A DNA stretch of 40,596 bases from Gammaproteobacteria bacterium. Its GTDB lineage: Bacteria > Pseudomonadota > Gammaproteobacteria > SZUA-140. The stretch is taken from assembly GCA_021648525.1 (NCBI GenBank), contig JAKISP010000038.1, positions 1-40,596 of the forward strand, given 5' to 3'. Below the pieces are notes generated by a model. The model had not been told where the DNA came from and searched no databases. It saw only the letters and a list, made by a program, of their open reading frames with translations. Positions within the stretch are counted from its first letter, which is position 1; the number at the start of each line of letters is the position of its first letter. Both the position numbers and the translations under genes were made by a program. This document shows positions 1 to 40,596 of this stretch, in pieces.

Positions 1-262
1 GTTCTTCGGAGAACCGTGTGAAAAACCAGCTACACCGAGAGGTTCTCAGGTAATCTAAGCAAGGTCGATATCGATGGAACTGGAAGAACATGATGGGCAG
101 CTGTTGAGCGTAGCATCACTCAGGGATTGAATTCAAAGATTCAAATTATTAAGGCGAATGCAAGAGGTTATCGTTCATTCGACGGCTTCAGAAATAGTAT
201 ACTTTTTTACTGCGGCAAGCTGGACATGGCTCCATAGCTTTCACACAGATCTACGAAAAACC
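1..262 (+). mobile_element. Internally deleted ISL3-family element (MITE-like)
   Basis: The first 23 bases of the window and the reverse complement of 239-261 match at 19 of 23 positions, so they form a pair of imperfect terminal inverted repeats. The right repeat directly follows a transposase C-terminus that ends at 237, as in ISL3 elements. A full ISL3 element is about 1.3 kb or more, so nearly all of the transposase has been lost and the element is non-autonomous. The outermost left base and any left target duplication lie outside the window. The right flank begins with ATAATTTT at 263. ISL3 assignment rests on the C-terminal protein motif and the IR style. Confidence 0.6.
94..237 (+). 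pseudogene. ISL3-family transposase, C-terminal remnant
   Basis: Frame 1 is open from 94 to the stop at 235-237. It reads ERSITQGLNSKIQ, then KANARGYRSF, then a phenylalanine-rich end with FYCGKLD. The pattern of a Ser/Asn-rich turn, GLNSKIQ, a basic RGYRSF and a short FYCGKLD tail is the known C-terminus of ISL3 (IS204/IS1001/IS1165) transposases. It includes the region following the last catalytic acidic residue. In the same frame there are stops at 19-21 and 91-93, so nothing upstream can be translated with it. It is a fossil and cannot catalyse transposition. Confidence 0.6.
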
Positions 263-515
263 ATAATTTTATCCTATGATGTGGCTTCACAACCCTAGTA
301 GTTTTTTTCACACTCTTCGCTACTTTTTCTAGAAGGTCTTTTACATACTCGTTTCGAGCTGCTGGAATTGGGCTTTTTCGATTTGAGTTGTCAGCAGCTT
401 TTTGCCAGTCTTTTGCGTTAATTGCACCCTGGATTTAAGGATTGTTTGCTTTGACATATATCAGATCACCTATATACTTCTTCTTTTTCTTAATAGGATC
501 GAGCGAGGATCTCAT
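207..515 (-). pseudogene. Decayed short ORF running into the ISL3 remnant
   Basis: Reading from ATG at 515 gives a lysine-rich start (MRSSLDPIKKKKK), then an in-frame TAA at 437-435. After that the same frame continues open through a Lys/Glu-rich segment (KDWQKAADNSN, YVKDLLEKVAKSV) to about 263. The remaining codons to the stop at 209-207 are supplied by the ISL3 end. The continuous frame on both sides of one stop suggests a former small protein that was inactivated by a nonsense mutation and by insertion. I do not recognise the family. The ORF may also be chance in AT-rich DNA. Confidence 0.25.
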
Positions 516-545
516 GGACTTACCACACCATCTCCTTAAAAATAA

Positions 546-653
546 GGGAAAAATAAAACGACTTGTATTTTTGGCATCGATTCAGTAGTGTTATTATTCG
601 CATTAAGTGTCCCTTTCATTGCTGGTTGCATAGGAACTACCATCATGAACTGA
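546..653 (+). pseudogene. Possible lipoprotein signal-peptide remnant
   Basis: An open stretch between stops at 543 and 651 encodes Lys residues, then SVVLLFALSVPFIAGC with a good lipobox (FIAGC), then stops six residues later. There is no in-frame ATG. It looks like the front end of a lost lipoprotein gene, consistent with the decayed character of 1-761, but it is short and could be chance. Confidence 0.18.
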
Positions 654-761
654 GGCTCGATATGATGAAAATCAGCCTAATTAGTTGATATTTTACCCAT
701 ATATTTTTCAGAAGACCCCTTTATTATAAATACCGGATTAACCATACCAGGGAAATTTACA

Positions 762-1544
762 ATGAAAACATTCATTCGTTTAATATTTATTTCTTTACTA
801 TCAAGTTATAGTTTTACAGCTTCATCACAGGATATGATCGCCATGATGAAACAACAGCTGAAAACTGCCATGACAGCTACGTGTAATGATAGAAAATTTT
901 TGAACTGCGCCGGATTTAGTCAAAATAAATGCACCTCTGCTGTAAGCAGGACGATAGCCAGCTGTAATCATTTATTCCCTGGCAGCAATACAGCCATGAA
1001 TGACGATGCTTTCGAGGCGCATGGGGAATGCATCGAACGTAACTTTCTGAAAAACACCGGTGTCAGCACGAGCAGACTTGATGCCTGTGATACGGAACAT
1101 GCTGACCAGCCAGCTGCGGATATGGCAGAAAGTCTAACTATGGTGAACCAGATGTGGCAGCAACACGCAGAAAATGTAGGTACTGATGGTGTCACCTTAC
1201 CACTCTATAAAAATGCAACAGTCATGTCACATTTTTCATCTGGTGAAATGGCAGAGATGGTTGGCGTTACCCCTCTGTCTGCACTGATGATGGCCTCACC
1301 TGACGATACTTTTACGATAGCTAATTACTATCGAAAAAAATTGAACGGGTTTACTGAACATAAGATCAATGACGATATCCTGTTCATGGATGGTGGCCCG
1401 AAAAATTTTGATTATGTGAAAGATTATCAGGCCTATGTTGTCACACCACACGTACTCATATCCCCTTTGGAGGAAGGATTTGGCGTACCTGCTGGCACTA
1501 AAAACAAGATCGAGATTGCTTATGAAAAAGCTAAAAAACCATAA
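762..1544 (+). CDS. Secreted cysteine-rich hypothetical protein
   Basis: A 260-residue protein with an N-terminal signal peptide (basic MKTFIR, hydrophobic to about residue 20, SSQ cleavage region), so it is probably periplasmic or exported. Six cysteines lie in the N-terminal third of the mature protein (residues 41, 49, 57, 68, 90, 109), an even number suited to disulfides in the periplasm. The second half has no cysteine. The start is supported by AGGGA at 749-753, eight bases before the ATG. It converges with the NHL-repeat gene. No family is recognised and no function is proposed. Confidence 0.75.
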   Translation: MKTFIRLIFISLLSSYSFTASSQDMIAMMKQQLKTAMTATCNDRKFLNCAGFSQNKCTSAVSRTIASCNHLFPGSNTAMNDDAFEAHGECIERNFLKNTGVSTSRLDACDTEHADQPAADMAESLTMVNQMWQQHAENVGTDGVTLPLYKNATVMSHFSSGEMAEMVGVTPLSALMMASPDDTFTIANYYRKKLNGFTEHKINDDILFMDGGPKNFDYVKDYQAYVVTPHVLISPLEEGFGVPAGTKNKIEIAYEKAKKP

Positions 1545-1567
1545 TAATAGTGAATATATATTAGCAA

Positions 1568-2845
1568 CTACTTTCCATCATAAATCAGGTAACGATGGTT
1601 ATTGCCATCCGCCACAATCAACTGATCACCGACTAGCAGTACTCCCGTCGGAAAGCTCAACGTTCTAGCACCAGGGTTTCTATCAGCGCTACCACTCTGA
1701 CCATCATCATTTGGCGCATTATTTTTAAAAGAACCCTGACCCAGCACCACGTCGGCGGGGGAAAAGTTGCTTGTTGGAAAGCTATTCCACACTAACAGTC
1801 TATTATTATCGCTATCTGCAATAAACAACTGTACACCGTTCGAGTAAACACCGTCGTAGGGGCCAGCCAGTGTACGGTTAGAAGCCGCTAAATCAGCATC
1901 GCCATCCTGATCATCATCGTTTGGGGCATTTACTGTAAAAGAGTACTGCCCTAGCACCACATCAGCCGGTGTAAAGCTTTCTGCTGGGAAGTCATTCCAG
2001 ATGAGTACACGATTGTTATCCCTGTCTGAGACAACCAGCCGATCACCATCGCTCCACACCCCTGCAGGAAAATTGAGGGTGGCTGCCGTTGGCTCATCCA
2101 CCGTCCCCGCATTCTGTTGACAATTTATAAAATCCTGTTGCCCTAGTACAATATCAGCCGGTACACCGTTACGGGTCGGGATCGAATTCCAGATCAATAC
2201 ACGATGATTGCCAGAGTCAGTCACAATCAATTTACCATCGACTGCCCAGCCCGTATCGGGAAAACGTAACCCAGCAGCACTGCAATTTGCTGCTTTCGAA
2301 TCAGAATTAACCTGTCCTACCACCCAATCAGCAGGCACACCACCGCTGGCCGGAATTTTATCCCAGATCAACACCCGATTATTGTCATAGCTCACTAAAA
2401 ACATCTTGCCCTGGTCAAAAAATACAGTTTGTGAACCCGAAAATTCAGTCGCACTGACCCCCGATGCAGTTGACGTAAAGTCAGGTTGCCCCAGTACAAA
2501 GTCAGCAACGGCATCATTTTTTTTCGGAATCTGAAGGTAACCCAATACGCGATTATTATTATGGTCAGGCAGGTAGAGTACGCCATTATGAAAACCGGGG
2601 TTACCAAACGGTGAATCAATCGTAGTAGCATCAGCAACCCCACCCTGGTCACGAGCACCCCAGTTAAAATCAGCTTGCCCCACAACGACATCTGCTTCCT
2701 GAAAGGAGTTGAGATCAATCAGCTGAACCCCTGACGAATCAGAGGCAGCCTCATCAGTCTCGTCAACACAAGCTGTCAGTGGAAATGAGAGCGCAGCCAG
2801 TAACAACACACGTACACTTAAAAAATGGCCTGAAACTATCATCAA
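1568..2845 (-). CDS. NHL-repeat beta-propeller lipoprotein
   Basis: A 425-residue lipoprotein. The signal peptide ends in a lipobox (LTAC) near residue 26. The mature part contains about six NHL-type repeats built on NNRVLIWN..P....PADVVLGQ, spaced about 55-65 residues apart, which predicts a six-bladed beta-propeller exposed in the periplasm or on the surface. Two of the later blades carry Asp-rich inserts (NAPNDDDQDGDAD and NAPNDDGQSGSAD) resembling calcium-binding loops. NHL propellers bind proteins, carbohydrates or other ligands, and no catalytic motif is visible. The start is supported by GAGGG six to seven bases upstream. It stands alone and converges with the 762 gene. Confidence 0.8.
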   Translation of the reverse strand: MMIVSGHFLSVRVLLLAALSFPLTACVDETDEAASDSSGVQLIDLNSFQEADVVVGQADFNWGARDQGGVADATTIDSPFGNPGFHNGVLYLPDHNNNRVLGYLQIPKKNDAVADFVLGQPDFTSTASGVSATEFSGSQTVFFDQGKMFLVSYDNNRVLIWDKIPASGGVPADWVVGQVNSDSKAANCSAAGLRFPDTGWAVDGKLIVTDSGNHRVLIWNSIPTRNGVPADIVLGQQDFINCQQNAGTVDEPTAATLNFPAGVWSDGDRLVVSDRDNNRVLIWNDFPAESFTPADVVLGQYSFTVNAPNDDDQDGDADLAASNRTLAGPYDGVYSNGVQLFIADSDNNRLLVWNSFPTSNFSPADVVLGQGSFKNNAPNDDGQSGSADRNPGARTLSFPTGVLLVGDQLIVADGNNHRYLIYDGK

Positions 2846-3040
2846 TAACCCTCATAAAATCGACTAATTGCACACAGCGAAAACACCGAGGCAACTTGCT
2901 TGCCTGCTGCTTGAATTCACCATGAGTTCAATTATTATCAGATAAAAAGCTGGCGCCTCTCCTCACCAGCATTGACACCCCCGGCATTACAACGCCAGAG
3001 CACTACATGACACAACAGCATTTTACATCATTTAAAGGCT

Positions 3041-3048
3041 ATCTGTTT
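3041..3048. repeat. 8-bp target-site duplication, left copy
   Basis: ATCTGTTT immediately precedes the left inverted repeat of the small mobile element and is repeated exactly at 3197-3204. An 8-bp duplication is the length made by IS66-family transposases. Confidence 0.75.
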
Positions 3049-3196
3049 GTAACTATTCAGTACAGTAGAAAATAAGCGTATAGCGATTCAGATTACCCCT
3101 GAAATTTGTCAGTTCAAGGCGAAAAATGTGAGTTTGTATGAATGGTCATTTTTTAACGCGGAGATGGCGAGCTTTAGGGATGAGCTGAATAGTTAC
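3049..3196. mobile_element. 148-bp IS66-type MITE
   Basis: The stretch begins with GTAACTATTCAG (3049-3060) and ends with the exact reverse complement (3185-3196), a perfect 12-bp terminal inverted repeat. Identical 8-bp direct repeats flank it at 3041-3048 and 3197-3204. IS66-family elements have termini starting GTAA and make 8-bp duplications, so this is best read as a non-autonomous derivative mobilised by an IS66 transposase elsewhere in the genome. It encodes no protein. The perfect duplication suggests a fairly recent insertion. It lies just downstream of the yjfC end of the operon. The rest of the 2846-3246 gap shows nothing I can name. Confidence 0.75.
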
Positions 3197-3204
3197 ATCT
3201 GTTT
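3197..3204. repeat. 8-bp target-site duplication, right copy
   Basis: ATCTGTTT immediately follows the right inverted repeat of the MITE, identical to the copy at 3041-3048. Confidence 0.75.
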
Positions 3205-3246
3205 TTATAAAAGATGAGGTGTTACGTCAGTAAATTTGAGCATCCA

Positions 3247-4407
3247 TCAAGCCACAATTACATGCGGGATAAAACGCGATGAATCTTTCGTAATCACAGA
3301 GTTATCTTCACGAATGCTCATCCCCACCGCACGGTCAGCGACAATCCAGCTACCAACAATGGTGTGATGCTCGCCAAATTTAGCTGGTGGTGAATAGCGC
3401 TGCAAGATGTAGCCGCCATCATCATAGGGGCCGTCGACTTTTTCACATACATTACCATCCACCATCACGCTGATATTACTGCCTTCACGTGAGAACAGTG
3501 GTTTGCGAACCCAACCGGTTTTCATCGCCAGCTTATGCTGCTCATCTTCAAAATAAGCAGGCAATAAGTTAGGATGATGGGGGTGCAGCTGCCACAACAG
3601 CGGCAAGATCCCTTTGTTTGATAACAACGCCTTCCAGCTCGGCTCGATAAACCAGGTATCACTCTCAGGGATGTAGGGGCCAAACGCTTCAGCCATCATA
3701 AATTCCCACGGGTACAGTTTAAACAGTGAAGGGATAGTGTAGTTGTCTTTATCGGTGAACTGCCCATCTGGGCTAATGCCGATATCTTCGATATAAACAA
3801 ACTTTGTTTTCAGCCCCGCCTGCACCGCACAATCTTCCATGTATTGCACGGTACCGCGATCTTCTTCGGTGTCTTTGCAGCATGAAAAGTAGAGCGGTGT
3901 AGGCGGATCGATCTCTGCTAACGTGGCGATAAGGTGCTCCTGGATCGAATTAAACTGATCACTCTCGGCTGGTAACAGCCCGCGCTCAATACACTGTTCT
4001 AACCATACCCACTGAAAGAAGGCACTCTCATAAAGCGATGTGGGGGTATCTGCATTGTATTCGTAAAACTGGGCAGGACCTTCGCCATGATAACTAAAAT
4101 CCATACGGCCATAGAGCTGCTTGTCGCCACGCAACCAGCTTTCACGGATATGATCCCAGTACAACGTCGGAATGCGCAACTGCTCAAGCATCGACTCATC
4201 AGAGACGGCACGATCAACCAGGTCAAGGCACATCGCATGAATCTCGGCACTCGGGTCTTCAATATCGTTTTCAACCTGCGCGAGGGTAAAACGATAATAG
4301 GCAGATTCATCCCAGTAAGGCTCGCCATCAATGGTATGAAACTTAAACCCTAGCTGTTTTGCCTGTGCTTTCCAGTCATGTCGCGGCTGAATTTTAATTC
4401 GCTGCAT
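3247..4407 (-). CDS. yjfC: Glutathionylspermidine synthase-like ATP-grasp protein (YjfC/YgiC family)
   Basis: A 386-residue cytosolic protein of the length typical of YjfC/YgiC, the stand-alone C-terminal synthetase (ATP-grasp) part of glutathionylspermidine synthase without the amidase half. Family-typical segments are visible: YNADTPTSLYE near residue 119, and the C-terminal KPLFSREGSN followed by YILQRY...PAKFG, which lines the nucleotide/metal site. The family ligates an amino group to a carboxylate using ATP. The true substrate of YjfC-type proteins is not established. It is the last gene of the yjf-type operon, 22 bases after ygiB, matching its position in E. coli. Confidence 0.9.
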   Translation of the reverse strand: MQRIKIQPRHDWKAQAKQLGFKFHTIDGEPYWDESAYYRFTLAQVENDIEDPSAEIHAMCLDLVDRAVSDESMLEQLRIPTLYWDHIRESWLRGDKQLYGRMDFSYHGEGPAQFYEYNADTPTSLYESAFFQWVWLEQCIERGLLPAESDQFNSIQEHLIATLAEIDPPTPLYFSCCKDTEEDRGTVQYMEDCAVQAGLKTKFVYIEDIGISPDGQFTDKDNYTIPSLFKLYPWEFMMAEAFGPYIPESDTWFIEPSWKALLSNKGILPLLWQLHPHHPNLLPAYFEDEQHKLAMKTGWVRKPLFSREGSNISVMVDGNVCEKVDGPYDDGGYILQRYSPPAKFGEHHTIVGSWIVADRAVGMSIREDNSVITKDSSRFIPHVIVA

Positions 4408-4429
4408 GTCTGACTACGCCTGCCGCCAT

Positions 4430-4984
4430 TTAACCACCAAAGGTTCTACCACCACCCCAGCTGCCACGTGCGGCCGCCTGCGAACCAAAGCCGCCACGTG
4501 ATACTGTTCTGGTTTTAATCGAGGGCTTCTTTGTTTTAGAGGGCACGGTGCTAATCTTGCCGCTTTTTCTCGATTTGCCAATTTCATAATTATCACCAGT
4601 ACGGTAACCACCGCCACCGCGTGTGCGATAAAGCGGCTGCCCGTAACCACCGCCATAATAGCCACCGCTACGATTGATATTCGGCACAGCCAACATATAA
4701 GCCGCGATCATCGGTAGGTAGAGGCTGCCCATCGAGTTACAGCTGTTACGGCCAAAGTCAGATTCACACGCCGACAGGTTTTTATATTTAGGCGCCGCCG
4801 AACGATGCGTCTTTGACGCCTTATCAAATTCGGTTTTACACTCCTTCTCGTTGTAATAGACATCACTACTACACTCAGACAATGTCTTATAGACCAGCAT
4901 ATCGACCGGTTTTTCACTACAGGCAGTTAGTGCGATGGGTGCTAGCCCCATCACCGCTAGCGTTAATTTTTTTGAGCGTTTCAT
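4430..4984 (-). CDS. ygiB: DUF1190 lipoprotein (YgiB/YjfM family)
   Basis: A 184-residue lipoprotein with a signal peptide ending in the lipobox LTAC (Cys22). The mature part has the DUF1190 features: VYKTLSECSSD, a spaced cysteine pattern (ECK, ACESDF, CNS), then a flexible Gly/Tyr/Arg-rich C-terminus ending GSWGGGRTFGG. In E. coli both copies of this family sit directly before the YgiC/YjfC ATP-grasp gene, and the same holds here. A proposed role is as a partner or target of the ATP-grasp enzyme at the envelope, which is inference from gene neighbourhood. It is 11 bases downstream of the DUF350 gene. Confidence 0.88.
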   Translation of the reverse strand: MKRSKKLTLAVMGLAPIALTACSEKPVDMLVYKTLSECSSDVYYNEKECKTEFDKASKTHRSAAPKYKNLSACESDFGRNSCNSMGSLYLPMIAAYMLAVPNINRSGGYYGGGYGQPLYRTRGGGGYRTGDNYEIGKSRKSGKISTVPSKTKKPSIKTRTVSRGGFGSQAAARGSWGGGRTFGG

Positions 4985-4995
4985 GGCACTACTCC

Positions 4996-5406
4996 TCAGT
5001 AAGTGAGGCTGGCGGCATTAAGAATGCCGGCACATAGCGATGCCGCCGCAAGCCAGATACCGGCTGCCAGTTCATTGTTCTCCAGACGTTCTGAAATCCG
5101 CGGCATAAAGAGTCGCACAGAAAAGAAGGTGCCGAGCTGCACGATCAATGCAACCATCCCCCACAGCCAGCAGTCAACCAGGTTGATTGAGTTCGCCATG
5201 GCACTGGCCAGTGCGATCACAAACCCCAGCATGCTGCCACTAAACGCAATTGCGGCGGCAGGTACATTATCTTTGATCAGCGCCCACTCTTTATGCGGGG
5301 TCAACTTGCTATAAATAAAAGCGTAAAGAAATGTCAGGGCCAGTGCTGAGAAAAAATAGGCGAAAAACTGCGGTAGGCCAGCCAGATAAGTTGTTACAGC
5401 GTCCAT
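4996..5406 (-). CDS. yjfL: DUF350 inner-membrane protein (YjfL family)
   Basis: A 136-residue protein with four predicted membrane segments (about residues 10-32, 48-70, 78-98, 112-134), as in DUF350 proteins. It matches E. coli YjfL in length and position, between the yjfK-like and yjfM-like genes. Its biochemical role is unknown. Gene context places it with a membrane-stress coiled-coil protein, a K+ channel and an amide-forming ligase. Spacing to the neighbours is 19 and 11 bases, so it is co-transcribed. Confidence 0.85.
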   Translation of the reverse strand: MDAVTTYLAGLPQFFAYFFSALALTFLYAFIYSKLTPHKEWALIKDNVPAAAIAFSGSMLGFVIALASAMANSINLVDCWLWGMVALIVQLGTFFSVRLFMPRISERLENNELAAGIWLAAASLCAGILNAASLTY

Positions 5407-5425
5407 TCTTATTTCCCTTTTTTTA

Positions 5426-6076
5426 TTAGGTCACGACAAAGGCTTGCGGATCGAGATCAACGCCCAGACTAAACACAATATTAGCATCATCATGGGTATG
5501 TTCGGCAGAAATCAGTAAATACTCATAACGCTCAACCTCCGGAATCAAACGTTCGTACAACATGGCCAGGTGAACAACCGTATAGGGCGACTTGCCTTCG
5601 ATCAGGTTTGTCACCTCTTCTTCAAACTCAACCGGCACAATCGACCCTTCACTCTGCGCCATCCATACGCGCGTATACTCAACACCATTAAAGGTATAGG
5701 TCGCGTCACCGATCTTGCTATCTTTACCCGTCCACTCCTCCCACTCGGCCTGATTGGCTGGTGTGACGGTATCTTCAAAGACAAAGAGCTTGATGTCATC
5801 CACATGCTGCTCTTCAAAACCAGCCGTGGTGCTCACCTGTATGAAGGCATCATCGCTGGTGTAGTAACGACTCAGATAGGCGCCACCACCCAGATCAACC
5901 TTGCCCTGCGCTTCAACAATTTGTCTCTCGGCCGGTAGTACAAAATGAAGTTTATCGCTAATCATCGAAAACGGGATCGGATCAATATCGACCGCCGCCT
6001 TGAGTCGAAGGTTATAAGGCGAAGGAAGTGTCGGTTTTTCGGCCACTTCTTCTTTTTTAAACCATTTACCAAACAT
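5426..6076 (-). CDS. yjfK: DUF2491 protein (YjfK family)
   Basis: A 216-residue soluble protein starting MFGKWFKK, with no signal peptide or membrane segment, matching the length and position of E. coli YjfK (DUF2491). It is acidic, with a GAYLSRYYTSDDAFIQV beta-rich segment (about residue 66) and a C-terminal VERYEYLLISAEHT stretch. No function is established. It starts four bases after the stop of the ion-channel gene, which argues for tight co-expression. Confidence 0.85.
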   Translation of the reverse strand: MFGKWFKKEEVAEKPTLPSPYNLRLKAAVDIDPIPFSMISDKLHFVLPAERQIVEAQGKVDLGGGAYLSRYYTSDDAFIQVSTTAGFEEQHVDDIKLFVFEDTVTPANQAEWEEWTGKDSKIGDATYTFNGVEYTRVWMAQSEGSIVPVEFEEEVTNLIEGKSPYTVVHLAMLYERLIPEVERYEYLLISAEHTHDDANIVFSLGVDLDPQAFVVT

Positions 6077-6080
6077 TTAT

Positions 6081-7148
6081 CTACTCCTGGGTCGTCTGGC
6101 CAAGTGACTGCCAATCTACTTCATCAGCATGAATTCTTTCTGGCGACATAAAATAGACAAACTGCCCAGCCAATACCTGCGTCCCGTTATCGGGATTCAG
6201 CTCAAGGTCATCACCGGTGCGAGATTTAGCAACGCCAAAACCGGTCGCTTTATGGTGTTCTTTCAATACATAAAAAAGCCTGCCATAACTGCAGCCTGTA
6301 AAGGAGTCCGGCACCTGTATGCAGTATTGCGTGGGGCCGGTGAGGGTCGACAACAGTTGCGCCTGGATACGCGATGAACCAGGATCCTGCGCAGAGCGCA
6401 CAATCTGCTCCAGCGAGATACTCGCGGTACATTCGGCCTGTGCACAGTGTGATTTTAATAAACTGGCCATCTCGTCAGAATCAAAGTGCGCCACGATATG
6501 CGCCTCGGTTTTAGCGGCACTGACCGCCAGACCGGTCGCCAACGTCTGTTCATCTGTGTCACCATAAACGATCACACGGCTCGCCGCTTTAATCCCTGCC
6601 CGATGCAGGAGATCAGCACTGGTTAACGACTCCCCCTGAACAAAGTGTGTTTGATCCGGCAGCGGGCTTTCCATCTTGCGGGTAGAACAGAGTACAATCT
6701 CTTTCTCATCACGTCGCTTATCGCCAAGGATCTGCTCCACCATATACGGCGTTCTATCATCATGCCAACCCAAAATAACCACGTGCTCAGAGAGATGTGA
6801 ATAATCCCCACGACCTCGCATACGCTTTCTCCAGAGTTCGATTAAAAATTGCGTCACTTTGCCAATCACCGCGGCAAACAGGGTAATGCCACCGGTCATC
6901 AACCAGAAGCTGACTACCGCACGGCCAAGGGCGGTGACGGGTGAGTAATCACCATAACCCACTGTGGTGGATGTCACCATATAGAAATACCAGAAAACAT
7001 CGGGGGCAGCGAGGGCGTGCTCACCGGCGAGCCACAATAAGGTCCACGACGAGAAAAAGTGAACGCCCACCAGGAAGGTGAGCGCTACCCAACTCATGTT
7101 CAATAGCAGGCTATTGAACTGACGAACCAGTCTACTCAAAATCGGCAC
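6081..7148 (-). CDS. Two-TM potassium channel with degenerate RCK region
   Basis: A 355-residue membrane protein. Residues 16-42 and 74-100 are hydrophobic and flank a pore loop containing the K+ selectivity filter TTVGYGD (61-67), so it is a KcsA-type two-helix channel. A cytosolic part begins with HVVILGWHDD (about 108), the position of the RCK/TrkA-N Rossmann fold, but with GWHD instead of GxGxxG, as in CASTOR/YuiF-like RCK domains. NAD binding is therefore uncertain. E. coli lacks this gene in the yjf operon, but ion channels are known companions of PspA/DUF350/ATP-grasp operons. It lies between the PspA-like and yjfK genes. Confidence 0.85.
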   Translation of the reverse strand: MPILSRLVRQFNSLLLNMSWVALTFLVGVHFFSSWTLLWLAGEHALAAPDVFWYFYMVTSTTVGYGDYSPVTALGRAVVSFWLMTGGITLFAAVIGKVTQFLIELWRKRMRGRGDYSHLSEHVVILGWHDDRTPYMVEQILGDKRRDEKEIVLCSTRKMESPLPDQTHFVQGESLTSADLLHRAGIKAASRVIVYGDTDEQTLATGLAVSAAKTEAHIVAHFDSDEMASLLKSHCAQAECTASISLEQIVRSAQDPGSSRIQAQLLSTLTGPTQYCIQVPDSFTGCSYGRLFYVLKEHHKATGFGVAKSRTGDDLELNPDNGTQVLAGQFVYFMSPERIHADEVDWQSLGQTTQE

Positions 7149-7196
7149 AACAACACGCTCCTGAGGCTGAACGTTATTGAGCTATCTCAATTCGAC

Positions 7197-7892
7197 TCAA
7201 CCCTGCTTGGCTTTCAAACGCGCTAGTATATCAGCACCGCTGGCACTATTAGCAGTGATACCCGCCGATTTTAGCTTTTGATCTAGCGATGCCTCTCCAC
7301 CATCGGTATCATTTGCCAATTCGCTTGCCGCCTCCATACGCGCAGTGCGCTCTTCCTGCTGCTGCTTAATGCGATCCAGCGAGTCGAGTGCGGTACGCAT
7401 TTTTGTATTGGCACCACCATGTCGCTGAGAGACCGCCATCTGTGCCTTTTGCACGGATTCAGTCGCTTTCACAATATCCACCTGCTGTTTTAGGCGCTTT
7501 AGATTGCCCTCAGAATGGCTGACTGCTTTGCGTAACTGCGCCACACTATTGGCAAAACCGGTTGCCAGCTCCTGTTCGCTGCCCATCTGCTGTTCAAACT
7601 CAGCAATTTTACCCGCCACTTCAGCCGCGAGCGCCTCATCGTTTTTCTCCAGCGCCTGCAGCACATAGCCCTCATACTCTTTAACCTTTGCCGCCAGTCC
7701 ATCGGCCTTTTTCTGAGTCAGCTTCTGCTTCGCCATGATTTCAGCCAGTGCATCTTTTGAACGCCTCAACTCACTGTCGGCATCACGAATTTCCTGATCA
7801 AGGATACGCAACGCCTGATTATCGGCAATCGCCTCACCCGCTTCATTCACACCGCCACGAATCGCGGTCACTACTTTCATCCAGATACTCAT
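7197..7892 (-). CDS. yjfJ: PspA/IM30 family coiled-coil protein (YjfJ)
   Basis: A 231-residue protein that starts MSIWMKVVTAIRGGVNEAGE, an amphipathic membrane-binding start, followed by long heptad-rich helices (DSELRRSKDALAEIM, then QQMGSEQELA) and a short alanine/glycine-rich end. Length and architecture fit PspA/IM30 (ESCRT-III superfamily), which forms membrane-associated rods or rings and counters membrane damage. In E. coli yjfJ holds the same place in the operon. It begins two bases after the DUF2170 stop and is followed by the channel gene after 48 bases. Confidence 0.88.
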   Translation of the reverse strand: MSIWMKVVTAIRGGVNEAGEAIADNQALRILDQEIRDADSELRRSKDALAEIMAKQKLTQKKADGLAAKVKEYEGYVLQALEKNDEALAAEVAGKIAEFEQQMGSEQELATGFANSVAQLRKAVSHSEGNLKRLKQQVDIVKATESVQKAQMAVSQRHGGANTKMRTALDSLDRIKQQQEERTARMEAASELANDTDGGEASLDQKLKSAGITANSASGADILARLKAKQG

Positions 7893-7894
7893 GA

Positions 7895-8548
7895 TTAACC
7901 CTCTAAAACTGAAGTGTCGTGATTAAGAAACGGGCCGTAGGCATCCGCCGCTTTGATCACATTATCTGCCAACGTCTCAACCTCAAAGATGATGTTACTC
8001 AGCAGTGAGCTCGCCGATAGCGCACCAAACATGGTGTAGTACTCATTGCCATCCGGTAGCGTATCAAGACTAATGGTTGAGAGTGGAAACAGCTTATGTG
8101 TGCGTAACACCTCATCATTAAACCGAACCACATCATTGATATCTGCCAGCGGCCACATCAATGATTCCACAATGATCTGCTCACCCGCAATCGTGAGGTA
8201 AACCGGCAGATCGCCGTATTCACTAAGGGTAATCAAAATAGAAGGATCCGCCCCCTCAACAATCTCCACCGTTACTTCGCCGCTTTGAATCAGCGCCTCT
8301 TTTTGCAATGCATCATGCAGGCTGACAATGGCCCATAGATTTGGTTGTGTCATTGCGTTCATACCTCCGTTGGTAAATCCTGATAGTGTTAACCCTTGCG
8401 CTGCCGAACGACGCAACTGTTTCTCATATTGAGTCAACAGCGCGGCATGCCGCGGCAATATCCATACTTCTTTCTTCACAAACCCCTGATCGCGCATGCG
8501 CTGTCGGTGCTGACGCTGATAAAAAGCCGATGTCTTTTTCTCACTCAT
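7895..8548 (-). CDS. yjfI: DUF2170 protein with N-terminal RHH-like DNA-binding segment (YjfI-like)
   Basis: 217 residues from ATG at 8548. Residues about 90-215 match the length and acidic character of YjfI/DUF2170 (LWAIVSLHDALQKEAL onward). Ahead of this lies an extension absent from the 133-aa E. coli protein. It begins basic (YQRQHRQRMRDQG), then has a strand-like VKKEVWIL and a helix (PRHAALLTQYEKQLRR), the pattern of a ribbon-helix-helix DNA-binding unit. An upstream alternative start at 8584 is rejected because the -10 box and one operator lie inside that extension. It is the first gene of the operon and probably its autoregulator (inference). Confidence 0.8.
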   Translation of the reverse strand: MSEKKTSAFYQRQHRQRMRDQGFVKKEVWILPRHAALLTQYEKQLRRSAAQGLTLSGFTNGGMNAMTQPNLWAIVSLHDALQKEALIQSGEVTVEIVEGADPSILITLSEYGDLPVYLTIAGEQIIVESLMWPLADINDVVRFNDEVLRTHKLFPLSTISLDTLPDGNEYYTMFGALSASSLLSNIIFEVETLADNVIKAADAYGPFLNHDTSVLEG

Positions 8549-8554
8549 GGCAGC

Positions 8555-8584
8555 ACTATAAATCTTACATGTAAGTACTGTCAA
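8555..8584 (-). promoter_or_regulatory. Sigma-70 promoter of the yjf-type operon (leaderless)
   Basis: On the minus strand a perfect TTGACA (8584-8579) is followed by an 18-base spacer and TATAGT (8560-8555), five of six matches to the -10 consensus. The expected start of transcription is about seven bases further, on or next to the A of the ATG at 8548. No Shine-Dalgarno sequence precedes that ATG, so a leaderless message is predicted. Confidence 0.6.
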
Positions 8585-8604
8585 GCATTACATGTAAGAT
8601 TTAT
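8558..8604. promoter_or_regulatory. Paired palindromic operators at the yjf promoter
   Basis: A perfect 17-bp inverted repeat (8558-8574 against 8588-8604) is made of two nearly identical palindromes, CTTACATGTAAG at 8564-8575 and ATTACATGTAAG at 8587-8598, centred 23 bases apart. One sits in the promoter spacer and the other just upstream of the -35 box, a typical repressor layout. The RHH-like N-terminus of the first gene is the obvious candidate binder (inference). Confidence 0.65.
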
Positions 8605-8845
8605 AACATTGCTCCAAACAGACAATAACCCGCCTGTTAGCACAGACGTCACGAAATATTAGCATAGCTATTTATTCCGACCAACACAGTAAAATAATTA
8701 TTTAATTATTTGTTTTATATAGATTTATCACCAACAGGACAGTAATCCATGAAGACCCCTTCAAGTATATATGACAAGCTGGCACGATAATACTAAGATG
8801 GCCGTTTAAGCGGCTTACAGTCGGACGAAATATTTGGAGCGCGCG

Positions 8846-10120
8846 ATGCATAAACTATCTCTATCACTAGTGACCATTGCAGCACTTGCCTTAGCGGGCT
8901 GTCATGGCGATGATGTGATCCATGCGGAAACACCAGCGCCAATAATCGCTTCTGGCATGTTCAAAGATAGTAGCGTTTCCGGCTTAACATTTGAATCTGG
9001 CGGGCAGAGCGGCACTACCGGCTCGGATGGTAGTTTCAACTACGAAGTGGGTAATTCCGTCACCTTTTCAGTCGGTGGCATCATCCTTGGCACCGGTATT
9101 GGCGCACCCATCATGACCCCGATCGATCTCATCACCAACGGCAGTAGTGATTCACCTCAGGTAAAAAACATGGTTCGATTCTTAACCATGCTGGACAGTA
9201 CCCCGCCGCTCAGTAGCGGCATCCAGATTTCTAGTGCAGTGCAAACAATCGCCAATAGCTGGAATCAGGTCGATTTTTCCTCTATCAATCTGGATGCTGA
9301 CCTCGCAGGCATCATTTCCGATGTCGCCTCTGCAGATAGCAGAATCCCGGTCCTGCTAAATACAGAAGATGCTAAATTACATTTAACATCCACCCTGCTA
9401 TGCCTCTACAGTGGCGCTTTCGTTGGTACTTTCACGGGTAGCGATCAAGGGCGTATCGGCTTCCATGTGAATTCAGGCACAATACTCGATTCCGGTACCA
9501 ATGAGGTTGAAGGCATCACTTACAGCACAGTCACCAATAGATACGCCATTCTCTCTGGCGATAGAGCAGATGACCTCAGGTTTATCCCTGTCGGCCACAA
9601 CGATATCAGACGCTTCATCAATGGCGCACCCGATTCCACCGATGTCGATAACGACACTGACCTCACAGAACTCGAATCAATCTTTACCGGCAACTTCACC
9701 ACCCCTGACAGTACCAGCGGCGAATGGATCAAAAGAATCCCAACAGCCGCATCAGGCACGTTTTCTGGTACACGTATTGGCGGTGCTGCAGATGCACTCT
9801 ACCGTTATACAGCTGAATATATCAGCGCAGCCGACCCTGATCGTACAAACGATGCCGGCCTGTATACCTTTGATATTGATAGTAGCAACAACGTAACCGG
9901 CGTTGCTTACAGTATTGTCAACAATACAATGGAAAGTCTGAGCGGCGTGGCTAATGGGGGTCTCAACGGCCTGCAAATAACGACCGCCAGCGGCACGACT
10001 ATCAGCGGAACAATTAACTACGACAACATCGTCATCACAGATGGCAGAGTCATTGGCGGCCTCTGGAACGACGGTGTCAATAACGGCACTTTTACTACTA
10101 GTGGCTGTCAGTTAAATTAG
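8846..10120 (+). CDS. Surface/periplasmic lipoprotein, adhesin-like
   Basis: A 424-residue lipoprotein. ATG at 8846 is chosen over the upstream TTG at 8834 because GGAG lies seven bases before it and the protein then begins MHKLSLSLVTIAALALAGC with Cys19 as the lipidation site. The N-terminal part carries GMFKDSSVSGLTFESGG and GSDGSFNYEVG, the 'F.D..V.G..y...g..g.T...G.F.y..g' motif common in secreted adhesin-like lipoproteins. The C-terminal half is rich in Thr/Ser/Gly/Asn beta-strands. No catalytic motif is seen. It is divergent from the yjf-type operon and convergent with bioA. The precise role is unknown. Confidence 0.75.
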   Translation: MHKLSLSLVTIAALALAGCHGDDVIHAETPAPIIASGMFKDSSVSGLTFESGGQSGTTGSDGSFNYEVGNSVTFSVGGIILGTGIGAPIMTPIDLITNGSSDSPQVKNMVRFLTMLDSTPPLSSGIQISSAVQTIANSWNQVDFSSINLDADLAGIISDVASADSRIPVLLNTEDAKLHLTSTLLCLYSGAFVGTFTGSDQGRIGFHVNSGTILDSGTNEVEGITYSTVTNRYAILSGDRADDLRFIPVGHNDIRRFINGAPDSTDVDNDTDLTELESIFTGNFTTPDSTSGEWIKRIPTAASGTFSGTRIGGAADALYRYTAEYISAADPDRTNDAGLYTFDIDSSNNVTGVAYSIVNNTMESLSGVANGGLNGLQITTASGTTISGTINYDNIVITDGRVIGGLWNDGVNNGTFTTSGCQLN

Positions 10121-10153
10121 CCCTGCGCAGCAAAGCTGGATGTGTAAGCCTGC

Positions 10154-11440
10154 CTACTCTGATATAGACTCAACGACCCTGACAACAGCGGCGGTAAGTT
10201 CAGCCAAGTCATGATCTGAGATCACATACGGCGGCATCAAATAAACTAGCCTGCCAAACGGCCTGACCCACACCCCGTGCTCAACAAACAGCGGCTGAAT
10301 CACTCTCATATCCACTGCCTGATTTAACTCAACTACCCCAATGCCGCCAAGCACCCGTACATTTGCCACCGAACTTAATGCACAACATGGACTAAGCCCG
10401 CGCTCAAGTCCCGCTTCAATACGTATAATATTTAAAGACCAGTCAACATCGGTTAATAGCTTTAGACTGGCCAGCGCAGCACTGCATGCCAATGGATTCG
10501 CCATAAAAGTAGGCCCATGCATAAACAATCCCGGTTCGCCCTCTCTAATTGTCGCGCTGATATTTTCTGTTGTTAATGTCGCTGCCAGTGACAGATAGCC
10601 GCCCGTCAACGCCTTACCCACACACATAATGTCCGGCGAAATATCAGCGTGCTCGCAAGCAAACATTTTTCCAGTACGGCCAAAGCCGGTGGCAATTTCA
10701 TCACAAATTAACAACACTTCATGTTCATCACATAAAGTGCGCACACGGCTCAGGTAATCGGCTGAATAAAAATTCATACCGCCTGTTGCCTGCACAATCG
10801 GCTCAAGAATAATCGCAGCGATATTGTCTACATGTCGTTCGAGCCGTTGTTTAAGCCTCGTAATACCCTCATCACCACTCATGCCACCGAACTGGCAAGC
10901 GGGTGCATCAACAAAATATTGCTCGGTCAAAACATCACTAAACAGCGAGTGCATCCCAGTCACTGGATCACAAACCGACATCGCCCCAAAGGTATCTCCG
11001 TGATAACCATTGCGCAGCGTTAGAAAGCGCTGCTTTGCAGGGCTGCCTTTGGCATGCCAAAATTGAATCGCCATCTTCATCGCCACCTCAACCGAGACAG
11101 AACCTGAATCTGAAAAAAACACCGTCTGTAGTGGTGCGGGGGTTAGCTCAATGAGACGACTTGCCAACAGAACCGCTGGCTCATGGGTTAAACCACCAAA
11201 CATCACGTGCGACATTTTTTCTATCTGCGCTTGCAGCGCAAGATTCATCACAGGGTGGTTATAACCATGAATCGCCGACCACCACGATGACATACCATCG
11301 ATTAATTCACGCCCATCGACAAGTTTAAGGCGCACCCCATTTGCGGAGGCGACCGAAAAAATGGGCTGCGCCGCGCCAATCGCACTGTAAGGGTGCCACA
11401 CATGCGCATTATCCAGCGCGAGCAGTTGTTGCGCATCCAT
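10154..11440 (-). CDS. bioA: Adenosylmethionine-8-amino-7-oxononanoate aminotransferase
   Basis: A 428-residue PLP enzyme that converts KAPA to DAPA in biotin synthesis with S-adenosylmethionine as amino donor. BioA hallmarks are present: HVWHPYSAIG at the N-terminus, MSSWWSAIHGYNHP, SGSVSVEVAMKMA, DEIATGFGRTGKMFACEH, and the PLP lysine in GKALTGGYLSLAATL. Length is normal for the family. No other bio gene is visible, which is unusual since bioA is often next to bioB/F/C/D. It begins 33 bases after the stop of the Reg_prop gene on the same strand, so it may be at the tail of the ccm/propeller transcript. Confidence 0.95.
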   Translation of the reverse strand: MDAQQLLALDNAHVWHPYSAIGAAQPIFSVASANGVRLKLVDGRELIDGMSSWWSAIHGYNHPVMNLALQAQIEKMSHVMFGGLTHEPAVLLASRLIELTPAPLQTVFFSDSGSVSVEVAMKMAIQFWHAKGSPAKQRFLTLRNGYHGDTFGAMSVCDPVTGMHSLFSDVLTEQYFVDAPACQFGGMSGDEGITRLKQRLERHVDNIAAIILEPIVQATGGMNFYSADYLSRVRTLCDEHEVLLICDEIATGFGRTGKMFACEHADISPDIMCVGKALTGGYLSLAATLTTENISATIREGEPGLFMHGPTFMANPLACSAALASLKLLTDVDWSLNIIRIEAGLERGLSPCCALSSVANVRVLGGIGVVELNQAVDMRVIQPLFVEHGVWVRPFGRLVYLMPPYVISDHDLAELTAAVVRVVESISE

Positions 11441-11473
11441 TAGGGGGCGTTCTCAATCATCAGTGGAAATCGG

Positions 11474-12811
11474 TTAACGCTGGCCACTCAATTTTGCAAC
11501 ACCACCAAAGCTACCCACCCACATCGTCCCGTTATCCGCTTTCGCCATTGAGAAAACATTATTGGCATACAGCCCATCAAGGGTTGTCATCACATGAAAC
11601 CCTTCACCCGCTTCCTTAAAGCGTGCCAATCCTTTGCTGGTGCCAATCCATAACTGCCCATCGATATCGATGTGCAACATAAAGATGTGATTCCCAGGTA
11701 AACCATCAGCGGTGGTGTAATTAGTCCAGTTTTCACCATCAAAACGCGCCAGGCCACCACCCCAGGTACCCGCCCAGACGATACCATCACTATCGACCGC
11801 TAATGAGATGATGTAGTTTGGGTTATACGCAATATCCACATCCTCTAACCCTTGTTCGGTCTTTTGGCGCGCATGGTGCTGAGAGGCTTTGGCAGGATCA
11901 TTTCTTGACGTGATCGCATCACGCACCACTTCGATCGGTGCACCCAGACCATCTTTATGCTGCCAGTTCTGCCATTTGCCACCGCGGAACAGTGCCAGTC
12001 CCTCTTCAGTTGCCAGCCAGATATCACCATTTAATCCTTCTTCTACCCCGTAAACCCAGGGGTTTGGAATCCCACCATTGGTATTTTCAACGGTAAACAT
12101 ATCCCATTTTGAGTTGTCATCCAGATCCCCACCGCGAATGCGATTAGCACCAGACCAGGTCGCAATCCAGATGTCGCCATTGCTGGTCTTTTGCAGGTCA
12201 TAGACAAACTGATCCGCCAGACCATTCGGAATATTGTAATTTGTCCACACACTGGTATCGATATCCATCACAGACAGGCCACCACCATACGTTCCTACCG
12301 CCAGCTTATTATCGATTCGACTCACGTGGAACACACCATTCGAAAGCATCCCTTCGATACGGTTATCAAAGACATCATATTGGTCATCGATGGTGTTGTA
12401 ACGAATCACACCACCTGATGTGCCGATCCAGACATAGTCACCATCAATCGCCAGCCCTTTTACATTACGGTTACCAACACGAAAGTGAGCAAACTGACTA
12501 TCTCCCGTTAGCTGTGTCGCAGGTGTTTCTGCACTACCGCCACGACCCGCCAGATCCGCCTGAGGGGTTGACGGCTGCGGGAAGGTACTGCTTTGTACCA
12601 TCGGCGCAGGCGTCGGGCTATCCATCGGCGGGTGGTTAAGTGGCACCTGAGCACCCGGTTTCAGCTCACTGGCAACCAGTGCGCTAGCGGGTTGTGTTTT
12701 TTCACTGGCAACCTCATTACTCGCCTGCTGCATGCCCAACTGGTATCCGCCGACCACCATCAACCCCATGACAATCACCACGACAGCTAAAACCCTGAAA
12801 TTCAGATTCAC
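11474..12811 (-). CDS. Membrane-anchored Reg_prop beta-propeller protein
   Basis: 445 residues. One N-terminal membrane anchor (about 6-26), a Pro/Ser-rich linker to about residue 105, then repeated propeller strands of the 'two-component regulator propeller' type: YVWIGTSGGVIRY, GDIWIATWSGANR, GDIWLATEEGLALF, GIVWAGTWGGGLARF, GQLWIGTSKGLARF, TMWVGSFGGVAKL. These predict a periplasmic seven-bladed sensor-type propeller. Unlike hybrid sensor kinases that carry this domain, there is no histidine kinase or receiver part. It is a paralogue of the neighbouring lipoprotein (same DGLPGNHIF-like linkers) and is 65 bases downstream of it. The ligand is unknown. Confidence 0.85.
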   Translation of the reverse strand: MNLNFRVLAVVVIVMGLMVVGGYQLGMQQASNEVASEKTQPASALVASELKPGAQVPLNHPPMDSPTPAPMVQSSTFPQPSTPQADLAGRGGSAETPATQLTGDSQFAHFRVGNRNVKGLAIDGDYVWIGTSGGVIRYNTIDDQYDVFDNRIEGMLSNGVFHVSRIDNKLAVGTYGGGLSVMDIDTSVWTNYNIPNGLADQFVYDLQKTSNGDIWIATWSGANRIRGGDLDDNSKWDMFTVENTNGGIPNPWVYGVEEGLNGDIWLATEEGLALFRGGKWQNWQHKDGLGAPIEVVRDAITSRNDPAKASQHHARQKTEQGLEDVDIAYNPNYIISLAVDSDGIVWAGTWGGGLARFDGENWTNYTTADGLPGNHIFMLHIDIDGQLWIGTSKGLARFKEAGEGFHVMTTLDGLYANNVFSMAKADNGTMWVGSFGGVAKLSGQR

Positions 12812-12876
12812 TTATTTATTTCACCTTTTGTTCAATTCACACCAACCATCACTGGTCGGAAATGACTCATCGAGAT

Positions 12877-14109
12877 TTATTGCCCATAACCCAGACGCGT
12901 CACGCCACCACGCGTACCCACCCAGATTTCCCCCGAAGGGTGTGCAATCACCGCATAAACATTGTCATCAATCAGACCATTAGCGCCACCTTTAGCAAAG
13001 GTCTGCCACGCCTTGCCATCATAACGAGACAACCCCTTATTAGTGCCAAACCAGAAGACACCTGTTGTATCCTGCGCGATGCTATAGACAACATTTCCCG
13101 CAAGGCCATCCTCAGTGGTCAGGCTTTGCCATGTTTTACCATCATAAAAACTCACGCCGCCACCCCACGTACCCGCCCAGACATCACCATTAGCTGCTAC
13201 ATGCACAGAAAAGACATAACCAGGGTTATAGGTCTGCTGCCCTTCAGTCATCACACTCAGGTCATGCCGCTCACGCGTACCCAGGCCAGTGTTCTGGCTA
13301 AGCGGCAGATTATGGGTATTGGGTGCACCCACACCATCTTCATGAGTAAAGGCGTGCCAACTGGCGCCATCAAACATTGAAATACCCCCTTCAGTGCCGA
13401 GCCACATACGCCCCTGATCATCACTCGCGATGCCGTAAACCCATTCATTGACCAGCTCTTTTACGTAGGTCGCAGTAAATTCATCTTTTGTACGATCAAA
13501 CTGGTTAGCACCACCCCAGGTACCAACCCACAGATTGCCATCCTTTGATTCGCCAAAAGAGTAGACCCAATAGTCGGCCAGGCCATGCATCGGGAAAAAG
13601 GTTTTCCACTCGCCATCACGCAAGCGCGTCATGCCGCCACCATTGGTACCAAACCACTTGCTACCCTGGCTATCAATCATAATGCTAAAGACATACTCAT
13701 TTGCCAGACCGTCACGACGAGAATAGGTTGCTCGCATGTCATAACTTTCAAGGTCTATTTCCAGTACGCCCGCAGAGGTGCCTACCCAGATCGCCTTATC
13801 CAGCTCATCTACCGCTAGTGAACGCACAAAGACATTGTCCCCCACACCAAAAGATTCAAGCACGCGAGGTAAACTGCTACGCACGGTAGCCGTTGCATCA
13901 ACCGGTGAAACCAATGGTGCTTCAGTCACATCATCAACAGGAGTGGCAACGCTTTTGATATCACGCGCCGTCACCACAGCAGTGGCGACTGGTGCAGACT
14001 CACTCTTCGTCACAGCCGCATCATGGGTTTCATTATCGCTATCAGAGCAGGCAGATAACAATAAAGCCGACGAAAGTGTCAGCGAAGCAAAAATCAAGCG
14101 TGCTCTCAT
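12877..14109 (-). CDS. Reg_prop beta-propeller lipoprotein
   Basis: 410 residues with a lipoprotein signal (lipobox LLSAC, Cys21), a Thr/Val/Ala-rich linker, then propeller strands: AIWVGTSAGVLEI, SKWFGTNGGGMTRL, NLWVGTWGGANQF, RMWLGTEGGISMF, DVWAGTWGGGVSF, VFWFGTNKGLSRY, EIWVGTRGGVTRL, giving seven blades. It has no signalling output domain. Its start overlaps the stop of the cytochrome c gene (ATGA), so the two are translationally coupled. That suggests a job linked to the cytochrome or its maturation in the periplasm (inference). Confidence 0.85.
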   Translation of the reverse strand: MRARLIFASLTLSSALLLSACSDSDNETHDAAVTKSESAPVATAVVTARDIKSVATPVDDVTEAPLVSPVDATATVRSSLPRVLESFGVGDNVFVRSLAVDELDKAIWVGTSAGVLEIDLESYDMRATYSRRDGLANEYVFSIMIDSQGSKWFGTNGGGMTRLRDGEWKTFFPMHGLADYWVYSFGESKDGNLWVGTWGGANQFDRTKDEFTATYVKELVNEWVYGIASDDQGRMWLGTEGGISMFDGASWHAFTHEDGVGAPNTHNLPLSQNTGLGTRERHDLSVMTEGQQTYNPGYVFSVHVAANGDVWAGTWGGGVSFYDGKTWQSLTTEDGLAGNVVYSIAQDTTGVFWFGTNKGLSRYDGKAWQTFAKGGANGLIDDNVYAVIAHPSGEIWVGTRGGVTRLGYGQ

Positions 14110-14447
14110 CGACGCAGCTTTCTCAAATAGGTAATGACATTAGAAATATCATCATCCTTAAGAAGACCGCGAAATGCGGGCATCATCCCCTGTCCATTCC
14201 TGATCTTTTGTAGCAACTCGTGATCCGCGATCATCAGCCCTTCACCACGTGAAAAGTCAGCCACGCCAGGAAAGGTGCTCTTACCACTGCTGCCATGGCA
14301 TTGTTTACATTGCTGATTGTAAATCTTGCCACCCTTGAGCGGATCACCAGCCATCACCTGCGGTGCTGCAATCAACATGGCACCACTCAGCAGCAATACA
14401 GCACGCAGAGCGCGACCACCCGCTTTCAATAAACTGATATTTTTCAT
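14106..14447 (-). CDS. Small periplasmic c-type cytochrome
   Basis: A 113-residue cytochrome. ATG at 14447 is preferred to the one at 14453 because AGGAGG lies seven bases before it but only one base before the other. It has a signal peptide ending near VMAGD, then the haem-binding CKQCH (Cys47, Cys50, His51) and a probable distal methionine in MMPAFRG. The class I fold is complete with the C-terminal DDISNVITYLRKL helix. It is an electron carrier of the cytochrome c553/c5 type. It is the only holocytochrome substrate for the adjacent Ccm machinery in this window. Its partner is not known. Confidence 0.9.
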   Translation of the reverse strand: MKNISLLKAGGRALRAVLLLSGAMLIAAPQVMAGDPLKGGKIYNQQCKQCHGSSGKSTFPGVADFSRGEGLMIADHELLQKIRNGQGMMPAFRGLLKDDDISNVITYLRKLRR

Positions 14448-14496
14448 GATCATGCCTCCTTATTCATTAACGTCACCCAGCACAAAGGCCACCTCG

Positions 14497-15060
14497 TTAG
14501 TCTCTCACATCCTGATGTTTGATGCCCTGTAGCAGCGCATAATCGCCGCGGTAGGCGGCTTCCAGTGCGGCAATCACCTGCGGGCTATCCCATTCACGTT
14601 CACCCACGATATTCATTAATAAGCGCCCATCAGTTCCTATCAGGTAAGTATCGGGGAACACCTGCGCACCTAATTTACCTGCAATGGACATGTCCAGGTC
14701 GATGTAACTAGTCAGCTGAATTTTTCGGTCGATCAGATATTCTCGCGGATGATGTTTATCGTCATCTACCGACAGACCAAGTACTGCAAATCGTTCACTA
14801 TCAAGCTGCTCACCAAGACGCTGCAGGCTCGGCAATTCTCGACGACAAGGTGGACACCAGGTTGCCCATACGTTAAGCACAACCACCTTGCCCTGAAGTT
14901 GAGAAATGAGTAGGTCATCTCGATCTAACCCTGGCAGTAACAACTCGGAAAGTGACTCTCCAGGTATTACACGCTGATGAGATTCAGTGACATGATCATG
15001 CGCCATCTCACATGCCGTTAGCAGAAAGGCAAACAATGGCAACAACATGATTCGGGTCAC
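14497..15060 (-). CDS. TlpA/ResA-like thioredoxin lipoprotein
   Basis: 187 residues. Lipobox LLTAC places Cys17 at the lipidated N-terminus, so the protein is tethered in the periplasm. The redox motif WATWCPPC (Cys69, Cys72) is followed by RRELPSL and later a cis-proline region (VFPDTYLIG), as in TlpA/ResA. Such proteins reduce apocytochrome haem-site cysteines or other periplasmic disulfides. It is distinct from CcmG, which is also present, so the locus has two thioredoxin-like reductases. It lies between ccmI and the cytochrome gene on the same strand. Confidence 0.88.
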   Translation of the reverse strand: MTRIMLLPLFAFLLTACEMAHDHVTESHQRVIPGESLSELLLPGLDRDDLLISQLQGKVVVLNVWATWCPPCRRELPSLQRLGEQLDSERFAVLGLSVDDDKHHPREYLIDRKIQLTSYIDLDMSIAGKLGAQVFPDTYLIGTDGRLLMNIVGEREWDSPQVIAALEAAYRGDYALLQGIKHQDVRD

Positions 15061-15125
15061 GGTTTATCTCCGCACTGTTCATACGCCCCTTCATATGCGG
15101 AAGGGACGACGAAGCGTTCGTATCG

Positions 15126-16427
15126 CTAAGGAATAACCTCATCAATCACAATTTCAATTCCAGATGTGCCAATTTTCACATTCTGAACCCCACCCTGCAT
15201 GTCACCGCTCTGTGGTGTTGCATTGCCACTGCGAGAGATGCGCGCCATCACCATCACTTCTGAGGTGCTAGAGAGGTTCATTGAGGCGTCCATCGCCATC
15301 GAATCGTCCAGGGTAAATTCAATCGGCATCTTACTTGCTTCGGTTTTCAGAATAGCCAACGGCATACGTGGGCCACGCATCGCGCGAGCAAAGATATAGA
15401 TCGTGTCCGTTGGTAAAACCTCCGTCGCGAGCGATTGAGACAAGGTCACTACACCACTCACGCTTGAACTCGCTGATGCGGTGTTAAACGGTGTTGCAGT
15501 CGCACTTGCCGCAATTCCAACGGCATTGCCACCACCTGAACTAGCGCGCTGTGACTGCATCAACTGTTCTGTTTCAGCGATATTGCCCGCCATGGTCTGC
15601 GCTGTCTGTGAACCAGGCTCCAGCATCGCGTAGATTCGCTTCCAGTAGATCAGGGCGGACTCAAAGTCGGCGCGTTCATAGGCTGCCGTACCTGCCAGCC
15701 ATAGCGCCTTCTGGTTTTGCGGATCAAGATTCAATGCACGCATAATCAACTGCATGGGACGTCCTTCAAGCGTCTGCTCGCCACTGCTCATCGCCATCGC
15801 ATCAGCATAGTCGGTTAATAGTTGCGCATCGTTATCAACAATCGATACCGCCTTTGAAAAGGCCGCGACCGCATCACCATAACGACTCAGTGCATAATAA
15901 GAACGGCCCAGCATTGCCCAGCCCTGTACATCACTTGGGTCTTTTTCAAGACGAGCGGAGAGCTGGCTGACCATCATTCCAACCTGATCAGTCATCTCTT
16001 CCTGAGTCATCTCACCCGTTGGCTGAGGAATCGAAATTTCCTGAGCCACTGGTACAACCAGCTCAATTTTACCCAACTGAAGGTAAAGCGGTACTGTAAT
16101 GGCCACCACTAGCAACGAAACAATACCCGCGGTCAGTTTACTCGCACCGGCTCTGGCTTTTACATCACTAGCAGAGGTCAGCGCGACATCTTCTAACAAG
16201 CGCTGTTCCAACTCCAGTTTTCCCTGTTCACACTGATCTCTGGTGATAATATCATTAAGCAGATCCTGCTCCAGTTCGATCATCTGATCTTTATAGATAG
16301 AGACGTTAAGCGCATCCTGTTCAATCACAAACTCACTATCTTTTTTACCTAACTGCAACAACGGCGGTAATATAAACAGCAGCCCTGCCAGCGTTAGCAA
16401 TGCTGCTACAATCCAAAAAATAATCAT
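15126..16427 (-). CDS. ccmI: Cytochrome c maturation protein CcmI
   Basis: 433 residues. The N-terminal membrane segments (about 2-22 and 94-114) flank a cytosolic leucine-zipper-like part, followed by periplasmic TPR repeats (AMLGRSYYALSRYGDAVAAFSKAV, about 168-280) that bind apocytochrome C-termini. The C-terminal domain (about 320-433) matches the CcmI/NrfG end, with IYIFARAMRGPRMPLAI. CcmI is a chaperone delivering apocytochrome to CcmFH. It is separate from CcmH here, unlike the fused E. coli protein. It starts 83 bases after ccmH. Confidence 0.93.
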   Translation of the reverse strand: MIIFWIVAALLTLAGLLFILPPLLQLGKKDSEFVIEQDALNVSIYKDQMIELEQDLLNDIITRDQCEQGKLELEQRLLEDVALTSASDVKARAGASKLTAGIVSLLVVAITVPLYLQLGKIELVVPVAQEISIPQPTGEMTQEEMTDQVGMMVSQLSARLEKDPSDVQGWAMLGRSYYALSRYGDAVAAFSKAVSIVDNDAQLLTDYADAMAMSSGEQTLEGRPMQLIMRALNLDPQNQKALWLAGTAAYERADFESALIYWKRIYAMLEPGSQTAQTMAGNIAETEQLMQSQRASSGGGNAVGIAASATATPFNTASASSSVSGVVTLSQSLATEVLPTDTIYIFARAMRGPRMPLAILKTEASKMPIEFTLDDSMAMDASMNLSSTSEVMVMARISRSGNATPQSGDMQGGVQNVKIGTSGIEIVIDEVIP

Positions 16428-16510
16428 GCCTTAAATTTCCTCTGCGTCAGCCTTAGCGGGCTTCACACTTACTGGTTGCACTCAAAACGGACAAGTATCA
16501 CTGACCGGCT

Positions 16511-16975
16511 TTATTTATCGCCTAACAAGGCTTCTGCGCGCTTGCGATCTTCATCGCTCATCGGCATTGTCTTAACGGTACGCTTACGTCTTTTCAGGCT
16601 AATGAACAATACAGCACCACCCAGCACTAACAGAATTAACGGGCCGAACCATAATAAAAAGGTGGTTGATTTAACTGGCGGACGAAAACGGATAAAATCA
16701 CCGTAACGCTGCACCATAAAATCGGTTACCTGTTCATCATTCTTGCCCTGCCTCATCTGATCACGTATCTCTTCACGCATATCAATCGCAAACTCTGAAT
16801 GCGAATCACCCAACGACTGATTCTGACACACCAGACAACGCAACTCATGAGCAAGCCCCATCACGCGTTTTTCCAGCACAGGATCTGCCTGCATCAACGC
16901 CGCTTCCTTCGCCAGCACCTGCGGTGAGATAACGATTGCAGACAACAACATCAAACAGGCAAACGCTCGTCTCAT
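16511..16975 (-). CDS. ccmH: Cytochrome c maturation protein CcmH
   Basis: 154 residues: signal peptide, then the redox motif LRCLVCQNQS (Cys47, Cys50) that handles apocytochrome thiols, a MREEIRDQMRQGKND three-helix segment, FMVQRYGDFIRFRPP, and a C-terminal membrane anchor (about 105-127). Its size equals the N-terminal CcmH domain. It forms the haem lyase complex with CcmF and CcmI. It overlaps the ccmG stop by four bases. Confidence 0.95.
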   Translation of the reverse strand: MRRAFACLMLLSAIVISPQVLAKEAALMQADPVLEKRVMGLAHELRCLVCQNQSLGDSHSEFAIDMREEIRDQMRQGKNDEQVTDFMVQRYGDFIRFRPPVKSTTFLLWFGPLILLVLGGAVLFISLKRRKRTVKTMPMSDEDRKRAEALLGDK

Positions 16976-17505
16976 CCCTGTAACTCCTTCACCAGCTTCA
17001 CCACTTTCTCTTCTAATGATTTAGCCGTGACTGGCCCTGTATGTTTATAACGAACAATGCCCTGCTGATCGATCACGTAGGTTTCTGGCACACCGTAGAC
17101 ACCAAAGTCCATTCCGACCTTTCCATCGCCATCATAGACACTAGCGAAGTAAGGGTCACCCAGCGCACGCAACCACTGCAGCGCATCGTCACGTTGATCC
17201 TTATAGTTCAAGCCGACAATCGGCACCATGTTTTTACGTCCAAGCTCAACAAATAGTGGATGTTCATCACGACAGGGGCGACACCACGATGCCCATACAT
17301 TAAGAATCCACACTTTTCCTTTCATCTGCTCAGAGGTAAATTGCAGTTCAGGGCTGCGCAGATCCTCTGCCGAGAACACTGGCGCAGGCTTACCCACCAG
17401 CGGTGACGGTACATCACGCGGGTTGAGATAAAGCCCTTTTCCCAGGAACCACACCATCACCAAAAACACCAGGAGTGGTGTTAGATATTTTAAATAACGA
17501 ACCAT
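16972..17505 (-). CDS. ccmG: Periplasmic thiol:disulfide oxidoreductase CcmG/DsbE
   Basis: 177 residues with an N-terminal membrane anchor (about 8-26) and a thioredoxin fold facing the periplasm. The active site WASWCRPC (Cys75, Cys78) is followed by RDEHPLF, and the DsbE-specific VYGVPETYVID carries the cis-proline. It reduces the cysteines of apocytochrome c or CcmH before haem ligation. It overlaps ccmF by one base and ccmH by four, consistent with tight coupling. Confidence 0.95.
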   Translation of the reverse strand: MVRYLKYLTPLLVFLVMVWFLGKGLYLNPRDVPSPLVGKPAPVFSAEDLRSPELQFTSEQMKGKVWILNVWASWCRPCRDEHPLFVELGRKNMVPIVGLNYKDQRDDALQWLRALGDPYFASVYDGDGKVGMDFGVYGVPETYVIDQQGIVRYKHTGPVTAKSLEEKVVKLVKELQG

Positions 17506-19523
17506 TAAACCTTCACCTCCCGCGCCACAGCAGGTGAATCACCCATATTTCCGCCGGTATCACTGTTCGCTGTTGCCATTTTTTTCTTTTCCGCCTCTTT
17601 ACGCTGACGCGAAACGATTCGATAACGACGATCAGACATTGCGAAGAAACCACCGAGCGCCATCAAGGCACAACCTCCCCAGATCCAGTTCACAAAGGGC
17701 TTATGATAGATACGCACACTCCAGGCACCACCACTCACTGGCTCACCCAGCGAAACATAGAGATCACGTGTCACACCACTGTCGATCGCGGCTTCGGTCA
17801 TCGGCATCGTCTGTACGTTATAGATACGTTTTTCAGGATGCATCAACATCACGTTCTCACCATCTTTCATCACCTGAATATAACCACGTGTCGCCTGGTA
17901 GTTGGGTCCCGCCAGATCAACCACACCATCAAAACGGAAGGTGTAGTCACCCACCGTAGTGACGTCACCGATATCCATACGAACATCTTTTTCGGTCTCG
18001 TAACTGCCAATCATAGTGACACCAACCACAAAGACCGCCATCCCAAGATGACCAGTCTGCATCCCGTAGTAACTCATCGAAATCCCTTTCAGACCACTCC
18101 CCCGCCGTATGCGACGGGCAAAACCTAACACAATTGTCACTACGATCCAGATCGCCAACAGCAGGCCAACACTGGTCATTATCTGCCAGTCGCCCATAGT
18201 AAATGGCAGTATTAACGCAACAATCAATGAGACCGCGAAAGCCCAGCGCAGCAGTCGAGCTAGCTCACCCAGGTCTGCTTTCTTCCAGCGCACAAATGGT
18301 GCCAGCCCCATCAGAAAGAGCAGCGGCATCATCAACGGTACAAAGACCGAATTAAAATAAGGGGGGCCAACCGAGATCTTACCCATGTCCAGGGCATCTA
18401 ATAATAATGGATACAGAGTACCTAACAATACCGTGCCACACGCCACAATCAACAACACATTATTACTCAGCAACAGCGTCTCACGTGACAACATTGAAAA
18501 CTCGCCACCCTTGCTAACACTGGGCGCGCGCACTGCGTAAAGAAACAGTGAACCACCAATCGCAACTGCAAGAAAGCCAAGAATATAGATACCTCGATCA
18601 GGATCGGTGGCGAAGGCATGAACCGAAGTCAACACCCCGGAACGTACCAGAAATGTACCCAGCAGACTCATTGAGAAAGCGATGATCGCCAACAGAATCG
18701 TCCAGTTTTTAAAGCTACCACGCTTTTCAGTTACCGCTAATGAGTGAATCAACGCAGTACCCACTAACCATGGCATAAATGAAGCATTTTCGACTGGATC
18801 CCAGAACCACCAGCCACCCCAGCCAAGCTCGTAATAAGCCCACCAGCTACCAAGTGCAATACCGATGGTCAGGAAACACCATGCCGCTGTGGTCCATGGA
18901 CGAGACCAGCGTGCCCATGCTGCATCAAGACGGCCGCCCAGCAGTGCGGCAATCGCGAATGCAAATGCCACCGAGAAACCGACATAACCCATATAAAGCA
19001 TCGGCGGATGAATAATCAAACCCGGATCCTGCAGCAGCGGATTAAGATCTCGTCCATCCACTGCCGCCGGAATCAGGCGATCAAAAGGGTTAGAGGTCAG
19101 CAGTAAAAATAGTATAAAGCCGATCGAAATCAGGCCCAGTACACCAATCACGCGAGCGACCATTTCATCGGGTAAATTCTTACTTAGAAGCGAAACCGCC
19201 AGAGTCCAGCTAGCAAGCATCAGCGCCCATAATAACAGGGAACCTTCATGCCCCCCCCACACCGCCGCAATGCGGTATTCAATCGGCAACTGAGAGTTGG
19301 AGTGACTCGCGGCATACTGCACCGAAAAATCATTCACAATAAAAGCATAGGTAAGACAACCAAAGGCGACCAGTACAAAAGCAAACTGGCCCTGTGCGGC
19401 GGGTCGTGCCACGGCAATCCATGATTCTTTTCCTTGCTGTGCTCCAATCAGCGGCAGCACCGACTGAATGATCGCCATTGATAGCGCGAGTACCAGCGCA
19501 TAATGTCCTATTTCAGGTATCAT
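17505..19523 (-). CDS. ccmF: Haem lyase subunit CcmF
   Basis: 672 residues, a polytopic membrane protein with the CcmF signature: WGGHEGSLLLWALML, then the haem-handling WWD region WAYYELGWGGWWFWDPVENASFMPWL, with conserved histidines in the flanking loops (for example HPPMLYMGYVGF and ALIHSLAVTEKRG). It holds haem b and attaches haem to apocytochrome with CcmH and CcmI. It begins directly after the ccmE stop. Confidence 0.96.
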   Translation of the reverse strand: MIPEIGHYALVLALSMAIIQSVLPLIGAQQGKESWIAVARPAAQGQFAFVLVAFGCLTYAFIVNDFSVQYAASHSNSQLPIEYRIAAVWGGHEGSLLLWALMLASWTLAVSLLSKNLPDEMVARVIGVLGLISIGFILFLLLTSNPFDRLIPAAVDGRDLNPLLQDPGLIIHPPMLYMGYVGFSVAFAFAIAALLGGRLDAAWARWSRPWTTAAWCFLTIGIALGSWWAYYELGWGGWWFWDPVENASFMPWLVGTALIHSLAVTEKRGSFKNWTILLAIIAFSMSLLGTFLVRSGVLTSVHAFATDPDRGIYILGFLAVAIGGSLFLYAVRAPSVSKGGEFSMLSRETLLLSNNVLLIVACGTVLLGTLYPLLLDALDMGKISVGPPYFNSVFVPLMMPLLFLMGLAPFVRWKKADLGELARLLRWAFAVSLIVALILPFTMGDWQIMTSVGLLLAIWIVVTIVLGFARRIRRGSGLKGISMSYYGMQTGHLGMAVFVVGVTMIGSYETEKDVRMDIGDVTTVGDYTFRFDGVVDLAGPNYQATRGYIQVMKDGENVMLMHPEKRIYNVQTMPMTEAAIDSGVTRDLYVSLGEPVSGGAWSVRIYHKPFVNWIWGGCALMALGGFFAMSDRRYRIVSRQRKEAEKKKMATANSDTGGNMGDSPAVAREVKV

Positions 19524-20039
19524 CTATATTCCCCCTTGTGTCTTAACTGGCATTTGAACAGCCGGTGGTGGTGTTGCTGCACCTGTCGTCTCAGCTGCTT
19601 CTGCTTCTGCTTTTGCTAACGCGGCCTTTTCAAGTGCATCGGCAACTTCGGGTGGCATATAGGTCTCATCGTGCTTAGCGAGCACTTCATCAGCCATAAA
19701 TACGCCGTCACTGGTAATATTGCCCTGCGCCACCACACCTTCACCTTCACGAAACAGGTCAGGCAAAATACCGGTGTAAATCACGGGTACCACTTCAGCA
19801 TTATCGGTCACACGAAAATGCACAGTGAGGCCATCATCCTCACGCTTGATACTACCCACTTCCACCAGACCACCCAGGCGAAATGAACGGTCTTTCGGCG
19901 CTGCATCAGCCTGTACCTCAGTCGGGCTAAAGAAATGATTAATATTGCTATTCAATGCATTCATGATCAGCCCAACCGCGCCTGCTAATGCGGCCAGACC
20001 AACAGCAATAAACACCATACGTTTATGTCTAGACTTCAT
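19524..20039 (-). CDS. ccmE: Haem chaperone CcmE
   Basis: 171 residues: a short cytosolic start rich in basic residues (MKSRHKR), a single membrane anchor (about 8-28), and a periplasmic OB-fold domain with FRLGGLVEVGSI and HFRVTDN. The haem-binding motif is LAKHDETYMPPEV, with His123 as the covalent haem attachment residue and Tyr127 as ligand. The C-terminus is an alanine/glutamate and proline-rich tail. It overlaps ccmD by four bases. Confidence 0.95.
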   Translation of the reverse strand: MKSRHKRMVFIAVGLAALAGAVGLIMNALNSNINHFFSPTEVQADAAPKDRSFRLGGLVEVGSIKREDDGLTVHFRVTDNAEVVPVIYTGILPDLFREGEGVVAQGNITSDGVFMADEVLAKHDETYMPPEVADALEKAALAKAEAEAAETTGAATPPPAVQMPVKTQGGI

Positions 20040-20206
20040 CCCGATACCTCTGAATCTTTCATGCGAATCATCCGTCCCAGTCGCTGCACCAGACTACGTC
20101 TGCGGCGCATCACCAGAATTACTTCAACTATCATAAACAGGGCAGTCACAAAATATGAGCCCCAAATGTATAAACCATGGCCACCCATCGCAAACCATTC
20201 GCTCAT
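20036..20206 (-). CDS. ccmD: Haem exporter accessory protein CcmD
   Basis: 56 residues from ATG at 20206, preceded by AAGGAGG eight bases before it. The long upstream extension of this frame lies inside ccmC and is not used. The sequence MSEWFAMGGHGLYIWGSYF followed by one membrane helix and a basic RRRRS tail is classical CcmD, a small protein that helps release haem-loaded CcmE from CcmABC. It overlaps ccmC by four bases (ATGA). Confidence 0.92.
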   Translation of the reverse strand: MSEWFAMGGHGLYIWGSYFVTALFMIVEVILVMRRRRSLVQRLGRMIRMKDSEVSG

Positions 20207-20952
20207 GCCTTGCCCTCCTTCAATAACGCTTTCACCCACACGGCGCCTGATTCTCTTTCCAGGATAGTACAGCGGACGCGAGACAGTGAAACAGCCACCG
20301 CGTAAAACCAGCAAGCAAAGGTCATTACCAATAAAGTCCAGACCATGATTTCCGACATGCTGGTCTCAATACCGCCATCCACTACTTTAATCGAACTGCC
20401 CTGATGCAAGGTATTCCACCACTGCACTGAAAAATAAATGATAGGCACATTGATCACGCCGACGAGCGCCAGTAGACCACTGGCACGCGCCGCACGACGC
20501 GGATCATCGATCGCCGACTCCAGCGCCATAAAACCAACATAAAGAAAGAGTAAAATCAGCTCAGAGGTGAGGCGCGCATCCCATACCCACCAGGCGCCCC
20601 ACATCGGCTTGCCCCACAGCGCGCCCGTCCACAGCGCAATAAAGGTAAACATCGCCCCGGTCGGCGCAAGTGAAGAGGCCATCATGGATGAGAGCCGGGT
20701 ATTCCAGATCATCCCAGCCGCCGCGAAACAGGCCATCACCACATAGATCCACATCGACATCCACGCCGCTGGCACATGGATAAACATGATGCGATACCCT
20801 TCGCCCTGCTTGTAATCAGTTGGCGCGACAAAAAAGCTCATATAGAGCCCGATCACTAATAGAATTACCGAGGCAATTCCGAACCCCACAGCGAGGCGTC
20901 CCGCTAACGGATAGAAGCTGGCTGGTGATGAATATTTGAACAAGTTAAACAC
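20203..20952 (-). CDS. ccmC: Haem exporter/interaction protein CcmC
   Basis: 249 residues, six membrane helices. It has the tryptophan-rich WWD motif WGAWWVWDARLTSELILLFLY and conserved histidines in periplasmic loops (FIHVPAAWMS and WWNTLHQGSS). CcmC presents haem to CcmE His123. It follows ccmB by 47 bases. Confidence 0.95.
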   Translation of the reverse strand: MFNLFKYSSPASFYPLAGRLAVGFGIASVILLVIGLYMSFFVAPTDYKQGEGYRIMFIHVPAAWMSMWIYVVMACFAAAGMIWNTRLSSMMASSLAPTGAMFTFIALWTGALWGKPMWGAWWVWDARLTSELILLFLYVGFMALESAIDDPRRAARASGLLALVGVINVPIIYFSVQWWNTLHQGSSIKVVDGGIETSMSEIMVWTLLVMTFACWFYAVAVSLSRVRCTILERESGAVWVKALLKEGKA

Positions 20953-20999
20953 AATGCTTATCTTCTCTATTTTTAAAAGCTACACCGCTTAATAAAAAG

Positions 21000-21668
21000 C
21001 TATTCCACCGAAATCCTGAGCGCTGCCGCTGAGGCCCACGGCGCAAGTACTAGCGCCAGTAACAATATTGCGCCCATTAACGACAGGTGACCATCCGCGC
21101 CCATTCCTGCGGCACTTGCGGTGACCGCACCAGCACCAAAAATCAGCACCGGAATATAAAGCGGTAACACTAACAACGAAACCAGCACGCCACCGCCCCG
21201 CAATCCCAGGGTCAACGCCGCACCAATCGCACCTAATAAACTCAACACCGGCGTCCCGATCAACAGGGTCACCATCAACATTATCAACTCGTCACCTTCA
21301 AGCCCAAACTGCAGTCCCAGCAGCGGTGACATCAACACTAACGGCAGACCAGAAATAATCCAGTGCGCCAGCACCTTACCCAGCACAATCAACGACAGTG
21401 GCTGCGGCACCATCATCAACTGCTCCAGCGTGCCATCGTTATAATCGTCCGCAAACAGACGTGTTAACGACAACATCGACGCGAGCAGTGCGGCAACCCA
21501 CACCACACCCGCCGCCATCTCTCTTAATAACGCAGCATCCGGCCCTACCCCGAGGGGGAAGAGACTCACCACGATGATAAAAAAGAACACCGTGGTCAAC
21601 ACATCCGAACGATGGCGCATTGCCAGCGTCAGGTCGCGCATCACAATACATTTCAGTGTCGACAACAT
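21000..21668 (-). CDS. ccmB: ABC transporter permease CcmB
   Basis: 222 residues, six membrane segments, with the characteristic FADDYNDGTLEQLMMVPQPL in the second cytosolic loop, the coupling region for CcmA. It is part of the CcmABCD complex that releases holo-CcmE. Start and stop codons of ccmA and ccmB overlap (TGATG). Confidence 0.94.
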   Translation of the reverse strand: MLSTLKCIVMRDLTLAMRHRSDVLTTVFFFIIVVSLFPLGVGPDAALLREMAAGVVWVAALLASMLSLTRLFADDYNDGTLEQLMMVPQPLSLIVLGKVLAHWIISGLPLVLMSPLLGLQFGLEGDELIMLMVTLLIGTPVLSLLGAIGAALTLGLRGGGVLVSLLVLPLYIPVLIFGAGAVTASAAGMGADGHLSLMGAILLLALVLAPWASAAALRISVE

Positions 21669-22324
21669 CAGTGCGCCGCCACCGAACCACTCGGCTGCTG
21701 GCCAAGGTGTAGATGCTGCAACTGCCCGGCATCAATCGCCACTTCCTGATGGGTGGTCAAAATCACCATCCCGTCATCGGCAACATGCGCCTTAATCACG
21801 CCCAGCAATAACTCGACTGCCGCCGTATCCAACGCCACAAAAGGCTCATCCAGTATCCACAGCTTCGAGCGCTGCAATAACAAGCGCGCCAGTGCAACGC
21901 GCCGCTTTTGCCCCTGCGATAACACCTTTACTGGCAGCTCCACACAATGCGCCAGGCCAAATCTTGTCAAGGCCGCTTCCACCTCTTGCTCGCTAATCTC
22001 AGCACCACTCAGATTGGCAAACACCTTCAAATTCTCATAACCGGTCAATTCAAACTTGAGCCCATAATGGTGCCCTAAATAGAGCAGCTCACAGTTGAAA
22101 TCATCTTTCTGCTTCTCGGTTGCCTCGCCATTCCAGCGAATTTCACCATTTTCCGGCAATACCAGCCCTGCAATGGCACGTAACAGGGTCGTTTTACCAC
22201 TGCCGTTCGGGCCATGTACATGCAATAACGAACCCGCCGCCAGCGAAAAAGAGAGGTCGCTAAAGAGCTGTTTATCACCTCGGACACACTCAAGTCCGTT
22301 GATTTCAAGCAAGGCCTTATCCAT
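21668..22324 (-). CDS. ccmA: ABC transporter ATPase CcmA
   Basis: 218 residues from ATG at 22324; an adjacent GTG at 22327 is also possible. Walker A GPNGSGKT (about 38-45), Q-loop region LGHHYGLKFELTG, ABC signature LSQGQKRRVALARLLL, and Walker B LWILDEPFVALD followed by the H-loop LTTHQE. It powers release of haem-loaded CcmE. First gene of the ccm operon, divergent from the Bat operon. Confidence 0.95.
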   Translation of the reverse strand: MDKALLEINGLECVRGDKQLFSDLSFSLAAGSLLHVHGPNGSGKTTLLRAIAGLVLPENGEIRWNGEATEKQKDDFNCELLYLGHHYGLKFELTGYENLKVFANLSGAEISEQEVEAALTRFGLAHCVELPVKVLSQGQKRRVALARLLLQRSKLWILDEPFVALDTAAVELLLGVIKAHVADDGMVILTTHQEVAIDAGQLQHLHLGQQPSGSVAAH

Positions 22325-22361
22325 CACAGTAAACCCAGCCTCTTAACCCAAAAGAGCGTCG

Positions 22362-22367
22362 ATTATA
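22362..22367 (-). promoter_or_regulatory. Candidate -10 box of the ccm operon
   Basis: A perfect TATAAT reads on the minus strand at 22367-22362, about 38 bases before the ccmA ATG. No convincing -35 hexamer lies at 16-18 bases upstream, so an activator may be needed or the call may be wrong. The rest of 22368-22834 shows nothing I can name. Confidence 0.4.
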
Positions 22368-22834
22368 CATAAATACAGCCAAAAAACCCGACCCCTGAAA
22401 AAAATCAAAAAAACCCTAAAACCCCTGTCTTCAATGGGATATTCTTATTTATTCACATTGGGACGAATAGCGAAGGCACATCAAAACCGGCGTCTATATC
22501 TGAAGCAGGCAGCCTGTCCTTATCAAATTGAAAAGGCCATGCCACATTACATCTTTCCCCCTTAAATAATGCCTTCAACTGCAAATTGAGATGGACTCAA
22601 ACAAGCTGTAAAAACCACTACTCCCGTACCTTGCATTGCATCAACTTCATCACTCAAAAAATGCAAAGCTCACCGATTATACGACCTTCCTTCTGACATT
22701 GCACCCAGCCGATAGCTGACCTGAAAAATACGATTAAAAACGGTGAATTCACACGAATAATCCATTTTTACACCATGAAAATCACTCCTTTTCCTGATGC
22801 CGAACAACGAAACCGAAGCCTAATAGCGAGCTAC

Positions 22835-22863
22835 CTGTCAATTTCCTGAAAATAGTCTAGAAT
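22835..22863 (+). promoter_or_regulatory. Candidate sigma-70 promoter of the Bat operon
   Basis: CTGTCA (22835-22840, four of six to TTGACA), a 17-base spacer and TAGAAT (22858-22863, five of six to TATAAT). Transcription would start near 22870, only a few bases before the moxR ATG at 22873, and no Shine-Dalgarno is seen, so a leaderless or near-leaderless message is implied. Confidence 0.4.
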
Positions 22864-22872
22864 CTGGCGGTT

Positions 22873-23820
22873 ATGGAAAATGACTTTAATGCGCTTAAAG
22901 CGCACATTGAAACCACAATTGTTGGCCAAACCACCCTGATCGAGCGGCTGCTAACCGGCGTACTGGCAGACGGCCACATCCTGCTCGAAGGATTGCCCGG
23001 TCTGGCCAAAACTACCGCCGTACATCAGCTTGCCAGCGGCATGGCGATGCCATTTCAACGCATTCAGTTTACACCCGACCTGATTCCCGGCGACATTACC
23101 GGCTCAGACATCTTTGTGCCGCAAGATGGTCACTTCCAGTTTATCGCCGGGCCGATCTTCAATGAAATTATCCTTGCCGACGAAATTAATCGCGCACCGC
23201 CCAAGGTTCAATCAGCCCTCCTAGAGGCGATGCAGGAACGACAGGTCACCGTTGGCGGCGTCACGCGCCCACTGCCTGATATTTTCATGGTGATCGCCAC
23301 CCAGAACTCGATCGACCAGGAGGGCACCTATCCGCTGCCTGAGGCACAGCTCGACCGCTTTATCATGAAGACACACATCGATTACCCAAACGCGGAGGAA
23401 GAACTGGAAATTCTACGGCGCGCCAATCAGCCAGCCGCCACTAAAAATGCCACCGCAGTACTAAACGCCACCCAGATTGCGGCCGCACGCACAGCAGTGA
23501 GCAAAGTATATATTGATAAAATGCTGGAACGCTATATTGTCACATTAGTCGGTGCAACACGCGACCCATCCCCATGGGACCCAACCCTGGCTCCATTGTT
23601 AGCACGCGGCGCATCACCGCGCGCCACCCTCGCGCTGGCACAAACCAGCCGCGCGCGCGCCTATTTAAACGGGCGTGACTTTGTCGAGCCAGGCGACATC
23701 ATTGAACTAGCGCACGATGTACTCAATCACCGTATCGCATTAAGCTTCACCGCGCGTGCGGAAGGAGTCGATAGCCGCCAGTTGATTAACCGCATCACTG
23801 ATGTCGTGCCCATTCCTTAA
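22873..23820 (+). CDS. moxR: MoxR-family AAA+ ATPase
   Basis: 315 residues. Walker A GLPGLAKT (40-47), Walker B IILADEINRAPP (99-110), sensor 1 ATQN (142-145), then YPLPEAQLDRF with the arginine-finger region and the C-terminal lid with RARAYLNGRDFVEPGDI. MoxR proteins act as chaperones that activate VWA-domain partners. Here they are followed by DUF58 and two VWA proteins, the standard MoxR-Bat layout. First gene of a tightly packed operon running to 29712. Confidence 0.93.
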   Translation: MENDFNALKAHIETTIVGQTTLIERLLTGVLADGHILLEGLPGLAKTTAVHQLASGMAMPFQRIQFTPDLIPGDITGSDIFVPQDGHFQFIAGPIFNEIILADEINRAPPKVQSALLEAMQERQVTVGGVTRPLPDIFMVIATQNSIDQEGTYPLPEAQLDRFIMKTHIDYPNAEEELEILRRANQPAATKNATAVLNATQIAAARTAVSKVYIDKMLERYIVTLVGATRDPSPWDPTLAPLLARGASPRATLALAQTSRARAYLNGRDFVEPGDIIELAHDVLNHRIALSFTARAEGVDSRQLINRITDVVPIP

Positions 23821-23828
23821 CCCACACA

Positions 23829-24737
23829 ATGTACGACCATGCCCAACAGCAAGCGCTGCTATCCACTGCCGAGCTAGAACAGCTACAGCAGAGTGTATTG
23901 CAACGCCGCCAGCACCAGCGGCTGCCTCTCGACACCCCGTACGCAGGCGCATTTAATTCACTACACCGCGGCCACGGCATGGAACTGTATGATGTGCGCC
24001 CCTACCAGGCGGGCGACGACATACGCCACATGGACTGGCGCGCCACCGCACGCAGTGGCAAACCGACCAGCAAGGTATTTCTGGCCGAACGCCAGCGTAG
24101 CCTTTTCCTGGTCATTGATCGCCGACCGTCGATGCAATTTGGTAGCCGTGTCGAATTGAAAGCAACGACTGCCGCACGTTGCGCGGCGATTCTCGCCTTC
24201 GCTGCTCTCGCCGCGCGTGAACGCGTCGCAGGCGTTGTACTTGGCAACGAAGCGCAATTTTTTTCATCATCGCAAACGCTCGAAGGAACATTGCCTCTGT
24301 TGCAAGCTGCCGCAGCTCCACTGAATAACACGACACAAACCAGGCCACCGGCACTCAACGCCCTCTTTGAAAAAATAAGCCACACCGCTGAACGCGGTAG
24401 CTCGCTCATGTTAATTAGCGACCTGCATGACATCAAAGAGAGCGATCAACCAGCGCTGCTCGATATCGCATCACGTTTCGAATCCATCGCACTGCGCATC
24501 ACCGACCGCGCCGAAGAGAAACTGGAAGCCTGCGGTAAAATTCGTCTCGTCTCACCATTAACCGGCAACAGTCACATCATCGATACCAACAACGCAACAC
24601 TGCGCGAGGCCTATGCCGAAACGATGCAACAACGTCGCGGCGCACTTGAGCAACTATGCCAGCGCAGTCAACTGCCACTGCACACCCTCTATAACCATCG
24701 CGATACATTGCAACAGTTGGTTCAACTTCAGTGTTAG
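23829..24737 (+). CDS. DUF58 VWA-like protein
   Basis: 302 residues, soluble. The DUF58 hallmark RPYQAGDDIRHMDWRATARSGKP lies at about residues 57-79 and is followed by the degenerate VWA fold LFLVIDRRPSMQFG and LMLISDLHDI. The canonical MIDAS DxSxS is altered (DRRPS). DUF58 proteins are regular partners of MoxR, possibly an adaptor with the VWA membrane proteins. It starts eight bases after the moxR stop. No clear ribosome site is seen, suggesting coupling. Confidence 0.88.
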   Translation: MYDHAQQQALLSTAELEQLQQSVLQRRQHQRLPLDTPYAGAFNSLHRGHGMELYDVRPYQAGDDIRHMDWRATARSGKPTSKVFLAERQRSLFLVIDRRPSMQFGSRVELKATTAARCAAILAFAALAARERVAGVVLGNEAQFFSSSQTLEGTLPLLQAAAAPLNNTTQTRPPALNALFEKISHTAERGSSLMLISDLHDIKESDQPALLDIASRFESIALRITDRAEEKLEACGKIRLVSPLTGNSHIIDTNNATLREAYAETMQQRRGALEQLCQRSQLPLHTLYNHRDTLQQLVQLQC

Positions 24738-25294
24738 CGGACAGCAATACGCCATTAGCTGCGCCGCTGGTGGAATCAACACCACTCACGGATACGATTG
24801 CACCGCCAATCAATCATGCGCTGATCCTTGATCGCCTCGCCGACGTACAGCTCCCGGCCGAGCCCATGTTATGGCCAATATTCGTCTTCATCGTCGTCAT
24901 GCTAATAATCATCGCACTCATCTATCTCGGCTACCGCCGATACCAGTCGCCCCCCCCCGCCCAACCAGACAGCCATGCACAACAGGCGCTTGAAAAGCTG
25001 ACCATCGTTGAGAGTGCGTGGGCGAATAACGAAATCGATGCACGTGAAGCCGCGTATCGACTTAGCACGCTACTTCGCCTTGGGCTTAACCTGCCACAAC
25101 TCAACCACCACTGCCCATCGGCCCTGGCGGATAGCAGTCAGGCATGGCAACAGACACTCGCACTATTTAACCAACAACGATACCAGCCCGCTACGACACC
25201 ACTGCTCACCAGCAATACATTTGACCAATTACGGCAGTGGTTAAGCACATCGCCATACGCCAGCGCCAACAAACCAGGTGAAACAAATGTTTGA
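24731..25294 (+). CDS. DUF4381 membrane protein
   Basis: 187 residues from GTG at 24731, which overlaps the stop of the DUF58 gene (GTGTTAG). A single membrane helix lies at about 45-67 (MLWPIFVFIVVMLIIIALIY), preceded by a short periplasmic part and followed by a cytosolic helical domain with AREAAYRLSTLLRLGLNL. This is the DUF4381 pattern found between DUF58 and BatA in proteobacterial Bat operons. Function is unknown. Confidence 0.85.
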   Translation: MLADSNTPLAAPLVESTPLTDTIAPPINHALILDRLADVQLPAEPMLWPIFVFIVVMLIIIALIYLGYRRYQSPPPAQPDSHAQQALEKLTIVESAWANNEIDAREAAYRLSTLLRLGLNLPQLNHHCPSALADSSQAWQQTLALFNQQRYQPATTPLLTSNTFDQLRQWLSTSPYASANKPGETNV

Positions 25295-26294
25295 GTTCGC
25301 CACCCCATACTGGCTACTGCTGTTACCACTGCCATACCTGTTATGGCAATTCACTGCTCACACCAAAAAACCAGCGAGCATCAGCCCACGCCATCACGCA
25401 GTCGCCGCCATTCGTCATAGCCAGGCGGAACTGCTAATACAGCTTGCCAATGCAAGCCACAAGAAGGCACGCTTACCGTGGCTATGGATACTCGGCTGTG
25501 CGCTGCTGTTTATCGCGGCAGCACGCCCACAATGGCTATATAATGATGAACCAGTCAAACGCCCCGCTCACGACATGATGCTTGCCGTCGACATCTCTGG
25601 TTCGATGCTGGCACAGGACTTCATTCACGAAAATGACCTCACCAGTCGTATCGATATTTCTAAAATCATGGCGCAACAGTTTATCAAACAACGTGATGGC
25701 GACCGGGTCGGTTTAATCGCCTTTGCGGATGATGCCTTTGTCTTTATGCCGCTCACCACCGACCTGATAATGGCACACGATTTTCTCGACGAGATTCATA
25801 ACGGCCTTGCTGGTGAACGAACCGCACTGGGTGATGCCATTGCGCTCGCCGCCGACCACATGAGAGAACGCTCGGCTAAATCACGTATCCTTATTTTACT
25901 CACAGATGGCAGCCACACCACCGGACATGTCAGCCCTGAATCTGCCATACTGCTCGCACAGCAATATCAACTGCGCATCTATACCATCGGTGTCGGCACC
26001 AACAGCATGGTCGCCTTCCCACGTGGCCCCAAACAGCAACCGCTCTATACTGAGTTGCCATTAGATGAAACGCTGCTACAACGCATCGCAACAGAGACTG
26101 GCGGGCGTTACTTTCATGCCAATGATACGCAGACACTACAGGCAATATTTAATGACATCGATCAACTTGAACCCACCAACATTGATGACCCAACATTGAT
26201 TCCACGTGACGAATGGTTCTGGTTACCACTATTACTAGCATTATCACTGCTACTGCTTAATGAACGCAATACGCGGCAGCAGGTACTGCCATGA
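25287..26294 (+). CDS. batA: BatA-like VWA membrane protein
   Basis: 335 residues from ATG at 25287, which follows an AGGTGA ribosome site; a GTG nine bases earlier is less likely because family members begin MFEFATPYWLLLLPLPYLLW. Two N-terminal membrane helices flank a basic loop, then a VWA domain with an intact MIDAS, DISGSM (Asp102, Ser104, Ser106), and LLTDGSHTTG. A C-terminal helix follows WFWLPLLLALSLLLL. BatA is one of the aerotolerance (Bat) proteins. It overlaps both neighbours. Confidence 0.9.
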   Translation: MFEFATPYWLLLLPLPYLLWQFTAHTKKPASISPRHHAVAAIRHSQAELLIQLANASHKKARLPWLWILGCALLFIAAARPQWLYNDEPVKRPAHDMMLAVDISGSMLAQDFIHENDLTSRIDISKIMAQQFIKQRDGDRVGLIAFADDAFVFMPLTTDLIMAHDFLDEIHNGLAGERTALGDAIALAADHMRERSAKSRILILLTDGSHTTGHVSPESAILLAQQYQLRIYTIGVGTNSMVAFPRGPKQQPLYTELPLDETLLQRIATETGGRYFHANDTQTLQAIFNDIDQLEPTNIDDPTLIPRDEWFWLPLLLALSLLLLNERNTRQQVLP

Positions 26295-28090
26295 TAGAGC
26301 ACCTGGATCAATTAACACTGCGCCAACCCTGGTGGCTGCTACTGCTCATCGTACCGCTCGGCATCATGATGGTGCAACAGTTGCGCCCACGCAGCCATCA
26401 ACACACAACGCGACTGGCCCAGTTTATCGCCCCTAACCTATGGCGCTGGCTACTCACTCAACCTCGAAATCCACACCGCTACTCAATATCATGGTTACTA
26501 TCGGCTGCCTGGATGTTAATCGCAATCGCTGCTAGCAGTCCCCACTTTAGTGATAGCAGTGAAAAAAATATCGCGCGCAGTATCGACATTGCAGTCGTCA
26601 TTGATATTTCGCCATCAATGGCCGCGGATGATATCGCCCCAACACGCTTAACACGCGCTAAACTTGAACTGCGTGATTTCACCACTCGCCTGAAAGCAGA
26701 TCGCACCAGTCTCATTGCTTACTCAGGCAACGCCTATAAAGTACTGCCGTTAACTGCAGATCGTGACACATTACACCACTTCAGTGATGCACTGGAAACC
26801 ACGCTCACACGTAGACTCGGTTCCAACCTGGCACAGGGACTTGAACGTGCTATTCAATCACTTGCCCATAGCGAAAAAGAGGGACGGGCAATCGTACTGC
26901 TCACCGATGGTGAAAATTTTAACGCCCATGCAAACATCAACATCGCCAAACGCCTCCATAAAATTAAAATGCCATTAATGATTATGGGCGTAGGTACCTC
27001 AGCTGGCGGCATGGTGCCCAATGAAATGGGCAAACGTCTTCACTACAACGGCGAGGTAGTCGTATCACGATTAGAGGAAGAGGCATTGCAGCAACTCGCC
27101 ACCACTAGCGGTGGTGTCTACACCCCCATGAGTAATGACGATAGTGACTGGGAGTCGATCTTTCGTCAACTCGACAAACTAGAAGCTCTCAACAGTTATC
27201 GAGTCCCATATCAACCACAACAGTTCCAGTTTTTTTCATGGTTAATCGCTGCGGCCATATTACTGTTCATTATTTCCGGTATCAGGCAGCAGCGAGCCAA
27301 TCTTCTTTTGATAATACTCTCTGTATTAATACTTACCCCGCCCTCACCTGCACACGCCACATCACTCTTTGATATGTGGCATGAAAAACAGGCCTTTGAG
27401 GCGCTTTCCGAAAAACGCCATGCTGAAGCTGCTTATCGCTACAGCGAAATCGATAGTTACAATGGACAATCAGGTTATGGTGTCGCGGCATACCGACAAC
27501 AGCAGTGGCAAGTTGCCGCTGATGCATTTAGCCGTGCACTGCTATTTGCAAAAGATGATGCGCAACGTGCGCAGGCCCACTACAACCGAGGTAATGCACT
27601 CAGCCGCATTCAAAAATTCGATGATGCTGCCAACGACTTTGAAACCGCCCTGCACTTTCAAAGTAACTTCTCACACGCTGCACTTAACCTGAATCTGGTC
27701 AATCAAGCACGGATGCAACAAGGGGGTGTTCAGGAAAGTGAACTACAAAAAAAACCGCAAATAGCCGCCCATACAAGCCATGATAATGAGGCGCAACAAA
27801 GCGCATCACAATTGGCATCAACCAGTCAACAGAGTGAACAACGTAACCCACAAAACCAACCAGAGACAGGCGATCACTCTTCTGCCAAAGCCCAACAACA
27901 GACAACGAGTAACGAGCAGCCATCAGCGTTGCCAACGGGTCAAGATGGCGACACTCAGTCAATCAACTGGGACAATGCACTACAACAGGCACAGGCAATC
28001 AACAAACGGCTCGGGCATACGTTCATGAAACAGCGTTTCTCTTTACAAGAAGAAGGTATCAAATTAAAGGCAGAGGAAAAACCGTGGTAA
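26291..28090 (+). CDS. BatB VWA protein fused to BatC-type TPR domain
   Basis: 599 residues. The first 340 residues resemble BatB: two N-terminal membrane helices, VWA MIDAS DISPSM (Asp105, Ser107, Ser109), LLTDGENFN, and a helix at about 315-350. Residues about 360-480 contain TPR repeats (HAEAAYRYSEID, QVAADAFSRALLF, YNRGNALSRIQKFDDAANDF), the BatC part, then a Gln/Ser/Thr-rich low-complexity stretch to about 570. In Bacteroides BatB and BatC are separate genes; fusion is common in proteobacteria. It overlaps batA by four bases. Confidence 0.88.
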   Translation: MIEHLDQLTLRQPWWLLLLIVPLGIMMVQQLRPRSHQHTTRLAQFIAPNLWRWLLTQPRNPHRYSISWLLSAAWMLIAIAASSPHFSDSSEKNIARSIDIAVVIDISPSMAADDIAPTRLTRAKLELRDFTTRLKADRTSLIAYSGNAYKVLPLTADRDTLHHFSDALETTLTRRLGSNLAQGLERAIQSLAHSEKEGRAIVLLTDGENFNAHANINIAKRLHKIKMPLMIMGVGTSAGGMVPNEMGKRLHYNGEVVVSRLEEEALQQLATTSGGVYTPMSNDDSDWESIFRQLDKLEALNSYRVPYQPQQFQFFSWLIAAAILLFIISGIRQQRANLLLIILSVLILTPPSPAHATSLFDMWHEKQAFEALSEKRHAEAAYRYSEIDSYNGQSGYGVAAYRQQQWQVAADAFSRALLFAKDDAQRAQAHYNRGNALSRIQKFDDAANDFETALHFQSNFSHAALNLNLVNQARMQQGGVQESELQKKPQIAAHTSHDNEAQQSASQLASTSQQSEQRNPQNQPETGDHSSAKAQQQTTSNEQPSALPTGQDGDTQSINWDNALQQAQAINKRLGHTFMKQRFSLQEEGIKLKAEEKPW

Positions 28091-29712
28091 GGCATCATCT
28101 ATTCCCTGTAGTGGTTACACTGTTGCTTGCGCTCTTTAATACCGTGCTAAGCGCCGCGACACTTGAAGCGCACGTCGATAAAAAACAGCTCATTATCAGT
28201 GAGCACATCACCTTAACGCTCGCATTAATCAATAGCGATACACGCCTGCGCGCACAGGGTATCGACCCCAACATTGACCTGACCCTGTTAACGGATAACT
28301 TTGAACTGAGTATTCCACAGGCAAGTAATCGTTATAGCCCGTTCAGAAATCGAGGACGCTCCAGCTCAGAAGTGACCGTCACGCTGTTTCCCAAAAGAGC
28401 AGGCGAACTCACCATTCCCCCCTTTACGGTCGATGGCGAAAGCTCAAAACCGATCATCATCACGGTGCTGCCAACAAGCGTTGAAAACAGACCACTCGCA
28501 TTTACTCGAAGCGGTGCTATAAAGAGCGCGCTCTGGTTACGCGAACAGACCATTGTCTATCTCGATCTTTACCACCGCGTTGAACTCAAGAGTGCAAAAC
28601 TGGGCGGCCCGATTGAAAGCGAACCAAAACTACAGATTCAGCTGAATCAGCTACCCCAGTCTGATCGTACCGAAGAACATAATGGTGTCAGCTATAACGT
28701 GACTCGTACCGCCTGGGCAGTTGCACCCGCCATTAATCAAACCATTCATTTATATCTGCCTGATGCCTGGGTTGAAACAGCCACGGGTGAACAGCTGCGC
28801 TTCCCCTTTAATGACATCACAATCGAGGCAATGCCACTACCTGAAGAGGTGCCACCCCATGCCATCATTGGAAAACCGCTGTTAACACAATCAACCATTA
28901 ACCATGAGATCACTCAACACCAGAGCTTTCAACTATTGATCACATTGCAGGCGGCAACAAGCCTTATTAACCTTTCACCAACACCCCCATCTATCCAGTT
29001 TCCGGCAGGGCTAAAGGTCTACTCAGAAAGTGACACACGTAAAATTGTAGCGGGAAGCCTTGATGGCAGTAGCACCGTCACCTACCGTTACTTCATCATG
29101 CCATTACAAGCGGGGGCCTATCGTATTCCCGATGTAACGATCCCCTATTTTGATCCAGAACGCTCTGCCATGTCACAGGTAACACTAGTCGGACAGCAAT
29201 TCACCGTCATTTCAGCACCGCTGCCAGTTGCTCAAAATACGCCTGCCAGTGAGAAATTGCCCATTCAGACATTCGCAGAAAATGAGCCCACGAATTCAGC
29301 ATTATCCTGGCAATTGGCCACATTCATTATTACCCTCGCATGGTTAACCACCGCATTAATCTGGTGGCATCAACATCAGCATCACCGTGCTACTAAAATA
29401 GAATTCGTTCAATCAACACCGTCGGTAGAAGACACGATCCACCCATTACAAACCCAGCTGTTAGCAGCATTCGACACACGTACGCTCGACCAGGGGCGAC
29501 AGCAGTGGGAAGCTCTGCACGGAGTAGATGATGCAATGCGCGCCACTATCATCCAGGTACAACAGCACTACTACAGCCAACAAAAAAGTGATCAGGCTAA
29601 CGAACATTTACAAAAACAGGTCAACAGTCTTTTACAGAAGATTAAGAAAAAACAGATCATAGAAGATCATAGCGATAGCTGGCGACCCGAGGCATTTACA
29701 GCAAAAAAGTGA
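28084..29712 (+). CDS. batD: BatD-like oxygen tolerance protein
   Basis: 542 residues. Signal peptide, then tandem Ig-like periplasmic domains beginning with AHVDKKQLIISEHITLTLAL and including GIDPNIDLTLLTDNFEL and the FPKRAGELTIPPFTVDG motif, which marks BatD. A C-terminal membrane helix (about 409-430) is followed by a cytosolic tail with Gln/Lys-rich helices. BatD is a large surface component expected to contact BatA and BatB. It overlaps batB by seven bases and ends the operon. No strong terminator follows. Confidence 0.88.
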   Translation: MVRHHLFPVVVTLLLALFNTVLSAATLEAHVDKKQLIISEHITLTLALINSDTRLRAQGIDPNIDLTLLTDNFELSIPQASNRYSPFRNRGRSSSEVTVTLFPKRAGELTIPPFTVDGESSKPIIITVLPTSVENRPLAFTRSGAIKSALWLREQTIVYLDLYHRVELKSAKLGGPIESEPKLQIQLNQLPQSDRTEEHNGVSYNVTRTAWAVAPAINQTIHLYLPDAWVETATGEQLRFPFNDITIEAMPLPEEVPPHAIIGKPLLTQSTINHEITQHQSFQLLITLQAATSLINLSPTPPSIQFPAGLKVYSESDTRKIVAGSLDGSSTVTYRYFIMPLQAGAYRIPDVTIPYFDPERSAMSQVTLVGQQFTVISAPLPVAQNTPASEKLPIQTFAENEPTNSALSWQLATFIITLAWLTTALIWWHQHQHHRATKIEFVQSTPSVEDTIHPLQTQLLAAFDTRTLDQGRQQWEALHGVDDAMRATIIQVQQHYYSQQKSDQANEHLQKQVNSLLQKIKKKQIIEDHSDSWRPEAFTAKK

Positions 29713-29804
29713 TCAGCCTTCTTTTTACTGATGCGACACGACACTCGCACTTAACCCCATAAAAATGGTACCGTGACAGATTATTTTACAGAAGAGAAAG
29801 CACT

Positions 29805-30011
29805 ATGGCTGATAAAAAATATACAGGCATGTCACTAACTGACCGCCTCACTAACGCTGGCGCATTAGATGCATTTTCAAAAGCGCTACTTGAAAAAAAT
29901 GAAACTGCCGCATTAACGCTACTCATCAACGTCGAATTCACACATGAGCAAGCGAGCGACACAGTGAAGAGTCTTTTGCTCGACCCTAATAGTTATCGTA
30001 ACTTTAGTTAA
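29805..30011 (+). CDS. Small conserved-type hypothetical protein, 68 aa
   Basis: A 68-residue acidic soluble protein: MADKKYTGMSLTDRLTNAG, then amphipathic helices with LDAFSKALLEKNETAALTLL and HEQASDTVKSLLLDP. GAAGAGAAAG precedes the ATG. It has regular codon use and no signal or membrane part. No family is recognised. It lies 92 bases after batD on the same strand and may be a separate transcript. Confidence 0.6.
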   Translation: MADKKYTGMSLTDRLTNAGALDAFSKALLEKNETAALTLLINVEFTHEQASDTVKSLLLDPNSYRNFS

Positions 30012-30145
30012 AATAGAAATGAAAAAAGCATATCAACTCTCTTTTTTCGATAACCGCTTCCACAGCTCAAGGTAATAGTTATAATTCTCGGATTTGAGAA
30101 AACAGGCTTCACGATTAGTACCACATTACACGATATGACACAGAT

Positions 30146-30162
30146 AACCTACGGTGCAGGTT
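30146..30162. promoter_or_regulatory. Short dyad upstream of the His-rich outer membrane gene
   Basis: AACCT (30146-30150) and AGGTT (30158-30162) are perfect 5-base arms around a 7-base spacer, about 240 bases before the 30404 start. A second imperfect dyad (GACAA/TTGTC) lies at about 30316-30326. Either could be a regulator site; no specific family can be named. The rest of 30012-30403 holds no gene I can support. Confidence 0.25.
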
Positions 30163-30403
30163 CCAGCTCTTCTTAGCATTACACTTCCTTTGCTGCATCT
30201 GAATCTTCAATTAATCTTAGATCAAGATAATACTGAACAGGTCACCGATTAATTCTTAATCTTTCACCTCCGCTCCTACCCAGGGCCAGATCAACTGCGA
30301 CATTACACCGCACGTGACAATTTGTCGCATTCTACTGACATCAATAATTCAGTATCATCATCTTAATAGTATCTTTAATTTTACATCCGCAAGGAAAATA
30401 ATA

Positions 30404-31411
30404 ATGTATAAGGCTAAACAAAAGGCTCTTCTGTCTTTTTTAATACTACCCATTTTTATGCCGTTCTCTTATGCAGACCACCCTTCCACAACATTCGGTG
30501 CCAATCAGGCAGGGCCTTTAATAACCATTCCAGCCAGTGGCATTGGTGCTGGAACATGGTCAACTAGCTTCCGCACTGAGCGCATCAATTTTTCACCATT
30601 GTCAGATACAGTGCTCAAACAGGCCGCTCATAATGCTGAAGACATTCATAGTATCAACTCGTTAACCACTCATTATATTGGCCTTGCCTTCGGTGTTAGT
30701 GATACGTTGACCCTCGGACTCACCATTCCCTATGTAAACAGGAAAGCGATTCGCTCCGGTGAATTACATGCCGATCATGCAGAAGTTCACACACACCAGG
30801 ACTCAGAAGGCATGGGGGATAGCACCCTGCTTGCGCTTTACCAACTCAGCCCATTAAATGACACAAATACAAAATTCGCTCTACTAGCAGGATTACAACT
30901 ACCCACCGGTGATGATGATCTCTCAGAAGCAGGCACTCTGTTTGAAGGCGAGTTTCAACCAGGCAGTGGCGCATGGCATCCCATGATCGGTATCGCTGCT
31001 AGCCGCACGTCAGGGCGCGGTAATTTTGATGCCAACCTGCTCTACTTACATACCCGGAAAGGATCACAGAACACCCGTATTGGCCGTCTACTCAACTACA
31101 ATCTCGCATGGTCTTATCGATTCAAAATGGAAACACCCAGCGATGATCATGATCACAGCAGCCATCAACATATTTCCTGGGATGCAATCCTTGAATTAAA
31201 CGGCGAACTCCGTGCTAAAAATGAAGCGCATGAAACCAGATCAGTACATAGTGGTGGCAACTTAATCTATCTATCACCTGGGGTTCGTATCACATTAGCA
31301 GACAGATGGAATTTATACACGTCGATCAGCATCCCAGTACTTGATGATTCAAATGGCACGCAGGCAGCTGTCGACTACCGGACAAATATTGGACTATCTG
31401 CAAGCTTCTAA
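30404..31411 (+). CDS. Outer-membrane transporter-like beta-barrel with His-rich loops
   Basis: 335 residues from ATG at 30404, preceded by AAGGA; a start 90 bases earlier would put a long odd extension before the signal peptide (MYKAKQKALLSFLILPIF, cleaved after YA). The mature part alternates beta-strands (LGLTIPYVNRKAI, FALLAGLQLPTGDDDL) and ends in the aromatic SASF typical of outer-membrane barrels. It resembles the MetA-pathway/TMEM 'transporter' family seen beside metal or hydrocarbon systems. Two loops are His/Asp-rich (HADHAEVHTHQDS and DDHDHSSHQH), suggesting metal binding (inference). Confidence 0.75.
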   Translation: MYKAKQKALLSFLILPIFMPFSYADHPSTTFGANQAGPLITIPASGIGAGTWSTSFRTERINFSPLSDTVLKQAAHNAEDIHSINSLTTHYIGLAFGVSDTLTLGLTIPYVNRKAIRSGELHADHAEVHTHQDSEGMGDSTLLALYQLSPLNDTNTKFALLAGLQLPTGDDDLSEAGTLFEGEFQPGSGAWHPMIGIAASRTSGRGNFDANLLYLHTRKGSQNTRIGRLLNYNLAWSYRFKMETPSDDHDHSSHQHISWDAILELNGELRAKNEAHETRSVHSGGNLIYLSPGVRITLADRWNLYTSISIPVLDDSNGTQAAVDYRTNIGLSASF

Positions 31412-31499
31412 CTCACATATCTATCAAGCACGAGGAATATACCCGTAGCGATTCGCTCCGGGCATGTCCCTTTCAATCCTTAAAGGTGTATTTTCATCC

Positions 31500-31530
31500 C
31501 TAAAATGGGCCTTTTAAGGCTCTATTTTAG
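31500..31530 (+). terminator. Hairpin after the outer membrane gene
   Basis: CTAAAAT (31500-31506) pairs with ATTTTAG (31524-31530) and GCC (31509-31511) with GGC (31518-31520) in a 31-base hairpin 89 bases after the stop. There is no U-run, so it is a weak terminator candidate. The remaining gap to 31801 has no gene or promoter I can support. Confidence 0.3.
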
Positions 31531-31801
31531 CCCCTTATACTGTTCATACCAGGAGTGGTTTAGATCCGAACCGAATCGAGAAGGGTGCGGTGAGGGATGC
31601 TTCCCAGTTGGAGAAAGGGTAATTCGTCCGTTTTTGTTGCTCGCCTGTATCGTGCAAAAATCTCAAAATATATGTGAATATTAACGTGATAGATAAAATT
31701 TTCTGGAGTATTCTTGGCAGAAGCGAATCATAAGCTGTTTGTGAACGGGATAACACTGCCATGGAGGGCGGCCACTATTTCATTTTAATAAGGATACTCG
31801 G

Positions 31802-33706
31802 ATGTTCGGCGCGGGGTGTAATAGTCATCATAAAAAGCCAGTACTATGGTTTATTTTGATGGCATGTTTTTGCATATCGGGGGTTTCTGCTGGGGTTTAT
31901 GCGCAGGAAAACAGTGTTGAATCCGTTTCTACACAGACCATCACCTCTTATGTATCCCGTGCAGCGCGGGCGAAACAACAGGGTCAATGGTTACTAGCAG
32001 CACAGGCACTGGCGGATGCCGCACGACTCACATTGAAAAATGGCCAGTGGGATAAAGCAAAAGAGCTGGCTTACCAGGCACTGTCTATCCCTCATGATGG
32101 CCTGACACCACATGAAACCGCTTATTTATTGATCAATCTCGGCCGCACTCTGGCACAGATTGATGAACAACTTAACGATCCCAGCCACAGCTTACGTTTA
32201 CAGGCCTTCCACCTGTTTAACAAGGCCACAAAAATGGCCACTCGGGCTAATGATATTAAAGCTCTCTCTTACGCGCTGGGTTATACCGGCGAGCTTTTTG
32301 AAACTGAGAAACGCTACCCGGAAGCCTTGACCTTCACCCGTAGGGCCATTTTCCATGCGCAACAGGCCGACGCAACGCAGTCGATGTTTCTGTGGCAATG
32401 GCAAAGAGGTCGATTGCTGGCGGCATCCGGTCAGCGCAGTGTAGCGGTGGATGCCTATCGGCAGGCCATTAAGCTATTACCCAGTTTTTCTTTATCATCA
32501 ATGGGTGAAATTTCCACCGAGCGACTCTATTTGCAGTTGGTCGATCTGTTGTTAAAAGAGGCACAGCAGAGTCGGGACAATATAACAAAGGCCACGCTGT
32601 TACGTTCTGTGCGAGATTTGGTGGAGCAGATGAAAGCCGCGGAGTTACGCGACTATTTTCAGGATGAATGTGTCGATAAGTTGCAGGCAAAGGTCAAAGA
32701 TGTCAGTAAAGTATCCGCCACCGCCGTCGTGATTTACCCAATAATGCTTGAAGATCGGCTGGAGCTGCTGCTGGATTTCCCCAGTGGTGAGATGAAACGT
32801 TACAGTGTACCGGTTGACAACAATACGCTTTCTGCTGAAATTCACCGCTTTCGCCGCCTGCTGGAAAAACGCACCACGAACCAGTATCGCCCCCACGGAG
32901 AACAGCTATATGAGTGGTTGATCGCCCCATTTAAAAATGAGCTGGAATCTTTAAGTATTGATACCCTGGTATTCGTTCCAGATGGTGCGTTACGCACTAT
33001 CCCGATCGCAGCACTTTATGATGGTGAGCAGTTTTTAATCGAAAAATATGCTATCGCAACCACCCCGGGGGTGAAGCTGACTGACCCAGCACCACTGAAT
33101 CGTCGCCAGATTAAGCCACTCTATGTCGGGTTAAGCCGATCTGTACAGGGGTTTCCCGCGCTTGAGTCTGTCCCTGAAGAGCTAAAGGGCATCAATGATC
33201 TATATGATGGCAAGTTGTTGCTGGATGAAGACTTTACGCAAACTCAATTCAAAGATGCACTGGCCGACAGACAACTCAATGTGCTGCATATCGCGACGCA
33301 TGGAAAGTTTTCGGGTAATGCAGATAGCAGTTTCATCCTGACTTATGACGGTCGTTTGAGCATGAATCAGCTGGCAGAACAGATCGGGATGTTCAAGTTC
33401 AGGAAACGACCTCTGGAACTGCTGGTGCTGAGTGCCTGCGAAACGGCTCAGGGTGATGAGCGGGCAGCACTGGGGTTATCGGGCATGGCGATAAAAGCAG
33501 GTGCGCGCAGTGTGGTGGGTACGTTATGGAAAGTGGATGATATTGCGGCATCACAACTGATTCGTGATTTTTACCGACAGTTGCAAGACCCGCAAGCATC
33601 GCGCGCTGTCGCGATGCAGCGCGCCCAGCAGGCGATGTTAAACGATATGCGTTTCCGCCACCCGGGTTACTGGTCAGCCTATCTGCTCATTAATGGCTGG
33701 TTATAA
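31802..33706 (+). CDS. Secreted TPR-CHAT domain (caspase-like) protein
   Basis: 634 residues. A signal peptide or anchor (about 13-35, ending VYAQE) sends it to the periplasm. TPR-like helical repeats follow (about 45-260). The C-terminal CHAT domain starts around 380 (VFVPDGALRTIPIAALYDG) and holds the catalytic dyad: His500 in HIATHGKF and Cys546 in LSACETAQGDE, then KAGARSVVGTLWKVDD. CHAT proteins are clan CD cysteine peptidases related to separase and caspase. Export is common for CHAT proteins next to TPS exoproteins. RBS AAGGA sits seven bases before the ATG. It overlaps the cyclase gene. Whether it cleaves is untested; the dyad is intact. Confidence 0.9.
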   Translation: MFGAGCNSHHKKPVLWFILMACFCISGVSAGVYAQENSVESVSTQTITSYVSRAARAKQQGQWLLAAQALADAARLTLKNGQWDKAKELAYQALSIPHDGLTPHETAYLLINLGRTLAQIDEQLNDPSHSLRLQAFHLFNKATKMATRANDIKALSYALGYTGELFETEKRYPEALTFTRRAIFHAQQADATQSMFLWQWQRGRLLAASGQRSVAVDAYRQAIKLLPSFSLSSMGEISTERLYLQLVDLLLKEAQQSRDNITKATLLRSVRDLVEQMKAAELRDYFQDECVDKLQAKVKDVSKVSATAVVIYPIMLEDRLELLLDFPSGEMKRYSVPVDNNTLSAEIHRFRRLLEKRTTNQYRPHGEQLYEWLIAPFKNELESLSIDTLVFVPDGALRTIPIAALYDGEQFLIEKYAIATTPGVKLTDPAPLNRRQIKPLYVGLSRSVQGFPALESVPEELKGINDLYDGKLLLDEDFTQTQFKDALADRQLNVLHIATHGKFSGNADSSFILTYDGRLSMNQLAEQIGMFKFRKRPLELLVLSACETAQGDERAALGLSGMAIKAGARSVVGTLWKVDDIAASQLIRDFYRQLQDPQASRAVAMQRAQQAMLNDMRFRHPGYWSAYLLINGWL

Positions 33707-35651
33707 GATGATGCAGATGGTCAAAATAATCCATTCAAAACCCATCGCGGCCACCAGTATCGCGCTGTTTATATTTGGCATGGTGGTGGGTATACGCCAG
33801 CTCGGCCTGTTACAGGAACTGGAGCTTGCGCTGTATGATTTTCACCTAAAATCTAACACCATGGCGAGTGTTAGCGGCTCGCCCGTGCTACTGATCAGGG
33901 TTTATGAATCAGATATCCGGCGGCTGGGTTACCCCATTGGTGATGATTCACTGGCCCGGGCGCTGCATCTGCTGGATGAACAAGGGGCGCGCGCGATCGG
34001 CGTCGATCTCTATCGTGATTTCCCGACTCAGGGGCATCAAGCGTTGCGCGCCGCGGTTAACCACATCCCGCAGGTGGTGATGATTGAGAAGCGCCTCGGT
34101 GAAGCGGTCCCTCGACCCGGCTTTATAGAAGAGGCTAACCAGGTCGGTTTTTCTGATCTGAAACAGGACAACGGCGGGGTGATCCGTCGAGGTCTATTGA
34201 TGGTATGGGATGACGATGGCCAGCCTTATTTCTCGCTGGCGTTGCAACTGGCGCTTAAATATCTACAACATTTCAACATTACGCTCACGGCGGACCCCGC
34301 TGACAAATCATATATCAGGCTTGCCGAGACAACCATACCGCGTTTTGACGGCAATGATGGCGGTTATCAACATGCGGATGAGGGTGGGTACCAGATGTTG
34401 CTGGATTATGAGCAGGGCTCCACGCCCTTCTCTTCATACTCTTTATCGCAACTACTGAATGGTGAATTGAGTGCCGCACAAATTCGCGGGCGGGTGGTTC
34501 TTCTGGGCATGACGGCCGCCAGCGTGATTGATCGGCATGAGTCTCCATTGAGTACCGGCTGGGGCGCAGCCCACTCCCGTTATGGCCTTGAAATCCAGGC
34601 CCATATTGTGGACCAACTAATCAGAGTGGCGTTACACCACGATGCACCACTGGCAACACTGGCGGAAGCCATGGAGATTTTCTGGATCGCACTGGCCGCT
34701 ATTTTAGGCGCCGTACTGGGGGTCTGGATTCAGCGGCCGTGGCTGCTCATCGTCTTGATAACGGCAGGGGTTGCGCTGTTATGGGCGTTAACGCAATATA
34801 TATTTTTCAAGGGACTCTGGTTTCCGGCGCCGCCCGTCGCGCTTGCCTATATTGGCACCCTGGCGCTGGCCACTCTCTATTGCGCGCAGCGTGAACATGC
34901 CGAACGTGAACTGATCATGCGTCTGTTTGGTAAATTTGTTGCGCCTGAAGTGGCGACCATGCTGTGGCAGCAACGTGAACAGTTTATGGCAGAGGGCAGG
35001 CCACGTCCGCAGCGCCTCACGGTGACCGTGATGATTATTGACCTGCAAGGTTATACCTCACCCATAGAGAGTATGGACCCCGCCATTGCCATGGAGTGGA
35101 TTAATCGCTACCTGGATGCCATGACCTGCATTGCAGCAGAACATGGCGGCATTGTGGATGATTATGCGGGGGATGGCATCAAAGTGAATTTCGGGGTGCC
35201 CATTGCCAGAGAAAGCGAGTCTGAAATCAGAGAGGATGCACGGCAGGCGGTGAATTGCGCGCTTGCAATGGGCGCCACGCTCGGCCATCTTAATGATGAA
35301 CTGAGCAGTGATGATCTGCCGACCTGTCGCCTGCGGATTGGCATCTGCTGCGGCGTAGCGATTGCCGGCAACCTGGGCAGTGCCCATCGGATGAAATACA
35401 CCACCGTGGGCGATGTGATCAATACCGCGGCTCGTCTGGAAAATTTTGATAAAGAGGCCTTTAAAAGCGATCAGACACACAATTTTCGTATTTTGGTAGA
35501 TGAAGGCGTTTATCGCTATTTGAAACCCGCATACCACACTACCTCGCTGGGGCAATGTCATCTGCGGGGTAAAAAAAGGGAGATCACGGTTTATCGCATT
35601 TGGGATAAACATAGTGACGTTGTTGAAGCACATAAGGAGGTCATGAAATGA
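33693..35651 (+). CDS. CHASE2 sensor class III adenylate/guanylate cyclase
   Basis: 652 residues from the ATG overlapping the CHAT gene by 14 bases; starts at 33708-33717 are equally possible. One N-terminal helix (about 15-35), a periplasmic CHASE2 domain (about 40-320, with GARAIGVDLYRD and RGRVVLLGMTAAS), three membrane helices (about 328-405), then a class III cyclase domain (about 445-625). Metal-binding Asp lies in MIIDLQGYT and GDG (Asp494); MKYTTVGDVINTAARLE is the nucleotide loop. The residue where adenylate cyclases usually have lysine is Asp490. It should turn an envelope signal into a second messenger. Confidence 0.9.
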   Translation: MAGYKMMQMVKIIHSKPIAATSIALFIFGMVVGIRQLGLLQELELALYDFHLKSNTMASVSGSPVLLIRVYESDIRRLGYPIGDDSLARALHLLDEQGARAIGVDLYRDFPTQGHQALRAAVNHIPQVVMIEKRLGEAVPRPGFIEEANQVGFSDLKQDNGGVIRRGLLMVWDDDGQPYFSLALQLALKYLQHFNITLTADPADKSYIRLAETTIPRFDGNDGGYQHADEGGYQMLLDYEQGSTPFSSYSLSQLLNGELSAAQIRGRVVLLGMTAASVIDRHESPLSTGWGAAHSRYGLEIQAHIVDQLIRVALHHDAPLATLAEAMEIFWIALAAILGAVLGVWIQRPWLLIVLITAGVALLWALTQYIFFKGLWFPAPPVALAYIGTLALATLYCAQREHAERELIMRLFGKFVAPEVATMLWQQREQFMAEGRPRPQRLTVTVMIIDLQGYTSPIESMDPAIAMEWINRYLDAMTCIAAEHGGIVDDYAGDGIKVNFGVPIARESESEIREDARQAVNCALAMGATLGHLNDELSSDDLPTCRLRIGICCGVAIAGNLGSAHRMKYTTVGDVINTAARLENFDKEAFKSDQTHNFRILVDEGVYRYLKPAYHTTSLGQCHLRGKKREITVYRIWDKHSDVVEAHKEVMK

Positions 35652-36370
35652 AGTCTTTAATTAATTTCACAGTGCTTATGGTGGCTATCTTATTGCCACT
35701 GCACAGCCACGCAGCCGATCAGTACCAGGCGCCCAGCAAAGAGCAAGTCGGGGTAAAGCCGTTGCCAATGGCTTTAGTGCCATACGTGCCGCCTAAACCG
35801 ATTAGACCCATCCCGAAAATTCGCACCAGTCAGGGCGGCACACGGGGTTGTGGCGGGTTTCCGGTCGTCACACTGCTGGCCCCTGAACATGTGGGGCTGA
35901 CCACACAGGCACAACCACAACTCTATTGGCATACCTCTGCCATGAGTCAAAAACCTGCGGTGGTGACGTTGAGCCACCATGCAGCAGTCGAGCCGCTGCT
36001 TGAGTGGCATCTGCCAGCGCCGATTGATCCTGGCATTCATGTCATCGATATTGCAAAACACGGCATTCATCTGCAAGTCGGTAAAACCTATGAATGGTCA
36101 CTGCGGATCAACTGTGGCGCAGAGGGAGGCGCGGCGGGTGACCTGGTGGTGAAATCATATATTGAACGGATTGCCGCCGATGAAGCGGCCAGGTTGATGG
36201 CACAACGCGATGACCCGCTCACGGTAGCCAATGCACATGCCAGCAGCGGTATCTGGTACGACGCACTGACCACCCTCCACGTGGCATGGGGCAACAATCC
36301 TGGGGATCACACCTTGCAATCGGCATGGAGTGGCATGCTGGAACAGGTGGAATTAACACAACCTTACTAA
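35648..36370 (+). CDS. DUF928 periplasmic protein
   Basis: 240 residues. Signal peptide (cleaved after SHA), then the DUF928 pattern TRGCGGFPVVTLLAPEHVGLTTQAQPQLYWHTS, a beta-sandwich core, and the typical W.L.I.CG segment (YEWSLRINCGAEG). A helical C-terminus (ERIAADEAARLMAQRDDPLTVANAHASSGIWYDAL) resembles a short repeat. DUF928 proteins accompany CHAT, CHASE2-cyclase and TPS genes in cyanobacteria and sulfur bacteria. AAGGAGG lies seven bases before the ATG, and the gene overlaps the cyclase stop by four bases. Function is unknown. Confidence 0.85.
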   Translation: MKSLINFTVLMVAILLPLHSHAADQYQAPSKEQVGVKPLPMALVPYVPPKPIRPIPKIRTSQGGTRGCGGFPVVTLLAPEHVGLTTQAQPQLYWHTSAMSQKPAVVTLSHHAAVEPLLEWHLPAPIDPGIHVIDIAKHGIHLQVGKTYEWSLRINCGAEGGAAGDLVVKSYIERIAADEAARLMAQRDDPLTVANAHASSGIWYDALTTLHVAWGNNPGDHTLQSAWSGMLEQVELTQPY

Positions 36371-36423
36371 TGAGTGCACTGATTAGTAACTGGAAATATT
36401 GATTAAACAACAAGGAAAAAATC

Positions 36424-37347
36424 ATGAAATTTAATAAAGCGTTTATTGCAGTCGCGGTTGTACTGCTGCTCATTCTTCTGTTTGTAATACTAAACAATAA
36501 AAGCAGTAAACCAGAGGTGGTAACGGTAAATTGTAATCACGAGTCACTATCCACAGTGGTAAAAAACGCCAAAACCGGCACACGCATCAAAGTAGTGGGT
36601 GAGTGCCGGGAAAACACCCCGGTGGTGATTACGCAGAATAATATGGTCATCGTGGGAGAGGGACAAACGATCACCGGCAATGGCAGCGCTTCCGTCATCG
36701 AGGTGCGCGGTGCAAAAAATGTCATCATTAGTGGTTTGACGTTGACCGGTGGCAAGCACGGTATTTTTATCGATAAAAATTCTTCCGTTGTATTAGGTGA
36801 TCTTCATGCGACGAAAAATACCGGGAGTGGCATTGCGATTGGCAGTGATGTCCCGTTTAAGTTTCCAGGTACGGGTGTAAAGGGCCCAACATCTGTACCG
36901 GATGTTAAACAAAATATTGATGAAGTAAAGCAAAGCCCTGTCACGCAGATGTTAAATAAATGGGATTTTTCATTTATAAAATCTGCGGTGGCGGATGATG
37001 ATGTTTGTTCAACTTTCGGCAGGGTCATTGAAGATCTTTCTACGTCTGAAAACATACTACTGACGATAGGTGATACCGCTTTTATTTGTGGAACAGTCAC
37101 TGTCACTACTAACGGTGTTGGAGTCTCTGTGCTTGAAGTCAGCACACTGATAATCTATGACATTTTAACAATGGTGGATAACAGTAGAGCAGCGATGGTA
37201 GTACGTATAACCTCTGCAGTCGATGTTTATAGCGGTGCAACAGTCACAGAAAGTGGCAATCTATTTGGAATAGTGGTGTTTGAAGATGATGGTTCTGGTA
37301 TCGACATTGATGATGGCGGAATTTTCCCACCTATTACGCCCATGTAA
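36424..37347 (+). CDS. Membrane-anchored parallel beta-helix protein
   Basis: 307 residues. One N-terminal anchor (about 7-25), then a right-handed beta-helix: repeated short strands with Asn/Gly turns (MVIVGEGQTITGNGSASVIEVRGAKNVIISGLTLTGG), a 60-residue insert with proline and lysine (about 143-195), then further strands (VFEDDGSGIDIDDGG). Fold and Asn ladders resemble pectate-lyase-like repeats, but no catalytic residues for a lyase are visible. AAGGA precedes the ATG. It lies 53 bases after the DUF928 gene, same strand, and probably belongs with it. Confidence 0.75.
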   Translation: MKFNKAFIAVAVVLLLILLFVILNNKSSKPEVVTVNCNHESLSTVVKNAKTGTRIKVVGECRENTPVVITQNNMVIVGEGQTITGNGSASVIEVRGAKNVIISGLTLTGGKHGIFIDKNSSVVLGDLHATKNTGSGIAIGSDVPFKFPGTGVKGPTSVPDVKQNIDEVKQSPVTQMLNKWDFSFIKSAVADDDVCSTFGRVIEDLSTSENILLTIGDTAFICGTVTVTTNGVGVSVLEVSTLIIYDILTMVDNSRAAMVVRITSAVDVYSGATVTESGNLFGIVVFEDDGSGIDIDDGGIFPPITPM

Positions 37348-37407
37348 AAATAAAAATGACCGGTAATCAATGGAGTTTCATCCTGCTGTTTTATCTCTCC
37401 GTGCGAT

Positions 37408-37473
37408 CGCATCACAGGCGAAGCCACCGTGATTTAAGAGCGGATTAATTCACGTGAGTATCCGCACAGGCAC
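37408..37473 (+). pseudogene. Fossil of a second TPS-domain gene
   Basis: The frame at 37408 reads RITGEATVI, a stop, ERINSREY, and PHRH. The functional gene has RVTGEASVIYGEINSREFGEAH at 38007-38072. About 15 of 22 positions match, including the invariant TPS box NSRE. Outside this patch the similarity fades. This is a remnant of a duplicated TPS exoprotein gene, not an unrelated coincidence. Nothing else in the 37348-37735 gap is recognisable. Confidence 0.6.
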
Positions 37474-37735
37474 ACGTAAAACATGCGCCTGGAAGGGTCC
37501 ATTGGGCGTGGAAACGCGATACAAAATATTGATGTGCCTCAATGTCAATCGATCTACGGGAAATTGAGGTGCGGTATTGCGTGCATGCTGCGCCAGTAAA
37601 GGGGTAGTATTGATTGAGGGTGATGCGACGAAAGAGATTCTATATCATCGAATCATCGATTGTTGATGATCCCGCCGAAGCTTAGCATCGCGAATACAGC
37701 AAGGCATTTGCAAGGGAAGAGAGTGAACTTTAAAG

Positions 37736-39859
37736 ATGAATAAAGCTTTTTACCCGGCTCTATATCTATGCCTCAGCGCGATGAGTTTTGCCGCTTATTG
37801 CCAGGGGACAAACATCACCTCTTCTGGTTTGGGGACGAATATAAACCTGCCGAGGGAGGATGGAGGGGCCTCTTTTTACGACATTACCAGCACCAGCAGG
37901 CGGGGTGAAAACCTGTTTTTCAGCTTTGACCAATTCAATGTGGGTGAAGGGGATGTGGCCAACTTCATCAATCCCGATGCGCTGAATATTAATAACATCA
38001 TCAGTCGCGTTACGGGGGAAGCCTCCGTGATTTATGGCGAGATTAATTCACGTGAATTTGGCGAGGCCCATTTCTTTTTGATCAATCCCAGTGGCATCAC
38101 TTTCGGGCAGGGCGCCACCCTGAATGTCGGTGGCTCTTTTCATGTGTCCACCACGGATAGCATCGTCTTCCAGGATGGGGCGGTGTTTTCGGCAGCGCTG
38201 TCTGGCCCGGCCACGCTCTCCTCCGCCGTGCCGCTCTCCTTCGGGTTTCTGGAGAGTAGTGTTGCCGCAATAACGATTGAAAATGCGCGGCTGGAACCTG
38301 ATCCAGGCAAAACATTATCACTGGTGGCTGCGGATATAATACTGGTTGGCGGTGAACTGAGGGTCACCGATGGCCTGATCAACATTGAAGCGCAAACGCT
38401 TTTAATGGATAACCAATCGATATTGAACTCATCCACAGTAGCAGGCAGCGCGCCAGGTAGCGAAAAAGATGGGATTATTATTAACCTGCTTGATCATCTG
38501 GCGCTGAAAAATGGCTCTCAAATAACAAGTAACGTAAGCACTGAAGGGATCCATGCCAATGACATATCCATTATTGTTGACAGTGGTGAGATTAAAATAG
38601 CCGGTGAGTTCATTGATTTTTTCTCTAACATCTCGAGTCAAATCAGTAGCAGTGCAAGCCGTGGTGGCATCGCCGGCAACATCGCTATTACCGCTTCAAA
38701 ACTCGAGTTAACGGATAGCGGAAGAATACAGGCAACCAGCAGCGGCTTGAGCGAACAATCTGAAGCAGGTGATATCACGCTATGGGTGGATGAATTAACC
38801 ATCGATCAAGGAGGTCTAATTGCAAATCGTACCACGGGCAGTGGCGCAGGGGGCACTATCACCATTAATGCTAATACGATCAATATCAGTGGTGAAACCC
38901 CGGCCATTCTGAGCGCAACCAAGGGGCGTGGTAACGCGGGCAATATTATGATTCGGGCCAAAGAGCACCACCTGGCAATTAAAGGCAATGGCACGATATC
39001 GGCAGAGAGCATAAGCGGCGCTACCGGCAGTGCTGGCAGCATCACGATTGAAGCGGCAGATCTTTTGATTACTGATGAGGTGACGCTCAGCGCTAACACA
39101 TCGTCAGTCGGCCGGGGTGGCAGTATCAGCGTGAACGGTGACAATATTGAGATCAGCAACGGCGCAAACCTCACGGCTGAGAGCCTGTTTGTGCCAGATA
39201 GTCTGCCCCTCGGGAGCGATGCTGGTGCTGGTTTGGGTGAATCCGGCAGCATTTCTGTTACCGCGAGCAATCAGCTGATTCTTGATAATAGCCGTATCAA
39301 TTTAAACACCCAGCAAACCGATGCGGGCAACATCGTGATTCGTGCCGGTCGCTTGTTTCGCATGGTGAATCAGTCTGAAATCACCACATCGGTAGCGGGT
39401 GGCGATGGCGATGGCGGCGACATCCGCATTAATGAGGTGATTGATGCCAATATCGTGATTCTGAGTGACAGCAGCACCCTTCGCGCGAATGCGCGGCAGG
39501 GGGCGGGTGGCAATATCAATATCAAGGCCTATGCATACATTATCTCGCCCGACAGCGTGATTGATGCCTCCGCAGGCCCGGCCGGGCTTGATGGTGTGAT
39601 CACAGTGACCACCCCGGATGTTGATGCCACCACGGGTATTTTGCAATTGCCCGAATCATTTCTCGACCGTTCGGCGCTACTCGAAAATCGTTGTGCAATG
39701 CGCACTGCGAGTAACCGCAGTAGCTTCTTGATTAGCGCCAGGGGCCGTGAGCCAGGCCCGGATGCATTGTTAGTCAGCGATATTCCAACCCTGATTTCAA
39801 CCCAGGGTGAGCTGCCCAGCACAGAAATGTTAGCACAGCTCACAACGCGGTGCTGGTGA
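37736..39859 (+). CDS. Two-partner secretion exoprotein (filamentous haemagglutinin N-terminal domain)
   Basis: 707 residues. Signal peptide (about 1-22), then the TPS domain (about 25-200): GTNINLPREDGGASFYDI, FFSFDQFNVGEGDVANF, and the NSREFGEAHFFLINPSGITFGQGATLNVGG block. Beyond it lies a beta-helical stalk made of repeats with SGSAGSITIEAADLLITD-type units, and a C-terminal DRSALLENRCAMRTASNRSSFL segment typical of these proteins in cyanobacteria and Beggiatoa-like bacteria. It needs an outer-membrane TpsB (FhaC/ShlB-like) partner, not present here. Weak ribosome site. Last gene of the CHAT-cyclase block. Confidence 0.9.
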   Translation: MNKAFYPALYLCLSAMSFAAYCQGTNITSSGLGTNINLPREDGGASFYDITSTSRRGENLFFSFDQFNVGEGDVANFINPDALNINNIISRVTGEASVIYGEINSREFGEAHFFLINPSGITFGQGATLNVGGSFHVSTTDSIVFQDGAVFSAALSGPATLSSAVPLSFGFLESSVAAITIENARLEPDPGKTLSLVAADIILVGGELRVTDGLINIEAQTLLMDNQSILNSSTVAGSAPGSEKDGIIINLLDHLALKNGSQITSNVSTEGIHANDISIIVDSGEIKIAGEFIDFFSNISSQISSSASRGGIAGNIAITASKLELTDSGRIQATSSGLSEQSEAGDITLWVDELTIDQGGLIANRTTGSGAGGTITINANTINISGETPAILSATKGRGNAGNIMIRAKEHHLAIKGNGTISAESISGATGSAGSITIEAADLLITDEVTLSANTSSVGRGGSISVNGDNIEISNGANLTAESLFVPDSLPLGSDAGAGLGESGSISVTASNQLILDNSRINLNTQQTDAGNIVIRAGRLFRMVNQSEITTSVAGGDGDGGDIRINEVIDANIVILSDSSTLRANARQGAGGNINIKAYAYIISPDSVIDASAGPAGLDGVITVTTPDVDATTGILQLPESFLDRSALLENRCAMRTASNRSSFLISARGREPGPDALLVSDIPTLISTQGELPSTEMLAQLTTRCW

Positions 39860-39915
39860 CTTTAAAGCACGAAAATCAATAGCGGTCATTCATCACTTTT
39901 TTACCTCGATTACTG

Positions 39916-39939
39916 GTTCCCACGCGGCAGCGTGGGAAC
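39916..39939. repeat. REP-like hairpin
   Basis: GTTCCCACGC and GCGTGGGAAC form a perfect 10-bp stem with a 4-base loop (GGCA). This is the well-known gammaproteobacterial REP motif, found here 167 bases before a RAYT gene. It could also slow transcription leaving the TPS gene, but no U-run follows. Confidence 0.65.
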
Positions 39940-40036
39940 AAGAAAAAATCGACCCGAATACCATTCAATACAAAACTAACGACGGATCCAGCCCTTTCTG
40001 TACGCACGGGATCTAAGGAGACACCCATGATAAAGT

Positions 40037-40063
40037 TTGACAACATAATAATCTAGTTATAAG
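40037..40063 (+). promoter_or_regulatory. Candidate promoter of the RAYT gene
   Basis: TTGACA (40037-40042) and TATAAG (40058-40063) with a short 15-base spacer, about 43 bases before the transposase ATG. The spacing is suboptimal. Confidence 0.3.
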
Positions 40064-40105
40064 TTATCACGTAGAATTTCAACGCATCGCGTCAAGGAGT
40101 GACCA

Positions 40106-40596
40106 ATGCCTAAACCCCGCTGTTCTCAGGTCTCGCTGGCCAGTACCCCTTATTATCATTGCGTCTCGCGCTGCGTTCGACGCGCCTTTTTGTGCGGTGA
40201 AGATTCAGCCACTGCTCGCAGTTTTGAGCATCGTCAACAATGGATTGAGGATAAGCTCTATTTTCTATCAGGCATCTTTTCGATTGATCTGTGTGCTTAT
40301 GCGGTGATGTCTAATCATTACCATGTCGTTCTGTTTGTGGATCAACCGCGTGCAACTGAGTGGTCAGTTGATGAAGTCATTCGTCGCTAGCACCAGCTTT
40401 TTCCGGCAACCTGTTGTCTCAACGTTATCTACGTGGGGAATCAATGAGTCGTGCTGAACGGGCTGTACTGGATGATTGCATCACGTTATGGCGTGGGCGA
40501 CTCATTGATATCAGCTGGTTTATGCGGGTCTTGAATGAAGGAATTGCACGACAGGCGAATGCAGAAGATGAATGTACCGGACGCTTTTGGGAGAAT
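40106..40596 (+). pseudogene. REP-associated tyrosine transposase (RAYT, IS200-like), disrupted
   Basis: The intact first part (94 residues) starts MPKPRCSQVSLASTPYYHCVSRCVRR, with the HUH motif in SNHYHVVLF, as in RAYT/TnpA_REP Y1 transposases. At 40388-40390 a TAG takes the place of the usual tryptophan codon (VIRRW). Shortly after, at about 40391-40403, a one-base shift moves the homologous frame (GNLLSQRYLRGE, then ISWFMRVLNEGIARQANAED and GRFWEN) off register. The gene continues past the window end. AAGGAG precedes the ATG. It is a dead copy at this locus. Confidence 0.8.

Follow-up and report, generated by a model that had tools for sequence, protein, structure and literature searches.

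The window, the whole 40,596-nucleotide stretch of DNA analysed, carries a run of five genes on the plus strand, and because it comprises an entire contig of the source genome (G000:C68), the 3' side of the locus is cut off. The first gene (31,802 to 33,706) encodes an exported TPR-CHAT cysteine peptidase of 634 residues (PF12770, E 3e-64, 217.6 bits) with a His500/Cys546 dyad. It is followed by a 652-residue protein that joins a CHASE2 periplasmic sensor (PF05226, E 2e-50) to a class III nucleotide cyclase (PF00211, Guanylate_cyc, E 7e-14; 33,693 to 35,651), by an exported DUF928 protein of 240 residues (PF06051, E 2e-30; 35,648 to 36,370), by a small membrane-anchored beta-helix-like protein of 307 residues (36,424 to 37,347) and by a TpsA exoprotein of 707 residues with an N-terminal TPS domain (PF05860, E 9e-32; TIGR01901, E 1e-17; 37,736 to 39,859). 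The CHAT and CHASE2-cyclase reading frames share 14 bp, the CHASE2-cyclase and DUF928 frames share 4 bp, and 53 bp separate DUF928 from the beta-helix-like gene. This arrangement is as described in the initial annotation, which did not mention the 388-bp gap between the beta-helix-like and TPS genes. A terminator-like stem-loop with a T-run on the plus strand (31,507 to 31,522) parts the locus from the upstream gene; it is a pattern match only, and such patterns over the region as a whole are no more numerous than in shuffles.

The cellular placement and the intact catalytic dyad first read from this DNA hold up in the wider families. The His/Cys dyad is invariant in 86 of 86 aligned CHAT proteins. 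Hydrophobic N-terminal segments are predicted in the CHAT, DUF928 and beta-helix-like proteins, and the membrane segments expected of a periplasmic CHASE2 sensor are predicted on both of its sides. Export signals are likewise predicted for 70 of 76 CHAT proteins and 62 of 65 DUF928 proteins.

The neighborhood statistics that the initial annotation had called for reveal a conserved set. Of the CHAT-anchored loci, 27 have 5 kb of sequence on each side; 26 of these contain TpsB, 25 a TPS exoprotein and 24 DUF928. The commonest same-strand neighbors of CHAT are DUF928 and TpsB, and the grouping of these genes is far above chance. The set ranges over Gamma-, Beta- and Alphaproteobacteria, Nitrospirota, Acidobacteriota and Verrucomicrobiota and is also carried by cyanobacterial plasmids, among them plasmid A of Trichormus variabilis ATCC 29413, and in most relatives the genes of the CHAT and tailed-TpsA system lie together at one locus. 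The proposal of a single envelope system is therefore borne out across many phyla for CHAT, DUF928 and TPS with a sensor, but not for the beta-helix gene, which occurs in only 3 of 80 loci. That gene is a local addition, and its rarity rules it out as a core part; a Pfam search assigned its product to no family, and a match to NosD, itself a beta-helix type, fell below threshold.

A TpsB gene, which the initial annotation had proposed to seek elsewhere, lies outside the window on contig G000:C32 of the source genome (PF03865, the ShlB/FhaC family, E 3e-32), and in a sister species TpsB adjoins the TPS gene. With a TPS-domain TpsA and a TpsB, the genome has by gene content a two-partner secretion (type Vb) system. 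The CHAT-linked TpsB proteins of several phyla are split from classic TpsB proteins by a 98/97 branch.

A common C-terminal tail marks the exoproteins: an invariant cysteine is followed by an SSF..GR..P.PGG block and, two to four residues from the end, by another cysteine. In the window TpsA this tail spans 39,584 to 39,856 on the plus strand (profile A2, E 5e-24), and its cysteines, Cys653 (codon 39,692 to 39,694) and the penultimate residue Cys706 (codon 39,851 to 39,853), are the only ones outside the N-terminal leader; by sequence, it has the two-cysteine C-terminal hook of the CdrAB type. Among related TpsA proteins the first cysteine is present in 62 of 62 aligned rows and the terminal cysteine in 94% of rows; classic TpsA proteins in the same genomes lack the tail.

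The tail and its tracking of CHAT are new in this analysis. CHAT occurs in 15 of 17 tailed gammaproteobacterial genomes versus 41 of 352 others, and among TPS-bearing Gammaproteobacteria in 14 of 14 tailed genomes versus 12 of 107 others; in the two tailed genomes without CHAT (G117 and G382), the tailed gene is cut off at a contig end. The same association is seen in Nitrospirota, where CHAT is present in 28 of 28 tailed genomes versus 25 of 120 others, and a CHAT gene lies near 50 of 56 tailed TPS domains versus 1 of 46 untailed ones. The partner of the peptidase can be narrowed, on this sequence evidence, from any surface protein to TpsA proteins with one particular C-terminal tail. Very long CHAT frames (G303, G155, G521, G512 and G125) were considered as TPS-CHAT fusions of the Rosetta-stone kind and were dismissed, as they contain no TPS domain.

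The window peptidase is assigned to the CHAT peptidases (clan CD) by its domain and dyad. Its AlphaFold model (pLDDT 86) has fold matches to Csx29, separase and gingipain, the best being the TPR-CHAT protein of Craspase, Csx29 (Z 30.6 over 521 residues); when the CHAT profile was searched against PDB sequences, the alignments among the matches listed fell on the TPR part. Csx29 is a CHAT protease that acts as a signalling switch. The likeness to this type III-E CRISPR protein lies in the TPR and CHAT architecture and does not extend to identity, as the Csx29 model NF041237 (NCBIfam) scores 21.8 bits against a cut-off of 300; moreover, the window protein is exported, and in the loci seen the linked genes are TPS rather than cas genes. 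The DUF928 protein is modelled (AlphaFold, pLDDT 85) as an Ig/Fn3-like sandwich followed by C-terminal helical hairpins, for which the best fold match is the C-terminal Ig+TPR domain of MtxA from magnetotactic bacteria (PDB 4z29, Z 10.1; next best 6.3), at 13% identity and with no match at the sequence level. MtxA is said to be magnetosome-linked, and its gene also precedes a CHASE2-cyclase gene. A DUF928 profile search of PDB sequences found nothing. DUF928 now has a context and, by modelling, a probable fold.

The second protein fits the CHASE2-class III adenylate cyclase architecture, with both metal-binding Asp residues and the Asn/Arg motif. At the purine site, where class III adenylate cyclases have Lys, its clade has Asp (VDDYAGDGIKVNFG) and several relatives have Lys, and because of the Asp the cyclase product is uncertain. 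In most Nitrospira loci an ABC_sub_bind protein, a histidine kinase and a sigma-54 response regulator replace the CHASE2-cyclase, so that a CHASE2 sensing step is not general. Of the reporter function first ascribed to the cyclase, the presence of a sensor in the system stands, but the CHASE2-cyclase is only one of two exchangeable regulatory modules.

A gene for a CRP-like regulator, containing ..GELALVDEAPRSA.. and SREMVSR, is divergent from TpsB on G000:C32. In the source genome these two genes are off the contig of the window, and their adjacency to the locus is seen only in relatives. A CRP-type palindrome (TGTGAACGGGATAACA, 31,740 to 31,755, plus strand), with one mismatch to TGTGA-N6-TCACA, lies 62 bp upstream of the CHAT start codon. 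The exact palindrome occurs at the matching place in three related loci, L073 (-62), L074 (-64) and L075 (-89), with unrelated spacers in the last two. Such palindromes are present in the CHASE2/CRP loci; the ABC_sub_bind/histidine kinase loci have no exact one. Across the window, CRP sites with up to two mismatches occur at the chance level (19 versus 21 expected), and only the conserved place before CHAT carries weight. Promoter hexamers are fewer than in shuffles, with none upstream of the operon on the plus strand. The TpsB, the regulator of cAMP-receptor type and the site before the operon had all been missed in the initial annotation.

The closest described counterpart is CdrA-CdrB with LapG-LapD in Pseudomonas aeruginosa. 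A TpsA tail with two cysteines keeps the C terminus locked inside the pore of TpsB, and in CdrA the tail is cut by LapG, a protease of the periplasm (PMC5422565; PMC11898600). Shared with that system are a C-terminal cysteine hook that holds TpsA in TpsB, a periplasmic cysteine protease that here would likewise act at the TpsA tail, and a protein of the inner membrane that has a domain in the periplasm and is linked to a cyclic nucleotide on the inner side (PMC5422565, PMC4694147, PMC11898600). The parts themselves are unrelated, although they are proposed to work alike: the protease is a clan CD CHAT peptidase and not of the LapG family (PF06035), which had no match in the source genome or in 20 of the 22 genomes searched, and the sensor is predicted to make a nucleotide rather than to bind one. 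We know of no counterpart of DUF928 in the Pseudomonas system. The HMW1 and HxuA anchors are also two-cysteine, periplasmic and C-terminal; here, in contrast, 50 to 96 residues usually separate the cysteines, this stretch includes the conserved block, and the tail comes with a dedicated peptidase.

Sequence analysis shows a dedicated TpsB, a two-cysteine-tailed TpsA, an exported TPR-CHAT protein with an intact dyad, an exported DUF928 protein and a membrane sensor with transcriptional output. We regard the locus, with a probability of about 0.5, as one copy of a distinct two-partner secretion subtype in which the tail is cut by CHAT under DUF928/CHASE2/CRP control. TpsA would thread from N to C terminus through TpsB, and its tail would be kept in the periplasm, where a presumably disulfide-closed Cys-Cys loop would hook it into the pore of TpsB. 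CHAT, itself in the periplasm, would bind and cut this tail, with the basic residue in the block after the first cysteine as a candidate site, and the surface protein would then be released or remodelled. A strict Arg-cut rule is weakened by 3 of 37 tails that have no basic residue there. DUF928 may be a periplasmic adaptor linking CHAT or the tail to the CHASE2 sensor, the cyclase would convert the state of the envelope into a cAMP signal, and through the palindrome at 31,740 the CRP-like protein would set the level of the CHAT-CHASE2-DUF928 operon; in most Nitrospira two-component control would stand in for cAMP-CRP. The peptidase probably decides whether the tailed surface protein stays on the cell or leaves.

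The tail can, however, anchor without any protease, as in HMW1, and CHAT could have a substrate other than TpsA. If the tail were a mere HMW1-type anchor, CHAT may instead be a quality-control or stress protease that clears stalled or jammed TpsA and TpsB, while DUF928 and CHASE2 would detect the blockage. Linkage of tail and CHAT fits such clearance as well as programmed release, and a sensor with a transcriptional arm suits a stress response, but a general quality-control protease is not expected to be confined to one type of TpsA, and of the untailed TPS domains only 1 in 46 has CHAT nearby; we consider this unlikely. Equally unlikely is a purely signalling role, in which CHAT would cleave DUF928 or CHASE2, in a relay like those of site-2 proteases and anti-sigma factors, upon success or failure of TpsA secretion and so switch the cyclase. 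The overlap of the three genes, the frequency of DUF928 and TpsB beside CHAT and the closeness of its fold to Csx29 all suit this role; most Nitrospira loci, however, lack CHASE2 yet keep CHAT and the TpsA tail, and the most constant partner is the tail rather than CHASE2.

The view first proposed, that the beta-helix protein ranks with the other components and is a CHAT substrate, is suggested by the gene order in the window and by the second copy that the sister species has; the scarcity of this protein among the loci makes the view improbable. More improbable still is a conflict or defense system with CHAT as suicide effector and the cyclase as a Pycsar-like alarm. It was prompted by PADLOC matches to BovA (CHAT, E 2e-7) and PycC (cyclase, E 2e-17), which are weak and accounted for by common CHAT and cyclase domains, and it is at odds with components that are exported or membrane proteins and with a stable linkage to TpsA and TpsB.

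Tail cutting by CHAT remains the preferred reading. Its broadest form, a machine shared across phyla for the retention and release of surface proteins, is put forward more tentatively: the exported CHAT peptidase, of caspase fold, would cut the cysteine-hook tail that its own exoprotein leaves in the periplasm, and either cAMP-CRP or a two-component system would control the step. The literature searched contained nothing joining CHAT domains with two-partner secretion and named DUF928 in a single paper, and we know of no envelope partner or substrate for CHAT peptidases or tailed TpsA proteins, both of which occur in large numbers in cyanobacteria, Nitrospira and sulfur bacteria. The locus is one case of a protein-secretion system that is widespread in bacteria and undescribed: its tailed surface protein is almost always accompanied by an exported caspase-like peptidase, and this association offers a directly testable enzyme-substrate pair. 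If the proposal is true, exported CHAT peptidases would have in the tailed TpsA proteins a first class of physiological substrates, and the system would be an independent invention of the c-di-GMP-governed task of LapG-LapD. Regulated release of adhesins would then have two unrelated solutions, of which this one is coupled to cAMP or to a two-component system and not to c-di-GMP.

CHAT, TPS and the other parts found with them form, with a probability of about 95%, one system, as the initial annotation had proposed. All five genes that it placed at 31802-39859 were found there on the forward strand: CHAT (31802-33706), a CHASE2-cyclase (33693-35651), DUF928 (35648-36370), a beta-helix-like gene (36424-37347) and the TPS exoprotein TpsA (37736-39859). 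The first three overlap by 14 and 4 bp and a 53-bp gap precedes the fourth, as described; the gap before the TPS gene is 388 bp. The CHAT, CHASE2 and cyclase, DUF928 and TPS assignments lie far over the Pfam cut-offs, and the same search gave no family for the fourth protein. A close relative is the Thiotrichaceae MAG NORP103 (CHAT proteins 89% identical). A class-wide search found DUF928 in 12 of 369 genomes, yielding independent loci in most of which it is surrounded by CHAT, CHASE2 or TPS. When 84,980 species genomes were scanned with the CHAT alignment, 80 loci emerged, many of them from Nitrospira, spanning Proteobacteria, Nitrospirota, Acidobacteriota, Verrucomicrobiota and others; the scan patterns came from CHATs in operons, and the count therefore covers a single CHAT type rather than CHATs in general. 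Of these loci, 27 are flanked by 5 kb or more of sequence in both directions; TpsB (the transporter) occurs in 26 of the 27, TPS in 25, DUF928 in 24 and CHASE2 in 8. Plasmids of Nostoc, Calothrix and Brasilonema carry a similar set of CHASE2 or "adenylate cyclase", DUF928, CHAT and one to several TPS genes, in one case including a D15-type TpsB, and Trichormus plasmid A has a TPS-CHAT pair.

A block some 65 residues long (consensus G..G.V.I..P......G....LP....DA..LL..RCAA.....SSFV..GR.G.P..P...L.S) is common to the C-terminal regions of TpsA proteins from CHAT loci; after it come a linker that varies and another cysteine, which in most cases sits 2-4 residues before the C terminus. The first cysteine of this tail is present in all 62 aligned rows, near-copies included, and the terminal one in 94%; the window protein has no further cysteines outside its N-terminal leader. 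Neither block nor terminal cysteine is present in seven classic TpsA proteins from the same genomes. Among 369 Gammaproteobacteria (GTDB sense), CHAT occurs in 15 of 17 tailed genomes versus 41 of 352 others, or in 7 of 9 when the 8 tailed genomes that supplied profile rows are excluded; the two tailed genomes lacking it are fragmented or incomplete assemblies with the tailed gene truncated by a contig end. Among TPS-bearing members the figures are 14/14 tailed versus 12/107 untailed. The association agrees in a second phylum: of 148 Nitrospirota, 28/28 tailed versus 25/120 other genomes have CHAT, 51 of 57 tail sites have a CHAT gene no more than 15 kb away, and TPS domains near CHAT number 50/56 tailed versus 1/46 untailed. 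The p-values (1e-11 to 1e-21) are nominal only, owing to the relatedness of the genomes. One tailed genome (G117; contigs C30, which is locus L185, and C199), 73% complete and with no CHAT detected, is one of only two among 22 tested with a LapG-family protease, possibly a protease swap or else an assembly gap.

Because the window is an entire contig, sequence 3' of the TPS gene is cut off; a TpsB gene, sought elsewhere in the genome, was found on contig C32 adjoining a divergent CRP-family gene (229 aa). Two loci, L074 and L075, contain the contiguous order CHAT, CHASE2, DUF928, beta-helix and TPS, then a convergent TpsB and a divergent CRP-like gene. The TpsB tree separates CHAT-linked TpsBs of several phyla from classic ones by a 98/97 branch, the classic sequences coming partly from the same genomes and having long branches. 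In genome G051 (L156-L162) about 10 scattered TpsA genes, most tailed and several without the terminal cysteine, accompany a single TpsB, and one transporter may there serve many exoproteins. The contig end (40107-40596) resembles, by eye, a REP-associated (Y1-type) transposase gene with an internal stop, a repeat that may account for the break ahead of TpsB. A 51-bp stretch ahead of the TPS gene (37407-37457), 80% identical to 38005-38055 within it, is likely the leftover of a lost TpsA duplicate. Upstream of CHAT, 22873-29712 includes a BatD protein (Pfam) and looks like a MoxR/Bat-type cluster; its order is kept in the sister species (L016), and as far as seen it is unconnected with the CHAT-TPS finding.

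The CRP-like protein on contig C32 retains the phosphate-binding motif GELALVDEAPRSA and an SREMVSR recognition helix, to which we presumptively assign cAMP binding and TGTGA recognition from established knowledge of E. coli CRP. Exact TGTGA-N6-TCACA palindromes lie upstream of CHAT in L073 (-62), L074 (-64) and L075 (-89), with quite different spacers in the latter two; the window has one with a single mismatch (31740-31755), and none was found upstream of CHAT in L020. L120, L151 and L152, all with the CRP-like gene, likewise contain exact palindromes; no locus carrying the ABC_sub_bind/kinase module does. These latter loci, mainly Nitrospira, encode an ABC_sub_bind protein, a GAF/HAMP histidine kinase and a sigma-54 response regulator, which in L102 (12867-17669) and about 22 others occupy the place held elsewhere by the CHASE2-cyclase, a sensory-module swap inside one conserved locus. 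The sensor module is thus exchangeable, while CHAT, DUF928, TpsA and TpsB remain constant. In Competibacter-type loci a gene for a protein of about 220 aa, without a Pfam family in a search on the L151 protein, lies 3' of the CRP-like gene (L151 5316-5978; L152 16137-16823), with a perfect CRP palindrome between the two. The class III cyclase of the window clade (33693-35651) reads VDDYAGDGIKVNFG, with Asp at the adenine-binding Lys position of adenylate cyclases, a change that may alter nucleotide specificity.

The CHAT model (pLDDT 86) matches Craspase TPR-CHAT (Z 30.6 over 521 residues), separase (Z 25.0) and gingipain R (Z 17.8-18.0), and the His500/Cys546 dyad, earlier read as intact, is invariant in 86/86 aligned proteins. 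The DUF928 model (pLDDT 85), an Ig/Fn3-like sandwich with C-terminal helical hairpins, best matches the MtxA C-terminal domain (Z 10.1; runner-up 6.3). In magnetotactic bacteria a CHASE2-cyclase gene comes after mtxA (PMC4439547), an independent pairing that points to a role for DUF928 as the CHASE2 domain's partner in the periplasm.

Two-partner secretion, CHAT peptidases and the control of TpsA release by a protease are all known separately; the literature searched, which left out most subscription papers, contained no TPS subtype characterised by the tail together with CHAT and DUF928. In some TpsA subfamilies a disulfide-bearing periplasmic C-terminal domain keeps the protein locked inside the TpsB pore, and CdrA is released when LapG cuts its periplasmic tail (reviews: PMC5422565; PMC11898600). 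The present set resembles CdrA-LapG in its two-cysteine tail, exported cysteine peptidase and inner-membrane sensor with a cyclic-nucleotide link, although the parts differ, and LapG is absent from 20 of the 22 genomes searched, this one included. Because the logic matches with other parts and LapG is mostly absent, the CHAT peptidase would act on the TpsA tail; that it does so by cutting stands at even odds, and clan CD preferences prompt the guess that the cut may fall at the basic residue of the SSF..GR block, which is present in 34 of 37 tails.
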